In this document: piece after piece, positions 1 through 64,000 of the stretch
Position numbering within the stretch: position 1 is the stretch's first letter
Layout: every line of letters starts with the position of its first letter
Assembly (NCBI RefSeq): GCF_900111935.1
Contig: NZ_FOYN01000001.1
Location: forward strand, 62,001 to 126,000
Length of the DNA stretch: 64,000 bases
Reading direction: 5' to 3'
Origin: Halorubrum sodomense
Lineage (GTDB): Archaea > Halobacteriota > Halobacteria > Halobacteriales > Haloferacaceae
The notes under the pieces: model-generated
Databases searched by the model: none
Told to the model about the DNA's origin: nothing
What the model saw: only the letters and a program-made list of their open reading frames with translations
Position numbers and translations under genes: made by a program

Positions 1-2
1 AC

Positions 3-248
3 GACGAGATAACCGCCGCGCAGCGCCACCTCGCCAGCGAGGGCGTCGGCGTCGAGCCCGCGTCCGCGGCGAGCCTCGCCGGCCTGAAGAAGCTCCGGCG
101 CTCCGGCGTCGTCGACGACGACGAGCGGGTCGTCTGCCTCACCACCGGCCACCTCCTCAAGGACCCCGACGCCGCCTACGAGGCCGGCGGCGATCCCGAG
201 CCCGTCCCGAACGACGCCGACGCGGTCCTCGACCACATCAGAGGGTAA
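3..248 (+). CDS. thrC: Threonine synthase, C-terminal end (partial)
   Basis: The last 81 codons of a gene that begins before the window. The reading frame from base 3 ends in TAA at 246-248. The tail reads as a small helical domain (SLAGLKKLRRSGVV) followed by VVCLTTGHLLKDPD, which matches the C-terminus of PLP-dependent threonine synthases. These enzymes convert O-phosphohomoserine to threonine in the cytoplasm. The catalytic lysine domain is outside the window, so the call rests on the tail alone. Confidence 0.75.
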   Translation, partial: DEITAAQRHLASEGVGVEPASAASLAGLKKLRRSGVVDDDERVVCLTTGHLLKDPDAAYEAGGDPEPVPNDADAVLDHIRG

Positions 249-371
249 CCGCCGACTGCGGCTTCGGATTCGGATCCGGACTCCGATTCGTGCTCGGCGC
301 CCACGCTTGACGCTCGACGTTCGACCCTTGACCCTCGACGCTCGGGCGTCCCACCGCGCCGGGCCAGCTAT

Positions 372-379
372 CATATACA
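372..379 (+). promoter_or_regulatory. TATA box of the vapBC-like operon
   Basis: CATATACA is centred 26-27 nt upstream of the ATG at 402. This is the spacing expected for a leaderless haloarchaeal transcript that starts at the initiation codon itself. Confidence 0.55.
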
Positions 380-401
380 CAAGCACATACACAAACACGA
401 G

Positions 402-734
402 ATGCCAACGAAAACGATCGGCGTCCGCGAGGAGGTGTACGAGCGGCTTCGCGCCCGGAAGCGCGACGACGAGAGCGAGGGGGACTGGCGCGACGGGTTC
501 GGGTCGCTGTCGACCGCGGAGACCGACTCGCTCCGCGAGGCCGCGAGGCGGTCGCGGGAGCGGTTCGACGAGTCGGCGGGCACCCGACAGGCCGCGGCGA
601 TCGATCGGATGGCGGACGCGGGCGACGACGAGCCTCCGGACGGCGGCGCTGCCGCCGACACGAGCGACGACGGCACCGACGCGAACGACGTCGATTCCGA
701 TGAGACGAACGACGCCGACGGAGGATCGGCATGA
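402..734 (+). CDS. VapB-type antitoxin (UPF0330/DUF217-like)
   Basis: A 110-residue protein. The N-terminus (KTIGVREEVYERLRARKRD) is the DNA-binding start typical of archaeal VapB/UPF0330 antitoxins. It is followed by a helical stretch (LREAARRSRERF) and then a long disordered Asp/Gly-rich tail from about residue 72. The gene overlaps the downstream PIN-domain gene by four bases (ATGA), the usual arrangement of a type II toxin-antitoxin operon. By analogy it would neutralise the toxin and repress its own promoter. The acidic tail is longer than in most relatives. Confidence 0.7.
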   Translation: MPTKTIGVREEVYERLRARKRDDESEGDWRDGFGSLSTAETDSLREAARRSRERFDESAGTRQAAAIDRMADAGDDEPPDGGAAADTSDDGTDANDVDSDETNDADGGSA

Positions 735-1132
735 CCCGGTACCTGCTCGACACCACGTTCCTGATCGACTACCTCGCCGGTACCGACGCCGTTCGGGAGT
801 TCCTCGAAGCCCACGAGGACGGCGAGTTCGCGACGACCGCGATGAACTACAAGGAGGTCGCGGTCGGGCGGCGCCTCGACGGCGACTTCGACCCCGAGCG
901 GCTCGCAGCCGCGTTCGCGTGGCTTGACGTGGTGCCGATCACGGGCGAGCACGCCCTCGCGGCGAGCGCGTTCGAGGCGGACCCGTACCGCTCCGACGAC
1001 CACACGAGGCGGGCCGTCGACGCGGCGACCGCGGACCTGCTCATCGCCGGAGTCGCCGACGCGGAGGGAATGACCGTCGTCGCGCGGACCGTCGACGACT
1101 TCGAGCCGTTCGTCCCGGTCGCCGCGTACTGA
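731..1132 (+). CDS. VapC-type PIN-domain ribonuclease toxin
   Basis: A 133-residue PIN domain. The acidic residues expected to bind Mg2+ are visible: Asp7 in RYLLDTTFLID, Glu42 in NYKEVAVG, an Asp in ATADLLIAG near residue 100, and Asp122/123 in VARTVDDFE. VapC toxins cleave tRNA or rRNA when freed from their antitoxin. The gene starts inside the stop codon of the antitoxin (ATGA), so translation is probably coupled. The family is clear; the RNA target cannot be read from the sequence. Confidence 0.82.
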   Translation: MTRYLLDTTFLIDYLAGTDAVREFLEAHEDGEFATTAMNYKEVAVGRRLDGDFDPERLAAAFAWLDVVPITGEHALAASAFEADPYRSDDHTRRAVDAATADLLIAGVADAEGMTVVARTVDDFEPFVPVAAY

Positions 1133-1138
1133 CCCCGA

Positions 1139-2743
1139 CTACTCGTCGGGCCGCTCGTCGGCGCCGTCCAGCGTGATCTCGGTGATCTCCACGATCCGGT
1201 CGTCCGCGAGCAGCGTCTCGATCGCGGCGTCGGGGACCGCCGAGTCGAGGTTGTAGACGGTGAGCGCCTCGCCGCCCTGCGTCTCGCGGCCGTTGAACAT
1301 CCCGGCGATGTTCACGTCGTGGTCGCCGAGGACGGTCCCGATCAGCCCGATGACGCCCGGCTCGTCGGTGTTGCGCGCGACGAGCATGTGGCCGTAGGGG
1401 ACCGCGTCGACGCGGAACCCGTCGATCCGGACGATGCGGGCGTCCTCGCCCGCGAACAGCGTCCCCTCGACCGCGATCTCGTCGTCGCCGTTGCGGACGG
1501 TGACGCGGACGAGGCTCTGGAAGTCCTCGGTCTGTCGGGTCTTCGACTCGGTCACCTCGATGCCGCGCTCCTCGGCGAGCCGCGGCGCGTTGACGGCGTT
1601 CACCTGCCACTCCAACGGCTCGAAGACGCCCTTCAGGGCGCTCGCGGTGACGAGGTCGACGTCCTCCGCGGCGATGTCGCCCTCGTAGGTCGCCTCGACC
1701 TCGGTGATCCGGCCGTCGAGCAGCTGCGCGGCCACCTTCCCGGCGGTCTCGGCCACGTCGATGTACGGTTCGATCCGCGGGAACGCGCTCTCGTCGACGG
1801 AGGGGGCGTTGAGCGCCGTCAGGACCGGCTCGTCGTTGAACGCTGCCAGCACCGCCTCCGCGGTGTCGACCGAGACGTTCTCCTGGGCGGCCTCCGTCGA
1901 GGCGCCGAGGTGCGGGGTCAAGACGATGTCATCGACGTCGAGCAGCGGTGAGTCCTCGGGGAGCGGCTCCTCCGCGAAGGAGTCGAGCGCGGCGCCCGCG
2001 AGGACGCCGTCGTCGACCGCCGCGGCGAGCGCGTCCTCTTCGACGATGCCGCCGCGGGCGCAGTTGATCAGGTAGCCGCCTTCGAGTTGAGCCAGCTCGG
2101 CCTCGCCGATCATCCCCTCCGTCTCGGGGAGGAGCGGGGTGTGGATCGTCGCGAAGTCGCCGGCCGCGAGCGCGTCGTGGAGGTCCTCGACGAGCTCGGC
2201 GCCCATGCGGTCGGCGCGCTCCTCGGAGATGTACGGGTCGTAGACGACGAGGTCCATCCCGAGCGAGTCGAGCCGCTTCGCGACCTCCTGGCCGACGCGG
2301 CCGAGGCCGACGATGGTGAGCGTCTTGTTGTTCACCTCGGTGCCGAGGAACTCGCCTTTCGCCCACTCGCCGTCGACGAGTCGCCCGTGCGCCTGCGGGA
2401 TCGAGCGCGCGACGGCGAACGTCATCGCGACGGTGTGTTCGGCGGCGGCCCTGACGTTGCCGTCGGGCGCGTTCGCGACGATGACGCCGTGGTCGGTGGC
2501 GGCCTCGATGTCGATGTTGTCGACGCCGATGCCGGCGCGGCCGACGATGACGAGGTCGGAAGCCGCCTCGAAGACGGCCTCGTTCACGTCGGTTCCGGAC
2601 CGCACGATCAGCGCGTTGGCGTCGGCAACGGCGTCGAGCAGCGCGTCGCCCTCGGCCTCGTAGTCGGTAACGACCTCGTGGCCGGCGTCTCGGAGTCGGT
2701 CCAACCCCGGATCCGCGATGGGGTCGGTCACGAGTACCTTCAT
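1139..2743 (-). CDS. serA: D-3-phosphoglycerate dehydrogenase
   Basis: A 534-residue enzyme starting at MKVLVTDPIADPGLDRL. It catalyses the first step of serine synthesis, oxidising 3-phosphoglycerate with NAD+. Visible parts in order: a substrate domain, the NAD-binding loop GLGRVGQEVAKRL, the catalytic arginine region NCARGG, the catalytic histidine region LTPHLGASTEA, an intervening domain, and a C-terminal ACT domain (TDEPGVIGLIGTVLGDHDV) that usually senses serine. The frame stays open about 100 codons upstream, but conserved sequence begins at this Met, and a TTAA box lies about 27 nt before it. The phosphatase for the last step of serine synthesis, serB, is at 59.4 kb. Confidence 0.95.
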   Translation of the reverse strand: MKVLVTDPIADPGLDRLRDAGHEVVTDYEAEGDALLDAVADANALIVRSGTDVNEAVFEAASDLVIVGRAGIGVDNIDIEAATDHGVIVANAPDGNVRAAAEHTVAMTFAVARSIPQAHGRLVDGEWAKGEFLGTEVNNKTLTIVGLGRVGQEVAKRLDSLGMDLVVYDPYISEERADRMGAELVEDLHDALAAGDFATIHTPLLPETEGMIGEAELAQLEGGYLINCARGGIVEEDALAAAVDDGVLAGAALDSFAEEPLPEDSPLLDVDDIVLTPHLGASTEAAQENVSVDTAEAVLAAFNDEPVLTALNAPSVDESAFPRIEPYIDVAETAGKVAAQLLDGRITEVEATYEGDIAAEDVDLVTASALKGVFEPLEWQVNAVNAPRLAEERGIEVTESKTRQTEDFQSLVRVTVRNGDDEIAVEGTLFAGEDARIVRIDGFRVDAVPYGHMLVARNTDEPGVIGLIGTVLGDHDVNIAGMFNGRETQGGEALTVYNLDSAVPDAAIETLLADDRIVEITEITLDGADERPDE

Positions 2744-3060
2744 GTCGAAACGGACCCGCGGCGCGGGGTTAACGCTTTCCGAATCGCGCCGTTTTGCCGC
2801 CCGGTCGGATCCGCGCTCGTGAGTATCGATCCCCCTTTCGTCGACGGAGAATGCGCGTTCGTGGGTACCCTCGCCGGTGGTGGCCCTTTTATACCCGCCG
2901 CACGTGACGGCACGGAGTTCACGATCGCGGTCGCCGGCGCCGAGAGGCACGCGCTCCGCGGCTCCCGGATCGGCGTCCCGACCGACGCCCGCGGTGACCG
3001 CACACACATAACCCAACATACATGAGCCTCGGACGGGTCCCACGAGGTACGTTTCCGATC

Positions 3061-3891
3061 ATGATGAGCCGTTGGACGTGTGGCCGGTGTGGGTTCGTCG
3101 CGTGGACGCGGGACCGCTCCGAGATGCGCGAGGTGACGGGATCACACCTGATCGCGCACCACTCGGACGCGCTCTCCACGTCCGACTTCCGCGTCAGCTG
3201 GGACTGCCCGTACTGCGCCACCGCCAAGACCGCCTACGACACGGACGGCGCGGTGGCCGAGTTCGAGGCGCACCTCCACGACCACGTGACCGACCGCGTC
3301 GCGGACGGCGTTCACGTCGCCGATCACGTCGACTGGAACGGCGTCGTCCGGGTCGACGCCTCGGCCGTCGGCGACGAGGCCGACGCGCTCAGGGCGCACT
3401 TCCACGGCGCCGCCGGGCTCGTCGTCGCCGTGACGCCCACGCCGGAGCGGCTGGTCCGCGCGCTCGACGAGCGACTCTCCGCGTGGCCCCGCCGGACGGT
3501 GATCGTCAGCACCGGCGAGTACGACTTCGAGGCGACGCCGGACGTCGACTTCGCGGGCGTCGACGTCGAAATCGTCGAACTCGATCCCCGGCTCTCTCCC
3601 GACGACGTCGGTGAGACCGTCTCGCGCATCCTCGACGCCAACCACGAGCCGGGCGAGCGCGTCTCGCTGGAGGTGAGCGTCTTCGGCCAGATCGTCGCCG
3701 CCTTCGACGTCGAGCGCGCGGTCGCGTTCGTCCGCATGCTCGCCGCACGCCTCGTCGACGCGGGAGGCGTGCTGCAGCTGTACGTCGACGCCGACGCGGA
3801 CCGGAACGTCGCCACGGTCCTCAACTTCCTCGACGAGACGATCGACCTGACGGTCGCGGTCGACGACGACCGGTTCGTCCGTCGGTCGTAG
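3061..3891 (+). CDS. Uncharacterised protein with N-terminal zinc-binding motifs
   Basis: A protein of about 276 residues. It opens with WTCGRCGF and has a second CPYC pair (WDCPYCATAK) about 45 residues on, so one four-cysteine zinc site is likely, with nearby histidines. The rest is a mixed alpha/beta region (VIVSTGEYDFEATPDVDF; YVDADADRNVATVLNFLDET) without a motif I can name. Start choice is uncertain: ATG codons occur at 3022, 3061 and 3064, and conserved-looking sequence begins at the last two. It is divergent from serA. No function is proposed. Confidence 0.65.
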   Translation: MMSRWTCGRCGFVAWTRDRSEMREVTGSHLIAHHSDALSTSDFRVSWDCPYCATAKTAYDTDGAVAEFEAHLHDHVTDRVADGVHVADHVDWNGVVRVDASAVGDEADALRAHFHGAAGLVVAVTPTPERLVRALDERLSAWPRRTVIVSTGEYDFEATPDVDFAGVDVEIVELDPRLSPDDVGETVSRILDANHEPGERVSLEVSVFGQIVAAFDVERAVAFVRMLAARLVDAGGVLQLYVDADADRNVATVLNFLDETIDLTVAVDDDRFVRRS

Positions 3892-3927
3892 TCGCGGCGC
3901 CCGACGCCCCCCGCTGACCCGTCTCCG

Positions 3928-5418
3928 CTACCCCTCGTTACGCTCCGTGTAGTCCGCCGGCCAGCGGACGTACACGTACTCGACGTGCCGGTCCGCGGCC
4001 GTCTCGACGACCGCGCGCTTGAACCGTCGCAGCACCGCTCGAGCGCGCTCGCGGGCGTCCTCGGCGGCGGTCTCGTCGCTCGCGAGCTCCCGGAGCCTCC
4101 GCTCGACGTCGACGCCGAGGGCCGATCGGTTGTCGTCCGTCGCGTCGCTCTCCGCCCCGACTCCCTCGTCTGACTCGTTCGCGACGATCCGCGGCAGGTA
4201 CGCCGCCGCGAGGTCCGCCACCAGCCGGTCGCGGTGGTCGAGCGCGTCGATCAGCCACTCGACCGAGGCCGACCGGTCGGTCGCGGTCGGGTCCGCGGCC
4301 TCGAGCAGTTCGCAGCACAGCCACGCCGCGTACCGCCGCGTTTCGGCGTCGATGCTCGCTCCCGCCTCGGCCGATGCGCTTCCGCCCGCCCCGCTCCGGT
4401 CCGCTCCGCTCTCCTCGGCCCCGATCTCGTCCGGTCCGGGTCGCTCGCTCGCCGTTCGCTCGGCGGCGACCGCGCGGAACGCGGCGAGCGGGCCGTCGCC
4501 ATCGAAGGGGCGCTCCGTCAGGAGCCGGTCGCGCACGTCGCCCGCCGACACCGCGCCCGCCCTCGCGATCACCGTCGTAATCGACGCCGCGGCGGCCCGA
4601 CGAACCCGCTCCGCGGGGTCCCGCAGCGACCCGATCAACACGCCGGCGGCGTCCCGCCGGTCGAGCGCTCCGAGCCGGCGGACGACCGTGAGCCGGAGCC
4701 GCTCGTTCCCTCGCCGCGCCGCGAGCGCGAGCAGCTCCGTCGCGTCGTCGCTGTCCATCGCGACGAGCGCGTCGGCCGCGGCGCCGCGAACGAGGTCGTT
4801 CGGCGCGTCCACCAGCGGGCGGACGGCGTCGACCCGCTCGCCGCCGACGCGGGCGTATCCCCTGACGGCTCGGGCTCGGACCCGCGCGTCGCCGTCGTCG
4901 AACGCCTCTCGGAATCGGGGCGCGTCGCCCTCGTCCCCGACGACGGCCAGCCCGGTCGCCCCGACCATCCGGTACGCGGCCCGGTCGTGCTCTACCCACC
5001 GGGCGAACGCCTCGGCGACCCGCCCCCGCGTCGCCCGTCTGCCGTCCCCCGTGCCGCCGGCGCTCCGCCGTTCGGCGATCCGCCGCGCCAGCCGGTCGAC
5101 GTGGTCGTCATCGTGGAAGTACAGCGACTCGATCGCCGCCGCACGGACCGCCTCGTCGGGGTCGTCGAGGGCGGTCCCGAACAGCGCCTCGACGATCCGA
5201 TCCTGCTCGGCGCTCATCGAGCCGGAGGGGTTGCCGAGCGCCTCGGCCGCCTCGCGACGCGTCGACGCGTCGAACCGCCGGCCGAGTCGCGCCAGCATCG
5301 GGGGGCCGTCGCCGCGGTCGCTCCGCTCGGCGGCGCTGGCGCTGCGATCGCCGCGTTCGGCGCCGCCGGCGCTCCCCGCCGACTCCGCGGTCTCCTCGGT
5401 TCCCGGCCCGTCGTCCAT
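3928..5418 (-). CDS. HEAT-repeat protein
   Basis: A 496-residue protein from the ATG at 5418. A disordered Gly/Ser/Asp-rich head (first ~45 residues) is followed by repeated helical pairs of HEAT type, for example DPDEAVRAAAIESLYFHDD, DARVRARAVRGYARVGGE, NDLVRGAAADALVAMDSDD and DPAERVRRAAAASI. Such solenoids are protein-interaction scaffolds; no catalytic motif is visible. A GTG at 5433 is a possible alternative start, but the TATA-like TTAAA at 5446-5450 would place the transcript start at about 5422, favouring the ATG. The middle also carries a low-complexity Ser/Gly/Glu insert. Confidence 0.7.
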   Translation of the reverse strand: MDDGPGTEETAESAGSAGGAERGDRSASAAERSDRGDGPPMLARLGRRFDASTRREAAEALGNPSGSMSAEQDRIVEALFGTALDDPDEAVRAAAIESLYFHDDDHVDRLARRIAERRSAGGTGDGRRATRGRVAEAFARWVEHDRAAYRMVGATGLAVVGDEGDAPRFREAFDDGDARVRARAVRGYARVGGERVDAVRPLVDAPNDLVRGAAADALVAMDSDDATELLALAARRGNERLRLTVVRRLGALDRRDAAGVLIGSLRDPAERVRRAAAASITTVIARAGAVSAGDVRDRLLTERPFDGDGPLAAFRAVAAERTASERPGPDEIGAEESGADRSGAGGSASAEAGASIDAETRRYAAWLCCELLEAADPTATDRSASVEWLIDALDHRDRLVADLAAAYLPRIVANESDEGVGAESDATDDNRSALGVDVERRLRELASDETAAEDARERARAVLRRFKRAVVETAADRHVEYVYVRWPADYTERNEG

Positions 5419-5440
5419 CTGTGAATCGCTCACCGATCCG

Positions 5441-5455
5441 GTACGTTAAACGTAC
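5441..5455 (-). promoter_or_regulatory. Palindromic promoter of the HEAT-repeat gene
   Basis: GTACGTTAAACGTAC is a perfect 7+1+7 palindrome whose centre is the TATA-like TTAAA. It is about 27 nt ahead of the presumed start at 5418. A regulator bound to this palindrome would cover the TATA box. Confidence 0.4.
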
Positions 5456-5507
5456 GCCCGCGGCTATCACCGGTGAGAATTCGCCCCGTCCCGCGAGCCG
5501 GAGCCCG

Positions 5508-6092
5508 TCACTCGAGTTCGAACTCCCGCACGGTCTCGTACTCCGGGCCGGACGCGGTCAGCGTCGATTTCATCAGTCGGACCTCGTCGACCGAGCACGA
5601 CCCGACCTCGACCTCCCCGTCGTCGAGCGCGTCCCGGACCGCCTCCGCCCCGGCCGCGTTCTCCACTCTGGCCAGCGTGACGTGCGGCGTGAACGCGTGG
5701 TCGGCGGGATCGACGCCGAGCGCGGTCGTCTCCGCCTCGAGGGCGCGGTGAAGCGCGGTGAGGTCGTCCCCGCCGCGCTCGATCCCCGCCCAGACGACGG
5801 ACACGTAGTCTCGGTTCGGGAAGACGCCGAGACCGCCGACCGCGCAGTCGAACGGCGCGACGCCCGCGCGGTCGACCGCCCGCTCGCCGGCGGCGATCAC
5901 GTCGTCGAGGGCGGAGTCGTTCGGGGTGCCGTCCTCGTTGCCCCTTACGACGTCGCCGAGGAACTTCAGCGTCACGTGCGCCTGCTCGGGATCGACCGGG
6001 TTCACGCCGTGGGCGTCCGCGAACGGGGCCTGTGCCGCCGCGACGCCGGCCGCGAGGGACTCCGGGAGGTCGACGGCGAAGAACGCGCGCAT
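5508..6092 (-). CDS. thpR: RNA 2',3'-cyclic phosphodiesterase (2H family)
   Basis: A 194-residue protein beginning MRAFFAVDLPESL, typical of ThpR (formerly LigT). The two catalytic H-x-T motifs are present: HVTLKFLGDV near residue 40 and PHVTLARVEN near residue 135. These enzymes open 2',3'-cyclic phosphates and can join RNA ends in vitro. Length matches the family. It is divergent from the hydrolase gene at 6218. A second, more distant 2H protein is encoded at 14.3-14.8 kb. Confidence 0.9.
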   Translation of the reverse strand: MRAFFAVDLPESLAAGVAAAQAPFADAHGVNPVDPEQAHVTLKFLGDVVRGNEDGTPNDSALDDVIAAGERAVDRAGVAPFDCAVGGLGVFPNRDYVSVVWAGIERGGDDLTALHRALEAETTALGVDPADHAFTPHVTLARVENAAGAEAVRDALDDGEVEVGSCSVDEVRLMKSTLTASGPEYETVREFELE

Positions 6093-6217
6093 CTCGATTG
6101 CGGGGTCGGCCCAGCGACGGATACGGCTTGGGGTGGCCGAGCCGGCAAGCCATACGTAAATACTCCCGTATCAGTCCGGCACCAAACCCACCACGGGCGC
6201 GGTCGTAGTCACCGTCG

Positions 6218-7114
6218 ATGGCCCCCACCGACTCCGCGCGGCCGGAATCGACTCCGGAGCGTCGGACCCCGGAGCGTCGAGCACCGAGCGTCGTCCGCCT
6301 GGACGACGGCCGCCGGATCGCGTACGCGACGTACGGCCCTCCGACCGGCGATCCGCTCGTCTTCTTCCACGGGACACCCGGGTCCCGCCGACTGGGGGCG
6401 CTCCTCGAACCGGCGGCGCAAGCGAACGACGTCCGCGTCATCGCGCCCGACAGGCCCGGCTACGGTCGGTCCTCGCCGCACCCGGGCCGGACCGTCGCCG
6501 ACGCCGCCGCGTCCGTGCGGCCCGTCTTGGACGACGCGGGCGTCGAGAGTGCGCCTCTCGTCGCGTTCTCCGGCGGGGCTCCCTACGCCCTCTCGACGGC
6601 GGCGACGGCGGGCGAGCGGGTCACCGGCGTCGACCTCGTCGCCGGGGCGACGCCGCCATCTTTCACCGACGACACGCCGGCGGTACAGCGGTTGCTGACC
6701 GGCCTCGCGTCCGCGACGCCCTCGGTCCTCGGGGCGCTGTTCCGCGGACAGGCGTGGGTCGCGGACCGGGCGGACCCGTCGTTCGTGGTCGGGCAGTACG
6801 CCGCGGACGCGGACGCCGTCCCCGACGACGTCGCGGCGACGGTGAAAGCGGACTTCCTCGCGGCGTTCGAGCGTCACCGGAGCGGCGCGGTCACCGAGTT
6901 CCGCGACGCGGGGGCCGACTGGGGGATCGACCTCGACGCGGTCGACATCCCGGTGCGCCTGTGGCACGGGACGGCCGACGCCAACGTCCCGATAGCCGGG
7001 GCGGAACGACTGGCCGAGGCGCTCCCGACCGCCGACCTCCGCGCCCTCGACGGCGCGGACCACCTCGGGACGCTCCTCCGGGCCGCTCCCGAGGCGCTGG
7101 CGCGTCCCGGTTGA
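6218..7114 (+). CDS. Alpha/beta-hydrolase
   Basis: A 298-residue alpha/beta-hydrolase fold protein. The oxyanion-hole region FFHGTPGSRR, the strand-turn IAPDRPGYGRSS, a nucleophile-elbow region VAFSGGAPYALS, an acid region LWHGTADANVPI and the late histidine DGADHLG give the usual order of the family. The substrate cannot be deduced. The C-terminus ends abruptly (APEALARPG), and the stop codon is the first base triplet of a 36-bp tandem repeat, so the original tail may have been altered by repeat expansion. Confidence 0.82.
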   Translation: MAPTDSARPESTPERRTPERRAPSVVRLDDGRRIAYATYGPPTGDPLVFFHGTPGSRRLGALLEPAAQANDVRVIAPDRPGYGRSSPHPGRTVADAAASVRPVLDDAGVESAPLVAFSGGAPYALSTAATAGERVTGVDLVAGATPPSFTDDTPAVQRLLTGLASATPSVLGALFRGQAWVADRADPSFVVGQYAADADAVPDDVAATVKADFLAAFERHRSGAVTEFRDAGADWGIDLDAVDIPVRLWHGTADANVPIAGAERLAEALPTADLRALDGADHLGTLLRAAPEALARPG

Positions 7115-7237
7115 CCGCTCCGGCCCGCTCCCCCTCCCCGTCCCCGCTGACCGCTCCGGCCCGCTCCCCCTCCCCGTCCCCGCTGACCGCTCCGGCCCGC
7201 TCTCCCTCCCCGTCCCCGCTGACCGCTCCGGCCCGCC
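7112..7237 (+). repeat. 36-bp tandem repeat, 3.5 copies
   Basis: A pyrimidine-rich unit of exactly 36 bp beginning TGACCGCTCCGGCCCGC starts at 7112, 7148, 7184 and 7220; the last copy is partial. The first TGA is the stop codon of the upstream hydrolase. The copies are almost identical, so expansion is recent. It fills the gap to the next gene. Confidence 0.9.
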
Positions 7238-7318
7238 CCACGTCTCGAACCCGTGCCGAACCCGCGCCGAACCATGCGGATTGATGTGTGGGAGGGTCGA
7301 ACGGCGAGCGACCGCCGA

Positions 7319-7963
7319 ATGAAACGGATCAGGTTCTCGGCCGCCTACCCGGAGCGGCTCCGCCACCCCCTCCACCGATCGATCGTCGGCGAGTCCCCGA
7401 TTTCGCGCGCGGAGCTGCTGATGTGGAGTCCGACGGCGGACGCGACGACGCTGCTCTGGTTCGACGGCGACCGCGACGCGACGACCGCCGCCGTCGAGGC
7501 GCTCGACTCGCTGGTCGCGAGCAGCCTCGTGAGCGACGCGGACGGGACCTACGCCTTCCTCCGACAGGACGAGTACGAGTTCCCGGCGGCCCTCCTCGAC
7601 ACCGTCGCGGCGTCGCGGGTGATCTTCCTCCCGCCGGTCGTCTTCCGCGAGTCGGGCGACGTGCGGTTCGAGGCGGCGGGCGCGACCGCGGCGCTCAGCG
7701 CGTTCCACGACGACCTCGCGGCCCTCGCGGACCTCACCATCGAGCGGGTCCACGAGTTCGAGCGCCGGCGGACGCCGTCGCGGCTGACCGACCGACAGCG
7801 CGCGGCGCTTGAGACGGCGGTCTCGGTGGGGTACTACGAGGTGCCCCGCGAGGGGACCGTCGCGGACGTCGCGGCCGCGCTCGACTGCGCGACGAGCACC
7901 GCCGGCGAACTGCTCCGCAAGGCGGAGGCGGCGGTCGTCGAACGCGCCGTCGAGTCGGCGTGA
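7319..7963 (+). CDS. Bat-type helix-turn-helix regulator (HTH_10)
   Basis: A 214-residue protein starting MKRIRFSAAYPERL. The C-terminal 60 residues form the HTH_10 domain first described in the bacterio-opsin activator Bat: LTDRQRAALETAVSVGYYEV, then VADVAAALDCATSTAGELLR and a final helix. The N-terminal part is the sensor-like region common in this haloarchaeal family. It lacks the PAS and GAF domains of true Bat, so it is a relative, not Bat itself. The frame is open upstream to 7253. No target genes are evident from position. Confidence 0.8.
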   Translation: MKRIRFSAAYPERLRHPLHRSIVGESPISRAELLMWSPTADATTLLWFDGDRDATTAAVEALDSLVASSLVSDADGTYAFLRQDEYEFPAALLDTVAASRVIFLPPVVFRESGDVRFEAAGATAALSAFHDDLAALADLTIERVHEFERRRTPSRLTDRQRAALETAVSVGYYEVPREGTVADVAAALDCATSTAGELLRKAEAAVVERAVESA

Positions 7964-7993
7964 CGGCGTCCGCCGCGAGGGAGCAAACCGCGG

Positions 7994-9772
7994 CTACAGC
8001 CGTTCCCGAAGCGTGTCGGCGGTCGCGTCGCCCACGCCGTCGACGTCGGTGAGGTCGTCCCGGGAGGCCTCGCGAACGCTCTCGACCGACCCGAACCGCC
8101 GGAGGAGCCGGCGGCGAGTCTCGGGGCCGACGCCGGGCACGTCGTCGAGGACCGTCGCCACCTCGTCGCGGACGGTCTGGTGGTAGGAGACCGCGAAGCG
8201 GTGCGCCTCGTCGCGCACGCGCTGGAGCAGGTGGAGCTCGGGGGCGTCGTCGTCCCAGCGGCGGGTGCCCGTCGGGGTGACGACCAGCTCCTCGGCCTTC
8301 GCGAGCGCGACGACGGGGGGGTCCCACCCGGTCTCCGCGAGCGCGTCGCGGGCGGCCCCCAGCTGCCCTTCGCCCCCGTCGATCAGGAGGAGGTCGGGGT
8401 CGGGTCGGTCGTCCTCGCCGGCGAGCGCGCGCTCCGCGCGCCAGCGGATCAGCTCGCGCATGTTGGCGTAGTCGTCGTTGCGCTCGGTGAGCTTCTTCCG
8501 GCGGTAGTCCGCGGTCTCGGCGCTCCCGTCGACGAAACAGATGTCGGAACCGACCACGGCGGTCCCCTGCGCGTGGCTCACGTCGAACCCCTCGATCCGC
8601 TCGGGGCGGGCGATCCCGAGCCGGTCCCCGAGCGCGCCCACCGGGTCGTCGCGGCCGCCGCGCTTCCGGGCGTTCTTCAGCGCGAGCTCGACGAGTTTCG
8701 CCTCGCGGCCGGCGCCCGGGACCCGGACCGCGACGCCCTCGGCCTCCAGCCAGTCGACCACGTCCGAGTCGGACGGTCGCTCCGCCAAGAGGACCGCGTC
8801 GGGGAACTCGCGCTCGGCGTAGTACTGCGCGAGGAACGCGGCGAGGACGGCGGCGGGGGTGTTGGCGTCGGCGGAGTCGCCGCGGCCGTCGTCGCCGGTC
8901 GATCCCCCGTCCACCGCCGCCGCGTCGAGCCGGTGTCGGCTCCGGTCGACGAGCTGGCCGCGCTCGCTGTGGAGCCGGGCCACGCGGGCCGTGTCGCCCT
9001 CGACCGCGGCCGCCAGCACGTCGACGGTGCGGTCGTCGGTGCGGTCGCTGACGGCCTCGCCGCCCTCGCCGTGGAACGCCTCGACGGCTTCGAGCCGGTC
9101 GCGGAGGTTCGCGGCGCGCTCGAACTCGTTCGCCTCGGCCGCCGCCTCCATCCGCCGCCGCAGCGGGTCCGCGAGCGCGCCCGTCTCCCCCTCGAAGAAG
9201 CGCCGCGCGGCGGCGACGTCCTCGGCGTAGTCCTCGGGCGATATCTCGCCGGTGCACGGCGCCGAGCAGATGCCCATCTCGTAGTCGAGGCAGGGGCGGT
9301 CGCGCCCGTCGTACTTGTGGTCCGAGCAGCCGCGGAGGCCGTACACCTCCCGCACCGCCTTCACCACGGTCTCGACGCGCCCCACGTCGGTGAACGGACC
9401 GTACGCGACCGCGCCCGCCTCCGGATCTCGAGTCACCTCGATCCGGGGCACCTCGTGGTCGGAGAAGGCGACCAAGGGGTACGACTTGTCGTCCTTCAGC
9501 CGGACGTTGTACCGGGGACGGAGCCGCTTGATGAGGTTCGCCTCCAGCAGCAGCGCCTGCGTCTCCGTGTCGGTGACCGCGAACTCGATCCGGTCGGCGC
9601 GCTCGACCATCCCGCGGATCCGCCCCGAGCGGGGGTCCGCGTACGACCGCACCCGGTCCCGGAGGTCGAGCGCCTTCCCGACGTACAGCGTCGTCTCGCC
9701 CGCCCGGAACTGGTAGACCCCCGGCTCGGTCGGGAGGTCTCGGGCCCGCTCGCGCACCGCGTCGGCGTCCAT
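7994..9772 (-). CDS. uvrC: Excinuclease ABC subunit C
   Basis: A 592-residue nuclease of nucleotide excision repair that makes both cuts around a lesion marked by UvrAB. In order: a GIY-YIG domain ([18 protein letters not shown]), a cysteine cluster ([20 protein letters not shown] followed by SAPC), a UVR motif ([13 protein letters not shown]), the RNase H-like endonuclease ([26 protein letters not shown]), and tandem helix-hairpin-helix motifs ([26 protein letters not shown]). Haloarchaea carry bacterial-type UvrABC. The gene is complete. Confidence 0.96.
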
Positions 9773-9898
9773 CGCTCTCGGACCGACGTAACCGCCGAAC
9801 GCGTTTGAACGCTGCGGGCCGCGGCCTCCCTCCGGCTCACCGTCCCCCGAGACCCGCCGTCACCCCCGATTATCAGTTCCGAACACTGGGGCGCGCCG

Positions 9899-9905
9899 TT
9901 TATAA
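9899..9905 (+). promoter_or_regulatory. TATA box of the transducer gene
   Basis: TTTATAA is centred about 31 nt before the ATG at 9933. The predicted transcript start is about 9928, giving a leader of only a few nucleotides. Confidence 0.5.
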
Positions 9906-9932
9906 TCCAGGTTCAGAGAGTTGAAGTAGACT

Positions 9933-11549
9933 ATGACGGGACTTCGCGAGCGTCTGCGGAGCGTGTTCGGGCGGGGGGGCGACTCCCGGTCGGTTCCCGA
10001 CGGCGGCGTCGTCGTCGAGGACTCGCCGGGAGCGGACGCCGTGACGGCCGCGGCCGACGAGTCCGGCGCCCCGGCCGACGGGGCGCACAGCGTCACGGAG
10101 GCGGACGGCGCGGACCGGAGCGGCACCCTGGCCGGCGCCGGCTTCGCCGAGGCGTTCAACGCCACGGGGGTCCCGACGTTCATCCTCGACACCGAGGGGA
10201 ACGTCGCCGAGTGGAACGAGTCGATCGCGGCGCTCACGGGCGTCGACCGCGGGGACGCCCTCGGTCACGGCTACGCCTCGGAGCTGTTCTACCCCGACGG
10301 TCGGCGCGCCGACACCCTCGCGGACAAGGTGCTCGACGCGCCCGAGACCGCCGACGAGGCCTACGACCTCGAACGGTGCGGGAGCGCCCGGACCCGCTAT
10401 CGCGACACGAGTACGATGGTCGACCGACACGGCGACGAGAAGCACATCGAGTTCACCGCGACGCCGATGTACGACGGCGACGAGCTCGTCGGCGTGACGG
10501 AGGTCGTTATCGACCGGACCGAGAACGTCAACGAGCGGGAGGCGACGGCGGAGCTGGTCGCCGAGATCCGCACCACGGCCGAGGCGATCGGGGAGGGGGA
10601 CTTGGAGGCCCGCGCCGTCTGCCGCGAGGAGTGCGAGATCCTCGACGAGGAGCTGTTGAGCGTCATCGACGTCGTCAACCGGATGGCCGAGAACCTCGAG
10701 GACCTCTCCGAGAGCGTTCACGAGAAGGCGCGCGACCTCGACGCGACGGTCGAGGAGGCGAGCGCCGCGGCCGCCGACATCGCCGAGAACGTCGACGAGC
10801 AGAACGAGCTCTTAGAGGAGAGCGTCTCGGAGATGCAGTCCTTCTCCGCCGGGATGGAGGAGGTGGCCGCGACGGCCGACGAGGTGGACACCGCCGCGGT
10901 CGCGGCCGCCGACGCCGCCGACGAGGGGCTCGACGCCAGCGAGGACGCCCGCGAGGCGACCGAGGACGTCGTCGAGATCGGCGACGAGCTCGTCGAGAGC
11001 GTCGGCGCGCTCTCCGAGCGCATGGACGACATCGAGGAGGTGATCGAGGTCATCTCCGACGTGGCCGAGCAGACGAACCTGCTCGCGCTCAACGCCAACA
11101 TCGAGGCCGCCCGCGCCGGCGAGGGCGGCGACGGCTTCGCGGTCGTCGCCGAGGAGGTGAAGAAGCTCGCGGACGAGACCCGCGGCTACACCGAGGAGAT
11201 CACGGAGAGCCTCGACAAGCTACAGGCGCAGTCCGCGGAGACCACGACCGCCGTCGAGCGCTCTCACGAGCGGATCGAGGACGCGGGCACCGAGATCGAG
11301 ACGGTTCTCGACTCGCTCGAGGAGATCGCCGACGCGGTCGACGAGGCGGCCGCGGGCGTCGCGGAGGTCGCGCGCACCACCGACGACCAGGCCGCGACCG
11401 TCGAGGAGCTCACCTCCTCGCTGGAGGCGGTCCGCGAGCGCTCCGACCGCACGGAGGACGCGACCGATCGCATCGTCGACGCCACCGACGACCAGGAGGC
11501 GGCCGTCGACGAGCTGATCGCCCGCGTCGAACGGCTCGACGCGCGGTAA
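9933..11549 (+). CDS. Soluble chemotaxis transducer with PAS domain
   Basis: A 538-residue methyl-accepting chemotaxis protein without membrane segments, so it should signal from the cytoplasm. After a disordered acidic head comes a PAS domain (about residues 68-190: [20 protein letters not shown]), a HAMP-like linker, and a long coiled-coil signalling domain. The conserved CheW/CheA-binding tip is [20 protein letters not shown] followed by [14 protein letters not shown]. The Glu/Gln-rich coils carry likely methylation sites. By family knowledge it would feed CheA and set flagellar switching; the ligand of the PAS domain is unknown. Confidence 0.9.
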
Positions 11550-11625
11550 CTCCGTCCCGTTCTGGTCCGTCCCGTCCCGTTCTGGTCCGTCCCGTCCCGT
11601 CCCGTCCCGAACCCCGACGCGTTTC
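11550..11625. repeat. CCCGT-type short repeat tract
   Basis: Directly behind the transducer stop codon, the pentamer CCCGT/GTCCC is repeated with interspersed TCTGG (about 15 units). It is a pyrimidine-rich low-complexity tract between two genes. Confidence 0.7.
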
Positions 11626-11704
11626 GCCCCTGTTCTCCCGTCCTCGGCCGTCCGCTTCTCCTGTCCCGCCGAACGTTTAACCCCGCTCAACCCCCAGAAA
11701 TCGT

Positions 11705-13096
11705 ATGTCCGTTACGCCGCCAGGACCGCTCGGCGACCCCCTGTTCGGGAACGGTCGCCAGTTCGCGGACGACCCGTTCGGCTTCCTGCGCGCCTGCGCC
11801 GACAGCTACGGCGACGTGGTGCGACTGAACCTCGGCCCGAGAGAGACCTACCTGCTCACGAACCCCGCCGACGTCGAGCGCGTCCTCGTCGCGGACGCCG
11901 AACGCTACCGCAAGCCGCAGTTCGACGACGCGATGGACACGCTGCTCGGCGACGGTCTCCTCATGAGCGAGGGGGAGACGTGGAAACGCCAGCGGAAGCT
12001 GGCGAACCCCGCCTTCCACAACCGCCGGATCGGCGCGCTCGCCGGCGTGATGGCCGACCACGCCGAGTCGCACGTCGCCGACTGGGACGGCGGCGACGTC
12101 GTCGACCTCCAACTGGAGCTGGCCCGGCTCACCGTGAAGATCATCGTCACGGCGATGTTCGGCGCCGACATCTCCGACGAGGAGGTGAAGACGGTCCAGG
12201 AGAACCTCGAACCCCTCGGCGCGCGCTTCGAGCCCGACCCCCGCCGGTACCTGATCCCGGACTGGCTGCCGACCCGCGAGAACCGCGAGTTCGACGCCGC
12301 CATCGACACGCTCGAATCGGTGATCGACGACATCGTCGCCCGCCGCCGCGGCACGGAGCGCGACCCGAGCGTCGACCCCGCCGGCCCCGACGGGACCGGC
12401 GTCCGCGGGCCGCCCGGCGACCCCGACGCCGACCTCCCGATGGACCTGCTCTCCGTCCTGCTCCGCGCCCGCGACCGCGGCGAGCAGACCGACGAGAACC
12501 TCCGCGACGAGCTGGTGACGATGCTCCTGGCCGGCCACGACACCACCGCGCTCGCGCTCACCTACGCCTTCTACCTCCTCTCGAACCACCCGGCGGCCCG
12601 CGAGCGGGTCGCCGGCGAGGCCGAGGCGGCCGTGAGCAGCGGCCCCCTGACCGCGGGCGCCGTCCGCGACATGGAGTACACCGAGCGCGTCCTCAACGAG
12701 TCGATGCGCCTCTACCCGCCCGTCTACACCCTGTTCCGCGAGCCGAAGCTCGACGTGAAGCTGGGGGGATACCGGGTCCCCGAGGGCTCCGCGCTGATGG
12801 TCTCTCAGTGGGTGATCCACCGGTCCGACCGCTGGTACGACGACCCCGAGGCGTTCGACCCGGACCGCTGGACCCCGGAGCGCCGGAGCGAGCGACCGCG
12901 GTTCGCCTTCTTCCCGTTCGGCGGCGGCCCGCGCCACTGTATCGGGAAGGCGTTCTCGCTACTGGAGGCGAAGATCATCCTCGCGACGGTCTGCTCGCGG
13001 TTCGACCTGGACTACGAGGGGCCGAGCCTCGCCCTGCGCGGGTCGCTGACGATGCACCCGGACCACCCGGTGCCGATGCGGATCCGCGAGCGCTGA
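11705..13096 (+). CDS. Cytochrome P450
   Basis: A 463-residue haem monooxygenase. The I-helix oxygen-binding motif LLAGHDTTALAL, the K-helix E-x-x-R (LNESMRLYPP) and the haem-binding loop FFPFGGGPRHCIGKAF with its cysteine ligand are all present. Length and motifs fit bacterial and haloarchaeal CYP families acting on fatty acids or terpenoids. No ferredoxin or reductase gene is adjacent. A TATA-like GTTTAAC lies about 27 nt ahead of the start. Three bases after its stop codon a small cysteine-rich gene begins, possibly co-transcribed. Confidence 0.94.
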   Translation: MSVTPPGPLGDPLFGNGRQFADDPFGFLRACADSYGDVVRLNLGPRETYLLTNPADVERVLVADAERYRKPQFDDAMDTLLGDGLLMSEGETWKRQRKLANPAFHNRRIGALAGVMADHAESHVADWDGGDVVDLQLELARLTVKIIVTAMFGADISDEEVKTVQENLEPLGARFEPDPRRYLIPDWLPTRENREFDAAIDTLESVIDDIVARRRGTERDPSVDPAGPDGTGVRGPPGDPDADLPMDLLSVLLRARDRGEQTDENLRDELVTMLLAGHDTTALALTYAFYLLSNHPAARERVAGEAEAAVSSGPLTAGAVRDMEYTERVLNESMRLYPPVYTLFREPKLDVKLGGYRVPEGSALMVSQWVIHRSDRWYDDPEAFDPDRWTPERRSERPRFAFFPFGGGPRHCIGKAFSLLEAKIILATVCSRFDLDYEGPSLALRGSLTMHPDHPVPMRIRER

Positions 13097-13099
13097 GGG

Positions 13100-13285
13100 A
13101 TGACCGACGACGAGGCGGCGTCGTACTGCGCCCGCTGTGGCGAACCGCTCTCGCTGGGCCTCGTCGCGGGCCAGCAGCGCGCCTGCTGTCTCAACGCGAC
13201 TCCCATCGCCGGCGTTTGTCCGACGCACGGCCCGGTGGGGCCGCACCACGCGGTCGACGAGCTGAGTGAGAGCGACGGGACGTAG
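13100..13285 (+). CDS. Small cysteine-rich (zinc-binding?) protein
   Basis: A 61-residue protein whose ATG is three bases after the P450 stop, suggesting co-transcription. It has YCARCGEPLSLG near the start, ACCLNATP in the middle and VCPTHGP near the end, so five cysteines and several histidines could hold one zinc ion. No function is known to me. Its close coupling to the P450 gene is its most informative feature. It might instead be a short chance ORF, but codon use and the cysteine spacing look real. Confidence 0.6.
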   Translation: MTDDEAASYCARCGEPLSLGLVAGQQRACCLNATPIAGVCPTHGPVGPHHAVDELSESDGT

Positions 13286-13305
13286 GCGGCCTCGACCGTC
13301 GCTCA

Positions 13306-13531
13306 TTTATAAACTACCACCCTTGTGGTCGGCGCGTGCCTCCGAGCGCCCCACGGGCGCGAGGAGCACGCGCGAGGGAGTCAGCCGGCCGGAGCGAAGC
13401 GGAGGCCGGCTGACGAGGCTGGGGAGGTGTGAGGCTGTAGTGGCGTGCGGTCGGGCGGGATCCAAAGGGGCAGCCTCCCGGCTGGGGCTTTGGAGATGTT
13501 CACCGCCGATCTACGATTTCTCATTTATAAA
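13306..13531 (+). repeat. Dispersed structured element, copy A (minimal form)
   Basis: The shortest of six related intergenic elements. It starts with TTTATAAA at 13306, then GGCGCGTGCC, a GC hairpin, GAGGAGCACGCGCGAGGGA, and a hairpin with arms GTCAGCCGGCC and GGCCGGCTGAC. The block GAGGCTGGGGAGG follows, then CAAAGGGGCAGCC and its partner GGCTGGGGCTTTG with only a TCCC loop between. CTTTGGAG ends at 13495 and exactly 29 nt later is TTATAA (13525). A decayed copy of the 57-bp end unit continues to about 13575. No conserved reading frame. Confidence 0.8.
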
Positions 13532-13664
13532 TAAGCGGCTGGCGTTTTGAAACACGCACCGTCGATCGGCCGTCTGCCGGTTATCTGTCGCCCCCGATAT
13601 CGAAAACGAGTGAGATGCGGTCGTCGGCGTAACTGTTATTCGTACACAATTTCAACACAGACGT

Positions 13665-13943
13665 ATGTCAGAAGCGAGTTCGTCGCCGGAGAAGACGACG
13701 GTCAACATCCGAATGACGGAGTCGTTCCTCGCCGACGTCGACGCGACGTGGAAGGACCTCGGATACAATAGTCGGAGCGAGTTCGTGCGCGACGTGCTCC
13801 GCGACGCGGTGAAACACCCGGAGTTCGATCGCGCCGACCTCAAGGCGGTCGCCGCGAGCGAAGTCGACATCCAGCAGGGCCGCACCCGCGACAGCGACGC
13901 GATCAAAGCCGAGTACGGTAGCGACGGCGACGGCGATCGATGA
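13665..13943 (+). CDS. Ribbon-helix-helix antitoxin (ParD/CopG-like)
   Basis: A 92-residue protein. The region KTTVNIRMTESFLADVD is a ribbon strand and first helix, and GYNSRSEFVRDVLRDAV is the second helix of a CopG/ParD DNA-binding dimer. The charged tail would contact the toxin. Its stop overlaps the downstream ParE-like start by four bases (ATGA). A likely promoter element (GTTATTCG) is about 30 nt upstream. This is the second toxin-antitoxin pair of the window. Confidence 0.82.
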   Translation: MSEASSSPEKTTVNIRMTESFLADVDATWKDLGYNSRSEFVRDVLRDAVKHPEFDRADLKAVAASEVDIQQGRTRDSDAIKAEYGSDGDGDR

Positions 13944-14221
13944 GCGACGGGTGGGACTGGCGGTTCACCGACCGGTCGGAGCGACAGCTTGCGGCGCTCG
14001 ACGACCACGCCCGCGACCGGATCCTCTCGAAGCTCGACGAGGTCGTCACCGACCAGTGGCGGGACCCGACCGATCACCTCGAACCGCTCGCCGGCGCTCC
14101 GCACCAGAAACTCCGGATCGGTCAGTTTCGGCTCGCGTGTCGGGCAGACCGCGACCGAGAGATACTGTTCGTTGTCGCCATCCGGAAGCGCGGCGGCGAC
14201 GCGTACCGAGACGACGATTGA
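13940..14221 (+). CDS. RelE/ParE-family toxin
   Basis: A 93-residue protein with the RelE/ParE fold signature: WRFTDRSERQLAALDDHARD, then an arm (KLRIGQFRLACRADRDREI) and a final strand with VVAIRKRGGDAYRD. RelE-type members cut mRNA in the ribosome and ParE-type members inhibit gyrase; sequence reading alone does not separate the two here. The partner is the upstream ribbon-helix-helix antitoxin. Confidence 0.83.
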   Translation: MSDGWDWRFTDRSERQLAALDDHARDRILSKLDEVVTDQWRDPTDHLEPLAGAPHQKLRIGQFRLACRADRDREILFVVAIRKRGGDAYRDDD

Positions 14222-14258
14222 ACGTCCGGCGCGATCGCCACGAGCGAGGCATCTAGAT

Positions 14259-14816
14259 TTATAACTTTACGCTCGCCGCGACCTCCCGGAACTCCGGGTC
14301 CCAGGCGTCGAGCGCGTGGACGCGCCACCGGATCGGGTCGAACTCGGCGCCGACGAGGCCGGCGACCGCGCCCGGCTCGGGATTCCCGCCGCGAGCCAGC
14401 GTGATGTGGGGTACGTACTCGTCGCCCTCGATCCCCTCGACCGCGCCGAACGCGTCACAGAGCCGCCGGTGAACCCGGACCAACTCGTCGCTCTCGACGG
14501 CCAGGTACACGACCGGCCGCGACCCCGACCGCGGCGCGTCGAAGACGTCGACGCCGGTGACGGCGACCTCGAAGGGGTCGACCCCGGCGAGCGGCCGGCG
14601 AAGCCGCTCGCGCAGGCGGTCGACGGCGGCCTCTCTGTCCGGGACCTCTGGCCTCTCCGCTCCCTCACCCTCCTCGCTCCGCACGTCCGCGACGCCGAAC
14701 CGCTTACAGACGAGCGTGTGGCGCTCGCGCACGCGGTCGAACCCCGACAGTTTCGGGTGGAGATCGGCCGCCAGCCGCTCCACCGCGGTCGGGAGCGGGA
14801 CGTTGAGGCTGAACAC
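14259..14816 (-). CDS. 2'-5' RNA ligase-like 2H phosphoesterase
   Basis: A 185-residue protein of the 2H superfamily. The first motif is RERHTLVCKRFGV near residue 33 and the second is PHITLARGGNP near residue 135, giving the two H-x-T/S motifs. It differs from the ThpR encoded at 5.5-6.1 kb in having an acidic insert, so it is a paralogue with its own, unknown substrate (cyclic phosphate on RNA or a nucleotide). It ends divergently before the small membrane protein gene. Confidence 0.75.
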   Translation of the reverse strand: MFSLNVPLPTAVERLAADLHPKLSGFDRVRERHTLVCKRFGVADVRSEEGEGAERPEVPDREAAVDRLRERLRRPLAGVDPFEVAVTGVDVFDAPRSGSRPVVYLAVESDELVRVHRRLCDAFGAVEGIEGDEYVPHITLARGGNPEPGAVAGLVGAEFDPIRWRVHALDAWDPEFREVAASVKL

Positions 14817-14829
14817 GTCGACCGTCGCC

Positions 14830-15018
14830 TCAGATCCGGTCAGTCAGGTGTAACGCGATCAGGACGACGAGCGCGATCCCGATCAGCGTCGGCAGCGCGT
14901 CGAGCAGCCAGAAGGCGACCTCGAGGACGGCCCCGACGATCTCCACCAGAAGCCACACGACGACGAGCAGCAACACGACTTTCAGGAGGTCGTCGGTGTC
15001 GATCTCGGCACGGTTCAT
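14830..15018 (-). CDS. Small membrane protein
   Basis: A 62-residue protein, MNRAEIDTDD followed by two hydrophobic helices (LLKVVLLLVVVWLLVEIVGA and LPTLIGIALVVLIALHL). It should span the membrane twice with short charged ends. Small two-helix proteins of this sort are common and uncharacterised in haloarchaea. It lies between mdh and the 2H phosphoesterase gene on the same strand. Confidence 0.65.
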   Translation of the reverse strand: MNRAEIDTDDLLKVVLLLVVVWLLVEIVGAVLEVAFWLLDALPTLIGIALVVLIALHLTDRI

Positions 15019-15071
15019 GCTCGGACGAGGGCGCGGCAGCGGTAAAAAGTCGGTGGGTAGCGAAGCGTCCG

Positions 15072-15986
15072 TTACGCGATCTTCTCGTACTGCTCGGAGA
15101 GCTTCTCGGCGGCCTCGTCGAGCAGCTCGGTCTCGTACTCGTCGAGGTCCCACTCGACGACCTCCTCGACGCCGTCCGAGCCCAGCTTCGCGGGCACGCC
15201 GAGCGCGGTGTCCTCGTAGCCGTACTCGCCGTCGAGCACGACCGAACAGGGGAGCACCTCGCCGGTGTCGTTCAGGATCGCTTCGACGGTGTGCGCGACG
15301 CCGGTGGCGGGCCCCCACTGCGTGGCGCCCTTCCGGCTGATGACGTCCATCGCGGACTCCTGAAGATCCGCGAGGATCTGCTCTTTCTCGTCGGCGTCGA
15401 ACGACGGGTCGCGGCCGTTCACGCGGACCTTCGAGAAGACGGGCGCCTGCGCGTCGCCGTGTTCGCCCAGGATCGTCGCCTCGACGTTCTTCACGGGCGC
15501 GTCGAAGCGTTCGGAGAGGACGTAGCGGAAGCGCGCGGAGTCGAGCCGCCCGCCGAAGCCGACCACCTCGTGCCGGTCGCGGTCGCCCGCCTCGTAGAGG
15601 TGGCGGTTCAGTAGGTCGACCGGGTTGGAGGTGGTGACGGTGACGAAGTCGTCGTTGTGCTCGGCCAGCGACGAGCCGATGTCCTCCATGATGGGGGCGT
15701 TGTCGCCGGCCAGGTCGATGCGGGTCTGGCCCTCCTGTCGCGGGATGCCGGCGGTGATGACGACGACGTCCGAGCCGGCGGTGTCCTCGTACTCGCCCTG
15801 CCGGACGGTCGTGTTCGAGTCGTAGGCGACGCCGTGGTTCGCGTCGGCGGCCTGTCCGATCGTCGTCTCGCGCTGGTCCGGAATGTCGACGAAGACGAGC
15901 TCGTCGACCACGTCGCGCAGCGCGAGGTTGTAGCCGGCCGCGGCCCCGACGGTCCCCGCCGCACCGATAACGCTGACCTTTGTCAT
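15072..15986 (-). CDS. mdh: Malate dehydrogenase
   Basis: A 304-residue LDH-like malate dehydrogenase. The NAD loop [20 protein letters not shown], the acidic residue after strand 2 (VFVDIPDQ), the substrate-binding arginine loop [13 protein letters not shown], the second arginine in [11 protein letters not shown] and the catalytic histidine in [13 protein letters not shown] are all visible. The enzyme interconverts malate and oxaloacetate with NAD in the TCA cycle. TTTACT at about 16013-16019 on the coding strand gives a leaderless promoter at the correct distance. Confidence 0.95.
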
Positions 15987-16094
15987 ACCGTGTACACTCG
16001 CGTCCGGGCGGCGAGTAAACGTTTCGGAACCTCAGCAACGTCCGTGGCGGTCGTCGCGAAACCCCTAACTCCCGCCGCGCCGAAGCGTCGCCTC

Positions 16095-16688
16095 GTGCCG
16101 ACGTTCCGCTACCCGTGTCCGGGCTGTCGGACGACGAACAGCCTCCACGACGCCGACTGCGAGTTCGAGGGCGTGAGCTGGCCCACCGTCGAGAAGGCGT
16201 ACACGGACCTCCTCTCGGTCCTCACGGCGGAGCCCGAGGGCCTCTCGGAGGCGGCGCTGCGAGACGCGATTCCGGCGGAGTGGGGCGGGCTCCACAAAGC
16301 GGCGCTCGGCGCGCTCCGTCGCGACCAGCGCGTCGTCGAGGACGGCGACCGCCTCCGACTCCTCACCGCCGCCGAGTTCAAGGAGCGCGTCTCCGAGCCC
16401 ACCCGCGACCCGATGCGGACCGTCTACGAGCACGGCTCCGTCCCCGGCTGTCACGACAACGCCGTCTTCGCGATGGTGGCGTGGTACGAGATGGTCGGCC
16501 TTTCGTGGCCCGAGACCCGCGAGAACGTGATCGAGTGGCTCCGCGAGTCGGGCGCGTGGGACCGCGGCGGCTTCGAGGAGTCGACGCCGGGAGAGCTCGT
16601 CGACGCCAAGCGCCACGTGTACGACGAGGGGTACGGCTGGAAGGAGAAGGGCCAGGCCGCGAAGCGCGTCATCGAACGGCATCTGTAG
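16095..16688 (+). CDS. Uncharacterised haloarchaeal protein with zinc motif
   Basis: A 197-residue protein with a GTG start (GTGCCGACG). It begins PTFRYPCPGCRTTNSLHDAD and then C, so a CxxC...H..C zinc site is likely. A winged-helix-like part follows (LSEAALRDAIPAEWGGLHKA; ALRRDQRVVEDGDRLRLL), then a C-terminal helical domain with several tryptophans (VIEWLRESGAWDRGGFEE). The combination suggests nucleic-acid binding, but no specific function is known. CCTAAC about 27 nt upstream could be its promoter, which would make it leaderless from GTG. Confidence 0.7.
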   Translation: MPTFRYPCPGCRTTNSLHDADCEFEGVSWPTVEKAYTDLLSVLTAEPEGLSEAALRDAIPAEWGGLHKAALGALRRDQRVVEDGDRLRLLTAAEFKERVSEPTRDPMRTVYEHGSVPGCHDNAVFAMVAWYEMVGLSWPETRENVIEWLRESGAWDRGGFEESTPGELVDAKRHVYDEGYGWKEKGQAAKRVIERHL

Positions 16689-16846
16689 CGCGGTCCGCTT
16701 CGGATCTCCTCTCAGGTCGGCGGTCCGTCCTCACGACCGCGGCGTTCGGACGCCGAACCGGACGACGGACCGGCGGACCGCGTGAGCAACTGGCGGCCCG
16801 TCGTCGCGCGACAGTTTTACGCCCGCCGTCGCCGTCGTTCCCACGT

Positions 16847-18724
16847 ATGGCTCTCGACCTCGTCCCGGCGTGGCCCGCCGTCGGCTCGCTCGCGGGCGGG
16901 GCGGGAGCGCTCGCGCTCGCGTGGGCGATCCGCGAACACCGCGGCCGTCCCGGGGTCGACTGGTTCCTCGGGGTGTTCGCCGCACAGGCGACGTGGTGTT
17001 GCTCCTACGGGGTCGGGCTGCTCGTCACCGACCCGACGCTCCGCGCCGCACTGGAGGCGACGATGTGGCTTGGCGTGATCTGGACCGGGATCGCCTTCCT
17101 CGGCTTCGCGTTGGAGTACACCGGTCGGAGCGACGTGGTCCGGAGCCGCCTGTTCGGCGCGATCGTCGGGTTCGGCCTCCTCTCGTCCGCGCTCGTCGCC
17201 ACGAACCCGCTCCACGGCGCCTTCTGGACCGGCCTCGCGCCCGACCCCGCCTTCGGCGTCGAGACCGTCTCGTACGCGTTCGGGCCGTGGGCGTACCTCA
17301 CCGTCGCCGCGGAGACGGTCCTCGTCGCCAGCGCCGTCTTCCTCCTCGTCGACACGCTCCTCAGCTACGGGCCGCTGTACCGCCGCGAGAGCGCCGCGGT
17401 CGCCCTGAGCTCGCTGCCGCCGGGGTTCGCCTTGGTCGCGTGGACGCTCCAGATCGGCCCGGTCCCGCAGCTCCAGCTCGCGCCGCTGATGTTCGTTCCG
17501 CACATGATCCTCGACGCGTACGCGTTCGACCGCGCGGAGATGTTCGACCGGAACCCGACGACCAGCCGCGCCGCCGAGCGCACCGCGATCGACGACCTCC
17601 GGGACCCCATTCTCGCGCTCGCGCTCGACCGCCGCGTCGTCCGGCTCAACCCCGCCGCCGAGACGGTGCTCGGCGTCGACGCCGAGACCGCTCGCGACCG
17701 CCCGCTCGCCGAGTTCCTGGAGCTGCCGGTCGCCGTCGGTGACGGCGCCGACGCCGCCCTCGTGACCGGTGGGAGCGATCCGGACGACGGCCCCGGCGAC
17801 GAGACCGATTCCGCCGGTTCCGAGCCCGGGGACGGCGGCTCCCGCGAGACGGTCGAGATCGACTCCGCGGCCGGAACGGGGCGGCGAACCTACGCGGTGT
17901 CGGTCTCCCGACTGACCGACCCGAACGGGACCCACGTCGGCTACACGGTCGTCCTCTCCGACGTCACCGAACGCGAGCGCCGCCGCCAGCAGCTGGAGGT
18001 TCTCAACCGAATCCTCCGCCACAACCTCCGCAATGACGCCGGCGTCGTCCACGGCTACGGCGAGATCCTCCGCGACCGCCTAGAGGACCCGGAACTGGTC
18101 CGGATGGCCGACGCCGTCGAGCGCCGTGCGGGCGCGCTGGCCGCGCTCGGCGAGAAGGCGGGCACCGTCGAGCGCCTCCTCGCTGACAACGATCCCGTCG
18201 CTACCGACGTCCGCGAGCTCGTCGACTCGGTCGTCGCCGACGCCCGCGAGCGCGACGACGCGGCGCCCGTCGAACTCGCCGTCGAGGGCGACGACGCCGC
18301 GGAGAGCGACGACGCCGGAGACGGCGACTGGACCACGCGGGTCAGGCCGGACGCGCTCCGCGCGGTCGTCGAGAACACCGTGGAAAACGCGATCGACCAC
18401 CACGACGGCGAGGGGGCCGAGCGCGAGGACGGCGAGGCGTGGGTGCGGGTCGCGCTCCGCCGGGAGGGGGGCGACGGCGAGGGAACGACCGCGGGCGACG
18501 CCCGCTTCGTCCTCACCGTCGAGGACGACGGCCCCGGAATCCCGGACCACGAGGTCGAGGCGGTCGAGTCGGGCCGCGAGACGGCCCTCGAACACGGGTC
18601 GGGGCTGGGGCTGTGGGTCGTCGCATGGGGCGCCGCCGCGGTCGGCGCCGATGTCGAGTACGCCGACCGGGAGCCGCGCGGGACGCGGGTGACGGTGTCG
18701 ATTCCGGTCGTAGACGATTTATAA
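16847..18724 (+). CDS. Membrane histidine kinase (7TM-PAS-HK)
   Basis: A 625-residue sensor kinase. Seven hydrophobic segments fill roughly residues 5-225 (the histidine-kinase N-terminal 7TM region common in haloarchaea). A PAS domain follows (RTAIDDLRDPILALALDRRV) with an acidic low-complexity insert. The H-box has the phospho-accepting histidine in ILRHNLRNDAGVVHGYGEIL. The ATPase shows the N box VVENTVENAIDHHD, G1 VEDDGPGIPDHE and G2 GSGLGLWVV. No response regulator lies nearby. Its stop codon is directly adjacent to that of the converging homing endonuclease gene. Confidence 0.9.
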   Translation: MALDLVPAWPAVGSLAGGAGALALAWAIREHRGRPGVDWFLGVFAAQATWCCSYGVGLLVTDPTLRAALEATMWLGVIWTGIAFLGFALEYTGRSDVVRSRLFGAIVGFGLLSSALVATNPLHGAFWTGLAPDPAFGVETVSYAFGPWAYLTVAAETVLVASAVFLLVDTLLSYGPLYRRESAAVALSSLPPGFALVAWTLQIGPVPQLQLAPLMFVPHMILDAYAFDRAEMFDRNPTTSRAAERTAIDDLRDPILALALDRRVVRLNPAAETVLGVDAETARDRPLAEFLELPVAVGDGADAALVTGGSDPDDGPGDETDSAGSEPGDGGSRETVEIDSAAGTGRRTYAVSVSRLTDPNGTHVGYTVVLSDVTERERRRQQLEVLNRILRHNLRNDAGVVHGYGEILRDRLEDPELVRMADAVERRAGALAALGEKAGTVERLLADNDPVATDVRELVDSVVADARERDDAAPVELAVEGDDAAESDDAGDGDWTTRVRPDALRAVVENTVENAIDHHDGEGAEREDGEAWVRVALRREGGDGEGTTAGDARFVLTVEDDGPGIPDHEVEAVESGRETALEHGSGLGLWVVAWGAAAVGADVEYADREPRGTRVTVSIPVVDDL

Positions 18725-19465
18725 AGCGTGTGCCTCGCCGTACGCCTGTGCCTTCAGGCGATCGTAGCGCTCTCGCGAGTCGAGCACCCACTTGTACTCG
18801 AACCCGGGCGGCGGGTTGCCCATCCAGTCGAGGAACGAGCGGGTCTCTTCGACTCCAAAGCGGATCGTTTCGCGGTTGTACGTTGGAGAGAGATCGACCT
18901 CCTCAAACAGATTCAAAAGGAATTCCTGACGCTCGTCTCGGTTCCGTATCCGTATCGCGGCTCTAGGCTCACCGTTCTCTTGAACGTCGAGACACCCGTC
19001 ACAGACGTACCACATCTTCGCGATCCGTGGCGTGAGCGATAGGCTCTCTGGGAACCGCTTCTCGCCGGATCGGTACCATTGACGAAGTGACCGCATGAAC
19101 GGGTGGGAGCGCGATATGACGGTGTACATATCGTGATAGTTCTCAGCCCTCGCATTTGGGCTGAACCCCGATTCACGGTTATTCTGCGCCAGTTCCGCTG
19201 CCGTCTTTTTAAGCGAGACACCGGTACTCAATATCCCTATCTCGTGGTCGAACCACTCCAAGAATTGCTTGTTAACCATCGGGAGACGGAACAGGCCGTG
19301 AGAACCGTCGTTCGTCTTCGGGACGGATCCGTCACCCATGAGACAGCCGATGAGGATCTCGCGAAGGTACGTGGGAATCTCGGGGTAGTAACAGCTTCCG
19401 CGTGCCCAGTGACTACCGACCCGCTTGAACGACTTTCCGCATCCTAGACACGTTTCCCTCGGCAA
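18719..19465 (-). CDS. Free-standing LAGLIDADG homing endonuclease
   Basis: A 248-residue protein in a noticeably AT-richer stretch than its neighbours. Residues 6-25 form a possible zinc finger (C6, C9, H19, C25). The first LAGLIDADG helix is EILIGCLMGDGSV (catalytic Asp45). The second is MWYVCDGCLDV (Asp156). So it is a single-chain, two-motif endonuclease able to cut an asymmetric site. The start is a TTG one base after the pcna stop codon, with no ATG before the first motif, so translation may depend on coupling to pcna. It is intact and not an intein, because PCNA is uninterrupted. Confidence 0.82.
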   Translation of the reverse strand: MPRETCLGCGKSFKRVGSHWARGSCYYPEIPTYLREILIGCLMGDGSVPKTNDGSHGLFRLPMVNKQFLEWFDHEIGILSTGVSLKKTAAELAQNNRESGFSPNARAENYHDMYTVISRSHPFMRSLRQWYRSGEKRFPESLSLTPRIAKMWYVCDGCLDVQENGEPRAAIRIRNRDERQEFLLNLFEEVDLSPTYNRETIRFGVEETRSFLDWMGNPPPGFEYKWVLDSRERYDRLKAQAYGEAHAL

Positions 19466-19466
19466 T

Positions 19467-20210
19467 TTACTCGCTCTGAATGCGGGGGGCTAGCATATAC
19501 GTTGCGTTCCCCAGCCCCTCCGCGAAGCCGTAGTGGAGCTTGACGGGGAACTCCTCGCCGAGCTCGACGGTGACCTCTGCGTCGGAGGGGATCGCCTTGT
19601 TCATGTCCTTCAGGTAGTCGAGGCTGAACAGCGAGTCGGCGGGGCCGGCGGTGAGCGCGATGAGGTCCTCGCGGTCGAGCTTGAGGTTCACGTCGTCGGT
19701 GTCGCCCTCGGCCTCGATGAAGAACGCCTCGTCGGTCTCGTCGACGCGGAGGCGGATGTGGTCGGAGACCATGTCGGCGGCCTTGATCCCGCGGTCGAGC
19801 TGGGCGCCCTCGACGACGATCTCGGAGGCGAGGTCGAGGTCCGGGATGTCCGGCTCCTGGCGGATCGAGTCGGGGTCGATGAGCGCGAGGGTGTAGGATA
19901 GGCCGTCGATCTCGATGTGGAGCTTGCGGGTCTCCTCGTCGAGTTCGAGGTGGATCAGGTCGCCCGAGTTGGCCATGCCGGCGATGTCCTCCAGTCGGGC
20001 GAGGTTGACCCCGATGACGCCGCCGTCGGCGTCGTAGGATTCGAACGCGGCCGCCTCCAGCGTGAGGTCGACCATGCCGACGTTGGCGGGGTCGACGGCC
20101 CGGATGGAGAGCTCCTCCTCGTTCAGGCGGATCTTACACTCGTCGACCAACACGCTCACCGAATCGAGCGCGTCCTGAAACGTCGACGCGCCCACGATGG
20201 CCTTGAACAT
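19467..20210 (-). CDS. pcn: DNA polymerase sliding clamp PCNA
   Basis: A 247-residue sliding clamp, full length for haloarchaea, from [18 protein letters not shown] to the C-terminus [12 protein letters not shown]. It forms a ring that tethers the replicative polymerase and other PIP-box proteins to DNA. The acidic surface (for example [18 protein letters not shown]) is typical of halophilic PCNA. The promoter is leaderless (CCTTTTTAGG on the coding strand). The homing endonuclease gene begins one base downstream on the same strand. Confidence 0.97.
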
Positions 20211-20234
20211 ATACGTTCAACTTGGGCGGTATCA

Positions 20235-20244
20235 CCTAAAAAGG
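20235..20244 (-). promoter_or_regulatory. TATA box of pcn
   Basis: On the minus strand CCTTTTTAGG is centred about 29 nt from the pcn start codon at 20210, which fits a leaderless transcript. Confidence 0.5.
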
Positions 20245-20271
20245 CACCCGATCGGAACGGCGACCGACCGC

Positions 20272-20643
20272 TCAGAGCGACCGGACGAGGCGGGCGACGA
20301 CGACCGCGAGCGTGACGACGGTCCGCCACAGTCGGAGCCGTTCGAGCCGGTATTCGCCCGCGTCGGATCCGTCCGCCTCGTCGCCTTCGTCGTCCGGTCC
20401 GCGGTCGCGTTCACAGGTCGCGTCGCCGTCGGGCCGGTCGGGCGGCGGGTCGGTGGCTCGGTCCGGTTCCTCCCGCGGGTCCCGGCCGGACGCCGCCGGC
20501 TCACGGGACGGATCAGCCGCGTCGCGGTCGGGTGCCTTTCGATCGGTCGCGTCGTGACCGCCCGCGTCACCGCTCGCGATCTCGTCGGCTGAGTTCGATT
20601 CCGCGTCGATGCCCTCGGCCGCTGGCAGTGGCTCGTCGATCAT
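20272..20643 (-). CDS. Uncharacterised acidic protein with C-terminal hydrophobic anchor
   Basis: A 123-residue protein. About 95 residues are disordered and rich in Asp, Glu, Pro and Arg. The last 25 (RLRLWRTVVTLAVVVARLVR) form one hydrophobic, positively flanked helix that could be a tail anchor or lie along the membrane. It is upstream of and co-oriented with pcn. Low-complexity high-GC sequence can give such frames by chance, so the call is cautious. Confidence 0.45.
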   Translation of the reverse strand: MIDEPLPAAEGIDAESNSADEIASGDAGGHDATDRKAPDRDAADPSREPAASGRDPREEPDRATDPPPDRPDGDATCERDRGPDDEGDEADGSDAGEYRLERLRLWRTVVTLAVVVARLVRSL

Positions 20644-20781
20644 GTGGGCTTTCGGCCGGGGTAGGCCGTACGTGACGATACGAGGTTAATTTATAAATAA
20701 ACGAGCCGAACGCAAGGCGAAACTGAAACTCGTCCGGGCGGACGGTCCCGGCCGGTCACCGCCCGCCGTTCGGGTCCGGCC

Positions 20782-22194
20782 TCAGATGAGCGGTTCGACG
20801 AGGTCGCGCCCCTCGGCGAGCAGGTCGCCGACGGCGCCCTCGGAGTCGGCCTCCGCGTACACGCGCAGCTTCGGCTCGGTGCCGGAGGGGCGGACGAGCA
20901 GCCACGAGCCGTTCTCCAAGAGGAGCTTGAACCCGTCGAGGGTGACGACCTTCGCGACGGGGGAGCCGCGGACGGACTCCGGGATGTGGTCTTCGAGCTC
21001 GTCGAGGACGCCTTCCTTCCGGTCGTCGGGGCAGTCGAGCGACACCTTCCCGGCCGCGATGCGGCCGTGCTCGTCGAGCAGGCGGTCGACGCGCGCGTCG
21101 AACGGCTCGGCGGCGTGGGTCGCGGCCGCGAGCAGCGCCATCAGCACGCCGTCCTTCTCGCGGACGTGGCCGCGGAGGGTGAACCCGCCCGACTCCTCGC
21201 CGCCGAACAGCGCGTCGTGCTCGCCCATCGCCTCGGCGACCCACTTGAAGCCGACCGGCGTCTCGTACACGTCCTCGCCGTGCGCCTCCGCGATGCGGTC
21301 GACGAGGAACGTCGTCGAGACGGTGCGGACCGCGGGCCCGGAGTCGGCCTCCAGGAGCCGGTCGTAGCAGGCCGAATAGAAGAGGTTGGCGTCGAGGACG
21401 CCGCGCTCGGGCGTGACGACCGCGATCCGGTCGGCGTCGCCGTCGTTGGCGACCCCGAGGTCGACGTCGCTTTGGGGGTCGGTCACGCGCTCGGCCAGTT
21501 CTCCGAGGTGTTCGGCCGACGGCTCGGGGGAGTCGCCGCCGAAGGTCACGTCGCGCTCGCAGCGCAGGCGGACGACCTCCGCGCCGGCCGACTCGAGGAG
21601 GGCGTCCGTGACGCCGCGTCCGCTCCCGTGCATCGCGTCGTACGCGACCGTGAGCCCGGAGAGGTCGACCGCGTCGCCCCCGTTCCCGCTCCCGGCGACG
21701 CGCCCGACGACCTCGCGGGCGGCGTCGGCGTGATCGCTCACGAGGTCGACGCGCTCGATCGCCCCGCGTTCGCTTTCGGGGAGCAGGTCCGGCTCCGCGA
21801 GCCGCTCGACGACGTCCTCGGTCACGTCGGGGAGCGCGGGCGCCCCGTCGTGCGGGATGAACTTCACGCCGTTGTACTCGGGCGGGTTGTGCGAGGCCGT
21901 GACCATACACGCGCCGGCCAGGCCGCGGGAGACGATCGCGTGAGCGATGACGGGCGTCGGCGCGTCGCGCTCTGGGAGCAGTACGTCGAAGCCGTTGCCG
22001 GCGAGCACCTCGGCGAGGCTCTCGGCGAACCCCTCCGAGGTCTCGCGGGCGTCGTACCCCACGGCGACCGGCTCGTCGCGCCCCGCCGCGTCGAGGTGGT
22101 CCGCGACCGCCTGCCCGACGATCCGCACGCGCTCGTCGGTGAAGGTGTCGAGCGTCGCGCGCCAGCCGTCCGTGCCGAAGGCAATCTGGTCCAT
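20782..22194 (-). CDS. Phosphohexomutase (phosphoglucomutase/phosphomannomutase family)
   Basis: A 470-residue alpha-D-phosphohexomutase from MDQIAFGTDGWRATLDTF. The phosphoserine loop MVTASHNPPEYNGVKF, the metal loop NDGDADRIAVV, the sugar-binding GGEESGGFTLRGHV and the phosphate-binding RPSGTEPKLRVY appear in order. It transfers phosphate between C1 and C6 of a hexose phosphate (glucose, mannose or glucosamine); the substrate is not decided. The ATG at 22194 is preferred over GTG 22203 because ATTATTGT at 22217-22224 would start transcription at about 22194. Confidence 0.9.
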   Translation of the reverse strand: MDQIAFGTDGWRATLDTFTDERVRIVGQAVADHLDAAGRDEPVAVGYDARETSEGFAESLAEVLAGNGFDVLLPERDAPTPVIAHAIVSRGLAGACMVTASHNPPEYNGVKFIPHDGAPALPDVTEDVVERLAEPDLLPESERGAIERVDLVSDHADAAREVVGRVAGSGNGGDAVDLSGLTVAYDAMHGSGRGVTDALLESAGAEVVRLRCERDVTFGGDSPEPSAEHLGELAERVTDPQSDVDLGVANDGDADRIAVVTPERGVLDANLFYSACYDRLLEADSGPAVRTVSTTFLVDRIAEAHGEDVYETPVGFKWVAEAMGEHDALFGGEESGGFTLRGHVREKDGVLMALLAAATHAAEPFDARVDRLLDEHGRIAAGKVSLDCPDDRKEGVLDELEDHIPESVRGSPVAKVVTLDGFKLLLENGSWLLVRPSGTEPKLRVYAEADSEGAVGDLLAEGRDLVEPLI

Positions 22195-22271
22195 GTCGCC
22201 CACGTCGGCGGCGGGGACAATAATGCCCGGTGTCGGTCGCGAGGCTTGCGCGAGTGAGCCGCCACTCGCTA

Positions 22272-22753
22272 TTTATAAACGAACGGCGGTGGCGCGTGCC
22301 GACGAGCGCCCACAGGGCGCGAGTCGCACGCGCGAGGTCGTCGGGCTTCGCCCGACTGCCAGAGGCGCGTCGCGCCTCGCTGTCGCCGGCGCTACGCGCC
22401 GGCTGCCAGAGGGACCTTCGGTCCCTCGCTGGAGTCAGTCGCCGGAGCGAAGCGGAGGCGACTGACGAGGCTGGGGAGGCGTGAGGTGCGGTCCCGTGAG
22501 CGACCGGAGGGAGCGAACGGGAGCACGGAAGTCGTAGCCCCGCAGCGAACGCAGTGAGCGAGCAGGACCGTCTTCCGGCGGTCGCTGTGCGAGGCGGGAC
22601 TCAAAGCCCCAGCCGTGAGGACGACGCAGGCGACGTAAGCACCGCAGTGAGGGAGCGGTAGCGACCGAGTGAGGAGCGCAACGAGCGTGCGTCGTCCTCA
22701 CGGCTGGGGCTTTGGAGATGTTCGCCGTCGGTCCGTAGTCGGTTAGTTATAAA
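22272..22753 (+). repeat. Dispersed structured element, copy B (with 92-bp module)
   Basis: A 482-bp member of the element family between the phosphohexomutase and FMN-reductase genes. It has the left box TTTATAAA at 22272 and, 11 nt after it, GGCGCGTGCC. There follow several extra hairpins, the arms GTCAGTCGCC/GGCGACTGAC, GAGGCTGGGGAGGCGTGAGG, and a 92-bp module (22491-22582) shared with copy E. A perfect 27-bp inverted repeat (22602-22628 with 22688-22714, beginning CAAAGCCCCAG) closes a 59-nt loop. CTTTGGAG lies at 22710, and 29 nt after it comes TTATAA at 22747. Confidence 0.82.
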
Positions 22754-22852
22754 TAGCCGACTGGGTTTAAAAAAGCGAAACGCTCCCCCCAGAGCCGTGG
22801 ACGAACCGTCGGCAACTGTGATCTCGTTTCTGGACCGCTTCGATCGCCTCCG

Positions 22853-22863
22853 TTTTTTTATTA
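22853..22863 (+). promoter_or_regulatory. TATA region of the FMN reductase gene
   Basis: A T-rich box (TTTTTTTATTA) is centred about 26 nt before the ATG at 22884, consistent with a leaderless transcript. Confidence 0.5.
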
Positions 22864-22883
22864 CTCGCCCCAGAACCCGGATT

Positions 22884-23438
22884 ATGACCCGAATCGCGGC
22901 CGTCTCCGGCAGTCGGAGCGCGGACAGCACCACGCGGGCCGCGCTCCGCGTCGCGCTCGACGCCGCGGCCGACGCCGGTGCCGACACCGACCTGATCGAT
23001 CTGGCCGCCGCCGACCTCCCGCTGTACCACCCTGAGGAGGACGCGCAGGGGGACAGCGAGGAACTGAAGCGCCGCGTTCGCGAGGCCGACGGCGTCCTCG
23101 CCGGCACGCCCGTCTACCGCGGCTCCTACTCGTCGACGTTCAAGAACTTCCACGACTTCTGCGGCTCCGACGAGTACGCGAACACGGCCGTGGGGCTGCT
23201 CGCGACCGCGGGCGGTGGGTCGTACGGCGGCACGCTCGAACACCTCCGGTCGACGTTCCGCAACGTCCACGCGTGGACGGTGCCCCACGAGGTCGGGATT
23301 CAGGGCGCCTCCTCGAAGGTCGAGACGGTCGCGGCCAGCCCCGACGGCGAGCCGCGGATCACCGACGAGGACCTCCGCGGCCGCACCGAGCGACTCGGGC
23401 GAGTCGTCGTCGAACACGCCGAGCGGATGCGGGAGTGA
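22884..23438 (+). CDS. NADPH-dependent FMN reductase family protein
   Basis: A 184-residue flavodoxin-like protein. The FMN phosphate loop SGSRSADSTTRAAL follows the first strand, TPVYRGSYSSTFKNFHDF is the second conserved loop, and ATAGGGSYGGTLEHL the third. Relatives reduce FMN, quinones or azo dyes using NAD(P)H. The frame is open about 29 codons further upstream, but the TATA position and the conserved MTRIAAVSGSR beginning favour this start. The substrate is unknown. Confidence 0.87.
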   Translation: MTRIAAVSGSRSADSTTRAALRVALDAAADAGADTDLIDLAAADLPLYHPEEDAQGDSEELKRRVREADGVLAGTPVYRGSYSSTFKNFHDFCGSDEYANTAVGLLATAGGGSYGGTLEHLRSTFRNVHAWTVPHEVGIQGASSKVETVAASPDGEPRITDEDLRGRTERLGRVVVEHAERMRE

Positions 23439-23513
23439 CGCGCCCGCGGTCGCGCCCGCTCCCGGCGCCCCGCGAGCCGTCGGGCTTTTGCCCCGCTCGC
23501 CGCTACGACGCAC

Positions 23514-23549
23514 ATGACCGAACCGGGTGACGACGACCGTGTCCGCTAA
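23514..23549 (+). other. Possible leader mini-ORF ahead of hjc
   Basis: ATG at 23514 opens an 11-codon frame ([11 protein letters not shown]) ending TAA at 23547-23549. It overlaps the hjc start region in another frame. TTTTG at about 23486 would start transcription at about 23513, making this ATG the leaderless start and leaving the hjc GTG to be reached by re-initiation. No proof of translation. Confidence 0.3.
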
Positions 23550-24078
23550 CCGGAAGGGGGACCGCCGCGAGCGCGAACTGGTGAACGCCCTGGACGAGGC
23601 CGGGTTCGCCGTGATGCGCGCGCCGGCCAGCGGCTCCGCCACGGAGCGGGAGCTGCCCGACGTGCTCGCGGGCGACGGCGAGACGTTCTACGCCATCGAG
23701 GCGAAGTCGAGCGCGGGCGACCCCATCTATCTCACCGGCGAGGAGGTGGAGGCGCTGCTGTTCTTCGCGCGGAACTTCGGCGCGAAGGCCCGGATCGCGG
23801 TGCGGTTCGACCGCGAGGACTGGTTCTTCTTCCACCCGGGCGACCTCTACACCACCGACGCCGGCTCGTATCGGGTGAAGAAGGAGAAAGCGCTCGCGGA
23901 CGGCACCGACTTCCCGGAGTTCGTCGGCGAGACGGAGAAAGTGACGCTCTCGGAGGTCGGCGAGGGCGACGAGGGCGGCGACGACGCGACCGACCCGGAG
24001 ACCGAGGAGCGCCGGACGATCCTGGAGGCCGTTCGGGACGGCCACATGCCGGTCGAGGACGCGCTCGACGTGTTGTAG
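23539..24078 (+). CDS. hjc: Holliday junction resolvase Hjc
   Basis: A 179-residue archaeal Holliday junction resolvase. The nuclease core is visible: [18 protein letters not shown] with the first catalytic glutamate, [20 protein letters not shown] with the D...E-x-K motif, and [20 protein letters not shown]. It cuts four-way junctions during recombination and fork repair. The C-terminal ~45 residues are an acidic extension. Start is GTG at 23539 (MSANRKGD); GTG at 23527 is the alternative. No ATG in frame. Confidence 0.92.
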
Positions 24079-24094
24079 CCGGACGGAGCGGCTC

Positions 24095-24376
24095 TCAGTC
24101 GGACTCCTCCCTCGCGTCCGCGGCGTATTCGTTCAGGTCGTCGGCCAGCGTCTCCGCCTGCTCGGGGGTCAACCGAACCCGGTCGGCGTGCGGCGGCACC
24201 GCGTCGACGCCGACGGTGTCCAGTTCGACGCTCAGTACGACGCGGTCCGGCGACTCGTCACCCACGGCGACGTCCACGACCCCGTCGAGCGACAGGGCGG
24301 TCTCGTGGGTCTCGACCTCCGCGGCGACGAGGTCGAGCGTCGTGTACGCGTTCACGGTCGTGATTCTGTTTGACAT
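24095..24376 (-). CDS. Uncharacterised small protein (DUF6360-like)
   Basis: A 93-residue protein starting MSNRITTVNAYTTLDLVAAE. The alternating strands (VVDVAVGDESPDRVVLSVEL) and final helix (LTPEQAETLADDLNEYAADA) suggest a small alpha/beta domain. It resembles a haloarchaeal family I recall as DUF6360; that identity is from memory. It is downstream of nasA on the same strand, so it may belong to the nitrate-assimilation transcript. Confidence 0.6.
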   Translation of the reverse strand: MSNRITTVNAYTTLDLVAAEVETHETALSLDGVVDVAVGDESPDRVVLSVELDTVGVDAVPPHADRVRLTPEQAETLADDLNEYAADAREESD

Positions 24377-24403
24377 AGGGTTGGTGCTGTGGCGGCTCCG
24401 TCC

Positions 24404-26524
24404 TCAGTCGTCGGCGGTCGGCTTGGTCCGGTTCGGCTCCTCGGCGCCGACCTCGTCGGCGACCGGCGCAAGCGCGACCGCGCACTGCTTGTAGTTCGGT
24501 TCGTTCGACCGCGGGTCGGTGGCCGAAAGCGTCAGCTCGTTCGTCTCGGCGCGGTGGATCGGCAGCCAGACCGTCCCGGTCGGGACGGCCGCGTCGGCGG
24601 TCACGCGGACGCGGATCGATCCGCGCCGCGAGGAGAGGCGCGCGGTCTCGTCGGGTTCGATTTCCGCCTCGTCGGCCGACGCCCTCCCGTCGTTCACCGC
24701 CGCGACCGTGTCCGGGTTGACGCGCGCGCCGACCGGGGAGTCCGCGTCCCCGTCCCGCGACCGGATCCCGGTGTTGTACCCGTCGGGCTCGCGGCCGGTC
24801 GTCAGCGTGAGCGGATACGACTCGTCGACCGGCTCCGGCACCTCGGCGTGGGTCCCGGTCGAGAACCGCGCGCGGCCGGAGGGCGTCCGAAACGACCAGT
24901 CGCCGTCGTCGCGGTAGCGGTAGCCGCCCTCCGACTTCGCCGACGGAGCAGGCCAGCGGACCGCGCGCTCCTCTCGGAGTCGGTCGTAGGAGATCCCGGA
25001 GCAGTCGGCGTCCGTCCCGGCGGTCAGCGCGGCGAACTCGTCGAACACGGCCTCGGGCTCCGTCGCCGGGAACAGCCCGGGAACGAGCGCCTCGCCGACC
25101 GACGCGACGATGTCGAGGTCGGTCCGCACGGCCGGCGCGAGCTCCGAGGCGGGCCGGACGCGCGAGACCTGTCGCTCCATGTTCATCGCCGTGCCGTCGG
25201 ACTCCCCCCACGTCGCGGCCGGGAGGACGACGTCCGCCAGCTCGGTGGTGTCGGTGTGGAAGGCGTCCTGGACGACGAGGAACGCGTCCCGGAGGCGTTC
25301 GCGGGCGGCCGACGCGTCCGGGAGCCCCGCGGCCGGGTTCGTCGCGACGGCCCAGACGGCCTCGACGGGCCCGTCGTCGATCGCTTCCGCGATCCCCACC
25401 GGTCCCGGGCCGGCGTCGTCGGGGAGGCGCTCGACGGGCACGTACCACGCCTCGGCGATCGTCCGCCGCTCGTCCGGGTCCTCGAAGGCGCGCATCCCCG
25501 GCCACGACCCCTTCGACGAGCAGACGCGCGTGCCCATCGAGTTGGCCTGTCCGGTCAGCGAGAACGGGCCGCTTCCCGGGCCCATGTTGCCGGTCGCGAG
25601 GCAGAGGTCGATCAGCGCGCCGGCGGTGGCGGTCCCCTGCGCGCTCTGGTTGACCCCCATGCCCCAGTAGACGAGCGTCGGGTCCCGGAGCGCATCGGCG
25701 AGCGCGTCCACGGCCGCGAGCGGGACTCCTGCGGTCGCCGCGGCCTCCGCCGGGTCGGGGAGCTCGGCGCGGAGCGCATCGAAGCCGGTCGTCGCTCTCT
25801 CGACGAACGCCCCGTCCACCTCGTCGCGCTCGACGACGCGGGCGAGGACGGCCCGAGCCAGCGCGAGGTCTGTGCCAGGCTCGGGCGCAACGTGTCGATC
25901 GCCCTCCGCCGCGGTCTGCGTCTCGACGGGGTCGACGACGATCAGGCGGCTCCCGTCCTCCGTCGCGCTCTCGACTATCCAGCGGAACAGCACGGGGTGG
26001 GCCACCGCCGGGTTCGCGCCCCAGACGACGTGGGTCGTCGCGCCCTCGATATCGTCGTACGTCGGCGGGGGCGCGTCGCTCCCGAACGCGTCGTCGTACG
26101 CGGTCACGGCGCTCGCCATACACAGCGTCGTGTTCGCGTCGTAGTGGCGCGTCCCGAAGCCGCCCCGGGCCAGCTTCCCGAGCGCGTAGGCGGCCTCGTT
26201 CGTCTGCTGTCCGCTCCCGAGCACCGCCAGCCCGTCGCGGTCCCGCTCCAGCACGTCGCGGAACTCGTCGACGACCCGCGAGAGCGCGACGTCCCACGTG
26301 GTGCGGCGGAGCTCGCCGCCGGCCCGGACGTACGGCCTCGTCAGCCACTCGCCGTCGGGGTTCTGCGTCTCGTCGATGCCGCGGGCGCAGGCGAGGCCGC
26401 GGTTCGTCGGGTGGGCCACGTCGCCCCGGACGCCGTCGATCCCGTACCCCGAGTCGACCCGCCCCGTGAGGTGGCCGCAGCCGACCGCGCAGCGCATACA
26501 GGTGGTCGGGACGGGGTCGTTCAC
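24404..26524 (-). CDS. nasA: Assimilatory nitrate reductase, molybdopterin subunit
   Basis: A 706-residue molybdopterin oxidoreductase. The N-terminal [4Fe-4S] cysteines are in TTCMRCAVGCGHL and GLACARGID. Then come the MGD-binding regions (GSGQQTNEAAYALGK, YWGMGVNQSAQGTATAG, NMGPGSGPFSLTGQANSMG) and the C-terminal domain with TTGREPDGYNTGIRSRDG. It would reduce nitrate to nitrite in the cytoplasm with ferredoxin as donor. The start is GTG at 26524, overlapping the stop of a 59-codon ORF (GTGA), which in turn overlaps nirA. A second nasA-like gene is divergent at 28925. Confidence 0.92.
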   Translation of the reverse strand: MNDPVPTTCMRCAVGCGHLTGRVDSGYGIDGVRGDVAHPTNRGLACARGIDETQNPDGEWLTRPYVRAGGELRRTTWDVALSRVVDEFRDVLERDRDGLAVLGSGQQTNEAAYALGKLARGGFGTRHYDANTTLCMASAVTAYDDAFGSDAPPPTYDDIEGATTHVVWGANPAVAHPVLFRWIVESATEDGSRLIVVDPVETQTAAEGDRHVAPEPGTDLALARAVLARVVERDEVDGAFVERATTGFDALRAELPDPAEAAATAGVPLAAVDALADALRDPTLVYWGMGVNQSAQGTATAGALIDLCLATGNMGPGSGPFSLTGQANSMGTRVCSSKGSWPGMRAFEDPDERRTIAEAWYVPVERLPDDAGPGPVGIAEAIDDGPVEAVWAVATNPAAGLPDASAARERLRDAFLVVQDAFHTDTTELADVVLPAATWGESDGTAMNMERQVSRVRPASELAPAVRTDLDIVASVGEALVPGLFPATEPEAVFDEFAALTAGTDADCSGISYDRLREERAVRWPAPSAKSEGGYRYRDDGDWSFRTPSGRARFSTGTHAEVPEPVDESYPLTLTTGREPDGYNTGIRSRDGDADSPVGARVNPDTVAAVNDGRASADEAEIEPDETARLSSRRGSIRVRVTADAAVPTGTVWLPIHRAETNELTLSATDPRSNEPNYKQCAVALAPVADEVGAEEPNRTKPTADD

Positions 26525-26700
26525 TCCGCACCCCGCTCCGTCTCGTCGCCGGTCGGCTCCGCCGGGAACAGCTCCGGCGCGACGTCCATCGACGCCACCG
26601 GGACGGTCGCGTCGCCGCGACCGCGCGACCGCTCCGGCGTCGCCTCGCCGGCGCGGTCGCGGGCGCGCTCGGCGGGCCTCTCGGCGCTCCGGTCAGTCAT
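26521..26700 (-). CDS. 59-residue ORF coupling nirA and nasA
   Basis: An open frame between nirA and nasA that is overlapped at both ends. Its ATG lies eight bases inside the end of nirA (ATGACTGA), and its TGA overlaps the GTG start of nasA (GTGA). The product begins MTDRSAERPAERARDRAGEA, is Arg/Glu/Ala-rich, and ends with VPVASMDVAPELFPAEPTGD. No family recognised. The exact fit between two coupled genes argues for real translation, either as a functional small protein or as a way to deliver ribosomes to nasA. Confidence 0.55.
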   Translation of the reverse strand: MTDRSAERPAERARDRAGEATPERSRGRGDATVPVASMDVAPELFPAEPTGDETERGAE

Positions 26701-28468
26701 CGCTCTCCGTCGCCGTCGGCGTCCCGTCGGCGTCGGTCGGCGCGGGCCCCTCCCCGTCGGCGAACGGGTACCACGACCGCTTCGCGTCGTGGAGGCAGGG
26801 GTCCTCGTAGTCGGTCTCCTCGGGCTCGGCCAGCTCGACGAGCGCCGCCTCGCCGGTCACCTCGACCCACTCCCGGAACGTCTGTCCCGCCTCGCGGTCG
26901 GCCGCGAACGCGTTCAGGAGGTTCCGCAGCAGGCCCGGCACCTCGTCGGCCGGGACGCGCTGCCTGATCCACTCGACGAAGGAGGGCTCGGGGCCGATCC
27001 CGCCGCCGACGCCGACGTCGATGGCCTCCACCATCTCGCCGTCCTTCCGCGCCCGCATCCCCTGGAAGCCGATGTCGGCGGTCATCGCCTGCCCGCAGTC
27101 GGCCGTGCAGCCCGAGTAGTGGATCTTGATCTGCTCGACGTCGTCCGGGAGCTCCACGTTGGCGCGCAGCCACCGGAGCATCGCCGCCGTCCGGGCCTTC
27201 GTCTCCGTCAGCGCCAGCGAGCAGAACTCCGTGCCCGTACACGCCATCGCCCCGCGGGTGAACACGCTCGGTTCGGGGCTGTGGGTGTCGAGCAGCTCGG
27301 CGTCGAGCAGGTCGTCGAGCTCCGACTCGGGCACGTCCAAGATCAGCGGGTTCTGCCGCCGCGTCAGCCGCATCTCGCCCGAGCCGTGCGCCGCGGCGAG
27401 GTCGGCCAACCGGACCGTCTCGGCGGCGGTCAGGCGTCCGATCGGTACCGCGAGGCCGACGTAGTAGCGCCCGTCCGTCTGCTCGTGGACGCCGACGTGG
27501 TCGTGTTTCCCCTCGGACGGCGCCTTCCCCGCGTTGTACGTGTACTCGTCGCGGAGGTCATCGCCCGCGCGCCGGAGGTCGAAGTCGACGTACGACGCCT
27601 GGAGGCGCTCGCGGATCGCGTCCGTGCCCCGCTCGTCGACGAAGAAGCGGCTCCGGTTCTTCTGGCGGTTCTCCCGGTCGCCGTGCTCGAAGTACAGCTC
27701 GACGAACCCCCGCACCACGTCGTACGCGTTCTCGGGCGTGACGAACACGTCGAGGCTCCGCGCCCGCCGGGGCTCGCGGCCGCCGAGGCCGCCGCCGACG
27801 CGGACGTTGAACCCCCGCACCGCCTCGCCGTCGACCGTCTTCTCGGCCGGTTCGAGGCCGATCCCGTTGATCGAGTCCTGCGCGCACCCCTCCCGGCAGC
27901 CGGTGACGCTGATGTTGAACTTCCGGGGCATGTTCGCGAGGTCGTCGTCGGCGCGGAGCTTCGCCGTGATCTCGTCGAGCACCGGCTGCGCGTCGACGAA
28001 CTCGTGTTCGTCGCGACCGGCCACCGGACAGCCCGAGATGTTCCGCATCGTGTCGCCCCCCGACGAGCGCGACGAGAGGCCGACGCCTTCGAGCTTCTCC
28101 CAGATCGCCGGGACGTCCTCCAGCTTGAGCCAGTGGAGCTGGATCGACTGGCGGGTGGTGAGGTCGATCCACGCGTCGCCGAACTCCGGGTTCGAGGCCG
28201 GCCCCCGCGCGTACTCCGCGGCGACCTCGCCGACGGCGCGCAGCTGTTCGGCGGTGAGCTGGCCGTTCGCGTTCGCCAGCCGCAGCATGAAGTAGCTCTC
28301 CTGGCCGGAGCGCTGGTGGAAGACGCCCCAGAACTTGAACCGGGAGAACCACATGTCGCGCTCGTCCTCCGGGATCGACTCCCACCCGGCCTCGGCGAAC
28401 TCCAGGATCTTCTCCCGGACCTCGTCCCCGTACATCCCCTCCTTCCACGTCTCCTTCTTGTTCGTCAC
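26693..28468 (-). CDS. nirA: Ferredoxin-dependent nitrite (or sulfite) reductase
   Basis: A 591-residue sirohaem/[4Fe-4S] reductase. Two ferredoxin-like halves are visible, with the conserved FNISVTGCREGCAQDSINGI and IHYSGCTADCGQ regions. The cofactor ligands are in TGCREGC and CTGTEFCSLALTETK / SGCTADCG. Six-electron reduction of nitrite to ammonium is inferred from its position beside nasA; sulfite reductases have the same architecture. The start is GTG (MTNKKETWKEGMYG), overlapped by the stop of an 11-codon leader frame. It probably forms one transcript with the 59-residue ORF and nasA. Confidence 0.92.
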   Translation of the reverse strand: MTNKKETWKEGMYGDEVREKILEFAEAGWESIPEDERDMWFSRFKFWGVFHQRSGQESYFMLRLANANGQLTAEQLRAVGEVAAEYARGPASNPEFGDAWIDLTTRQSIQLHWLKLEDVPAIWEKLEGVGLSSRSSGGDTMRNISGCPVAGRDEHEFVDAQPVLDEITAKLRADDDLANMPRKFNISVTGCREGCAQDSINGIGLEPAEKTVDGEAVRGFNVRVGGGLGGREPRRARSLDVFVTPENAYDVVRGFVELYFEHGDRENRQKNRSRFFVDERGTDAIRERLQASYVDFDLRRAGDDLRDEYTYNAGKAPSEGKHDHVGVHEQTDGRYYVGLAVPIGRLTAAETVRLADLAAAHGSGEMRLTRRQNPLILDVPESELDDLLDAELLDTHSPEPSVFTRGAMACTGTEFCSLALTETKARTAAMLRWLRANVELPDDVEQIKIHYSGCTADCGQAMTADIGFQGMRARKDGEMVEAIDVGVGGGIGPEPSFVEWIRQRVPADEVPGLLRNLLNAFAADREAGQTFREWVEVTGEAALVELAEPEETDYEDPCLHDAKRSWYPFADGEGPAPTDADGTPTATESDD

Positions 28469-28500
28469 GCGGTCCCACCCGAGTTACCGGTCCGAGCCAT
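28465..28500 (-). other. Possible leader mini-ORF ahead of nirA
   Basis: ATG at 28500 opens an 11-codon frame (MARTGNSGGTA) whose TGA overlaps the nirA GTG start as GTGA. A TATA-like GATATT at about 28538-28543 could start a transcript at about 28514, just ahead of it. A second possible box (GATAATT at about 28520) would start transcription inside the mini-ORF, so its translation is uncertain. Confidence 0.3.
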
Positions 28501-28924
28501 TGACGACGAATTTCCAATTATCTTCGTCATTTGTCTGAATATCGCATAGGTATCGCCGCATAAAGTGTTGTATCTTTAATAAAAACGAAAAATACGCGCG
28601 CTCTCTTCAGAGTGCGGCACTTCGTCCGTTCGCGACGGATAATTGCGGAGTAAGAGGTACGAATTTATAATTCTCGGAATTATTTGGGTTAGAAGAACTC
28701 GGATCGGAAATCCGAGATCGAACGCCGATATTGGGTAAGGACATCTAATCGATAGGGAGACCTTCCATCTTTGTCGCGTAGAACCCACCAGAAACGCGAT
28801 ACAACGCGGTCTTTGATGACAGACAACAGTTATCCGTCGCACAGGCCATCGTGTATCCAGTCGAAATGATTCCCGACGACGACGCCAATGGAAACGACGA
28901 TCGATCAGTTCCGCCGCCCGCATT
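28501..28924. promoter_or_regulatory. AT-rich divergent control region, nirA / second nasA
   Basis: About 420 bp of unusually AT-rich DNA between divergent nitrate-assimilation genes. It holds two perfect palindromes: ATAATTC-TCG-GAATTAT at 28667-28683 and CTCGGAT-CGGAA-ATCCGAG at 28698-28716, plus a weaker TCCGT-TCGCG-ACGGA at 28625-28639. These are candidate operators or hairpins for a nitrogen- or nitrate-responsive regulator. No convincing gene lies in the interval. Confidence 0.5.
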
Positions 28925-31009
28925 ATGACCGAGCGGCGACCGACCACTTGTATGCGCTGCGCGGTCGGCTGCGGCTACCGCCAGGAGGCGGCGGACGACG
29001 ACCGGCGCGTCGTCGACGTCTCCGGGGACCCGGCCCACCCGGCCACCGGCGGCCGCACCTGTCAGCGCGGGGTCAGCGAGACCGTCGACCCCGGCGCGGA
29101 CCGGCTGACGCGGCCGCTGATCCGTCGCGGCGGGTCGCTCCGACCGACGGACTGGGACACCGCCCTCGGCGTCGTCGCGACCCGGCTCATCGAGGCGATC
29201 CGGGAGAGCCCGGACAACGTCGCCGTGCTGGGGAGCGGGCAGCAGACGAACGAGGCCGCCTACGCGCTGGGGAAGGTCACCCGCGGCGCGTTCGGGACGC
29301 GGTACTACGACGCGAACACGACGCTGTGTATGGCCTCGGCGGTCATGGCGTACCATCAGGCGTTCGGCAGCGACGGGCCGCCGCCGACGTACGACGACGT
29401 CCCGGCGGCGGACACCCACGTCGTCTGGGGCGCGAACCCCGCCGTCGCCCACCCGGTCCTCCACTCGTGGATCGAGAACAGCGCCGCCGCGGGCGACGGC
29501 GACCTGATCGTCGTCGACCCGGTGGAGACGCGGACGGCGGCGGCCGCCGACCGCCACATCGCGCCCGAGCCGGGCACCGACCTCGCGCTGGCCCGGGCCG
29601 TCCTTGCCCGCGTCGTCGAGCGCGGTGCGGTCGACGAGCGGTTCGTCGAGCGACACACCGAGGGGTACGCCGAGGCCGTCGAGTCGCTCCCGGCCGCCGC
29701 CGACGCCGCGGCGACCGCGGACGTCCCGCTCGAACGGGTCGACGAGATTGCCGGCGCGCTGGCCGCGGACTCGCTGATCTACTGGGGGATGGGCGTCAAC
29801 CAGAGCATCCAGGGCACGGGGACGGCGCGGGCGATCATCGACCTCTGTCTCGCGACGGGCAACATGGGGCCGGGGAGCGGCCCGTTCTCGCTCACGGGAC
29901 AGGCCAACTCGATGGGGAACCGCGTCTGCGCCTCGAAGCGGACGTGGCCGGGCCACCGGCCGTTCGACGACCCGGACGCCCGACGCGACGTCGCGGACGC
30001 GTGGGACGTGCCGCTCGGGCGCCTCCCCGACGATCCCGGGCCGGGGTTCGTGCGCATCGTCGACGAGCTCGCCCGCGGCAACGTCGACGTCTGCTGGACG
30101 GTCGCGACGAACCCGGCCGCCGGGATGCCCGACGCCGGCCACGTCGAGCGCGCGCTCGACGAGGCGTTCCTGATCGTCCAGGACGCGTTCCGGTCGGACA
30201 CCGTCGCCCACGCCGACGTGGTGTTGCCCGCGGCCACGTGGGGGGAGTCCGAGGGAACGACGACGAACATGGAGCGCCGCGTCTCGCGGGTCACCGCGGC
30301 CGCCGATCCCCCGGGGAAGGCCAGGCAGGACCTCGACGTCATCGCGGCGATCGGCAACCGGATCCACCCCGGCCTGTTCGACGACCCGCCGCTTGACCCG
30401 GGCGCGGTGTTCGACGAGATGCGCGCCCTCACCGCCGGCACGACGGCCGACCTGTCCGGGATCTCCTACGATCGGCTCGCCGACGAACTGGCGGTCCGCT
30501 GGCCCGCCCCGAGCGCGGACGCCGAGGGCGGCTACCGGTACCGCGACGGCGGCGACTGGTCGTTCGAGACGCCGTCGGGCCGCGCCCGGTTCTCGACGGC
30601 CGCGCACGCCGAGGTGCCGGAGCCGGTCGACGGCGAGTACCCGCTCACGCTGACGACGGGCCGGGCCGACGGCGTCTACAACACCGGCGTCCGGACGCGC
30701 GACGGCGCGGACGGGGCCCCCACGGCCCGGATCCACCCCGAGACGATCGCTCGCCACTTGGAGGCGTTCGACCGGGGGGAGACGGTGATCGCGTCCCGGC
30801 GGGGCGACGTGCGCGTCGCGGTGAGCGCGAACGACGACGTGCCGCCCGGAATGATCTGGCTGCCGATCCACAACGGGGCGATCAACGAACTCACGCTGTC
30901 AGCGGTCGACCCGGACTCCGCCGAACCGAATCTCAAGCAGTGCGCGGTGCGGATCGCGGCGCCGGAGCGACGCGGGCGCCGGGACCCCGAACCGGTCGCC
31001 TCCGAGTGA
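28925..31009 (+). CDS. Second NasA-like molybdopterin oxidoreductase
   Basis: A 694-residue paralogue of the nasA product at 24.4-26.5 kb. It has the same [4Fe-4S] region (TTCMRCAVGCGYRQ; RTCQRGVSE) and the same MGD-binding blocks (GSGQQTNEAAYALGK; IYWGMGVNQSIQGTGTAR; NMGPGSGPFSLTGQANSMGN). The C-terminal part ends EPNLKQCAVRIAA, like its twin. It is divergent from nirA and followed by a NarK-type transporter on the same strand. Nitrate is the simplest substrate guess, but the retained second copy may have another substrate or expression condition. Confidence 0.87.
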   Translation: MTERRPTTCMRCAVGCGYRQEAADDDRRVVDVSGDPAHPATGGRTCQRGVSETVDPGADRLTRPLIRRGGSLRPTDWDTALGVVATRLIEAIRESPDNVAVLGSGQQTNEAAYALGKVTRGAFGTRYYDANTTLCMASAVMAYHQAFGSDGPPPTYDDVPAADTHVVWGANPAVAHPVLHSWIENSAAAGDGDLIVVDPVETRTAAAADRHIAPEPGTDLALARAVLARVVERGAVDERFVERHTEGYAEAVESLPAAADAAATADVPLERVDEIAGALAADSLIYWGMGVNQSIQGTGTARAIIDLCLATGNMGPGSGPFSLTGQANSMGNRVCASKRTWPGHRPFDDPDARRDVADAWDVPLGRLPDDPGPGFVRIVDELARGNVDVCWTVATNPAAGMPDAGHVERALDEAFLIVQDAFRSDTVAHADVVLPAATWGESEGTTTNMERRVSRVTAAADPPGKARQDLDVIAAIGNRIHPGLFDDPPLDPGAVFDEMRALTAGTTADLSGISYDRLADELAVRWPAPSADAEGGYRYRDGGDWSFETPSGRARFSTAAHAEVPEPVDGEYPLTLTTGRADGVYNTGVRTRDGADGAPTARIHPETIARHLEAFDRGETVIASRRGDVRVAVSANDDVPPGMIWLPIHNGAINELTLSAVDPDSAEPNLKQCAVRIAAPERRGRRDPEPVASE

Positions 31010-31392
31010 TCTCCGGGCGCGCCGTTCCGGTAGTACGCGCCTCGTTGCCGGAGACGCGCTCCGCCGTTCTCGCTATTCTGTCCATGTAATGAACGATCAT
31101 ACGGTAGATAAATTTAAATCATGGCTTTTGACGGCGCTTATTTCTCACTAAGAAAAATTCTCTTTCTAAAATAAAGAATAAAATGGGCTCGAAGCGTGGG
31201 AGTTTGCTATTACTCATTCTATCAACTATCGACGTACATATGTCCATCAGTTATCTTATTAACGTCGGGTTCATGCCCTTTCAACGTGAATTACCGTACG
31301 TTCGAATGCTTCGAGGCGCAGACGGATGAGAAACCGACAGTCAGCGAGGGCGATCCGCACGGGCGGGCGCCGACCGGCGAGGGGTGGTGCGC
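31010..31392. promoter_or_regulatory. AT-rich leader region of the NarK-type transporter gene
   Basis: An interval of about 380 bp with long AT tracts (for example ATAAATTTAAATC near 31107-31119 and AAATAAAGAATAAAAT near 31165), in sharp contrast to the flanking genes. It contains candidate TATA boxes. An open frame at 31196-31396 (66 codons) has a stop that overlaps the transporter GTG start as GTGA; I do not consider its product a proven protein. Confidence 0.45.
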
Positions 31393-32709
31393 GTGAACAG
31401 CCCGATCGAGATGACGAAGTACCGGACGCTGCTGCTCGCGACGGTCGGGTTCAACTTCTCCTTTTTAATCTGGTTCTCGTTCGCGCCGTTCACGGGGCCG
31501 ATGGCCGAGGAGTTCGGGCTGTCGCTGGCCGAGATCGGGGTCTTGGCGAGCGCGGCGATCTGGCTGGCGCCGTTCGGACGGGTCCTCACGGGGTGGCTCT
31601 CGGACCGGTTCGGGGCGCCGACGATCTTCGCCATCGTGCTGGCGTACGTCGGGGTCTTCTCGATCTGGAGCGCGTTCGCCGAGTCGTACGCGACGTTCTT
31701 CGCCGCGCGACTGATCGTGGCCACGGCGGGGATCACGTTCGTAATCGGGATCCAGCACGTCTCCGAGTGGTTCGAAGCCGAGGAGCTCGGCACCGCTGAG
31801 GGGATCTACGCGGGGATCGGCAACGCCGGCGCGGCGGGCGGGGCGCTCGTGCTCCCTCGGGTGTTCTCGACCGGGTGGGAGGGACCGATCTTCGCCACGA
31901 ACTGGCGCGCCGCGTTCTTCTACACCGGCGTGGTGTCGATCCTGCTCGCGGGCGTCTACTACGCGTTCGGCGAGGCCGCGAAGAGCAGCGAGAAGCGCGC
32001 GGCGACGAGAGAGAGCGCGAGACTTCGAGAGTGGCTCTTCACCGCGACCCGGTACGGCACGGTCGTGTTGGCGCTCGCGTACGTAATGACGTTCGGGCTC
32101 GAACTGTCGATGAACGGGTGGCTCGCCACCTACTACCGCGAGGGATTCGGCACGCGGAACCTCGTGCTCGCGTCGACGTTCGCCGCGACGTTCTCCGTCG
32201 CCGCCGGACTGCTGCGCCCGATCGGCGGCTACGTCAGCGACCGGCTGGCGCGGGCCGAGCGGAACATCATCCCGCTGTTCCCGGGCCGCTACCGCGAGCA
32301 GTGGACGTTCGTCTCGCTGTGTTTCGTCGTGCTCGCGATGTTCGGGATGACGCTCGCGGGGCTCTCCGGCCGGGTGCTCGTCGCCGTCGGCGCCGGGTTC
32401 CTCGTCGGCATGGGCTGTGCGTTCTCCGAAGGGGCGATCTTCGCGCAGGTGCCCGCCATGTTCCCGGACAGCTCCGGCGCCGTGGCGGGCGTCGTCGGCG
32501 GCGTCGGCACCGTCGGCGGGATCGTCTACCCCCTCGTGTACGCCGCCCCGCTGCTTCCGAACCTCCACGTCGGGTACGCGGTCGTCGGCGCGTCGATGAT
32601 CCCGATCGTGGCGCTGGCGGCGTGGGTGTTCCAGCCCCGGATCGCCGAGCGGGCGACGGACGACGGGTTCGTGAGCGAGGGCGAGGCGGCGCCCGTCGCC
32701 GACGACTGA
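31393..32709 (+). CDS. narK: Nitrate/nitrite transporter, MFS NarK family
   Basis: A 438-residue, 12-helix major facilitator protein. TM1 has [20 protein letters not shown] and loop 2-3 has [11 protein letters not shown]. The NarK-type glycine-rich signatures are [15 protein letters not shown] in the first half and [16 protein letters not shown] in the second. The position behind a nasA paralogue supports nitrate import or nitrite export. The start is GTG 31393 ([14 protein letters not shown]), overlapped by an upstream frame (GTGA) and preceded by a purine-rich GAGGGGTGG; GTG 31384 or ATG 31411 are alternatives. Confidence 0.87.
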
Positions 32710-32776
32710 CGGCGCGCGGGGGGACGCCGCCGCCGACCCCCTCGCTTATCCCTCGCGGCGCCGAACCCTGCCACGA

Positions 32777-33763
32777 ATGAGCGAGGACTTCGGCCTGCTC
32801 GAACCCGCGGACCAGCCCGGCGACGAGTGGGAGCAGCTCGACGTCTCCGACACCGAGGCCGACCGGATCGCCCGGCGGCAGGACCGCGAGTTCGACGAGT
32901 TCCGCAAGCGGATCAAGGACACGGAGCAGTTCAAGCTCCAGGAGTCGGTGTTCGACGACGCCACGCTGGCCGCGGTGTACAAGCTGGTCCAGGACGGCTA
33001 CGTCGACGCGTTCGGCGGGCCGGTGTCGACCGGGAAGGAGGCGAGCGTCTTCGAGGCGCTCGGCGGGCAGGCCGGCGAGCGTCCCGAGCCGGGTTCGGAG
33101 GCGGCGGGCGGCGGGCCGGAGGGCGTCACCCCCGAGCGCGAGGTCGCGGTGAAGGTGTACCGGATCAACTCCTCGAACTTCCGACAGATGCGCGACTACC
33201 TGGAGGGCGACCCGCGGTTCGAAGGGATCGCGAGCGACAAGAAGGCGGTCGTGCTGGCGTGGACCCGCAAGGAGTTCGCGAACCTCGAACGCGCGCGCAA
33301 GGCCGGCGTCCGGGTGCCAGAGCCGATCGCGGTCCAGCGCAACGTCCTCGTGATGGAGCTGGTCGGCCACGCCGAGGACCGCGCCCGGCGGCTGAGCGAG
33401 GTCGACGTGGAGAACCCCGAGACCGCCTACGAGGTCGTCCGCGAGTACATGCGTCGGCTGTACGGCGCCGGGCTGATCCACGGCGACCTCTCCGAGTACA
33501 ACATGATCATCCACGAGGGCGAGCTGGTGATCATCGATCTGGGACAGGCCGTGACGGTTCACCATCCCAACGCCGGGGAGTTCCTGAGGCGCGACTGCGA
33601 GAACGTGTCGGCCTTTTTCACCCGGCAGGGGATCGACGTCGACCCCGACGACCTCCGCGCGTACGTGACGGAGCCGGAGCCGGACCCGAACGGGGAGCCG
33701 GGAGAAGACCGAGGGCCGGGGTCGGGCGGACGGGACGACTCCGGAGAGGGGTCCGACGAGTAG
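32777..33763 (+). CDS. rio1: RIO1-type serine/threonine protein kinase
   Basis: A 328-residue atypical kinase. The flexible ATP loop is STGKEASVFEAL, the ATP-anchoring lysine is in VAVKVYRI, the catalytic loop is IHGDLSEYNMI and the metal-binding loop is IIDLGQAV. An acidic insert follows the ATP loop, and a Pro/Gly/Asp-rich tail ends the protein. RIO1 kinases act in maturation of the small ribosomal subunit. The KH-domain protein gene 100 bp downstream belongs to the same process, as in other archaea. Confidence 0.94.
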   Translation: MSEDFGLLEPADQPGDEWEQLDVSDTEADRIARRQDREFDEFRKRIKDTEQFKLQESVFDDATLAAVYKLVQDGYVDAFGGPVSTGKEASVFEALGGQAGERPEPGSEAAGGGPEGVTPEREVAVKVYRINSSNFRQMRDYLEGDPRFEGIASDKKAVVLAWTRKEFANLERARKAGVRVPEPIAVQRNVLVMELVGHAEDRARRLSEVDVENPETAYEVVREYMRRLYGAGLIHGDLSEYNMIIHEGELVIIDLGQAVTVHHPNAGEFLRRDCENVSAFFTRQGIDVDPDDLRAYVTEPEPDPNGEPGEDRGPGSGGRDDSGEGSDE

Positions 33764-33836
33764 ATCGCGGCGACACGGCCCTCAAGAGGCTGGAGACCAC
33801 CGTCACGCGGCCACACACCGCCCGCGGCGGAACACC

Positions 33837-33844
33837 CTTAAAAG
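33837..33844 (+). promoter_or_regulatory. TATA box of the KH-protein gene
   Basis: CTTAAAAG is centred 26 nt before the ATG at 33867, so a leaderless transcript separate from rio1 is possible. Confidence 0.5.
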
Positions 33845-33866
33845 GCTCCGCCGGGTACTCCGTGAT

Positions 33867-34409
33867 ATGCAACACGTGACGGTTCCGCAGGACCGGATCG
33901 GCGTCGTCATCGGCGCCGGCGGCGAGACGATGCGGGAGATCGAAGAGCGGGCGAACGTGCGGCTCGACATCGACTCGGAGTCGGGGAGCGTCGCCATCGA
34001 GGAGCGCGACGACCCCGTCGCGGCGATGGTGGCTCCCGACATCATCAAGGCGATCGGCCGCGGCTTCAAGCCGGAGACGGCGCTGTCGATCCTCGACCAC
34101 GACCTCCGGACGCTCGACCTGATCGACCTGTCGGAGCACACCCGCAACGACAACGACCTCCAGCGCAAGAAGGGCCGGATCATCGGCGAGAACGGTCGCA
34201 CGCGAGAGCTGTTAGAGGAGCTGTCGGGCGCCAACGTCGTCGTCTACGGGTCGACCGTGGGCGCGGTGGGCCAGCCCGAGGAGCTCGAAGTGGTCCGGCG
34301 GGCGGTCGGGATGCTGCTCGACGGGGCACCGCACGGCGCGGTGTACTCGTACTTGGAGCGCATGTCGAACGAACTCGACGACGACGTGAGCTTCAACGCG
34401 CCGCAATAA
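33867..34409 (+). CDS. KH-domain RNA-binding protein (Dim2/Pno1 family)
   Basis: A 180-residue protein with two KH domains. The first has the GxxG loop in GVVIGAGGETMREIEERANV. The second has KGRIIGENGRTRELLEELSG. The tail VRRAVGMLLDGAPHGAVYSY is typical of the Dim2/Pno1 (Krr1-like) group that helps process 16S rRNA at its 3' end. Its position after rio1 is the standard archaeal arrangement for these small-subunit assembly factors. Confidence 0.92.
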   Translation: MQHVTVPQDRIGVVIGAGGETMREIEERANVRLDIDSESGSVAIEERDDPVAAMVAPDIIKAIGRGFKPETALSILDHDLRTLDLIDLSEHTRNDNDLQRKKGRIIGENGRTRELLEELSGANVVVYGSTVGAVGQPEELEVVRRAVGMLLDGAPHGAVYSYLERMSNELDDDVSFNAPQ

Positions 34410-34451
34410 TCGGCAGAATTTCTCGGAGTCGCGGGCGGCGTCGCTGTTTGT

Positions 34452-34989
34452 CTATAAACTGCTGTTATTGGTGATGTGGAGAACTCCTCCAAAGCCCCAG
34501 TCGCTCGCTTATAAGCACCTGACCACAGATCGACGGCGAACATCTCCAAAGCCCCAGCCGGGAGGCGGGCGCACGCTCGCTGTCGTTCGAGACGCCGACG
34601 GCGTCTCGTGATGACGAGAGTGCTTCGCTCTCTCGAACCACGCTCCTCGGTCACTCACTTCGTTCGCTCCCTGTGGTGCTTGCGTCGTCATCAGAACGCT
34701 TCACGTTCTGATTGGCTCGCGAGAGCTTCGCTCTCGTGAACGCCTGCGCCCGCCTCTCGGCAGCGTGGCGGTACGCGCCACGGGCAACCGGCGGCGGAGC
34801 CGCCGGTGACTGCCCCTTTGCGTCCCACCCCCACAGCAACCGCACCGCACCGCGACCGCAGCCTCACACCTCCCCAGCCTCGTCGCTGGCACCCTCCGCT
34901 TCGCTCCGGGAGCCAGCGACTCCCTCGCGCGTGCGGTTCGCGCCGCGGTGCGGCGCTCACCGGCACGCGCCACCGCAGTCCGTTTATAA
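34452..34989 (-). repeat. Dispersed structured element, copy C (longest, with inserts)
   Basis: A 538-bp member in minus orientation between the KH-protein and thermosome genes. On its own strand it starts with TTATAAA (34989-34983) and GGCGCGTGCC 11 nt later. It carries a hairpin around GGAGCGAAGCGGA, then GAGGCTGGGGAGG, GCAAAGGGGCAG and several inserted hairpins. Two tandem end monomers follow: CTCCAAAG (plus-strand reading) at 34487 and 34544 is 57 bp apart, with TTATAA (34509) and CTATAA (34452) each 29 nt away. It has no consistent coding frame. Confidence 0.8.
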
Positions 34990-35104
34990 CCTATTTGCGT
35001 CCAGCAGTTGATCTGGAGTTCTATAAAAAGGGCCGTGTGAACGCACCGCATACCGGTCGATACTCCCCCACCGTGTTGCGGTTTCGCACGATACGAGCGA
35101 AGGA

Positions 35105-35112
35105 TTTATATA
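35105..35112 (+). promoter_or_regulatory. Strong TATA box of the thermosome gene
   Basis: TTTATATA preceded by CGAAGGA. The predicted transcript start, about 26 nt downstream (near 35134), falls between the two possible ATG codons at 35129 and 35138 and so supports the second. A CGAA motif just upstream of the box recalls heat-inducible cct promoters described in Haloferax. Confidence 0.6.
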
Positions 35113-35137
35113 GAATCACAAACAATCAATGGTCGTA

Positions 35138-36823
35138 ATGTCACAGCGTCAGCGGATGGGCAATCAGCCCATGATCGTACTTTCTGAAGAGTCGCAGCGT
35201 ACCTCCGGAAAGGACGCGCAGAACATGAATATCACGGCCGGCAAAGCGGTCGCGGAGTCGGTCCGCACCACGCTCGGCCCGAAAGGGATGGACAAGATGC
35301 TCGTCGACTCCGGCGGGTCCGTCGTCGTCACGAACGACGGCGTCACCATCCTGAAGGAGATGGACATCGACCACCCGGCGGCCAACATGATCGTCGAGGT
35401 AAGCGAGACGCAGGAGGAGGAGGTCGGCGACGGCACTACCTCCGCGGTCGTGGTCGCCGGTGAGCTCCTCGATCAGGCCGAGGAGCTCCTCGATCAGGAC
35501 ATCCACGCGACGACCCTCGCACAGGGGTACCGCCAGGCCGCCGAGGAGGCCAAGTCGATCCTCGAAGACGAGGCCATCGACGTCTCCGCGGACGACCGCG
35601 ACACGCTCGTCGAGATCGCCGAGACGGCGATGACGGGCAAGGGCGCGGAGAACTCCAAGGACCTCCTCGCCGAGCTCGTCGTCGACGCCGTCCTCGCGGT
35701 TCAGGACGACGACGGCATCGACACGGAGAACGTCTCCGTCGAGAAGGTCGTCGGCAGCTCCATCGACGAGTCCGAGCTCGTCGAGGGCGTCATCGTCGAC
35801 AAGGAGCGCGTCGACGAGAACATGCCCTTCGCGGTCGAGGACGCCGACGTGGCGCTGTTCGACGGCGCCATCGAGGTGAAGGAGACCGAGATCGACGCCG
35901 AGGTCAACGTCACCGACCCCGACCAGCTCCAGCAGTTCCTCGACCAGGAGGAGGCCCAGCTCCGCGAGATGGTCGACCACCTCGTCGACATCGGCGCCGA
36001 CGTCGTCTTCGTCGGTGACGGCATCGACGACATGGCCCAGCACTACCTCGCGCAGGAGGGCATCCTCGCCGTCCGCCGCGCGAAGTCCGACGACCTCAAG
36101 CGCCTCGCCCGCGCGACCGGCGGCCGCGTCGTCTCCAACCTCGACGACATCGAGACGGACGACCTCGGCTTCGCCGGCTCCGTCGCCCAGAAGGACATCG
36201 GCGGCGACGAGCGCATCTTCGTCGAGGATGTCGAGGAGGCGAAGTCCGTCACGCTCATCCTCCGCGGCGGCACCGAACACGTCGTCGACGAGGTCGAGCG
36301 CGCCATCGACGACTCGCTCGGCGTCGTCCGCACGACGCTGCTCGACGGGAAGGTGCTGCCCGGCGGCGGCGCCCCCGAGGCCGAGCTCGCCCTCCAGCTC
36401 CGCGACTTCGCCGACTCCGTCGGCGGCCGCGAGCAGCTCGCCGTCGAGGCGTTCGCCGACGCCTTAGAGGTCGTCCCGCGCACCCTCGCCGAGAACGCGG
36501 GCCTCGACCCCATCGACTCGCTGGTCGACCTCCGCTCCCGCCACGACGGCGGCGAGTTCGGCGCCGGTCTCGACGCCTACACGGGCGACGTGATCGACAT
36601 GGAGGCCGAGGGCGTCGTGGAGCCGCTCCGCGTCAAGACCCAGGCCATCGAGTCCGCCACCGAGGCGGCCGTCATGATCCTCCGCATCGACGACGTCATC
36701 GCGGCCGGCGACCTCAAGGGCGGCGGCACCGACGACGGCGGCGACGAGGGCGGCCCCGGCGGCGCGCCCGGCGGAATGGGCGGCGGCATGGGCGGCATGG
36801 GCGGTATGGGCGGCGCGATGTGA
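35138..36823 (+). CDS. thsA: Thermosome subunit (group II chaperonin)
   Basis: A 561-residue chaperonin subunit. The family signatures are clear: [38 protein letters not shown], the ATP-binding [15 protein letters not shown], and the late [18 protein letters not shown]. The C-terminus is a Gly/Met-rich tail ([17 protein letters not shown]), which lines the chaperonin cavity. It folds proteins in an ATP-driven ring with a built-in lid. Whether it corresponds to the alpha or beta subunit of other haloarchaea is not decided, so the symbol is provisional. Start chosen from the TATA position. Confidence 0.95.
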
Positions 36824-37128
36824 GCTTCGCGTAGGCCACACCACCCACACCGACCGCAGCCGCTTCGCCGAACCGTCCGCAGACCGACCGTCGCGCGCCC
36901 CCTACGGGCCCCGACGACACGCGACTTTTATCGACGACCGACCGCGTAGCGGTCCGCTCGTCGCTCGCCCGCGTCTCCCTTCGCCTCACCGCGCACCGCG
37001 CTACCGACCCTCACATTCGGCTCGTGAGACACGAGGGTAACACCGGCGTAACCACCGGACGGCGGTGTCCGCGAGCGGTTAAGTGACTCCCGGCCCTCCG
37101 ATCTATCGACGAGGTTCTCACGTTCACC
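36824..37128. other. Intergenic region without recognisable gene
   Basis: About 305 bp between the thermosome and LUD-domain genes. I see no supported gene. A possible promoter for the downstream gene is GGTTAAGTG near 37076-37084. A short repeated CACCGG/CCACCGG motif lies around 37046-37062. Confidence 0.5.
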
Positions 37129-37785
37129 ATGCCACAGCAGAAAGCCGACTACGCAGACGAGACGGAGATCGACGCGGAACTGGACGGGCTTCCCGACGAC
37201 GAGACCGTCGAGGAGACGGTCGCCAATCTGGAGGAACGCGGCTTCGACGTGATCGTCGTCGACGACGCCGACGAGGCGCTGGCAACCGTGAAATCTCAGA
37301 TCCCCGCCGGCGTCTCCGTGATGAACGGGCACTCGACGACGCTCGAAGAGATCGGGTTCGACGAGTTCCTGAGCGAGGGCGACCACGAGTGGGAGAGCCT
37401 CCCGGACCAGATCTGGGGCATCGACGACGACGCGGAGCGACAGACCGCGCGGCGCGAGTCGCAGACGGCCGACTACTTCCTCGGCGGTATCAACGCCATC
37501 GCCCAGACGGGCGAGCTCGTCGCCGCCGACCTCTCCGGCAGCCGGATCGGCGCGTACCCGTTCGCGGCGGGGAACGTCGTCATCGTCACCGGGATCAACA
37601 AGATCGTCCCGACGCTCGACGACGCGTTCGACCGGCTGGAGTCGGTCGCGTACCCGCTGGAGAACGAGCGCGCGCAGGAGGCGTACGGCGTCGAGTCCGC
37701 CGTCGCCAAGCAGCTGATCTACCGCCGCGAGACCGAGGAGGGTCGGACGACGGTCGTCCTCGTGCGCGAGCAGCTCGGGTACTGA
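37129..37785 (+). CDS. LUD-domain protein (LutC/YkgG family)
   Basis: A 218-residue protein of the LUD (lactate utilisation) domain family. The head (DETVEETVANLEERGFDVIV) is followed by IPAGVSVMNGHSTTLEEIGF, a block ADYFLGGINAIAQTGELVAA and GNVVIVTGINKIVPTLDDAF, the most conserved parts of the family. LutC-type proteins belong to lactate-oxidation complexes in bacteria, but stand-alone members have no proven role. No lutA/lutB partners are nearby. Confidence 0.85.
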   Translation: MPQQKADYADETEIDAELDGLPDDETVEETVANLEERGFDVIVVDDADEALATVKSQIPAGVSVMNGHSTTLEEIGFDEFLSEGDHEWESLPDQIWGIDDDAERQTARRESQTADYFLGGINAIAQTGELVAADLSGSRIGAYPFAAGNVVIVTGINKIVPTLDDAFDRLESVAYPLENERAQEAYGVESAVAKQLIYRRETEEGRTTVVLVREQLGY

Positions 37786-37925
37786 GCGGTTCGATTCGAC
37801 GCGTCACACTCTCTCCCCCTTTTGACGTTCGTGAGCGCGGGTCAGTCGCACCCGTTGGGTGCGACGAGATTTGAATCACGCCCAGACGTGCTCGTTCGCT
37901 CCGCTCACTGCGCGCGACTGGCTGC

Positions 37926-38116
37926 TTCGAATCCCTCCTGACCGGTTCACTCGACGGTTCGCGTTGCTCACCGTCTCGTTGTACGGGCCGGGAGGGATTC
38001 GAACCACAGTCACTCCGCTTCGCTCCGTTCCTTGATTCGAATCCCTCCCTTTTCGACGGCCTCGCGGCTCGCGGAGTGCTCGCCGCGAGGAGTACGGGCC
38101 GGGAGGGATTCGAACC
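37926..38116. repeat. Four copies of the tRNA-Lys T-arm sequence in alternating orientation
   Basis: The T-arm/acceptor sequence of the adjacent tRNA-Lys recurs next to the gene. TTCGAATCCCTCC is at 37926 and 38036 in plus orientation. A 25-bp piece starting GTACGGGCCGGGAGGGATT is at 37981-38005 and again at 38092-38116; the latter is the real tRNA 3' end plus three flanking bases. Copies alternate in orientation about every 55 bp. This looks like duplication or integration scars at a tRNA 3' end. No gene is present here. Confidence 0.7.
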
Positions 38117-38168
38117 CCCGACCGTCCGGTTAAAAGCCGGACGCTCTCCCTAACTGAGCTACCGGCCC
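38095..38168 (-). tRNA. tRNA-Lys (anticodon TTT)
   Basis: A 74-nt cloverleaf on the minus strand. The acceptor arms are GGGCCGG and CCGGCCC, the D-arm region is TAGCTCAGTTAGGGAGAGC, the anticodon arm is GTCCGGC-TTTTAAC with anticodon TTT, and the T arm contains GGTTCGAATCC. No CCA is encoded and no intron is seen. The 3' end is duplicated upstream (see the T-arm repeats). Confidence 0.95.
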
Positions 38169-38272
38169 AGACGAATCGCTGTACGGCCAGCCGACGGATA
38201 AACGTTTAGAACCGCGATAGCGGGACGATCGACACCCGAAACGGTTTCCGACCCCCCGCCCTCGCCGCGAAC

Positions 38273-39640
38273 ATGGAGTTCGACATGCGCGCGTTCGCCG
38301 CCGACTGCTGCCGGCACCGCTCGACCGCCGGCGAGGAGGCGCCCGCGGCCGCGTTCGTCGCGGAGCGACTCGCTGACCTCGGCTTCGAGACGCACGCCTG
38401 GGACGCCGATCCCGCCCTCCTCGCGGACCACCCCTCCTTTCCGGACGACCTCGACGCGACGGCCGTCGAGGGACGGCGCAGCGTCGCGGGCGTCCTCGAA
38501 CTCGGCGGCGCGAGCGACGCGGGTAACGGTGACGGCGCGGGCGGCGCGGTCGGCGAAGACGACGACGATCCGGTCCCCACCCTCGTCCTGAACGGACACC
38601 TCGACGTCGTCCCCGCAGAGCCGTCCGAGTGGTCGAGCGACCCCTTCGAGCCGGTTTGGCGCGACGCCGAGGGACGACTTATCGATGACGCCGCCGGCGG
38701 GGACGGGGTCGGAGAGACCCTCACCGCCCGCGGCGCGGCCGACATGAAGTCCGGACTCGCCGCCTGCGTCGGCGCCGCGGTGGACGTGCGGGCGGGCGTC
38801 GCGGACGGGTCGATCGACCTCCCGCCGTCCGGGCTTCGGCTCGTGGTCGAGGCCGTCGCGGGCGAGGAGGACGGCGGCTACGGCGCGGCGACGGCCGCGC
38901 TCGCGACCCCGTACCCCTTCGAGCGCGACGCGGCGATCGTCGCGGAGCCGACGGAGCTCCGACCCGTCGTCGCCTGCGAAGGGTCGCTCATGGCTCGGCT
39001 GGAGATCGACGGGCGCAGCGCCCACGCGGCCACTCGCTGGCGGGGCGAGGACGTGCTGCCGCGGTTCGAGGCGATCCGGGAGGCGTTCATGGAGCTGGAG
39101 GCGGAGCGCGGCGAGTCGGTCGACCATCCCCTGTACGAGCGGTTCCCGGTCCCCTGGCCCGTCGTCTGCGGCCGGGTCGAGGCGGGCTCGTGGGCGTCGA
39201 CGGTCCCGGCGACGCTCGGCGCGGAGTTCCGGATCGGCGTTGCGCCGGGCGAGACGGTGAGCGAGGTCGAGGCCGCGTTCCGCGATCGACTGGAGCGCGT
39301 CGCGGCCGACGACCCCTGGCTGCGCGAGCGCCCGCCTCGGTTCGAGCGGTTCTCCGTCCAGTTCGAACCGGCCGAGATCGCGGTCGACGAGCCCGTCGTC
39401 GAGGCGGTCCGCGCCGGACTCGTCGCGACCGGGCTCCCGGACGTCGAACCGCGGGGCGCGACGTACGGCGCCGATTCGCGCCACTTCGTCGCGGCCGGGA
39501 TCCCGGCGGTGCTGTTCGGTCCCGGCACCATCGACGAGGCGCACTACCCGGACGAGACGATCGCGTGGGGGCAGGTCGTGCGGGCGAGAGAGGCGATCGC
39601 GGCCGCCGCGGAGCGGTTCGCGAACGACGCCGCGGCGTAG
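38273..39640 (+). CDS. M20-family metallopeptidase/deacylase (ArgE/DapE-like)
   Basis: A 455-residue M20 enzyme. The first metal ligand is in LNGHLDVVPAEPSEW, the bridging Asp in GRGAADMKSGLAACV (written ARGAADMKSG), the catalytic Glu pair in AGEEDGGYG, and the dimerisation domain around ARLEIDGRSAHAA. Known relatives hydrolyse N-acetylornithine, succinyl-diaminopimelate or small peptides; the substrate is not evident. A Gly/Asp-rich insert near residues 75-95 is probably a surface loop. Confidence 0.88.
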   Translation: MEFDMRAFAADCCRHRSTAGEEAPAAAFVAERLADLGFETHAWDADPALLADHPSFPDDLDATAVEGRRSVAGVLELGGASDAGNGDGAGGAVGEDDDDPVPTLVLNGHLDVVPAEPSEWSSDPFEPVWRDAEGRLIDDAAGGDGVGETLTARGAADMKSGLAACVGAAVDVRAGVADGSIDLPPSGLRLVVEAVAGEEDGGYGAATAALATPYPFERDAAIVAEPTELRPVVACEGSLMARLEIDGRSAHAATRWRGEDVLPRFEAIREAFMELEAERGESVDHPLYERFPVPWPVVCGRVEAGSWASTVPATLGAEFRIGVAPGETVSEVEAAFRDRLERVAADDPWLRERPPRFERFSVQFEPAEIAVDEPVVEAVRAGLVATGLPDVEPRGATYGADSRHFVAAGIPAVLFGPGTIDEAHYPDETIAWGQVVRAREAIAAAAERFANDAAA

Positions 39641-39692
39641 CCGTCGGCGGGTCGAGAGCGACCCGCCGGAGTCGGTCGGGGCCCGCCGTTCG

Positions 39693-40349
39693 CTACTCCG
39701 AGAGGTACTCGTCGAGCGCGTCCGCGACGAGCGCCCCCGGCTCGACGTTCTCCATCGAGGCGCGGCGGCGCAGTTCGACGTACGTCTCGGGCGGAAGTCG
39801 GAGCTGGAGGCGACCGAGCTCGACGCCGGCGTCCCGGACCGCGGTCTCGATGTCGGCGCCGTCGTTGACCGCGGACGCGACCGCGCGCACCTCCCGGACC
39901 GTGAGGTCCCCGTCGACCGCCGCCCACGCGAGCAGGTAGCGGTCCCGACCGCCGAGCCGCGCGACGTGCTTCGCGGCGCTCGGCGCGATCCGCCCGTTCG
40001 CGACCTGTCGCCGGACCGCCTGCGGGAGGTCGTGAACCCTCGCCCACTTGCGGATGAACGCGACGGAGACGCCCTCGCCGGCCCGCTCGGCCGCCTCCTT
40101 GTACGACCCCACGCCGCGGACGAGCGCCGCGCAGGCGGCGGCGCCGCGCAGCATCAACACGTTGTCGTCGTCGCCGACGTCGCCGGCCGCGAAGCGGGCC
40201 ACCGTCTCCGCGGCCTCGGCGACGCTGTCCGGATCGCTCGGGTCGAACCCCACCGCGTCGGCGGCCCGGTCGCCCGTCACCGCCGGGTCGGCCCGGACCA
40301 CCGGCTCGCCGACGGGGGAGCGTCGGTCCGCGCGTGACTCCTCGGTCAT
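39693..40349 (-). CDS. Uncharacterised protein, ParB-like helix-turn-helix
   Basis: A 218-residue protein. The central part resembles the helix-turn-helix of ParB-like proteins: GSYKEAAERAGEGVSVAFIR followed by KWARVHDLPQAVRRQVANGR and IAPSAAKHVARL. The C-terminus (LGRLQLRLPPETYVELRRRA) looks like a ribbon-helix-helix type strand and helix. Both suggest DNA binding. The first ~40 residues are disordered. It is a conserved-looking haloarchaeal regulator of unknown target. Confidence 0.65.
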   Translation of the reverse strand: MTEESRADRRSPVGEPVVRADPAVTGDRAADAVGFDPSDPDSVAEAAETVARFAAGDVGDDDNVLMLRGAAACAALVRGVGSYKEAAERAGEGVSVAFIRKWARVHDLPQAVRRQVANGRIAPSAAKHVARLGGRDRYLLAWAAVDGDLTVREVRAVASAVNDGADIETAVRDAGVELGRLQLRLPPETYVELRRRASMENVEPGALVADALDEYLSE

Positions 40350-40449
40350 ACACGTCTCTTCGGGGCCGCGGGTATAAACGCCGGGCACCGGGGCGGAACT
40401 CGCCAGCGCGTCGGAGTGCCGACGCGTCGACGGGCCGTCGGCGCCCGAC

Positions 40450-41145
40450 CTACTTCGCGGTCCGGGCCGCCGCGTCGTCGTCCCCCTCGCTCGCCCCTCT
40501 CGCGTACAGGACGTACGAGTACCCGACGGTGATCGCGGCGGTCGCGAGCGCCGGCCCGACGAGGAAGTACACCGCGTACTCGCCGGAGAAGAGGCCCACG
40601 ACCGCGACCGCGGCCGAGAGCTTGAACAGTCGGGCGCCGAGCGCGTGGGTGCGGTCCCACACCGCGTCGTCGCTGAGCGTCCACGGCGTTCGGATCCCGA
40701 CGAACCAGTTCGGCTCGACGTGGGGGAGCAGCGTTCCGACGTAGTAGAACAGCGCGGCCGCGCCGGCCACCGCGATCGTCGTCACGTCGACCGCGTAGCC
40801 GAGGTTGACGGCGAGTACCGCGAGGTGGACGGCGACGAGGAACGCGGTGATCACGACGACGAACCGGTCGTAGTGGACCCGGAACGCGGCGACGTTCTCG
40901 CGGAGGGGATCGATCCGCGGGAGCAGCGCGAAGAGGCCGATCAGCCCGGCGGCGAGGCCCGGAACGAGCCACATCCCGGCGGTCCGCGGGAGCGTTCCGG
41001 TCGGGTCGCCGGCGGCGTTCCACCGCGTCACCATCCGTTCGGGGAGGCTCGGTGCGACCGCGAGGCTGGCGAGGGCGCCGACGGCGACGAGGAGGGCCGC
41101 GACGCCGAATCGAAGCCGCGTGGACAGTCGGGACTCGGAGGGCAT
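40450..41145 (-). CDS. SdpI-like membrane protein
   Basis: A 231-residue protein with about six hydrophobic helices. The N-terminal half has PERMVTRWNAAGDPTGTLPR, the conserved periplasmic motif of the DUF1648 domain. The second half has NWFVGIRTPWTLSDDAVWDR, the SdpI signature. In Bacillus, SdpI gives immunity to the SdpC toxin; in archaea the role is unknown. A short acidic tail faces the cytoplasm. The ATG at 41145 starts at the first hydrophobic segment. Confidence 0.82.
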   Translation of the reverse strand: MPSESRLSTRLRFGVAALLVAVGALASLAVAPSLPERMVTRWNAAGDPTGTLPRTAGMWLVPGLAAGLIGLFALLPRIDPLRENVAAFRVHYDRFVVVITAFLVAVHLAVLAVNLGYAVDVTTIAVAGAAALFYYVGTLLPHVEPNWFVGIRTPWTLSDDAVWDRTHALGARLFKLSAAVAVVGLFSGEYAVYFLVGPALATAAITVGYSYVLYARGASEGDDDAAARTAK

Positions 41146-41255
41146 ACGCGTCGAGACGACGCCCGCGGCAATAAAAGACTCCCGGCCGTGGGAATCGCCC
41201 TCGAAGCGCCCGGTGCGACGCAACCCTTACGCGTCGCGGCAGCCAATCAGGGGGT

Positions 41256-42179
41256 ATGACCGACGAACGCGACGACGACGGCCACGAGTTCTCCTCGGGG
41301 CAGGGCGTCGACGCCGACTACGACGCGTTCACGCTGGACCCGCCGGAGCTCGGCGAGGACCCGAGCCGCGTCGACCCGGTCGACTCCCGCGTGTTGACCG
41401 AGGAGCTCGACCGCCGGAACATCGGCAGCGAGGACGTCGATGTCAAGCAGCTGATCGACGTCGGCCTCTCGTACATGGGGATCAACCGCTTCGAGGAGGC
41501 GACGGAGACGTTCGAGCGCGCCGCCCGTTTCGCCGAGGAGGACTCCCTGGAGGCCCAGGAGGCGTGGGTGAACAAGGGCGCCGCCCACGCACAGCTGGAG
41601 GAGTTCGACCAGGCGATCGGCGCGTACCAGGAGGCGCTGCGGATCGACGAGGAGTCCGAGCACGCCGCGACCGCCGAGACGAACCTCGCGTACGCCCTCT
41701 GGGAGTCCGGCCGGAGCGAGCAGGCGCTCGAGCACGCCGAGCGCGCCGTCGAGACCGACCCGCGCTTCGCCGAAGCGTGGTACAACCGCGGGTTCCTCCT
41801 GGTCGAGCGCGGGCTCGCAGAGGACGCGGTCAAGTGCTTCGACAACGCGATCCGCCTCGGCTACCGCGACGCGGGCGTCTTAGAGGAGAAGGCGCGGGCG
41901 CTCGAGGAGGCCGGCGAACACGAGCAGGCCGAGGAGGTCGCGGACCAGGCCGAGGAGCTCCGCCGCGAGACGGAAGAACAGCTGATCGAAGAGCAGACCG
42001 GCCAGGCCCCGGGTCCGGGCGGTCGCGGCGGTCAGCCCGGTTCGGGCGGTCGCGGCGGGCAGGGCGGTCAGCCCGGTCCGGGCGGTCGCGGCGGGCAGGG
42101 CGGCGGTCGAAGCGGGCAGGACGGCGAACGCGAGGGACCGGAGCGAGAGCTCCAGGGCGAAGGGCCAGAGGGCTTCTGA
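41256..42179 (+). CDS. TPR-repeat protein with Gly-rich tail
   Basis: A 307-residue protein. About five tetratricopeptide repeats lie between residues 60 and 235 (INRFEEATETFERAARFAEE; EEFDQAIGAYQEALRIDEES; GRSEQALEHAERAVETDPRF; GLAEDAVKCFDNAIRLGYRD). The last 50 residues are a low-complexity Gly/Gln/Pro/Arg tract (GPGGRGGQPG repeats). TPRs mediate protein contacts. The stop codon directly abuts the ATG of the DUF424 gene, so the two form an operon. Confidence 0.88.
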   Translation: MTDERDDDGHEFSSGQGVDADYDAFTLDPPELGEDPSRVDPVDSRVLTEELDRRNIGSEDVDVKQLIDVGLSYMGINRFEEATETFERAARFAEEDSLEAQEAWVNKGAAHAQLEEFDQAIGAYQEALRIDEESEHAATAETNLAYALWESGRSEQALEHAERAVETDPRFAEAWYNRGFLLVERGLAEDAVKCFDNAIRLGYRDAGVLEEKARALEEAGEHEQAEEVADQAEELRRETEEQLIEEQTGQAPGPGGRGGQPGSGGRGGQGGQPGPGGRGGQGGGRSGQDGEREGPERELQGEGPEGF

Positions 42180-42479
42180 ATGCTCCTTCGCGAGCGCGAG
42201 ACCCCCGAGGGGCGGCTCGTCTCCGTCTGCGACGCCGACTGCCTCGGTGAGACGTACGAGGACGGTCCGGTGACGCTCACCGTGAGCGAGGAGTTCTACG
42301 GCGGCGACGGCGCCGTCGAGGCGACCGAAGCGGAGGTGATCGCCGGGCTCCGGCGCGCGCAGGTCGCGAACATCGTCGGCACCGAAGCGGTCGGCGTCGC
42401 CGTCGAGGCGGGCCTCGTCGACGAGGAGACGGTCCTGGAGTTCGAGGAGACGCGGCACGCGCAGCTGCTCTGGCTGTGA
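42180..42479 (+). CDS. DUF424-family protein
   Basis: A 99-residue protein that starts immediately after the TPR gene stop. The sequence LVSVCDADCLGETYEDG and EAEVIAGLRRAQVANIVG matches the archaeal DUF424 family (PF04242 by recollection). Its function is not established; it is widely conserved in archaea. The tight pairing with the TPR gene suggests joint use. Confidence 0.8.
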   Translation: MLLRERETPEGRLVSVCDADCLGETYEDGPVTLTVSEEFYGGDGAVEATEAEVIAGLRRAQVANIVGTEAVGVAVEAGLVDEETVLEFEETRHAQLLWL

Positions 42480-42552
42480 GGGCGGTGCGGCGTCCGCGGC
42501 CGTCTCGTCGGGATCCGATCCGGCTAAGGGCGCGCGCGACGAGGCGAATCCG

Positions 42553-42837
42553 ATGAGACGACTCACGCGGAGCGAGTTGGCGTCGCGGGTGGGGCCGCGA
42601 CCCCCTTCGGACGCCTTCTGGCGGCGCGCGATCGACCGGGGCGAGGCCGCGCTCGGCGTCGGCGCGGACGCCGTCGGGGGAGCGCGCGACAGAGACGCGG
42701 AGCCGACCGAACCGCTCGACACGGGCGATATCGTCGACGTCGACGACCACGCCTTCGTCGTCGTCGGAGCCGAACGGACCGAGGCCGGCGGTCGGATCTA
42801 CCGGATCGAACTGGTCACCGATTCCGACGCGGAGTGA
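42553..42837 (+). CDS. Uncharacterised 94-residue protein
   Basis: A small protein beginning MRRLTRSELASRVGPRPPSD. A short acidic linker joins this head to a beta-rich C-terminal part (PLDTGDIVDVDDHAFVVVGA; GRIYRIELVTDSD). It is 73 bp behind the DUF424 gene on the same strand and may share its transcript. No family is recognised with certainty. Confidence 0.55.
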   Translation: MRRLTRSELASRVGPRPPSDAFWRRAIDRGEAALGVGADAVGGARDRDAEPTEPLDTGDIVDVDDHAFVVVGAERTEAGGRIYRIELVTDSDAE

Positions 42838-42878
42838 GACGGGAGGGACTGGGGCCGGCGTGGGGCCCGAGACCCCGA

Positions 42879-43985
42879 TCAGAGCCCGGCGACGTCCTCG
42901 ATGGCGTCGGTGAGCTCCGTCACGCTCTCGACGGTGTGCTCGCCCATGTGGCCGATCCGGAACGTCTCCTCGCCGAGGTCGCCGTACCCGTTCGAGAAGG
43001 CCATGTCGTACCTCTCGTTCACCGCTTCGATGGTCGCGGCCACGTCGATCCCCCGCGTGTTCTCGATGCAGGCGACCGTCTGCGACTCGTACCCTTCCTC
43101 GGGGAACATCGCGAAGTGCTCGGCGGCCCAGTCGTGGACGTACTCGGTCATCTCGCGGTGGCGCTCGTCGCGGGCGCGGTGGCCCTCCTCGAGCATGCGC
43201 TTCATCTGCTTGCGGTACGCCAACATGATCGGGATCGCGGGCGTCGAGTGGGTCTGGCCCTTCCGGTCGTAGTAGTCGATGGTGCGGCGGAACCCGCCGT
43301 ACCACGAGGAGTCGCCCTTCTCGACCTCGCGGTCGTAGGCGTCGTCGCTGACGACGCAGACCGCCAGGCCCGGCGGCATCGCGAACGCCTTCTGCGTGGA
43401 CGCGAAGATCGCGTCGATACCGTGCGCGTCGATGTCGACGTAGTCGCCGCCGAGCGAGGAGACGGCGTCGACGGCGAAGTAGGTGTCCGGGTACTCGGTG
43501 AGCACGTCGCCGATCTCCTCGATCGGATTGCGGACGCCGGTCGAGGACTCGTTCATCACGCCCGCGACCATGTCGTACTGGACGTCGGCGGTCTCGATCG
43601 CCTCGCGGACGTCCTCGGGCTTGACCGCCTCGCCCCACTCGTACTCCAGTCGGTCGACGTCCTTCCCGAGTCGTTCGGCGACGTTGGCGTAGCGCTCGCT
43701 GAACGCGCCGCAGGTCGGCACGAGGACGTGCTCGTCGACGAGGTTGAGCGTCGTCGCCTCCCAGAACGCCGTGCCGGAGCCGGTGAGGATGACGACCTCG
43801 TTGTCGGTGCCGAGGAACTCCTTCGTGTCCTCCACGATGGTGGTGTACAGGTCGGTCATCCGGTCCATCCGGTGGCCGAACGTCGACTCGGTCATCGCCT
43901 CGATCACGTCGTCGGGGACCTCGGTCGGGCCGGGGATGTACAGCGTCTTGTCGTCGTAGTCGTCGCGGTATTCGCGTTTCTTCGT
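42879..43985 (-). CDS. Class V aminotransferase (serine/alanine-glyoxylate type)
   Basis: A 368-residue PLP enzyme. The start region is YIPGPTEVPDDVIEAMTEST, typical of alanine-glyoxylate and serine-pyruvate transaminases. The PLP-binding lysine is in IFASTQKAFAMPPGLAV, the cofactor Asp in FAVDAVSSLGG, and the nucleotide-like loop is ILTGSGTAFWEAT. It probably moves an amino group from alanine or serine to glyoxylate or a related acid. GTG 43985 is preferred because AGGTGG lies just upstream like a Shine-Dalgarno site; GTG 43997 is the alternative. Confidence 0.9.
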   Translation of the reverse strand, partial: TKKREYRDDYDDKTLYIPGPTEVPDDVIEAMTESTFGHRMDRMTDLYTTIVEDTKEFLGTDNEVVILTGSGTAFWEATTLNLVDEHVLVPTCGAFSERYANVAERLGKDVDRLEYEWGEAVKPEDVREAIETADVQYDMVAGVMNESSTGVRNPIEEIGDVLTEYPDTYFAVDAVSSLGGDYVDIDAHGIDAIFASTQKAFAMPPGLAVCVVSDDAYDREVEKGDSSWYGGFRRTIDYYDRKGQTHSTPAIPIMLAYRKQMKRMLEEGHRARDERHREMTEYVHDWAAEHFAMFPEEGYESQTVACIENTRGIDVAATIEAVNERYDMAFSNGYGDLGEETFRIGHMGEHTVESVTELTDAIEDVAGL

Positions 43986-44084
43986 CACGGGATCCACCTG
44001 TTGGATCGTACCGCGTCGCGAGACGGTATGGTCCTTGTGATACGCTCAAAAACGAGACCGGCGGCGTTGCCCGGATCAATCGGG

Positions 44085-44090
44085 TTTATA
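44085..44090 (+). promoter_or_regulatory. TATA box ahead of the APC-USP gene
   Basis: TTTATA is centred 26 nt upstream of an ATG at 44114, not of the transporter start. Transcription would therefore begin at the ATG of a 15-codon leader frame. Confidence 0.6.
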
Positions 44091-44113
44091 CGAACGGAGA
44101 AACGAAAGAACGT

Positions 44114-44161
44114 ATGATACACGCCCGGAGAGTTACAACCGCCCGAGGTGGGCCGCCGTGA
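44114..44161 (+). other. Leader mini-ORF overlapping the APC-USP start
   Basis: ATG at 44114 opens a 15-codon frame ([15 protein letters not shown]) whose TGA overlaps the GTG start of the transporter as GTGA. The promoter position makes this ATG the likely transcript start. Inside it, GAGGTG at 44145-44150 could serve as ribosome-binding site for the GTG. There is no earlier in-frame start codon for the transporter on this transcript. Confidence 0.5.
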
Positions 44162-46542
44162 GCGGCGACGAGGAACTCGCGAAGGACCTCGGCCCGCTCG
44201 CGGCGCTCACGATCGGGATCGGGACGATGATCGGCGCCGGCATCTTCGTCCTCCCCGGCACCGCGGTCGCCCGCGCCGGGCCGCTCGCGGCGTTCACCTT
44301 CGTCCTCGGCGGCGTGATCGCCCTGTTCACCGCGCTGTCGGCCTCCGAACTCGGGACCGCGATGCCGAAGTCCGGCGGGGCGTACTTCTACGTCAACCGC
44401 GCGCTCGGCCCGATGTTCGGCTCCGTCGCGGGCTGGGCGAACTGGCTCGGGCTCGCGTTCGCCTCCGCCTTCTACATGTACGGCTTCGGCGAGTACGTCA
44501 ACGCGCTCGTCGGGCTCGAACCGGTCGGACTCGGGATAGTGACGCTGGAGGCGGCACAGGTGATCGGCCTCGCCGGCGCGCTGCTCTTCATCGCGGTCAA
44601 CTACTTCGGCGCGAAGGAGACGGGCGGGCTTCAGATCGTCATCGTGATGTCGCTTCTGGGTATCCTCGCCGTCTTCACCGTCGTCGGCCTGCTGAACGCC
44701 GAGATGTCGTCGCTGCGTCCCCTCGCGCCGCCGGGCACGACGAGCCAGGTGTTACCGGTGACCGGGATCATCTTCGTCTCGTACCTGGGATTCGTCCAGA
44801 TCACCTCCGTCGCCGAGGAGATCAAGAACCCCGGGCGGAACCTCCCGCTCGCGGTCCTCGGCTCGGTCGTCATCGTCACGGTCGTCTACGCGCTGTTCCT
44901 GCTCGTGCTGCTCGCGGCGGTGCCGAACGAACTCGTCGCGAACAACGAGACTGCGGTCGTCGACGCCGCCCGCCTCCTGTTCGGTCGGTACGAGGTGTTC
45001 GGCTTCTCGCTGGGCGCCGTCGGCGCCGGCATGCTGCTGATCGGCGGGCTGCTCGCGACCGCCTCCTCCGCGAACGCCTCGATCCTCTCGTCGTCGCGGA
45101 TCAACTTCGCGATGGGCCGCGAGAAGATCGTCACCCCGTCGCTCAACCAGATCCACGAGCGGTTCGGCACGCCGTACAAGTCGATCGCGCTCACCGGCGC
45201 GCTCATCGTCGTGTTCCTCCTCGCCGGGAGCGTCGAGTCGCTGTCAACGATGGGGTCGGTGTTACACCTAGTGGTGTACGGCCTCCTCAACCTCGCGCTC
45301 ATCGTGATGCGCGAGTCGGCGGTCGAGGGGTACGACCCGGACTTCGAGGTGCCGTTCTACCCGGCCGTCCCGATCATCGGCACCGTGTCGTCGTTCGCGC
45401 TGATCTACTACATCGACCCGACGATCATCCTGCTGTCCGCCGGGCTCGTCGTCTTCGCGCTGCTCTGGTACCTGCTGTACGCCCGCGGGAAGGTCGAGGC
45501 GCGCGGCGTGCTCGGGACGTGGATCCTCGACCGGTCCGACGAGCTGCCGAAGGCGGCCGTGTCGGCGGCCACGTCGGTCCAGCCGAGCGGCGACGACTAC
45601 CGGGTGATGGTACCGCTCGCGAACCCCAAGACCGAAGAGCACCTGATCACCCTCGCGTCCGCAATCGCCAAGCAGCGGAACGGGACGGTCGTCGCGGTCA
45701 ACATCGCGAACGTCCCCGACCAGACCTCGCTGGAGGCCGCGCGCGACCGCGGCGCCCACGAGGCGGCCCACGGCCTCCTCGACCGGGCTCGCGAGGACGC
45801 GGAGACGTTCGGCGTCGACGTGGAGACCCACGTCGTGCTCTCGCACCGCGTGTTCGAGGAGGTGTTCGACGCCGCGCGCACCTACGGCGCCGACATGACC
45901 GTGATGGGCTGGGGCGAGGACTCCCACGGGGCGCCGGGGCGCGCCGAGTCCGCCGTCGACGAGCTGGCGTACTCGCTCCCCTCGGACTTCCTCGTGTTCC
46001 GCGACCGCGGGTTCGACGCCTCGCGCATCCTCGTGCCGACCGCCGGCGGCCCGGCCTCGGACCTCTCGGGCGCCGTCGCGAAGATGCTCCAGGTCGAGTT
46101 CGACGGCGAGGTCACGCTGCTCCACGTCACCGAGGCCGGCGAGGAGGAGGCGGGCCGGACGTTCCTCTCCGAGTGGGCCGACGCGCACGACCTCTCGGAC
46201 GCGGCGCTGCGGATCGAGACGGGCGACGTCGAGACCAGCATCGAGCGCGCCGCCCGCGACGCGTCGATGCTCATCATCGGCGCGACCCAGAAGGGGCTGC
46301 TCTCGCGGCTGGTCCGCGGATCGCTCGTCTTGGACGTGCTCGGCGAGGTGGAGTGCTCCGTGCTGCTCGCGGAGCCGAAGAGCGACCGCGGCATCCTCGC
46401 CCGGCTGTTCGGCAGCGGCGCGCGGTCGAACGACGTCACCGACGCGACGGAGACGGCCGCCGACACCGGCGTCGAGCCGGAGCCGTCGACGCCCGAGATC
46501 GACGGGGGATCGGACGCGGGCGAGGAGTCGCAGGCGGACTGA
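44158..46542 (+). CDS. APC-family amino acid permease fused to two USP domains
   Basis: A 794-residue protein. Residues ~8-450 hold about twelve membrane helices of the APC amino-acid transporter superfamily, with the TM1 motif [16 protein letters not shown] and [19 protein letters not shown]. After a linker, two universal stress protein domains follow in the cytoplasm (from about residues 475 and 620). The second has the nucleotide-type [15 protein letters not shown] motif. The USP part is presumed to regulate transport; the substrate is unknown. Starts with GTG; see the leader mini-ORF. Confidence 0.9.
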
Positions 46543-46596
46543 CGCGACGCGTTTCCTCCTCGGTCGCCGCGGGCGCGGACTCGAAGTCGAGCCGTG

Positions 46597-46854
46597 TCAG
46601 CCCCAGTGCCAGAAGTGGTTGCCGTCCGTTTCGACCGGGTCGGTGCGCTCGCGGAGGTCGGCGACGTCCTCGGCGGTCGGCTCGTGGTCGTCGGGGAGCC
46701 GCTCCATGCACTCGAAACAGAGGAAGAACTCCGAGTCGTCGGTGAGTTCGAGCGTGAGTCCCTGCGTCGACTCGAACGCGAAGTTCCACAGATCGCCGAT
46801 CCCGCCGGCGATCCGCACGGACCGCTCGCAGACGTCGCACGCCTCGGAGGCCAT
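46597..46854 (-). CDS. Small protein with two CxxC motifs
   Basis: An 85-residue protein starting MASEACDVCERSVRIAGGIG. A second pair lies in FFLCFECMERLPDD, so a four-cysteine zinc site is very likely. The C-terminus ends GNHFWHWG. It resembles small haloarchaeal zinc proteins of unknown role. The conserved start is at 46854; the frame is open far upstream into element D, which is not coding. Confidence 0.7.
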   Translation of the reverse strand: MASEACDVCERSVRIAGGIGDLWNFAFESTQGLTLELTDDSEFFLCFECMERLPDDHEPTAEDVADLRERTDPVETDGNHFWHWG

Positions 46855-46936
46855 ATGTGAACACAACGAGGTCCGCGGGGTAAGGCGTGTCGCCTCGATA
46901 CGTTTACTGGTACGTCCGTCGTCCCTCGGTGAACGC

Positions 46937-47273
46937 CGCCAAAGTCCCAATCGTTCGCTTATAAATGACTGTCTATAGATCGACGGACGATACCTCCAAA
47001 GCCCCAGCCGGCGAGGCGGGCGCACGCTCGCTGTGCGCCTCACTCGGTCGCTATCGCTCCCTCGTTCGGTGCTTACGTCGCCTGCGCCCGCCTCGCCGGC
47101 TGCCCCTTTGAGTCCCGCCCGACTGCGACCGCACGGCAACCTCACGCCTCCCCAGCCTCGCCGCTCGCTCGGGGCTCCCTTCGGTCGCCCGCGTCGCTCG
47201 CGGCGTCCCTCGCGCGATGCTGCTCGGCCGCAAAGCGGCCTCGCAGGCACGCGCCACCGCACTCCATTTATAA
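46937..47273 (-). repeat. Dispersed structured element, copy D
   Basis: A member in minus orientation. On its own strand it begins TTATAAA (47273 side), with GGCGCGTGCC 11 nt on. It contains GCGCGAGGGA, GAGGCTGGGGAGGCGTGAGG, CAAAGGGGCAGCCGG and the long stem partner ending CTGGGGCTTTGG. In plus-strand reading CTCCAAAG is at 46994 and a second, CGCCAAAG, is 57 bp away at 46937. TTATAA at 46959 is exactly 29 nt from the first. It separates a small zinc-protein gene from the ABC ATPase gene. Confidence 0.8.
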
Positions 47274-47284
47274 GCGTTCGTCGT

Positions 47285-48439
47285 TCACCGATTCTTGACT
47301 TCGATCACATGCGCGTCTTCGGGGTCGAACCCGACCGCGACCGCGCCGTCGATCGGGTCGACGACGCGGACGACGAGGTCGCGGTTCTCCCAGTCCAACG
47401 TGACCCGCGTCGTCTCGCCGAGGAACTCCGCGCTGGCGACGGTCGCGCTCAGCGCGTTCTCGCCCGCGGGAGCCGCGTCGTCTCCGGAATTTCCGTCCGC
47501 GCCCGCGACGCGGAGGTTCTCCGGCCGGACACAGAAGGAGATCCGGTCGCCGACACTCGGCGAGTCGACGTCGCGCCCGTCGCCGACCCCGACGCGCAGG
47601 GTGGCGTCCCCGCCGTCGACGTCGACCGCGAGTTCTCCCGCGGCGGGCGCGTCGATCACCTCCCCGGCGAACACGTTGTTGTCGCCGACGAACGCCGCGA
47701 CGAACCGCGTGGCGGGCTCGCGGTAGACGGTCCGCGGGGCCGCGACCTGCTCGGGCGTCCCGTCGTTCATCACCGCGACGCGGTCGGAGACGGCCAGCGC
47801 CTCCTCCTGGTCGTGGGTGACGTATATCGTGGTGATTCCCAGTTCGGACTGGATCTCCTTCACCTGCGCGCGAAGCCGCTCCCGGAGCCGCGCGTCGAGC
47901 GCGCTCATCGGCTCGTCCAAGAGGAGCACGTCGGGGCCGGGCGCGAGCGCCCGCGCCATCGCGATCCGCTGCTGTTGCCCGCCAGAGAGGCTCTCGGGTT
48001 CGCGGTCGGCGGCGTCGGGGAGGTCGACCAGTTCGAGCAGCTCCGCGACGCGCTCGTCGCGGGTCATTCCCCCGGGCGGCTCGGCGAAGTTGAGCCCGTA
48101 CGCGACGTTCTCCCCGACGGTCATGTGCGGGAACAGCGCGTAGCTCTGGAACACGACGCCGACGTCGCGGTCCTCGGGCGGGACGCCCGCCATCGACTCC
48201 CCGCCGAACCGAACCGTCCCGCGCGTCGGCTCTTCGAACCCCGCGATCAGCCGGAGCGTGGTCGTCTTCCCGCAGCCGGAGGGGCCGACGAGCGTGAAGA
48301 ACTCCCCTTCGCGCACCCGGAGGCTCACGTCGTCGACGGCGGCCGTCTCGCCGTAGCGCTTCGTCACGCCGTCGAGTTCGACGGTGACGGGGACGTCTCC
48401 CGCGACTTCCGTGCCGCGTTCAGAGCCCACGGTGGTCAC
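47285..48439 (-). CDS. ABC transporter ATP-binding protein (thiamine/spermidine/iron type)
   Basis: A 384-residue ATPase. Walker A is GPSGCGKTTTLRL, the Q-loop is in VVFQSYALFPHMTV, the signature is ESLSGGQQQRIAMARAL, Walker B is VLLLDEPMSALD and the H-loop is YVTHDQEEAL. The last ~130 residues form a TOBE-like regulatory domain. It overlaps the permease gene by 20 bases and with it and the binding-protein gene forms a three-gene importer operon. It starts with GTG preceded by GGAG, a good ribosome-binding site. Confidence 0.92.
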   Translation of the reverse strand: MTTVGSERGTEVAGDVPVTVELDGVTKRYGETAAVDDVSLRVREGEFFTLVGPSGCGKTTTLRLIAGFEEPTRGTVRFGGESMAGVPPEDRDVGVVFQSYALFPHMTVGENVAYGLNFAEPPGGMTRDERVAELLELVDLPDAADREPESLSGGQQQRIAMARALAPGPDVLLLDEPMSALDARLRERLRAQVKEIQSELGITTIYVTHDQEEALAVSDRVAVMNDGTPEQVAAPRTVYREPATRFVAAFVGDNNVFAGEVIDAPAAGELAVDVDGGDATLRVGVGDGRDVDSPSVGDRISFCVRPENLRVAGADGNSGDDAAPAGENALSATVASAEFLGETTRVTLDWENRDLVVRVVDPIDGAVAVGFDPEDAHVIEVKNR

Positions 48440-50270
48440 CTCCGAGCCGCTCGATGACGACGAAGCTGAGCCCGGTGACGACGAGCAGGACGACGCCCAT
48501 GGCGGTCGCCGGTCCGAGCCGCCGCCCGATGAACCGTTCGATCGCGACGGGCATCGTGTACGCGTCGGCGCCGGTCGCCAGCACGACGGTCGAGGTGAAC
48601 TCGCCGATCGAGATCGCGAACGCGAACGCCGCGCCCGCGACGACCGCGGGCCAGACCAAGGGGAGCTCCACGTCGCGGATCACCCGCGCCCGCGAGGCGC
48701 CGAGCGCCCGCGCGGACTCGACGAGCGACCGGTCCAGTCCGGAGAGCCCGGGCGAGACGGTGCGCACGACGAACGGGTAGCCCGAGACCGCGTGCGCGAC
48801 GACGATGGCGACCGCGCCGTTCGCGGCGATCCGCCAGCCGGCGACCTCGACGCCGAACACGAGCCCCCGCAGCAGTCCGAGGCCGACGATGATCCCCGAC
48901 ACCGCCAGCGGCGCCATCGCGGCCGCGTCGACCAGGGTTCGCCCCCGATATCGGCGCGTGGTCAACACCGCGACGACGACGCCCATCGGCAGCGCGAGCA
49001 GGGTCGCGGCCGCCGCGAACGCGAGCGAGTTCCGGATCGCGGGCCACGGCCGCACCTGAAACGCCGCCCCCGTCTGCTGGCGCTCGATCAGGAACCGGTA
49101 ATGGTCGAGCGTGAGCGCGCCGTCCCCGCCCGTCACCGACGCGAGGATCATCGACGCGATCGGCGCGACGAAGATCACCCCGGCGACGGCGACGTAGGCG
49201 GCCAGGCCCGCCCGCGGCAGCAGCTCGCGGAGGGTGGGGGCCGGCGGGATCAGCGAGCGCCGCGGCAGCGGTCGCGCGCCGCGCGTGTTCGTCGAGCTGC
49301 GGGCCTCGTACCGGAGGTACGCGAGCAGGACGGAAAGCGAGATCACGAGTTCGACGATCGCCAGCGCGGCGGCCTCGGCGTAGCTCAGGTCGCGCACCAA
49401 GCGATAGACGAACACCTCGACCGTCGCCAGCTCGAACCCGCCGAGCGCGAGGACGATCGGGAAGGTGCCGAAGGTGAACACGAAGGTGAGCGCCGCGCCC
49501 GTGAGGACGGCGGGGTACACCTGCGGCGCGACCACGTCGACGAACGCCCGGACCGGACCGGCGCCGAGGCTCCGGGCGGTCTCGACCGCGCTCGCGTCCA
49601 CCGACTCCCACGCGGCGGTCGTCACGCGCGCCACGAGCGGCGCGTTGTAGAACGCGTGAGCGATCACGACCGCTTCGAGGGTGAACAGCAGGTCGACCGG
49701 CGGGAGCCCGAGCGCGGTCAGGGCGGCGTTCAGGGTACCGTTCTCACCGAACGTGGCGACGAACCCGACCGCGACCATGATCGACGGGAGGACGAACGGG
49801 ACGATGGTGAGCGAGCGCAGCGTCCGCCGGCCGGGGAACTCGAAGCGCGCGAGCAGGTAGGCGGCCGGGAGCCCGAGGGCGACGCTCGCGACCGTCGAGA
49901 GGGCCGCCTGGTACGCGGTGAAGCCGACGATCCCCAGCCGGCGGTCCGGAGAGAGCAGCGAGCGCGCGACCGCGGCCGGGGACTCGCCCGACAGCAGCCG
50001 CGCGAGTTCGCCGAAGTAGAACGGGTCGGTGAGGACGTCCGCGAAGACGCGGAGGGTGACGGCGCCGTCGACGACGACCGCCTCGACCAAGACGGTCGCG
50101 GTCGGATAGTAGAAGGCGACGACGAGCGCGGCGCTGGTGAGGAGCGCGAGCGCGGTCAGCGCGTGCGACTCGACGCCCTCCCGGAGGCGGGTCAGCCGGT
50201 CCGCACGCCCGCCGTCCTCGGTCGCCCGGTCGTCGTCACCGGTCGCACGCCCGCCGTCGACTCCAGTCAC
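48420..50270 (-). CDS. ABC transporter permease, fused double unit (ThiP-like)
   Basis: A 616-residue membrane protein made of two six-helix permease halves. The EAA-like coupling motifs contacting the ATPase are VETARSLGAGPVRAFVDVVA in the first half and VESARALGASRARVIRDVEL in the second. Double permeases of this length are typical of thiamine (ThiP) and ferric-iron importers. The thiamine assignment follows from the binding protein next door. GTG start. Confidence 0.88.
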   Translation of the reverse strand: MTGVDGGRATGDDDRATEDGGRADRLTRLREGVESHALTALALLTSAALVVAFYYPTATVLVEAVVVDGAVTLRVFADVLTDPFYFGELARLLSGESPAAVARSLLSPDRRLGIVGFTAYQAALSTVASVALGLPAAYLLARFEFPGRRTLRSLTIVPFVLPSIMVAVGFVATFGENGTLNAALTALGLPPVDLLFTLEAVVIAHAFYNAPLVARVTTAAWESVDASAVETARSLGAGPVRAFVDVVAPQVYPAVLTGAALTFVFTFGTFPIVLALGGFELATVEVFVYRLVRDLSYAEAAALAIVELVISLSVLLAYLRYEARSSTNTRGARPLPRRSLIPPAPTLRELLPRAGLAAYVAVAGVIFVAPIASMILASVTGGDGALTLDHYRFLIERQQTGAAFQVRPWPAIRNSLAFAAAATLLALPMGVVVAVLTTRRYRGRTLVDAAAMAPLAVSGIIVGLGLLRGLVFGVEVAGWRIAANGAVAIVVAHAVSGYPFVVRTVSPGLSGLDRSLVESARALGASRARVIRDVELPLVWPAVVAGAAFAFAISIGEFTSTVVLATGADAYTMPVAIERFIGRRLGPATAMGVVLLVVTGLSFVVIERLGGDHRGL

Positions 50271-50297
50271 GCGCTCGCACCCACGTCGGCCACGGGG

Positions 50298-51521
50298 TTA
50301 GTTCCCGGCGAACTGTCGCTCCCAGGCCTCGACCCACGCGTCGACGGCGCCCTGGAGCTCGTCGTAGGTGAACGTCACCGGGTCGGCCGGCTCCTTCGCT
50401 AACTCGGCGTAGTCGCTCGGCAGCTCGGCGCCGTCGATCGCCGGGAACGCCACGTTGCGCTGTGCGATCTCCCCTTGAACGTCCGGCTCCAGCATGAACG
50501 ACATGAACTGCCGGGCGAGGTCGGGCTCGTCGGCGTCGGCGAAGACGGCCATCCCCTCGGGATTCGCGTACGCCTGGTCGTTCAGAAATCGGATCTGATG
50601 TTTCTCGAGGTCTTGTCCCTCCATGTCGGCGAACACCTGATCGGTGGAGTAGGAGACGACCATCGGCGCCTCGCCCTCGCTCCAGGCGGCGTACGCCTCG
50701 TCCCAGTCTCCCAGCACGCGCACGCCGTTCGCCTGGAGGTCCGCCCAGTAGTCGAGGTAGTCGTACTCGAGGTCGCCGTCGCCGCCCTCGACCGCCTCCC
50801 CGTCCCCGTCGCTCGCGACGCCGCCGTCGCCGAAGCGGTTGATCGTGTGGAGGAGGAACGCGCGACCGGTCGCGGAGCCGCCGGGGTTCTGCGCGATGAG
50901 CGCGCCCGCGTGCTCGTCGTCGAGCAGCCCCTCGAACGTCTCCGGCGCCTCCATCGTCGTGCCGTCGTACACGAGGCTGATGTACCCGGTGTCGAAGGGG
51001 ACGGCCCGGTCGAACGGGTCGAACCGGAGCCCCTCCTTGACCGCGTCGCGCCCCTCGATGTCGCCCGCCTCCGCGAAGAGGTCCTCGTCGAGCTCCTCGT
51101 CGACTCGCACGAGGTCCTCCGTGGTGAGCCCCACGTAGAGGTCGGCGTCGACCCCTACGCCCGAAGCGGCGCGCTCGACGTAGTAGTTCACCTCGTTTTC
51201 GGGGGTCGCCCACTCCAGTTCGGCGTTGTATCGGCTCTCGAACTCCGTTTTGAGCCACTCGCCGGGGCTCACGGAGGGCGCGTCGATGAAGTTCGTGTAG
51301 GTCGCGACGGTCAGCGTCGGCGTCTCTCCGTCGCCGTCGCCGTCCGTCCCGTTTCCGCCGTCGCTTCCCGCGCCGGTACCGCCGTCTCCCCCGTCGTCGA
51401 CTCGTTCGGCGCTGCAGCCGGCGAGCGCGGCGGCGCCGGCCGCCCCGGCCGCCGTCAGGAAGCGTCGTCGGGTGCGTGGCCGGGCGCGTCGCCGCCGCGT
51501 CTCGCTCTTGTCGGTGGTCAT
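50298..51521 (-). CDS. Thiamine-type ABC substrate-binding lipoprotein (ThiB-like)
   Basis: A 407-residue secreted protein. The N-terminus has a twin-arginine signal and lipobox (RRRFLTAAGAAGAAALAGC), so the folded protein is exported by Tat and anchored by lipid at the cysteine. After an Asp/Gly-rich linker the binding fold follows: TLTVATYTNFIDAPS, PFDTGYISLVYDG, NPGGSATGRAFLLHTINRFG and PMVVSYSTDQVFADM. These correspond to ThiB-family blocks; iron or another small ligand is less likely but possible. Confidence 0.85.
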   Translation of the reverse strand: MTTDKSETRRRRARPRTRRRFLTAAGAAGAAALAGCSAERVDDGGDGGTGAGSDGGNGTDGDGDGETPTLTVATYTNFIDAPSVSPGEWLKTEFESRYNAELEWATPENEVNYYVERAASGVGVDADLYVGLTTEDLVRVDEELDEDLFAEAGDIEGRDAVKEGLRFDPFDRAVPFDTGYISLVYDGTTMEAPETFEGLLDDEHAGALIAQNPGGSATGRAFLLHTINRFGDGGVASDGDGEAVEGGDGDLEYDYLDYWADLQANGVRVLGDWDEAYAAWSEGEAPMVVSYSTDQVFADMEGQDLEKHQIRFLNDQAYANPEGMAVFADADEPDLARQFMSFMLEPDVQGEIAQRNVAFPAIDGAELPSDYAELAKEPADPVTFTYDELQGAVDAWVEAWERQFAGN

Positions 51522-51689
51522 CACTCGGTTGTTGTACTCGGTGGTTACATAAGGGATCCGTCCGCGTCCCGAGACCGGTTCCGAGCGGCGGTTCGACTCG
51601 GCGCGGCCCCGGTCCGAAATCGCTGTTTCGACCGGACGGACCGCTCGGACCGGCGACATCCATTTACTTCGCGGCGACCACCTCGACCT

Positions 51690-52508
51690 ATGGACGAGAA
51701 CCTCGGTGCGCGGTCGACGCGGACCACGCGGCGGCGACTGCTCGCCGGCGGCGCGGCGGTCGGGGTCGCCGGACTCGCCGGCTGTCTCGGCGGCCGCGAC
51801 GGACCGGTGCCGGCCCCCGAGGTGACCAGCGACCGGATCGACGACTGGCGCCAGACAGACGAGTCCGAGAGCACGGTGTTCGAGCAGTCGTACGGACCGG
51901 TCACCGTTCGGGCGCGCGAACACACGCGGATCTTCGAGTACGCGCCCGTCGCGGACGCGCTCGCCGAAACGGTCGACGCGTCGGGGTCGCCCGTCGTCTT
52001 CTTCGCGACGCGGATCGACCTCCGGCCAGCGATCGATCAGCTCCCGGCCGGCGTCGGCAGGGAGCGGGTGATGAGCCGGGTGGAGACGGCCGCGACGGGC
52101 GCCTTCCGCGCGCAGCTCCGGACCGCCGGCATCGAGAGCGTCGCGGTCGTCGACGAGGGGATCACCACCGTCCGGTCCGGCCACACCGCGACCGCGTGGC
52201 GGCTGACGGGAGAGTACGCGCTCGACGGCGGGATCCCGCTTCCGACCGGGTCGACCGCCGAGGTGGGGCAGCCCGTCGAGATCGGGGCTCGACTCGGCGT
52301 CTGGCACGACGGAACCGACGTCATCGTCGCCGGCGGCGCGTACCCGACCGAGCCGCTCCTCGAGGTCTTCGACGCGGCGCTGCCCGACTCGGTCGACGCG
52401 GAGAGTGCGGTGACGCAGATCGCCGACGCCGAGACCGCCGAGGCGCTCGCGACCGACCCCGCCGCATTCGACGAGGACGTCTCGCAGCTGCTCATCTCGG
52501 TGGAGTGA
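51690..52508 (+). CDS. Tat-exported lipoprotein (DUF6517-like)
   Basis: A 272-residue protein with a Tat/lipobox leader (RRRLLAGGAAVGVAGLAGC). The mature part is a beta-rich domain (YGPVTVRAREHTRIFEYAPV; TATAWRLTGEYALDGGIPLP) without catalytic motif. It resembles haloarchaeal surface lipoproteins I recall as DUF6517. It is divergent from the ABC binding-protein gene; the 168-bp gap between them must hold both promoters. Confidence 0.75.
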   Translation: MDENLGARSTRTTRRRLLAGGAAVGVAGLAGCLGGRDGPVPAPEVTSDRIDDWRQTDESESTVFEQSYGPVTVRAREHTRIFEYAPVADALAETVDASGSPVVFFATRIDLRPAIDQLPAGVGRERVMSRVETAATGAFRAQLRTAGIESVAVVDEGITTVRSGHTATAWRLTGEYALDGGIPLPTGSTAEVGQPVEIGARLGVWHDGTDVIVAGGAYPTEPLLEVFDAALPDSVDAESAVTQIADAETAEALATDPAAFDEDVSQLLISVE

Positions 52509-52555
52509 GGGGATCGGAGGCTCCGGAATCACCGAGTTCCGTCGAAACTCTATCA

Positions 52556-53024
52556 TTTATAAATGGGGTGCGGTGGCGCGTGCCTCCGAGTGGCCGCCCT
52601 CGGCGGCCGCGAGGAGCACGCGCGAGGGAGTCGGCCGACCGGAGGGAGGCCGACGAGGCTGGGGAGGCGTGAGGCTGCGGTCCCGCGAGCGACCGGAGGG
52701 AGCGAGCGGGAGTACGGAAGTCGCAGCCCGCGCAGCGAGCGAAGCGAGCGAGCAGGAACGTCTTCCGGCGGTGCGATCGCGGTCGGGTGGGACTCAAAGG
52801 GGCAGTCGCGAGGACGCCGTAGGCGACGTAAGCACCGCAGCGAAGGAGCGGTAGCGACTGAGCGAGGAGCGCAGCGAGCGTACGGCGTCCTCGCGACTGG
52901 GGCTTTGGCGGTGTTCGCCGTCGATCAGCGGCCACCCACGTACAGCCGAGCGACTGGGGCTTTGGCGGTGGTCGCCGTCGATCAAGTCTCAGCTATTTAT
53001 AAACGAGCGACTGAGCCTTCGGAG
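52556..53024 (+). repeat. Dispersed structured element, copy E (three end monomers)
   Basis: A member in plus orientation just upstream of hisA. It has TTTATAAA at 52556, GGCGCGTGCC 11 nt later, GAGGAGCACGCGCGAGGGAG and a GTCGGCC/GGCCGAC hairpin. Then come GAGGCTGGGGAGGCGTGAGG, the 93-bp module shared with copy B (52680-52772) and a long stem with arms CAAAGGGGCAGTC and GACTGGGGCTTTG. The end monomer recurs at 57-bp steps: CTTTGGCG at 52903, CTTTGGCG at 52960 and CTTCGGAG at 53017. TTATAA at 52997 is 29 nt from the second. Confidence 0.82.
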
Positions 53025-53096
53025 ACGTTCGCCGCGCAACCCTCCGTTTCGTCTCGAACCGACCAGTTTAATCGGCGTCCTCGACTCTCGTTCCGT

Positions 53097-53837
53097 ATGA
53101 GCGACTTCCCCGAGTTCGAGGTGATCCCCGCCGTCGACGTTCAGGACGGCGAGGTCGTCCAGCTGGTCGGCGGCGAGCGCGGGACGGGCAAGCGCTACGG
53201 CGACCCGGTCGCGGCCGCCGAGCGCTGGATCGAGGCGGGCGCCGAGACGCTCCACCTCGTCGACCTCGACGGCGCGTTCGAGGGCGAGCGCGTCAACGCG
53301 GCGGCGATCGAGGCGGTCGTCGAGAGCGTCCCGGACGAGACCGGCCTCCAACTGGGCGGCGGCATCCGGACCGCGGAGGGCGCGCGCGACCTCCTCGAGT
53401 TGGGCCTCGACCGCGTCATCCTCGGCACCGCGGCGGTTGAGACGCCCGAGATCGTGGGCGAGGTCGACGACACCCACCCCGGAACCGTCGTCGTCAGCCT
53501 CGACGCGAAGGACGGCGAGGTCGTGGTGTCGGGGTGGACCGAGGGGACCGGGCTCGACCCCGCCGAGGCCGCGGCGCGCTACGAGGAGCTGGGCGCCGGC
53601 GCGATCCTCTTTACGAACGTCGACGTGGAAGGGCAGTTAGAGGGGATCGACCGCGAGGCGGTCGCGAGCGTCGTCGAGGCCGTGGACATACCCGTCATCG
53701 CCTCCGGCGGCGTGGCGAGCGTCGAGGACGTTGTCGATTTAAAAGAGGCCGGCGCGGCCGCGGTCGTCGTCGGCACCGCGCTGTACGAGGGCGAGTTCAC
53801 GCTCCGAGAGGCGCAGAAGGCCGCGGACGAGGGTTAA
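53097..53837 (+). CDS. hisA: ProFAR isomerase of histidine synthesis
   Basis: A 246-residue (beta/alpha)8 barrel. The first catalytic aspartate is in EVIPAVDVQDGEVVQLVGG, the second around VVSLDAKDGEVVVSGW, and the phosphate loops are QLGGGIRTAEGARDLL and PVIASGGVASVEDVV. It isomerises the ProFAR intermediate in the fourth step of histidine synthesis. TTTAAT about 22 nt upstream suggests a leaderless transcript. The gene is bracketed by elements E and F in inverted orientation, which separate it from hisB. Confidence 0.96.
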   Translation: MSDFPEFEVIPAVDVQDGEVVQLVGGERGTGKRYGDPVAAAERWIEAGAETLHLVDLDGAFEGERVNAAAIEAVVESVPDETGLQLGGGIRTAEGARDLLELGLDRVILGTAAVETPEIVGEVDDTHPGTVVVSLDAKDGEVVVSGWTEGTGLDPAEAAARYEELGAGAILFTNVDVEGQLEGIDREAVASVVEAVDIPVIASGGVASVEDVVDLKEAGAAAVVVGTALYEGEFTLREAQKAADEG

Positions 53838-53866
53838 AAGCGGAGCGCGGGGTCGTCGTCGATCGC

Positions 53867-54177
53867 TTATAAATAACTGACTTCGGATCATCGGCGAACA
53901 CCTCCAAAGCCCCAGCCGGGAGGGCGGCGCACGCTCGCTGCGGTCCTCACTCGGTCACTCACTGCGTTCGCTCCCTCATTGCGGTCCTTACGTCGCCTGC
54001 GCCGCCCTCCCGGCTGCCCCTTTGAGTCCCGCCTCGCACGGCACCGCAGCCTCACGCCTCCCCAGCCTCGCGGCTCCCTCCGCTTCGCTCCGGTCGCCGC
54101 GTCCCTCGCGCGGTGCTCCTCGCGGCCGCCGAGGGCGGCCGCTCGCAGGCACGCGCCACCGCACCGCCTATTTATAA
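53867..54177 (-). repeat. Dispersed structured element, copy F
   Basis: A 311-bp member in minus orientation between hisA and hisB. On its own strand: TTATAAA (54177 side), GGCGCGTGCC, a hairpin of GCGGCCGC type, GGAGCGAAGCGGA, GAGGCTGGGGAGGCGTGAGG, CAAAGGGGCAGCC. A 27-bp stem follows with one 3x3 mismatch (GGG opposite GGG), closing on GGCTGGGGCTTTG. CTCCAAAG in plus reading lies at 53902 and TTATAA at 53867-53872, exactly 29 nt apart. It lacks the 92-bp module of B and E. Confidence 0.82.
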
Positions 54178-54275
54178 GTACACTCTGAACTCCTCAATCA
54201 CATCAGCTCCTCTCTCGCGGACTCGAACGCCCTCACACCCGCAACCGACTTACGAATCCCCCGCGACGGGCCCGT

Positions 54276-54872
54276 ATGAGCGAGCACGACCGGACCGCGG
54301 CCGTCACCCGCGAGACGAGCGAGACGACGATCGAACTCACCCTCGCGGTCGACGGCGACGGGGAGAGCGAGGTCGACACGGGGATCGGCTTCTACGACCA
54401 CATGCTGGCGTCGTTCGCCAAACACGGCCTCTTCGACCTCACGGTCCGCTGTGACGGCGACCTCGACATCGACGACCACCACACCGTCGAGGACGTGGCG
54501 ATCTGCCTCGGCGAGGCGTTCGACGAGGCGCTCGGCGACAAGCGCGGCATTCGGCGATACGCCGACCGCCGCGTTCCCCTCGACGAGGCGGTCGCGAGCG
54601 TCGTCGTCGACGTCGCGGGGCGGCCGTACTACGAGTTCTCCGGCGAGTTCTCTCAGGAGTCCGTCGGGGAGTTCACCAGCGTCATGGCCGACCACTTCGC
54701 GCTCTCTCTGGCCCACAACGCCGGGCTGACCCTCCACGCGACGGTCGAGACGGGCGACAACGCCCACCACGAGGTCGAGGCGCTGTTCAAGGCGCTGGCG
54801 CGTGCGCTCGACGACGCCACCCGCCTCGACGAGCGCCGCAGCGACACGCCGAGCACGAAGGGCGAACTCTGA
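54276..54872 (+). CDS. hisB: Imidazoleglycerol-phosphate dehydratase
   Basis: A 198-residue single-function HisB. The duplicated metal-binding motifs are present: [13 protein letters not shown] and [16 protein letters not shown] in the first half, [18 protein letters not shown] and [17 protein letters not shown] in the second. It removes water from imidazoleglycerol phosphate in histidine synthesis. It would be co-directional with hisA but for element F between them; CTTACG about 27 nt upstream may be its own promoter. Confidence 0.96.
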
Positions 54873-54914
54873 CGCGACGCCCGCGCTCGCGGCGCGCGCC
54901 CTCCCGGCGTCCCC

Positions 54915-55136
54915 TCACTCGGGCGCGGCGAACTCGTTGTACTCCCCGTGGTGGTAGACGAGCTCGCCCTCGTCTTCCAGCTCGTGAAGCAGGTCGAACA
55001 CCTCGCTGTACCCGCGGTCGCGGTCGTACTCGACCGCGAGCCGCTGGACGAGGATCCCCGGCGTCACCGCCGCGGCCTCGTGTTCCTCGACGATCCGGAC
55101 CGCGAGCCGTCGGAGCTCCGCCGTTTTCGGATCCAT
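54915..55136 (-). CDS. Small winged-helix-like protein
   Basis: A 73-residue protein from MDPKTAELRRLAVRIVEEHE. Helices (TPGILVQRLAVEYDRDRGYS; VFDLLHELEDEGELVYHHGE) followed by a short hairpin resemble a minimal winged helix, which would suggest DNA binding. It converges on hisB. No target or family is certain. Confidence 0.6.
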   Translation of the reverse strand: MDPKTAELRRLAVRIVEEHEAAAVTPGILVQRLAVEYDRDRGYSEVFDLLHELEDEGELVYHHGEYNEFAAPE

Positions 55137-55240
55137 TTCGTGACGCCGTTCGGCCCGCCCCGACAAAACGCTCCGGGCCCGCTCGCATCCCCCGTGCTCC
55201 GCCGACCACTTATCACCGCGCGAACCGTTGACACGCTCGC

Positions 55241-56137
55241 ATGGAACTCGACTGCGAGGGTTGCGCCGGCTGCTGCGTCGACTGGCGCCCGCTCGACCCG
55301 GCCGCGGCGGGCTCGGACCGCACCGGCCCGCGCCCCCCGCTCGACGACGCCTACGACCTCGTGCCGCTCACCCGCGACGAGGTGGCCCGATTCGTCGACG
55401 ACGGCCTCGCTGACACTCTGGTACCCCGACTCTTCGAACCCGCCGAGCGCGACGACAGCGTCCGGATCGACGGGACCGACCTCGCCGCCGTCGACGGTCG
55501 ACCCGTCTTCGTCGTCGGCCTCCGGAACCCACCCAAGCCGGTCGCGCCGATCGGCACCGACGAGCCGCGCTGGCTCGACGCGTGCGTCTTCCTCGACCCG
55601 ACGACGCTCCAGTGCCGGATCCACGACACCGACCGCTATCCGCGAACCTGTGCGAGCTACCCCGGGCACACCCTCGAGCTCGGCGCCGAGACGGAGTGCG
55701 AGCGCGTCGAGGCCGCCGGCGGCGGCGACCGGCTCCTCGACGACGCGCCGCCCGCTGACCTCCCAGCGCCGGCGTTCGGCCCGCAGGCGCTCGGCGCGAC
55801 CGTCTTCGCCTATCCCGACCCCGACGACCTCGACGGCGTCGTCGCCCGTCTCCGCGACGGGGCGGGGACCGCCGCCGACCGCGCCCGCTTCGCCGGCGCC
55901 GCCGTCGGCTCCCGCCCCGGGTCGCTGTCGGTGACCCGCGAACGCATGGCCGAGGCCCGGGAATGCGCCCGCGAGGCCGACTCGTGGGTCGGCCGAGCGA
56001 TCGAGGCGTGGACCGAGCGCGCCGGCGCCGACGGCGATCGCGTCGCCCTCGACCGCGACGCGCGCGACCGGCTCGTCCGTGAGACGGAAGACGACGCCGG
56101 CGCGCCGGGCACGCCGGGGTGGAGTTCTGAGGGATGA
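55241..56137 (+). CDS. YkgJ-family cysteine-cluster protein
   Basis: A 298-residue protein starting MELDCEGCAGCCVDWRPLDP, the Fe-S or zinc binding motif of the YkgJ (CxxCxxCC) family. A second cluster is in ACVFLDPTTLQCRIHDTDRY and PRTCASYPGH, as expected. The C-terminal ~130 residues are a helical acidic extension. The role of these proteins is not established; a metal- or Fe-S-binding oxidoreductase function is often suggested. Confidence 0.82.
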   Translation: MELDCEGCAGCCVDWRPLDPAAAGSDRTGPRPPLDDAYDLVPLTRDEVARFVDDGLADTLVPRLFEPAERDDSVRIDGTDLAAVDGRPVFVVGLRNPPKPVAPIGTDEPRWLDACVFLDPTTLQCRIHDTDRYPRTCASYPGHTLELGAETECERVEAAGGGDRLLDDAPPADLPAPAFGPQALGATVFAYPDPDDLDGVVARLRDGAGTAADRARFAGAAVGSRPGSLSVTRERMAEARECAREADSWVGRAIEAWTERAGADGDRVALDRDARDRLVRETEDDAGAPGTPGWSSEG

Positions 56138-56182
56138 ACGCCGACCGCGGGAGGGGGGACCGCGACCGTTCGCCTCCTCCCT

Positions 56183-56470
56183 TCACCCGCCCCGCTTCCG
56201 GTACCAGACGCGCTCGCCGACCGGCGACTCGCCCTCTCCGATCGGGAGCCGGCTCACGAACAGGTCCCTGACGGCGAACGTGATCACCAGTTCGACGGGC
56301 GCGGCGTCGGACTCGGCAGCGTCTCGCTCGCCGCCGGCGTCGCCCGACGCGACCGGCCGCACCGTCACGACGCAGTGGCCGTCGCGCTTCCCTATCGACT
56401 CGACGACGCCGACGGACCACCGGTCGACCCGATGCGCCGGCTCCCGGGCGTGAACGCGGTCGTGGTTCAC
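56183..56470 (-). CDS. Uncharacterised 95-residue protein
   Basis: A small protein with GTG start (MNHDRVHAREPAHRVDRWSV). It looks beta-rich (WSVGVVESIGKRDGHCVVTV; VELVITFAVRDLFVSRLPIG) with an acidic, disordered insert in the middle. It is directly downstream of the acetyltransferase gene on the same strand. No family recognised. Confidence 0.55.
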   Translation of the reverse strand: MNHDRVHAREPAHRVDRWSVGVVESIGKRDGHCVVTVRPVASGDAGGERDAAESDAAPVELVITFAVRDLFVSRLPIGEGESPVGERVWYRKRGG

Positions 56471-56489
56471 GCCGGCCTCCGTGCGTCGG

Positions 56490-57203
56490 TCACGACGTCC
56501 CCGCTTCCGCGTCGTCCTCGTCGCCCGCGACCCGTCGCACCGCGAGCGCCCCCTCGCAGACGCACTCGCCCTCGCACTTCGGACACTCCTCGGCGGATCG
56601 CTCGATCGGGTCGCGGTGGACCGTCTCGTACCCGTGCGCGTCGAACAGTTTCTCCGGCGAGTCGTCGCCGCCGTGGTACCACGAGTCCGCGAGGAACAGG
56701 TCGACGCCGCGCGCCGCGCCGACCGCGTGTAGCCGTTCGAGCAGTCGGCTCCCGATCCCCCGACCGGTCGCCGCCTCGCCGACGTATCCCATCTCGAGGT
56801 GGCCGTACCGGTCGGCCGCGGGGAGCAGATCGCGGTCGTCGAAGAAGTACATCTCGTCGGCGAGCTCGGCCGGGTCCGCGAACTCGCGGAGCGCCATCAC
56901 GCCGCAGACCGCGTCGCCGCGGTCGCCCTCGCTACGGTCGTCGCCCGACTCGGCCACGTTCGCGTCGCCGCCCGACTCGGCCACGTTCGCGTCATCGCCC
57001 GACTCGGCCACGTTCGCGTCGTCGCCCGACTCGGCCACGTTCGCGTCGTCGCCCGACTCGACCGCGACCAGCACGTGGTACGTCGGGTCGTCGAGTCCGA
57101 GGTCGACGCCGTAGGTGCTTCCCTCGCTGAAGTGAGCGGTGATCAGCTCCTCCAGCGGCTCGGCGTCGCCCGGCCGCGGGTCTCGGATCGCGAACTCCGT
57201 CAT
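56490..57203 (-). CDS. GNAT acetyltransferase with inserted 9-residue repeats
   Basis: A 237-residue GNAT-family N-acetyltransferase. It starts MTEFAIRDPRPGDAEPLEEL. The acetyl-CoA loop is MGYVGEAATGRGIGSRLLER and the tail strand FLADSWYHGGDDSPEKLFDA. Between the first strands and the core sits a tandem repeat of ANVAESGDD (four to five copies, about residues 47-95), which must form a surface loop. The C-terminus adds a CPKCEGECVCEG cysteine cluster that may bind zinc. Substrate unknown. Confidence 0.85.
   Translation of the reverse strand: MTEFAIRDPRPGDAEPLEELITAHFSEGSTYGVDLGLDDPTYHVLVAVESGDDANVAESGDDANVAESGDDANVAESGGDANVAESGDDRSEGDRGDAVCGVMALREFADPAELADEMYFFDDRDLLPAADRYGHLEMGYVGEAATGRGIGSRLLERLHAVGAARGVDLFLADSWYHGGDDSPEKLFDAHGYETVHRDPIERSAEECPKCEGECVCEGALAVRRVAGDEDDAEAGTS
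56941..57065 (-). repeat. 27-bp tandem repeat inside the acetyltransferase gene
   Basis: A unit of 27 bp (nine codons, ANVAESGDD) starts at 56941, 56968, 56995, 57022 and 57049. Copies differ by one or two bases. Because the period is a multiple of three, copy number can change without breaking the frame. Confidence 0.9.
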
Positions 57204-57263
57204 CTACCGGACGGACGCCGCGGCGGAGCAAGAGCGGTTCGGTGTCGGAAGCGGGGGTCCCCG

Positions 57264-58430
57264 TCAGCTCCCGGCGCCCGGCCGCCAGACCTCCTGCCGT
57301 CGGTCGAGCCACGCCACGACGACGACGTGCGGCAGCGTCATCGCGGCGATAGCGACGAGCGACACGGCCAGCAGGTCGCCGGGCGCCGCCACGCCGGCCG
57401 GGACGCTCGCGCCGACCGCGCCGACCACGAGGAACCCCCCGAGCGTGAGCGGCGCGGCGTCGCGACCGAAGCGTGCGAGCGCTCCGACGGCATCGCCGGC
57501 CGACGCCGCGCTCGCGGCCCCGGGATCGACGAGGACGAGGCGCCCGACGTGCCGGAGCGCGTGCCACAGCGCGAAGTACACCCCGATCGCGAACACCGGC
57601 GCCGCGAGCAGGAACCACGCCCACAGCACCGCGAGCTCGCCGACGTCGCGCCGCCAGCCGCCGGGGTCACGCCGCGAGCCGTCGGGACCCCGGCCGCTTC
57701 GGACCCGCCGGTAGCCGAGGGCGACCGACGCCAGCGTCGCGGCCGCCATCCCGAGGCCGACCGCGAACCGGACCTCGGGGACGAACAGCGGGGCGACCGC
57801 GCTCGTGGCCGCGCCCGAGTCGACGAGGAACAGCCCGACGATCCACTCGGCCACCAGCCGGTACTCCTCGGGGTGCGCGAGGAGGGGAACCCCCATCGGG
57901 AGCCCGCCCCGGACGACGAGGGCCAGCCACCGCTCCGCCGACGAGGGCAGGTGTTCGACGCCGGCGATCGCGAGCGTCGCCACGTCGCCCTGTCCCCAGT
58001 GGAGCCACGTGAGCGCGATGAAGCCGACGAACGCCGCGACGGGCGCGACGAAGAACGCCGCGACGACCGCCCCGCCGAGGACCGCGTAGACGACCGAGAC
58101 GACCGCGATCGACCGCCGGAGCGACACGCCCGGCGCGGCTCGGAGCGGGACGAGGTGGTCGACCGCGCCGTGCGCCATCCCGACGGCGAGGGTACCGAGC
58201 GCGAACGTCGCGACGCCGACTTCGACCGGAAACAGGGGGGTCACGGCACCGATCGGCAGCAGCGCGGCCAACGCCAGCGCCGGGCGACGCGCGAACCAGC
58301 GGTCGACCCGCTCGGCCGCGGACTCGGGTTCGGTCTGCGCGTCCGCGGGGGTCGCTCCGGCGTCGCGCTCGCGGGCCGCCGCGGAACGGGACTCGCTCGC
58401 GTCCGTCGACGCCGCCGGCGCCTCAGTCAT
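57264..58430 (-). CDS. blh: Brp/Blh beta-carotene 15,15'-dioxygenase
   Basis: A 388-residue integral membrane protein of the Brp/Blh family, which splits beta-carotene into two retinals. Conserved iron-binding histidines are visible in GMAHGAVDHLVPLR, LTWLHWGQGDVATLA, ALWHALRHVGRLVLVD and LPHVVVVAWLDRR. The product is the chromophore of rhodopsins. Its start overlaps the lycopene cyclase gene by eight bases, so beta-carotene formation and cleavage are translated together. No opsin gene is in the window. Confidence 0.9.
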   Translation of the reverse strand: MTEAPAASTDASESRSAAARERDAGATPADAQTEPESAAERVDRWFARRPALALAALLPIGAVTPLFPVEVGVATFALGTLAVGMAHGAVDHLVPLRAAPGVSLRRSIAVVSVVYAVLGGAVVAAFFVAPVAAFVGFIALTWLHWGQGDVATLAIAGVEHLPSSAERWLALVVRGGLPMGVPLLAHPEEYRLVAEWIVGLFLVDSGAATSAVAPLFVPEVRFAVGLGMAAATLASVALGYRRVRSGRGPDGSRRDPGGWRRDVGELAVLWAWFLLAAPVFAIGVYFALWHALRHVGRLVLVDPGAASAASAGDAVGALARFGRDAAPLTLGGFLVVGAVGASVPAGVAAPGDLLAVSLVAIAAMTLPHVVVVAWLDRRQEVWRPGAGS

Positions 58431-59253
58431 CGACCACGTCGGGGTCCGGGTCGGCCGGCGCGTCCGGACCGGGGACGTCGCGCTCGGTTCTCCCGGACGG
58501 CGCCGGTTCCGCGGTCTCCCGCCGCCGGTCGTTCCAGTCGAGGACCCACTCGAACAAGACGAGGCCGTTGATCGTCATCACTCCCGCGGCGACGAAGAAC
58601 AGCATCTCCTCTATCGGAAGTCCGAGGACCGTGATCCCGCTCGTCAGCTCCGGCGACAAGTACCAGGTCCCCATCCCGATCGCGATCCGGTCGGCGACCC
58701 AGAAGTACGCTGCCGGGACCAGCGTCGCCGTGACCCACAGCCGAGGCGTGCGCGCGAGGTACCCCCCGCCCACGCTCCACTGGAGCGCGAGAACCGGCCC
58801 GACCCACGCGATCAGCCCGCCGAGATACAGGAACGAGGGGTCGAGCCGGACGAGCGTCAGCCCGATCGGCACCATCGCGAGGCCGACGGCGACCCCGGCG
58901 GCCCGCGGCGCGCGGTCGAAGTCTCCCTCCCGGAACGTCGGGTCGAAGCCGATCCGGTGGAGCGCGAGCGCGACGACGACCGTCTGTACCGTGAAGAAGA
59001 GGTACTCCCCCAGCGGGATCGACAGCGCCCGCGCGACGACGGCGCCGTCGGCGTATCCCCACGCCCCCCGTCGGATCATGTAGCTGATCCACGGCGTGGT
59101 GTAGGCGTACGCGATGGCGACCAGGATCGCGATCCCGACCGCCGCGCGCCGACGCCGCGTCGGTTCGTACCGGGGCGCGAGGTACCACAGGAGCGCGAGG
59201 ACCGGGAGACTGAAGACGAGATGGAACTGGAGATACGTCAGCGTCGGCAGCAT
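58423..59253 (-). CDS. crtY: Lycopene cyclase (CrtYcd-like fused type)
   Basis: A 276-residue protein with about seven membrane helices. It is made of two related lycopene-cyclase domains as in haloarchaeal CrtY. Repeated motifs are YTTPWISYMIRRGAWGYADG with LGEYLFFTVQTVVVALALH in the first half, and ADRIAIGMGTWYLSPELTSG with LPIEEMLFFVAAGVMTINGL in the second. The PxE(E/Y)xxFF motifs are typical. It cyclises lycopene to beta-carotene, the substrate for the Blh enzyme encoded next. Confidence 0.9.
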   Translation of the reverse strand: MLPTLTYLQFHLVFSLPVLALLWYLAPRYEPTRRRRAAVGIAILVAIAYAYTTPWISYMIRRGAWGYADGAVVARALSIPLGEYLFFTVQTVVVALALHRIGFDPTFREGDFDRAPRAAGVAVGLAMVPIGLTLVRLDPSFLYLGGLIAWVGPVLALQWSVGGGYLARTPRLWVTATLVPAAYFWVADRIAIGMGTWYLSPELTSGITVLGLPIEEMLFFVAAGVMTINGLVLFEWVLDWNDRRRETAEPAPSGRTERDVPGPDAPADPDPDVVDD

Positions 59254-59358
59254 CGACTCACCCCAACGAAGACGCTCATACCTTCGCTTACGCTCCGTTT
59301 CTCTTTAACCCTTCAGCCGAACGTCGTCAGGTACCGCCGGACCGAACGCGTTCGGGCG

Positions 59359-60009
59359 TCACTCGTCCGCCGCGAGGACGCCGTGCGCCGCCAGCACCTT
59401 CCCGAGCCGATACATGGACGCGACGACCGAGTCGCAGACGGGTCGCACCGCGGACTTCGGGACGAAGCCGACAGCGAGCCCCGCGACCTCCAGCATCGGA
59501 AGGTCGTTCGCGCCGTCACCGACCGCGACCGTCTCCGTCATCGGCACCCCGACCTCGGCCGCGAGGTCGGCCAGCGCGTCGTCTTTCGTTCCCTCGATGA
59601 GCGGTCCCTCGGCCTCGCCGGTGAGCGCCCCGTCCGGTCCGGTCGGTAATCGATTCGCGACGATCGTGTCGACCGCGACGCCCTCCCGGGCGAGCGCCGC
59701 CTCGACGCCGTGCTCGAACCCGCCGGTGAGCACGGCGACGTGGTGGCCCTCCTCCCGCAGGCGCTCGATGAGGCGCGCGGCGCCGGGCCGGATCCGGACC
59801 GCGTCGAACGCGTCGGCGACGTCCGCCGCCGAAAGCCCTTCGAGCAGCGCCGCGCGCTGATAGAGGCTCTCGGCGTAGCTGAGCTCGTCGTTCATCGCCC
59901 GCTCGGTGATCTCGGCGACCTCGTCGGCGACGCCGGCCCGCTCGGCGAGCAGGACCGTCATCTCGGAGTCGGAGAGTGTCCCGTCGAAGTCGAACGCGAT
60001 GAGACTCAT
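59359..60009 (-). CDS. serB: Phosphoserine phosphatase (HAD family)
   Basis: A 216-residue HAD phosphatase. The nucleophile motif is IAFDFDGTLSDSEMTVLLAE, motif II is VAVLTGGFEHG, the lysine region is IEGTKDDALADLA and motif III is VAVGDGANDLPMLEVAGLAV. The GDGANDxxM form is characteristic of SerB, which makes serine from phosphoserine. It completes the serine pathway started by serA at 1.1-2.7 kb. Confidence 0.93.
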   Translation of the reverse strand: MSLIAFDFDGTLSDSEMTVLLAERAGVADEVAEITERAMNDELSYAESLYQRAALLEGLSAADVADAFDAVRIRPGAARLIERLREEGHHVAVLTGGFEHGVEAALAREGVAVDTIVANRLPTGPDGALTGEAEGPLIEGTKDDALADLAAEVGVPMTETVAVGDGANDLPMLEVAGLAVGFVPKSAVRPVCDSVVASMYRLGKVLAAHGVLAADE

Positions 60010-60090
60010 GACGTCCGTTCGTCGCGGCGGGGCCTTGAAGCGCGCGGTCGGCCGCGACGTCGTCGGGACGGCGCCCTCCGAAGCGCCCCC

Positions 60091-60279
60091 TTACGGCCGC
60101 TCGCCGCGGTACTCGACGTAGGTGACCTCCTCCGCACACCAGGAACACCCGCACTCGCTGTAGTAGCCGCTCCGCCCGGTGAGCCGATCGGGGTGAGTGA
60201 TCTCGATGCCGCGCTGGAACCGCTCCGCGAGCTCGTGGTAGCGGTCACACTCTTCCCAGAACGACGCCGCAGCGTCCAT
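60091..60279 (-). CDS. Small protein with cysteine pair
   Basis: A 62-residue protein starting MDAAASFWEECDRYHELAER. The second half has GYYSECGCSWCAEEVTYVEY, with three closely spaced cysteines that could bind zinc together with Cys11. The frame is open upstream to 60372, but conserved-looking sequence starts here. Role unknown. Confidence 0.55.
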   Translation of the reverse strand: MDAAASFWEECDRYHELAERFQRGIEITHPDRLTGRSGYYSECGCSWCAEEVTYVEYRGERP

Positions 60280-60368
60280 CACGTGCGACCACGAGAAGCT
60301 CGTATTTGAACGTTTCTCCGAAATCAACCCGCTCAGCCCCGTTGTAACCCCTTCCCACGCCGATCCCG

Positions 60369-60572
60369 TCACTCGCCCTCCGCGTCGGCGAGGAACTCCA
60401 CGTCGCCGGCGATGACCGCGCTCGCGATGACGCCGACGCCGACGGCGGTCGCGACTCCGAGGGTCGTCAGCGTCACCGAGATCGCGGACCCGCCGACCGC
60501 GACGCCGACGAACGCCCCGACGGACCCGCCGACGCCGCCGGCGATCACCGCGAGCGTCTGGGCCTCTCGCAT
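60369..60572 (-). CDS. Small two-helix membrane protein
   Basis: A 67-residue protein, MREAQTLAVIAGGVGGSVGA and onwards, almost entirely hydrophobic with many glycines and alanines. It forms two membrane segments with a short acidic tail (DVEFLADAEGE). Its gene lies downstream of larE on the same strand. No function known. Confidence 0.6.
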   Translation of the reverse strand: MREAQTLAVIAGGVGGSVGAFVGVAVGGSAISVTLTTLGVATAVGVGVIASAVIAGDVEFLADAEGE

Positions 60573-60682
60573 AGGTGTCGATTCAGTAACACGGGTTATA
60601 AGCGTTCCTCCCGGGTTCTCTCGGGTGATAACGCCGTCGCGGCGGGCGAGGAGAACGCGAAACGCGGCTCCGCCCGCCCGTC

Positions 60683-61606
60683 TCAGCGCGGGTACTGCCG
60701 GCCGATGTCGAGGCCGTCTCCCGCCGACTCCGCCTCCGCGGACGCGTCCCCTTCCTCCTCGCCGCCCGGACTCACGCTCCCGGTCCGGTAGCCCGCCATG
60801 TCGAGGGTGACGTACTCGAAGCCGAGGTCTGTGAGGTGTTCGTGGACGGCGTCGGCGAAGGCGGGGTCGAGCGCGCGCTCCAGTTCCTCCGGCGCGATCT
60901 CGACGCGCGCGAGGCCGTCGTGGTCGCGGACGCGGAACCCCGAAAAGCCCCACTCGCGGAGCACGCGCTCGGCCTTCTCGACGCGGGTCAGGCGCTCCTC
61001 GGTCACCTCCAGCCCGGTCGGGATCCGCGAGGAGAGACACGCCATCGAGGGTTTGTCGGCCACGGAGAGGCCGTAGGACTCCGCGATCGCGCGGACTTCG
61101 TCCTTCGTGATCCCCGCGTCGAGCAGCGGCGAGAACACGTCGAGCTCCTCGACCGCGCGGAGCCCGGGCCGGTGTCCCTCGCCCGGGTCGTCCGCGTTCG
61201 TCCCGTCGCAGACGGTGTCGATGCCGAGTTCCCTGGCCGTCTCGTACATCCGGCCGAGCCGCATCGTCCGGCAGTGGTAACAGCGGTCGCCGTCGTTGGC
61301 GACGAAGTTCGGGTCGTCCAACTCGGAGAACGTCACCGTCTCGTGAGCGATTCCGATCTCCTCGGCCACTCGCCTCGCGTCGTCGAGTTCGGCGGCCGGG
61401 AGCGTCTCGCTTCGGGCGGTACACGCCACGGCGTCGTCGCCGAGCGCGTCCGCCGCCAAGGCGGCCACCACCGCGGAGTCGACCCCGCCCGAGAACGCGA
61501 CGAGGACCCCGTCGCGCTCGCCGAGCGCGTCGCGGGCCGCCGCCGCTTTCGCCGCCGTCTCGGAGGCGAGCGACCCGTCGCCGACGCCTCGCGCCGTCTG
61601 GCTCAT
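60683..61606 (-). CDS. larE: LarE-type ATP-dependent sulfur transferase
   Basis: A 307-residue PP-loop protein. The ATP loop is LVAFSGGVDSAVVAALAAD. Downstream are CYHCRTMRLGRMYETARELG, DGTNADDPGEGHRPGLRAVE and the KPSMACLSSRIPTG motif carrying the cysteine that can give up its sulfur. In lactobacilli, LarE makes the nickel-pincer cofactor with LarB and LarC. Neither partner is visible here, so the haloarchaeal protein may modify something else. The ATG at 61606 is chosen over longer upstream frames. Confidence 0.87.
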   Translation of the reverse strand: MSQTARGVGDGSLASETAAKAAAARDALGERDGVLVAFSGGVDSAVVAALAADALGDDAVACTARSETLPAAELDDARRVAEEIGIAHETVTFSELDDPNFVANDGDRCYHCRTMRLGRMYETARELGIDTVCDGTNADDPGEGHRPGLRAVEELDVFSPLLDAGITKDEVRAIAESYGLSVADKPSMACLSSRIPTGLEVTEERLTRVEKAERVLREWGFSGFRVRDHDGLARVEIAPEELERALDPAFADAVHEHLTDLGFEYVTLDMAGYRTGSVSPGGEEEGDASAEAESAGDGLDIGRQYPR

Positions 61607-61736
61607 GGCCGGCGTTGGCGGCGGGCGCGAAAAAGGGCGTCGCACGCGGAATCGACCCGGCCGGTCGCGCCCCGCCGCGCCGGACCCCGGGAGCGACCCG
61701 CACGCTTTACACCGTTGCCGCGATACCGGCGAGTAG

Positions 61737-63800
61737 ATGCAGCTGGAGGCGATCCCCGGCGTCGGCGCCAAGACGGCCGCGGCCTTACGCGAACTGGACG
61801 ACCCGGCCGCGACCGTCGAGTCCGGCGACGTGGCCGCCATCGCCCGCGCGCCGGGCGTCAACGAGGCCCGCGCGGCCCGCATCGCCCGCGGGGCGATCCG
61901 CCGCCGCCACGGCGACGACGGGCGCGTGCTGGCCACCGACCGCGCCCGCGAACTGTACCGGGAGGCGATAGACCTGCTGCGCGAGCGCACCGTCACCGAC
62001 TACGCGGCGAAGCGACTGGAGACCTTCTACCCGAGCGCGTCCGCCTCGCGGATCGCGGAGGCGCAGGCGTTCGCGGCCGACGCGACGGACCGCGATCCCG
62101 ACCCGGCGGTCCGCGAGGCGCTCGCGGACTGCGCGCCCCTGTCGGACCCCCCGACCGTCCGCGTCCGCGACCGGTGCCTCGCGACCGCCGACGCCGAGAC
62201 GCTCGCGCGCGCCGAGTCGGCCGTCCCCGAGCTCTCCGTCGAGACCGTCGAGGACGCGCGCGACATTTCCGAGCTCGGCCGGTCGTACGCCTCCGTGATC
62301 GTCTTAGACGAGTCGTTCGCCGGGCTCGACGTGGAGGGCGACGTGAGCGTGCGGCCGGACGCCCTCGAAACTCCCGCCGAAACCGTCCCCGAGCGCCTGC
62401 TCGCGTTCTTCGCCGAGAACCGCGAGCGGCTGGAGGCGGCCGCGGCAGTCCACGAGGCGGCCGCGGCGGCCGGCGACCCGGTCTCTGGCGGCGACTCGGC
62501 CGAAGAGGGCGACTCCGACGCCGGCCCTCCGGTCGACCTCGACCGCCTGCGCGACGCGCTCTCGCGGCTCGACGACGACGGCACCATCGCCGGCGACGCG
62601 GAGTTAGACCGGCTGACCGGCGCCGTCGACGACCTCGACGCCGCGGTGTCGACGGCGGCCTCGGTCGCCGACGACCGGCTGCGCGAGGCGATCCGCGAGC
62701 GCGACGTCACCATCGAGGGGACCGACTTCCTCTCCTTAGTCGAACAGGGCGCCCGCGTCGACTCGCTGCTCGACCGCGAGCTGGCCGACGAGTACGACGC
62801 GGCGGTCGACGCCGCCCGCGAGCACCTCGCCGACGCGCTCCGCTTGGAGCCCGAGGAGGCGGAGCTGGCCGACCGCGTCTTCGGCGGCGACCCCTCTTTC
62901 CCGGTCGAGCACGACGAGAGCGCGGTCTCGCGGCTCCGGACCGAGCTCTCCGCGGCCCGCGACCGCCGCGCGGCGAAGCTGAAGGCCGACCTCGCGAGCG
63001 ACCTCGGCGACCTCCGCGAGCCGGTCGAGGCGCTCGTGCGCGACGCCTTGGAGCTCGACGTCGAGCTGGCGATCGCGCGGTTCGCCCGCGACTTCGACTG
63101 TACGATTCCCGAGGTGGTCGGGCCGGAGAGAGGCGACGCCGAGGCCGGCGGCGACGCGGTCGCGGGCTTCCGCATCGAGGGCGGCCGCTCCCCGCTGCTC
63201 GACGTCGACTTCGCGGACGTCGAGCCGGTCGACTACGCCGTCTCGGGCGCGACGCTCCTGTCGGGGGTCAACTCCGGCGGGAAGACCTCCACGCTCGACC
63301 TGGTCGCCCTGGTCGTCGTCCTCGCGCAGATGGGCATGCCCGTGCCCGCCGAGTCGGCGACCGTCGAGCGCTTCGAGGAGGTCCACTACTACGCGAAGTC
63401 GCAGGGGACCCTCGACGCGGGCGCGTTCGAGGCGACGCTCCGCGACTTCGGCGACCTCGTCGACGGCGCGGACGGCCGGCTCGTCCTCGTCGACGAGCTG
63501 GAGTCGATCACCGAGCCGGGCGCCTCCGCGAAGATCATCGCCGGCATCTTGGAGGCGCTCGACGACCAAGACGCGACCGCCGTCTTCGTCTCCCATTTGG
63601 CCCGCGAGATCCGCGACGCCGCGGACTTCGAGGTCGCGGTCGACGGCATCGAGGCCGCGGGGCTCGTCGACGGCGAGCTGCGGGTGAACCGCTCGCCGAA
63701 GAAGGGTCACCTCGCGCGGTCGACGCCGGAGCTCATCGTCGAGAAGCTCGCGGACGACCGCGGCGGCGAGTTCTACGGCGACCTGTTGGAGAAGTTCTGA
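61737..63800 (+). CDS. MutS-like ATPase with N-terminal helix-hairpin-helix
   Basis: A 687-residue protein. The N-terminus has helix-hairpin-helix motifs (LEAIPGVGAKTAAALRELDD; IARAPGVNEARAARIARGAI) likely to bind DNA. A long helical middle (residues ~200-480) resembles the MutS lever and clamp region. The C-terminal ATPase has Walker A LLSGVNSGGKTSTLDLVALV, Walker B GRLVLVDELESITEPG and the late VFVSHLAREI. It lacks the mismatch-recognition domain of MutS1 and the Smr nuclease of MutS2. This is the archaeal MutS-like family; the role may be recombination control. Confidence 0.85.
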   Translation: MQLEAIPGVGAKTAAALRELDDPAATVESGDVAAIARAPGVNEARAARIARGAIRRRHGDDGRVLATDRARELYREAIDLLRERTVTDYAAKRLETFYPSASASRIAEAQAFAADATDRDPDPAVREALADCAPLSDPPTVRVRDRCLATADAETLARAESAVPELSVETVEDARDISELGRSYASVIVLDESFAGLDVEGDVSVRPDALETPAETVPERLLAFFAENRERLEAAAAVHEAAAAAGDPVSGGDSAEEGDSDAGPPVDLDRLRDALSRLDDDGTIAGDAELDRLTGAVDDLDAAVSTAASVADDRLREAIRERDVTIEGTDFLSLVEQGARVDSLLDRELADEYDAAVDAAREHLADALRLEPEEAELADRVFGGDPSFPVEHDESAVSRLRTELSAARDRRAAKLKADLASDLGDLREPVEALVRDALELDVELAIARFARDFDCTIPEVVGPERGDAEAGGDAVAGFRIEGGRSPLLDVDFADVEPVDYAVSGATLLSGVNSGGKTSTLDLVALVVVLAQMGMPVPAESATVERFEEVHYYAKSQGTLDAGAFEATLRDFGDLVDGADGRLVLVDELESITEPGASAKIIAGILEALDDQDATAVFVSHLAREIRDAADFEVAVDGIEAAGLVDGELRVNRSPKKGHLARSTPELIVEKLADDRGGEFYGDLLEKF

Positions 63801-63853
63801 GGGGCGGCTCGTCGGCGCCGACCCTACTCGCCGTCGTCGTCGGTTCGGTCGGC

Positions 63854-64000
63854 TCAGTCGCCGTCGAGCTCCGCGGTGACCGTGATCTCGACGTCGAGCG
63901 GCGCGGGGAGCCGAGACACCTCGACGCAGGTTCTCGCCGGGTACGGCTCCGAGAGGAACGCCCGGTACGCCTCGTTGACCGCGTCGTAGTCGCCCATGTC
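63854..64000 (-). CDS. RidA/YjgF-family protein, C-terminal end (partial)
   Basis: The last 48 codons of a gene running off the window end. The sequence YDAVNEAYRAFLSEPYPART and CVEVSRLPAPLDVEITVTAE includes the conserved arginine (PART) and final strand of RidA-family enamine/imine deaminases, which clear reactive intermediates from PLP enzymes. The N-terminal half is outside the window. Confidence 0.85.
   Translation of the reverse strand, partial: DMGDYDAVNEAYRAFLSEPYPARTCVEVSRLPAPLDVEITVTAELDGD

Follow-up and report, generated by a model that had tools for sequence, protein, structure and literature searches.

The endonuclease gene that lies one base behind pcna in Halorubrum sodomense works, with a probability of about 0.72, as a free-standing homing element, cutting pcna at its conserved 3' end and swapping in a resistant, recoded copy; the unit would be the endonuclease gene together with the synonymously recoded last 12 codons of pcna. 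What is new in the present analysis is that this pcna tail appears to be part of the element.

Results

The endonuclease gene and its flanks

The window is the whole stretch of 64,000 nucleotides that was analysed. The following features are used below.

18719..19465, minus strand: LAGLIDADG_2 homing endonuclease gene, 248 amino acids, TTG start (Pfam, alignment, dN/dS, structure model)
19391..19450, minus strand: putative zinc-finger-like head of the endonuclease, C6-x2-C9-x9-H19-x5-C25, whose four residues do not vary across the 8 aligned rows
19328..19354, minus strand: first LAGLIDADG-type motif, LIGCLMGDG, with D45 (Pfam and alignment)
18995..19024, minus strand: second LAGLIDADG-type motif, IAKMWYVCDG, with D156 (Pfam and alignment)
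18722..18829, minus strand: final 35 or so codons of the endonuclease gene, probable right-hand recombination arm (identity 0.85-0.97, A against B alleles)
18719..18724, strand-neutral: TTATAA, common to the stop codons of the endonuclease gene and the convergent kinase gene (sequence)
19467..20210, minus strand: pcna, complete, 247 amino acids, presumed host and target (Pfam PCNA_N and PCNA_C both over the cut-off)
16838..18724, plus strand: convergent histidine kinase gene, right flank (HisKA_7TM, PAS, HATPase_c)
19470..19505, minus strand: recoded tail, the last 12 pcna codons (236-247), probable part of the element and former cut site
19485..19493, minus strand: pcna codons 240-242 (L-A-P), candidate core of the recognition site (codon 240 usage and comparison with thyX)

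The preliminary description of this locus was right about the coordinates, the TTG start and the single base (19466) between the pcna stop codon and the TTG; the strand, absent from it, is minus. It let the gene end flush with the kinase stop codon, but the two ends really overlap by 6 nt in the palindrome TTATAA. That the gene is neither an intein nor an intron in pcna holds, as pcna is complete and uninterrupted in the window and the endonuclease is free-standing. A Pfam search with E up to 10 returned two LAGLIDADG models only and no intein part in the 248 amino acids. The match to LAGLIDADG_2 (PF03161) reaches 36.4 bits (E 6.5e-9), where the cut-off is 25, and phrog_11023 (homing endonuclease) matches with E 4.7e-51; an NCBIfam search gave no match, and a PDB sequence search none at E up to 1. 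The structure closest to the AlphaFold2 model is I-SceI (E 9.1e-7, TM 0.56), which points to a LAGLIDADG fold with moderate confidence, the model being built on an 8-row alignment with a mean pLDDT of 72 in the best of five models and 35-49 in the other four.

Other features that had been noticed earlier are borne out. Both catalytic aspartates, D45 (LMGDG) and D156 (VCDG), are invariant in 8 of 8 rows when the window endonuclease is aligned with seven relatives, as are C6, C9, H19 and C25 of the putative zinc-finger-like head, and the G+C content is 0.54-0.58 in five 250-base windows in or almost wholly in the endonuclease gene against 0.63-0.77 in the flanks. Intact copies are under purifying selection (dN/dS 0.04-0.12 in 16 of 16 pairs), and a chance open reading frame is therefore unlikely. 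One endonuclease copy was found in the window's own genome. The literature searched yielded no experiment on this enzyme family.

Occurrence behind pcna

Among 51 Halorubrum genomes with a pcna ortholog, the endonuclease is found behind pcna in 12 (8 intact, 4 broken or remnant) and is absent there in 39; G117, with a 42% match only, has no pcna ortholog and is outside the 51. Six further genomes with the endonuclease after pcna were found outside Halorubrum, where G062 and G019 belong. The preliminary description had raised the case of an endonuclease fixed at this place in all relatives. Instead, close relatives include some with an occupied site, some with a broken one and some with an empty one. 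Placing the endonuclease state on an mdh tree of 45 genomes takes 11 changes against a mean of 11.4 for shuffled labels, in a weak tree with 9 of 42 inner branches well supported and 45 of the 51 genomes included (G133 is among those left out).

The gene upstream of the endonuclease is pcna in 18 of 18 pcna-linked loci. It is whole and unbroken in 14; the pcna of G136 and G062 is in two tblastn pieces, and that of G424 and G252 is cut by the locus end. Behind 34 of the 39 empty Halorubrum alleles the kinase follows on the opposite strand, its match starting 21-116 bp behind pcna in 33 and 456 bp behind it in one, and no kinase match was found behind pcna in the other 5. In a near-clean pair of occupied and empty sites (G127 and G105), 744 bp of endonuclease replaces about 70 bp of intergenic DNA while the kinase flank is largely identical, and their pcna genes differ at two positions in the 114 nt before the tail and at three in the 36-nt tail.

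The recoded tail of pcna

When pcna is scored in windows of 12 codons, the last 12 have the most unusual spelling in 18 of 18 occupied alleles, and also in 22 of 39 empty Halorubrum alleles and 6 of 60 from other genera. These 60 come from genomes outside Halorubrum, roughly the top of the 167 genomes of the family whose pcna match reached E 1e-60. Codons 1-215 of the same pcna genes served as reference, with mdh added in the run with the mdh control. The unusualness climbs from codon 236 onward. A general relaxation of codon choice at gene ends was rejected with mdh as the one control gene, where the last 12 codons show the effect in 0 of 30 genomes. As another possible source of the tails, ten 3' ends of pcna paralogs from eight genomes were compared by eye, and no recoded tail was matched throughout. 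Some paralog 3' ends share AGT GAC, ATT or CAA codons with recoded tails.

Within Halorubrum pcna varies most in its tail, with a nucleotide identity of 0.80 against 0.93 for the body (tail below body in 1162 of 1225 pairs). In 49 genomes of genera without a detected pcna-linked copy, the tail is more conserved than the body (0.86 against 0.82; tail below body in 247 of 1176 pairs). G003, with an incomplete pcna, was omitted from this comparison, and G136 and G062 were left out of the body identities here and in the comparison with the mdh control, since their body scores are unreliable with pcna split in two tblastn pieces. A permutation test of identity against endonuclease clade gave 1 of 495 label permutations for the tail and 404 of 495 for the pcna body, with G136 and its divided pcna included. 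On such comparisons the last 12 codons appear to belong to the element, alongside the endonuclease gene. The earlier proposal of a selfish gene at the 3' end of pcna is well supported as regards a mobile, free-standing homing endonuclease tied to that end, and the idea that it targets this end is strengthened by the recoded and co-travelling last 36 nucleotides.

Tail and endonuclease are not strictly linked, because empty alleles are also recoded and the tails of neighbours that are both empty differ (identity 0.69-1.00 in 10 hand-picked pairs). Clade A tails could be plain foreign DNA, because their codon choice does not stand out against that of the endonuclease gene: the share of endonuclease windows that reach the unusualness of the tail is 9-81% in six genomes and 16% in G062, and the tail exceeds every endonuclease window only in G135, G154, G370 and G424. 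At codon 240, CTC or CTG is found in 0 of 13 intact occupied alleles, 1 of 5 broken ones, 21 of 39 empty Halorubrum alleles and 54 of 60 alleles of other genera. The endonuclease of G110 has a stop codon, and CTC is kept there in an otherwise clade B tail; both G127 and the empty G105 already lack CTC and CTG at this codon. When codon 240 was set against presence of the endonuclease in phylogenetically paired genomes, just 5 pairs were supported and the test showed nothing.

Exchange of tail and endonuclease as a block

The tail and most of the endonuclease gene have been swapped as one block between alleles with pcna bodies that are 88-100% identical. When G110 is compared with G000, the identity is 1.00, 0.99 and 0.95 in pcna up to the tail, 0.53-0.73 from the tail to about codon 212 of the endonuclease, and 0.87-0.93 beyond it except for one kinase window (0.76). 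This pattern recurs in the other six pairs of A and B alleles shown; the seven pairs, like the empty neighbours, were chosen by hand. In all seven, the last 35 or so endonuclease codons keep the high identity given above between alleles that otherwise differ. Synonymous divergence (dS) is higher in the endonuclease than in pcna in each of the 16 pairs, and so the divergence does not show recent transfer within clade A.

Start sites and expression signals

In the window a TATA-like TATATG precedes the TTG by 28 nt. For clade B the likely start, picked from the sequence like those that follow, is a GTG inside the last pcna codons that is supplied by the altered serine codon AGT, an arrangement that fits translational coupling, which the preliminary description proposed for the pcna tail. 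In G370, G424 and G019, however, the likely start comes some 12 to 60 bases downstream, and in G310 about 540. A scan for sigma-70 promoters, which does not cover archaeal ones, found none; it gave two terminator-like sites upstream of pcna.

Relatives linked to thyX and to viruses

A sister clade of the endonuclease sits behind a chromosomal thyX in a Halorussus-like genus, and an endonuclease is also found behind the viral thyX of Halorubrum virus VOLN27B. These thyX-linked enzymes are 40-47% identical and resemble the pcna case in lying directly or about 50 bp behind a conserved gene of nucleotide metabolism. The C-terminal end of ThyX is LAP and that of PCNA is LAPRIQS(D/E). The thyX case differs in its host gene and in recoding that is weak and confined to the last few thyX codons (n=4). 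Recoding at the 3' end of thyX is a lead only, the top score of 0.75 (G348) being under that gene's own highest window in a comparison of 17 of 18 genomes (G434, which is cut, was left out).

A viral source of the endonuclease was also rejected, as only distant relatives were found in phage records and IMG/VR. The 14 related phage records are at most 41% identical; an IMG/VR search by single sequence found no relative, and a search by alignment found six (34-41% identical), none of which by eye has pcna or thyX directly upstream. Related enzymes adjoin viral thyX and polB genes.

Discussion

Haloarchaea mate, are polyploid and recombine freely. Homing would begin in a cell that contains both an occupied and an unoccupied pcna allele, where the endonuclease would cut the latter at its highly conserved 3' end. 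With the occupied allele as template, repair would copy the recoded tail together with the endonuclease gene and would stop at homology in the kinase flank or, if an older endonuclease copy is present, in its 3' end. The new tail would leave the PCNA protein intact and abolish the recognition site, and the new allele would therefore be immune and PCNA 'rescued'. The sequences themselves show the position of the gene, its patchy occurrence and states of decay, the recoding, the association of tail with endonuclease clade and the exchange of blocks; cleavage, the cut position, immunity and the direction of transfer are predictions drawn from them. Later decay or loss of the endonuclease would leave a resistant recoded tail, and the site might be re-invaded by a clade that carries a different tail.

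The block of tail and endonuclease might instead be a passenger that moves by ordinary homologous recombination between the pcna and kinase flanks, with no cutting. Identity between A and B alleles is 0.88-1.00 in their pcna flanks, haloarchaea recombine freely, and block exchange alone needs no nuclease. This explanation is nevertheless unlikely, because the low dN/dS (0.04-0.12) and the intact catalytic motifs say that the protein is in use, the left block boundary coincides with the point where the recoding of the tail sets in, the distribution of broken, intact and empty states over the host gene tree resembles that of shuffled labels, and the tail is hypervariable in Halorubrum but not in genera without a pcna-linked copy. 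It is very unlikely that the AT-rich stretch of pcna is a promoter or a translational-coupling device for the downstream gene. The TATATG before the TTG and the AGT codon that yields the likely GTG start in clade B agree with such a role, but clade B changes (AGA, ATA, CAA) fall where no TATA box would be, and the likely start in G370 and G424 is a dozen or more bases downstream. As a main cause of recoding it is out, since the tail is the most unusual window also in the 22 empty alleles and empty alleles with the opposite-strand kinase (34 of 39) are recoded too.

An endonuclease co-opted by the cell, perhaps to regulate pcna or to defend against viruses with pcna or thyX, would account for the strong purifying selection and for related enzymes beside viral thyX and polB, and some LAGLIDADG relatives such as WhiA have turned into regulators (PMC7282813). 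Its absence behind pcna in 39 of 51 Halorubrum genomes, its broken or remnant state in 4 of 12 and the scatter on the host gene tree make this explanation the least probable of all. A homing element that includes the pcna tail is the preferred reading. Extended tentatively, at somewhat below even odds, it would be a natural archaeal home-and-rescue gene drive with the synonymously recoded pcna end as antidote, in which clades that carry different tails compete for one site and oust each other, and the shared coding stretch CTCGCGCC (Leu-Ala-Pro near the end of PCNA and at that of ThyX) is the recognition core that lets the family move between pcna and thyX, chromosomes and a virus.

The WHO elements of Torulaspora and Lachancea yeasts (Coughlan et al. 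2020, PMC7282813), as the available parts of that paper describe them, share with the pcna element a LAGLIDADG-kind endonuclease with a zinc-finger part downstream of an uninterrupted conserved gene, host-gene 5' and 3' parts with separate histories, and both intact and decayed copies. The 3' end of the WHO host gene is replaced at each homing and becomes resistant; in the pcna element the tail is replaced and is discordant with the body. Unlike WHO, the pcna element is archaeal, has pcna and perhaps thyX as hosts rather than FBA1, encodes a protein of 248 amino acids with no sign of the intein-derived, VDE-like make-up of WHO proteins and with an N-terminal zinc-finger-like head, has no host-gene fragment downstream and no tandem clusters seen, and replaces just 12 codons. 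The search for a downstream pcna fragment gave 1 weak coding-side match against 7 on the reverse-strand control in a protein-level scan up to 1500 bp, and was no better than shuffles in a DNA-level scan of 117 alleles, which covered at most 250 bp past the end of pcna. One short in-frame look-alike of the pcna end is found downstream in G252 and is not significant.

Intronless homing endonucleases of phages belong to the GIY-YIG or HNH families and cut hundreds to thousands of bp away. They resemble the pcna element as free-standing genes with a donor presumed resistant by sequence difference, and their co-conversion of flanking DNA has a probable counterpart in the pcna tail that is exchanged along with the endonuclease. 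The pcna element differs in its LAGLIDADG enzyme, its cellular chromosome, a probable target within about 40 bp and the signature of synonymous recoding. HomeR, an engineered home-and-rescue drive in Drosophila, is described in the available text of PMC7968924 as targeting the 3' coding end of PolG2, a mitochondrial DNA polymerase subunit and essential replication gene, and as carrying a re-coded rescue. Both the target, in the pcna case a probable one, and the re-coded end are alike in the two systems, but HomeR is artificial, CRISPR-based and used in insects (PMC7968924). The endonuclease of a Haloferax glycosylation island is likewise a free-standing pfam03161 protein on a haloarchaeal chromosome for which the authors suggested homing; unlike at pcna, its flanking DNA has no protein-coding similarity according to them, and the available parts of the paper describe no tail replacement (PMC5867893).

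A WHO-like arrangement on pcna, and perhaps thyX, of archaeal chromosomes would suggest that this class of element arises repeatedly. With 248 amino acids, a 36-bp tail and harmless host organisms, it offers a small system where immunity by synonymous recoding of an essential gene is directly testable, and the 36-nt footprint predicts the location of the recognition site of the enzyme family. It would be a natural counterpart of engineered rescue drives, with decay, resistant alleles and re-invasion apparently recorded in living genomes.

Endonuclease gene and its distribution

The pcna region of Halorubrum sodomense contains the following genes:

19467-20210, minus strand, pcna, the upstream neighbour of the endonuclease ORF
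18719-19465, minus strand, endonuclease ORF of 248 codons with a TTG start, beginning one base past the pcna stop

The TTATAA at the 3' end of the ORF also contains the stop codon of a histidine kinase gene that converges on it. The product is identified as a LAGLIDADG_2 protein by a Pfam match and likewise by a PHROGs match, and a fold comparison of the predicted structure, with one confident model out of five, matched I-SceI (E 9.1e-7). Both motif aspartates and the CxxC...H...C head are unchanged in all eight aligned rows, one of them a protein from behind thyX, and dN/dS of intact copies is 0.04-0.12 in 16 of 16 pairs.

A search of 52 Halorubrum genomes found a pcna ortholog in 51, and in 12 of these an endonuclease gene, intact or broken, follows pcna (occupied alleles). 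The copies belong to two clades, A and B, with different pcna tails.

Table. Occupied pcna alleles in Halorubrum (compared genomes)
Intact, clade A: G000, G143, G123, G152, G127, G148
Intact, clade B: G135, G154
Broken or remnant, clade A: G115, G136
Broken or remnant, clade B: G110, G137

Outside Halorubrum, the gene was found behind pcna in G062, G019, G370, G424, G252, where it is broken, and G310, where about 540 bp separate it from pcna. The 14 pcna-linked proteins included in a tree form one side of a branch whose support, 88/99, is not fully secure. A thirteenth Halorubrum match (G125, 33%) is on a different contig from the pcna of that genome. The 94% complete Halorubrum genome G117 gave no pcna ortholog match, only a 42% match. 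A separate endonuclease branch, 34-36% identical, is found in G296 and G278 (loci L097 and L098), with no pcna or thyX upstream. In contig G412:C1 (617361-697230) two endonuclease matches are each present twice with an equal spacing of about 72 kb, pointing to either a large duplication or an assembly repeat. Halovirus HGTV-1 (L163, 2902-6581) has a related endonuclease directly in front of its family B DNA polymerase gene.

When the states A, B and none are placed on a tree of the host gene mdh (45 genomes), 11 changes are needed; shuffled labels need 11.4 on average and gave as low a number in 89 of 200 cases. The presence of the endonuclease thus appears unclustered by host ancestry on this weakly resolved tree, in which 9 of 42 branches are well supported. 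One well-supported group (100/96) contains G115 with a broken A copy, G110 with a broken B copy, and two empty alleles, G124 with a more common tail and G112 with a B tail. G127 and G105 form a near-clean pair of occupied versus empty alleles.

Recoding of the pcna tail

The last 12 pcna codons (236-247, 36 nt), here called the tail, are mostly uniform and made up of common codons in other genera of the family (60 alleles read). Occupied alleles have rare codons there while the protein is kept near ...LAPRIQS(D/E), and the rise in unusualness begins at codon 236.

Table. Excess codon surprise of the tail, median bits per codon
Clade A: 1.60 (n=8)
Clade B: 3.21 (n=4)
Other occupied: 2.52 (n=6)
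Empty Halorubrum: 1.12 (n=39)
Other genera: 0.24 (n=60)
mdh control: -0.28 (n=30)

When pcna is divided into 12-codon windows, the tail ranks as the most unusual one in all 18 occupied alleles, in 22 of the 39 empty ones of Halorubrum and in 6 of the 60 from other genera. With ancestry ignored, occupied and empty Halorubrum alleles differ in codon surprise (Mann-Whitney p 4.5e-4), as do empty Halorubrum alleles and other genera (p 5e-8); a paired phylogenetic test, run on codon 240 alone, had very few usable pairs. CTC or CTG stands at that codon in none of the 13 intact occupied alleles, one of the 5 broken ones, 21 of the 39 empty Halorubrum alleles and 54 of the 60 from other genera.

Among 50 Halorubrum genomes, nucleotide identity is 0.80 in the tail versus 0.93 in the rest of pcna, the body, and the tail is lower in 1162 of 1225 pairs. 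For genera in which no pcna-linked copy was found (49 genomes) the values are 0.86 versus 0.82, with the tail lower in 247 of 1176 pairs. The 36 nt of the tail correspond roughly in length to a LAGLIDADG site with some margin.

Clade A tails have codons no more unusual than those of the endonuclease gene itself, so part of the recoding may stem from foreign origin rather than from selection for resistance.

Three of the six other-genera alleles with the tail as most unusual window (G010, G020, G017) are from g6, the genus of the occupied G019. Several Halorubrum genomes (L234-L243) have extra pcna-like genes, 38-71% identical; ten of these, taken from eight genomes, were read, and most of them have a LAPR-type motif at their end, as pcna does. 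In G252 (L095), PRIQTDSE and a stop are in frame past the pcna stop, resembling a displaced older pcna end, which was not significant in scans.

Joint exchange of tail and endonuclease

Among the 12 occupied Halorubrum alleles, tail similarity tracks the endonuclease clade (1 of 495 label permutations), whereas similarity of the pcna body shows no association (404 of 495).

Table. Identity of B versus A alleles (seven hand-picked pairs)
pcna to codon 235: 0.88-1.00
Tail and endonuclease to about codon 212: 0.44-0.78
Last ~35 endonuclease codons: 0.85-0.97
Kinase flank: mostly 0.84-0.93, plus one more variable stretch

The B copy of G062 (Haloparvum), compared at the endonuclease 3' end with both A and B, gave 0.78-0.80 in the first window and then 0.62-0.67, which indicates that part of the 3'-end similarity of A and B may be constraint, but that the larger part is exchange. 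The pattern is read here as B elements having entered A-occupied alleles, probably in that direction, with the 3' end of the old copy as right arm. G112 has a B tail, yet its empty intergenic region resembles that of G124, and either tail-only conversion or endonuclease loss would account for this. Tails differ also between neighbours that are both empty, which counts against a strict linkage of tail and endonuclease.

Sister proteins behind thyX

Sister proteins are encoded about 50 bp behind thyX (assigned by a Thy1 Pfam match) in 3 of 17 genomes read (18 searched) of a Halorussus-like genus; in Halorubrum virus VOLN27B a sister gene follows thyX directly. In the virus (L162, 3296-4690) the reading frame of the endonuclease can be followed back to an ATG right after the thyX stop, which makes a viral thyX-endonuclease unit; the deposited CDS begins 180 bases downstream of that ATG. 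ThyX ends in Leu-Ala-Pro, as does PCNA, and CTCGCGCCC is found at this end of thyX in 9 of 14 unoccupied alleles and in none of the occupied ones (three chromosomal, one viral). The Leu-Ala-Pro coding stretch common to pcna and thyX is a candidate recognition core, a lead and no more.

Relation to known systems

The titles and abstract openings listed by open-access searches, a coverage outside which most subscription papers fall, contained no pcna- or thyX-linked archaeal homing endonuclease. The nearest published case in the accessible text comes from Haloferax islands, which carry a free-standing gene of pfam03161 (PMC5867893). A term search found no mention of pcna in the available parts of PMC11078007, PMC3990103 and PMC4071816, and those of PMC3950731 mention viral PCNA and endonucleases separately.

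Judged from the available portions of the sources, the pcna-linked element works like the yeast WHO elements (PMC7282813) but is not one of them, because scans behind pcna found no host-gene fragment downstream of the endonuclease and a Pfam search found no intein part in the protein. It is similar to T4 intronless homing (PMC2988022) and, in logic, to the engineered HomeR drive (PMC7968924). The best-supported reading, in which cutting, immunity and transfer direction are deduced from sequence comparison, is that the element would home without intron or intein, and that synonymous recoding of the 3' end of its target would confer immunity.
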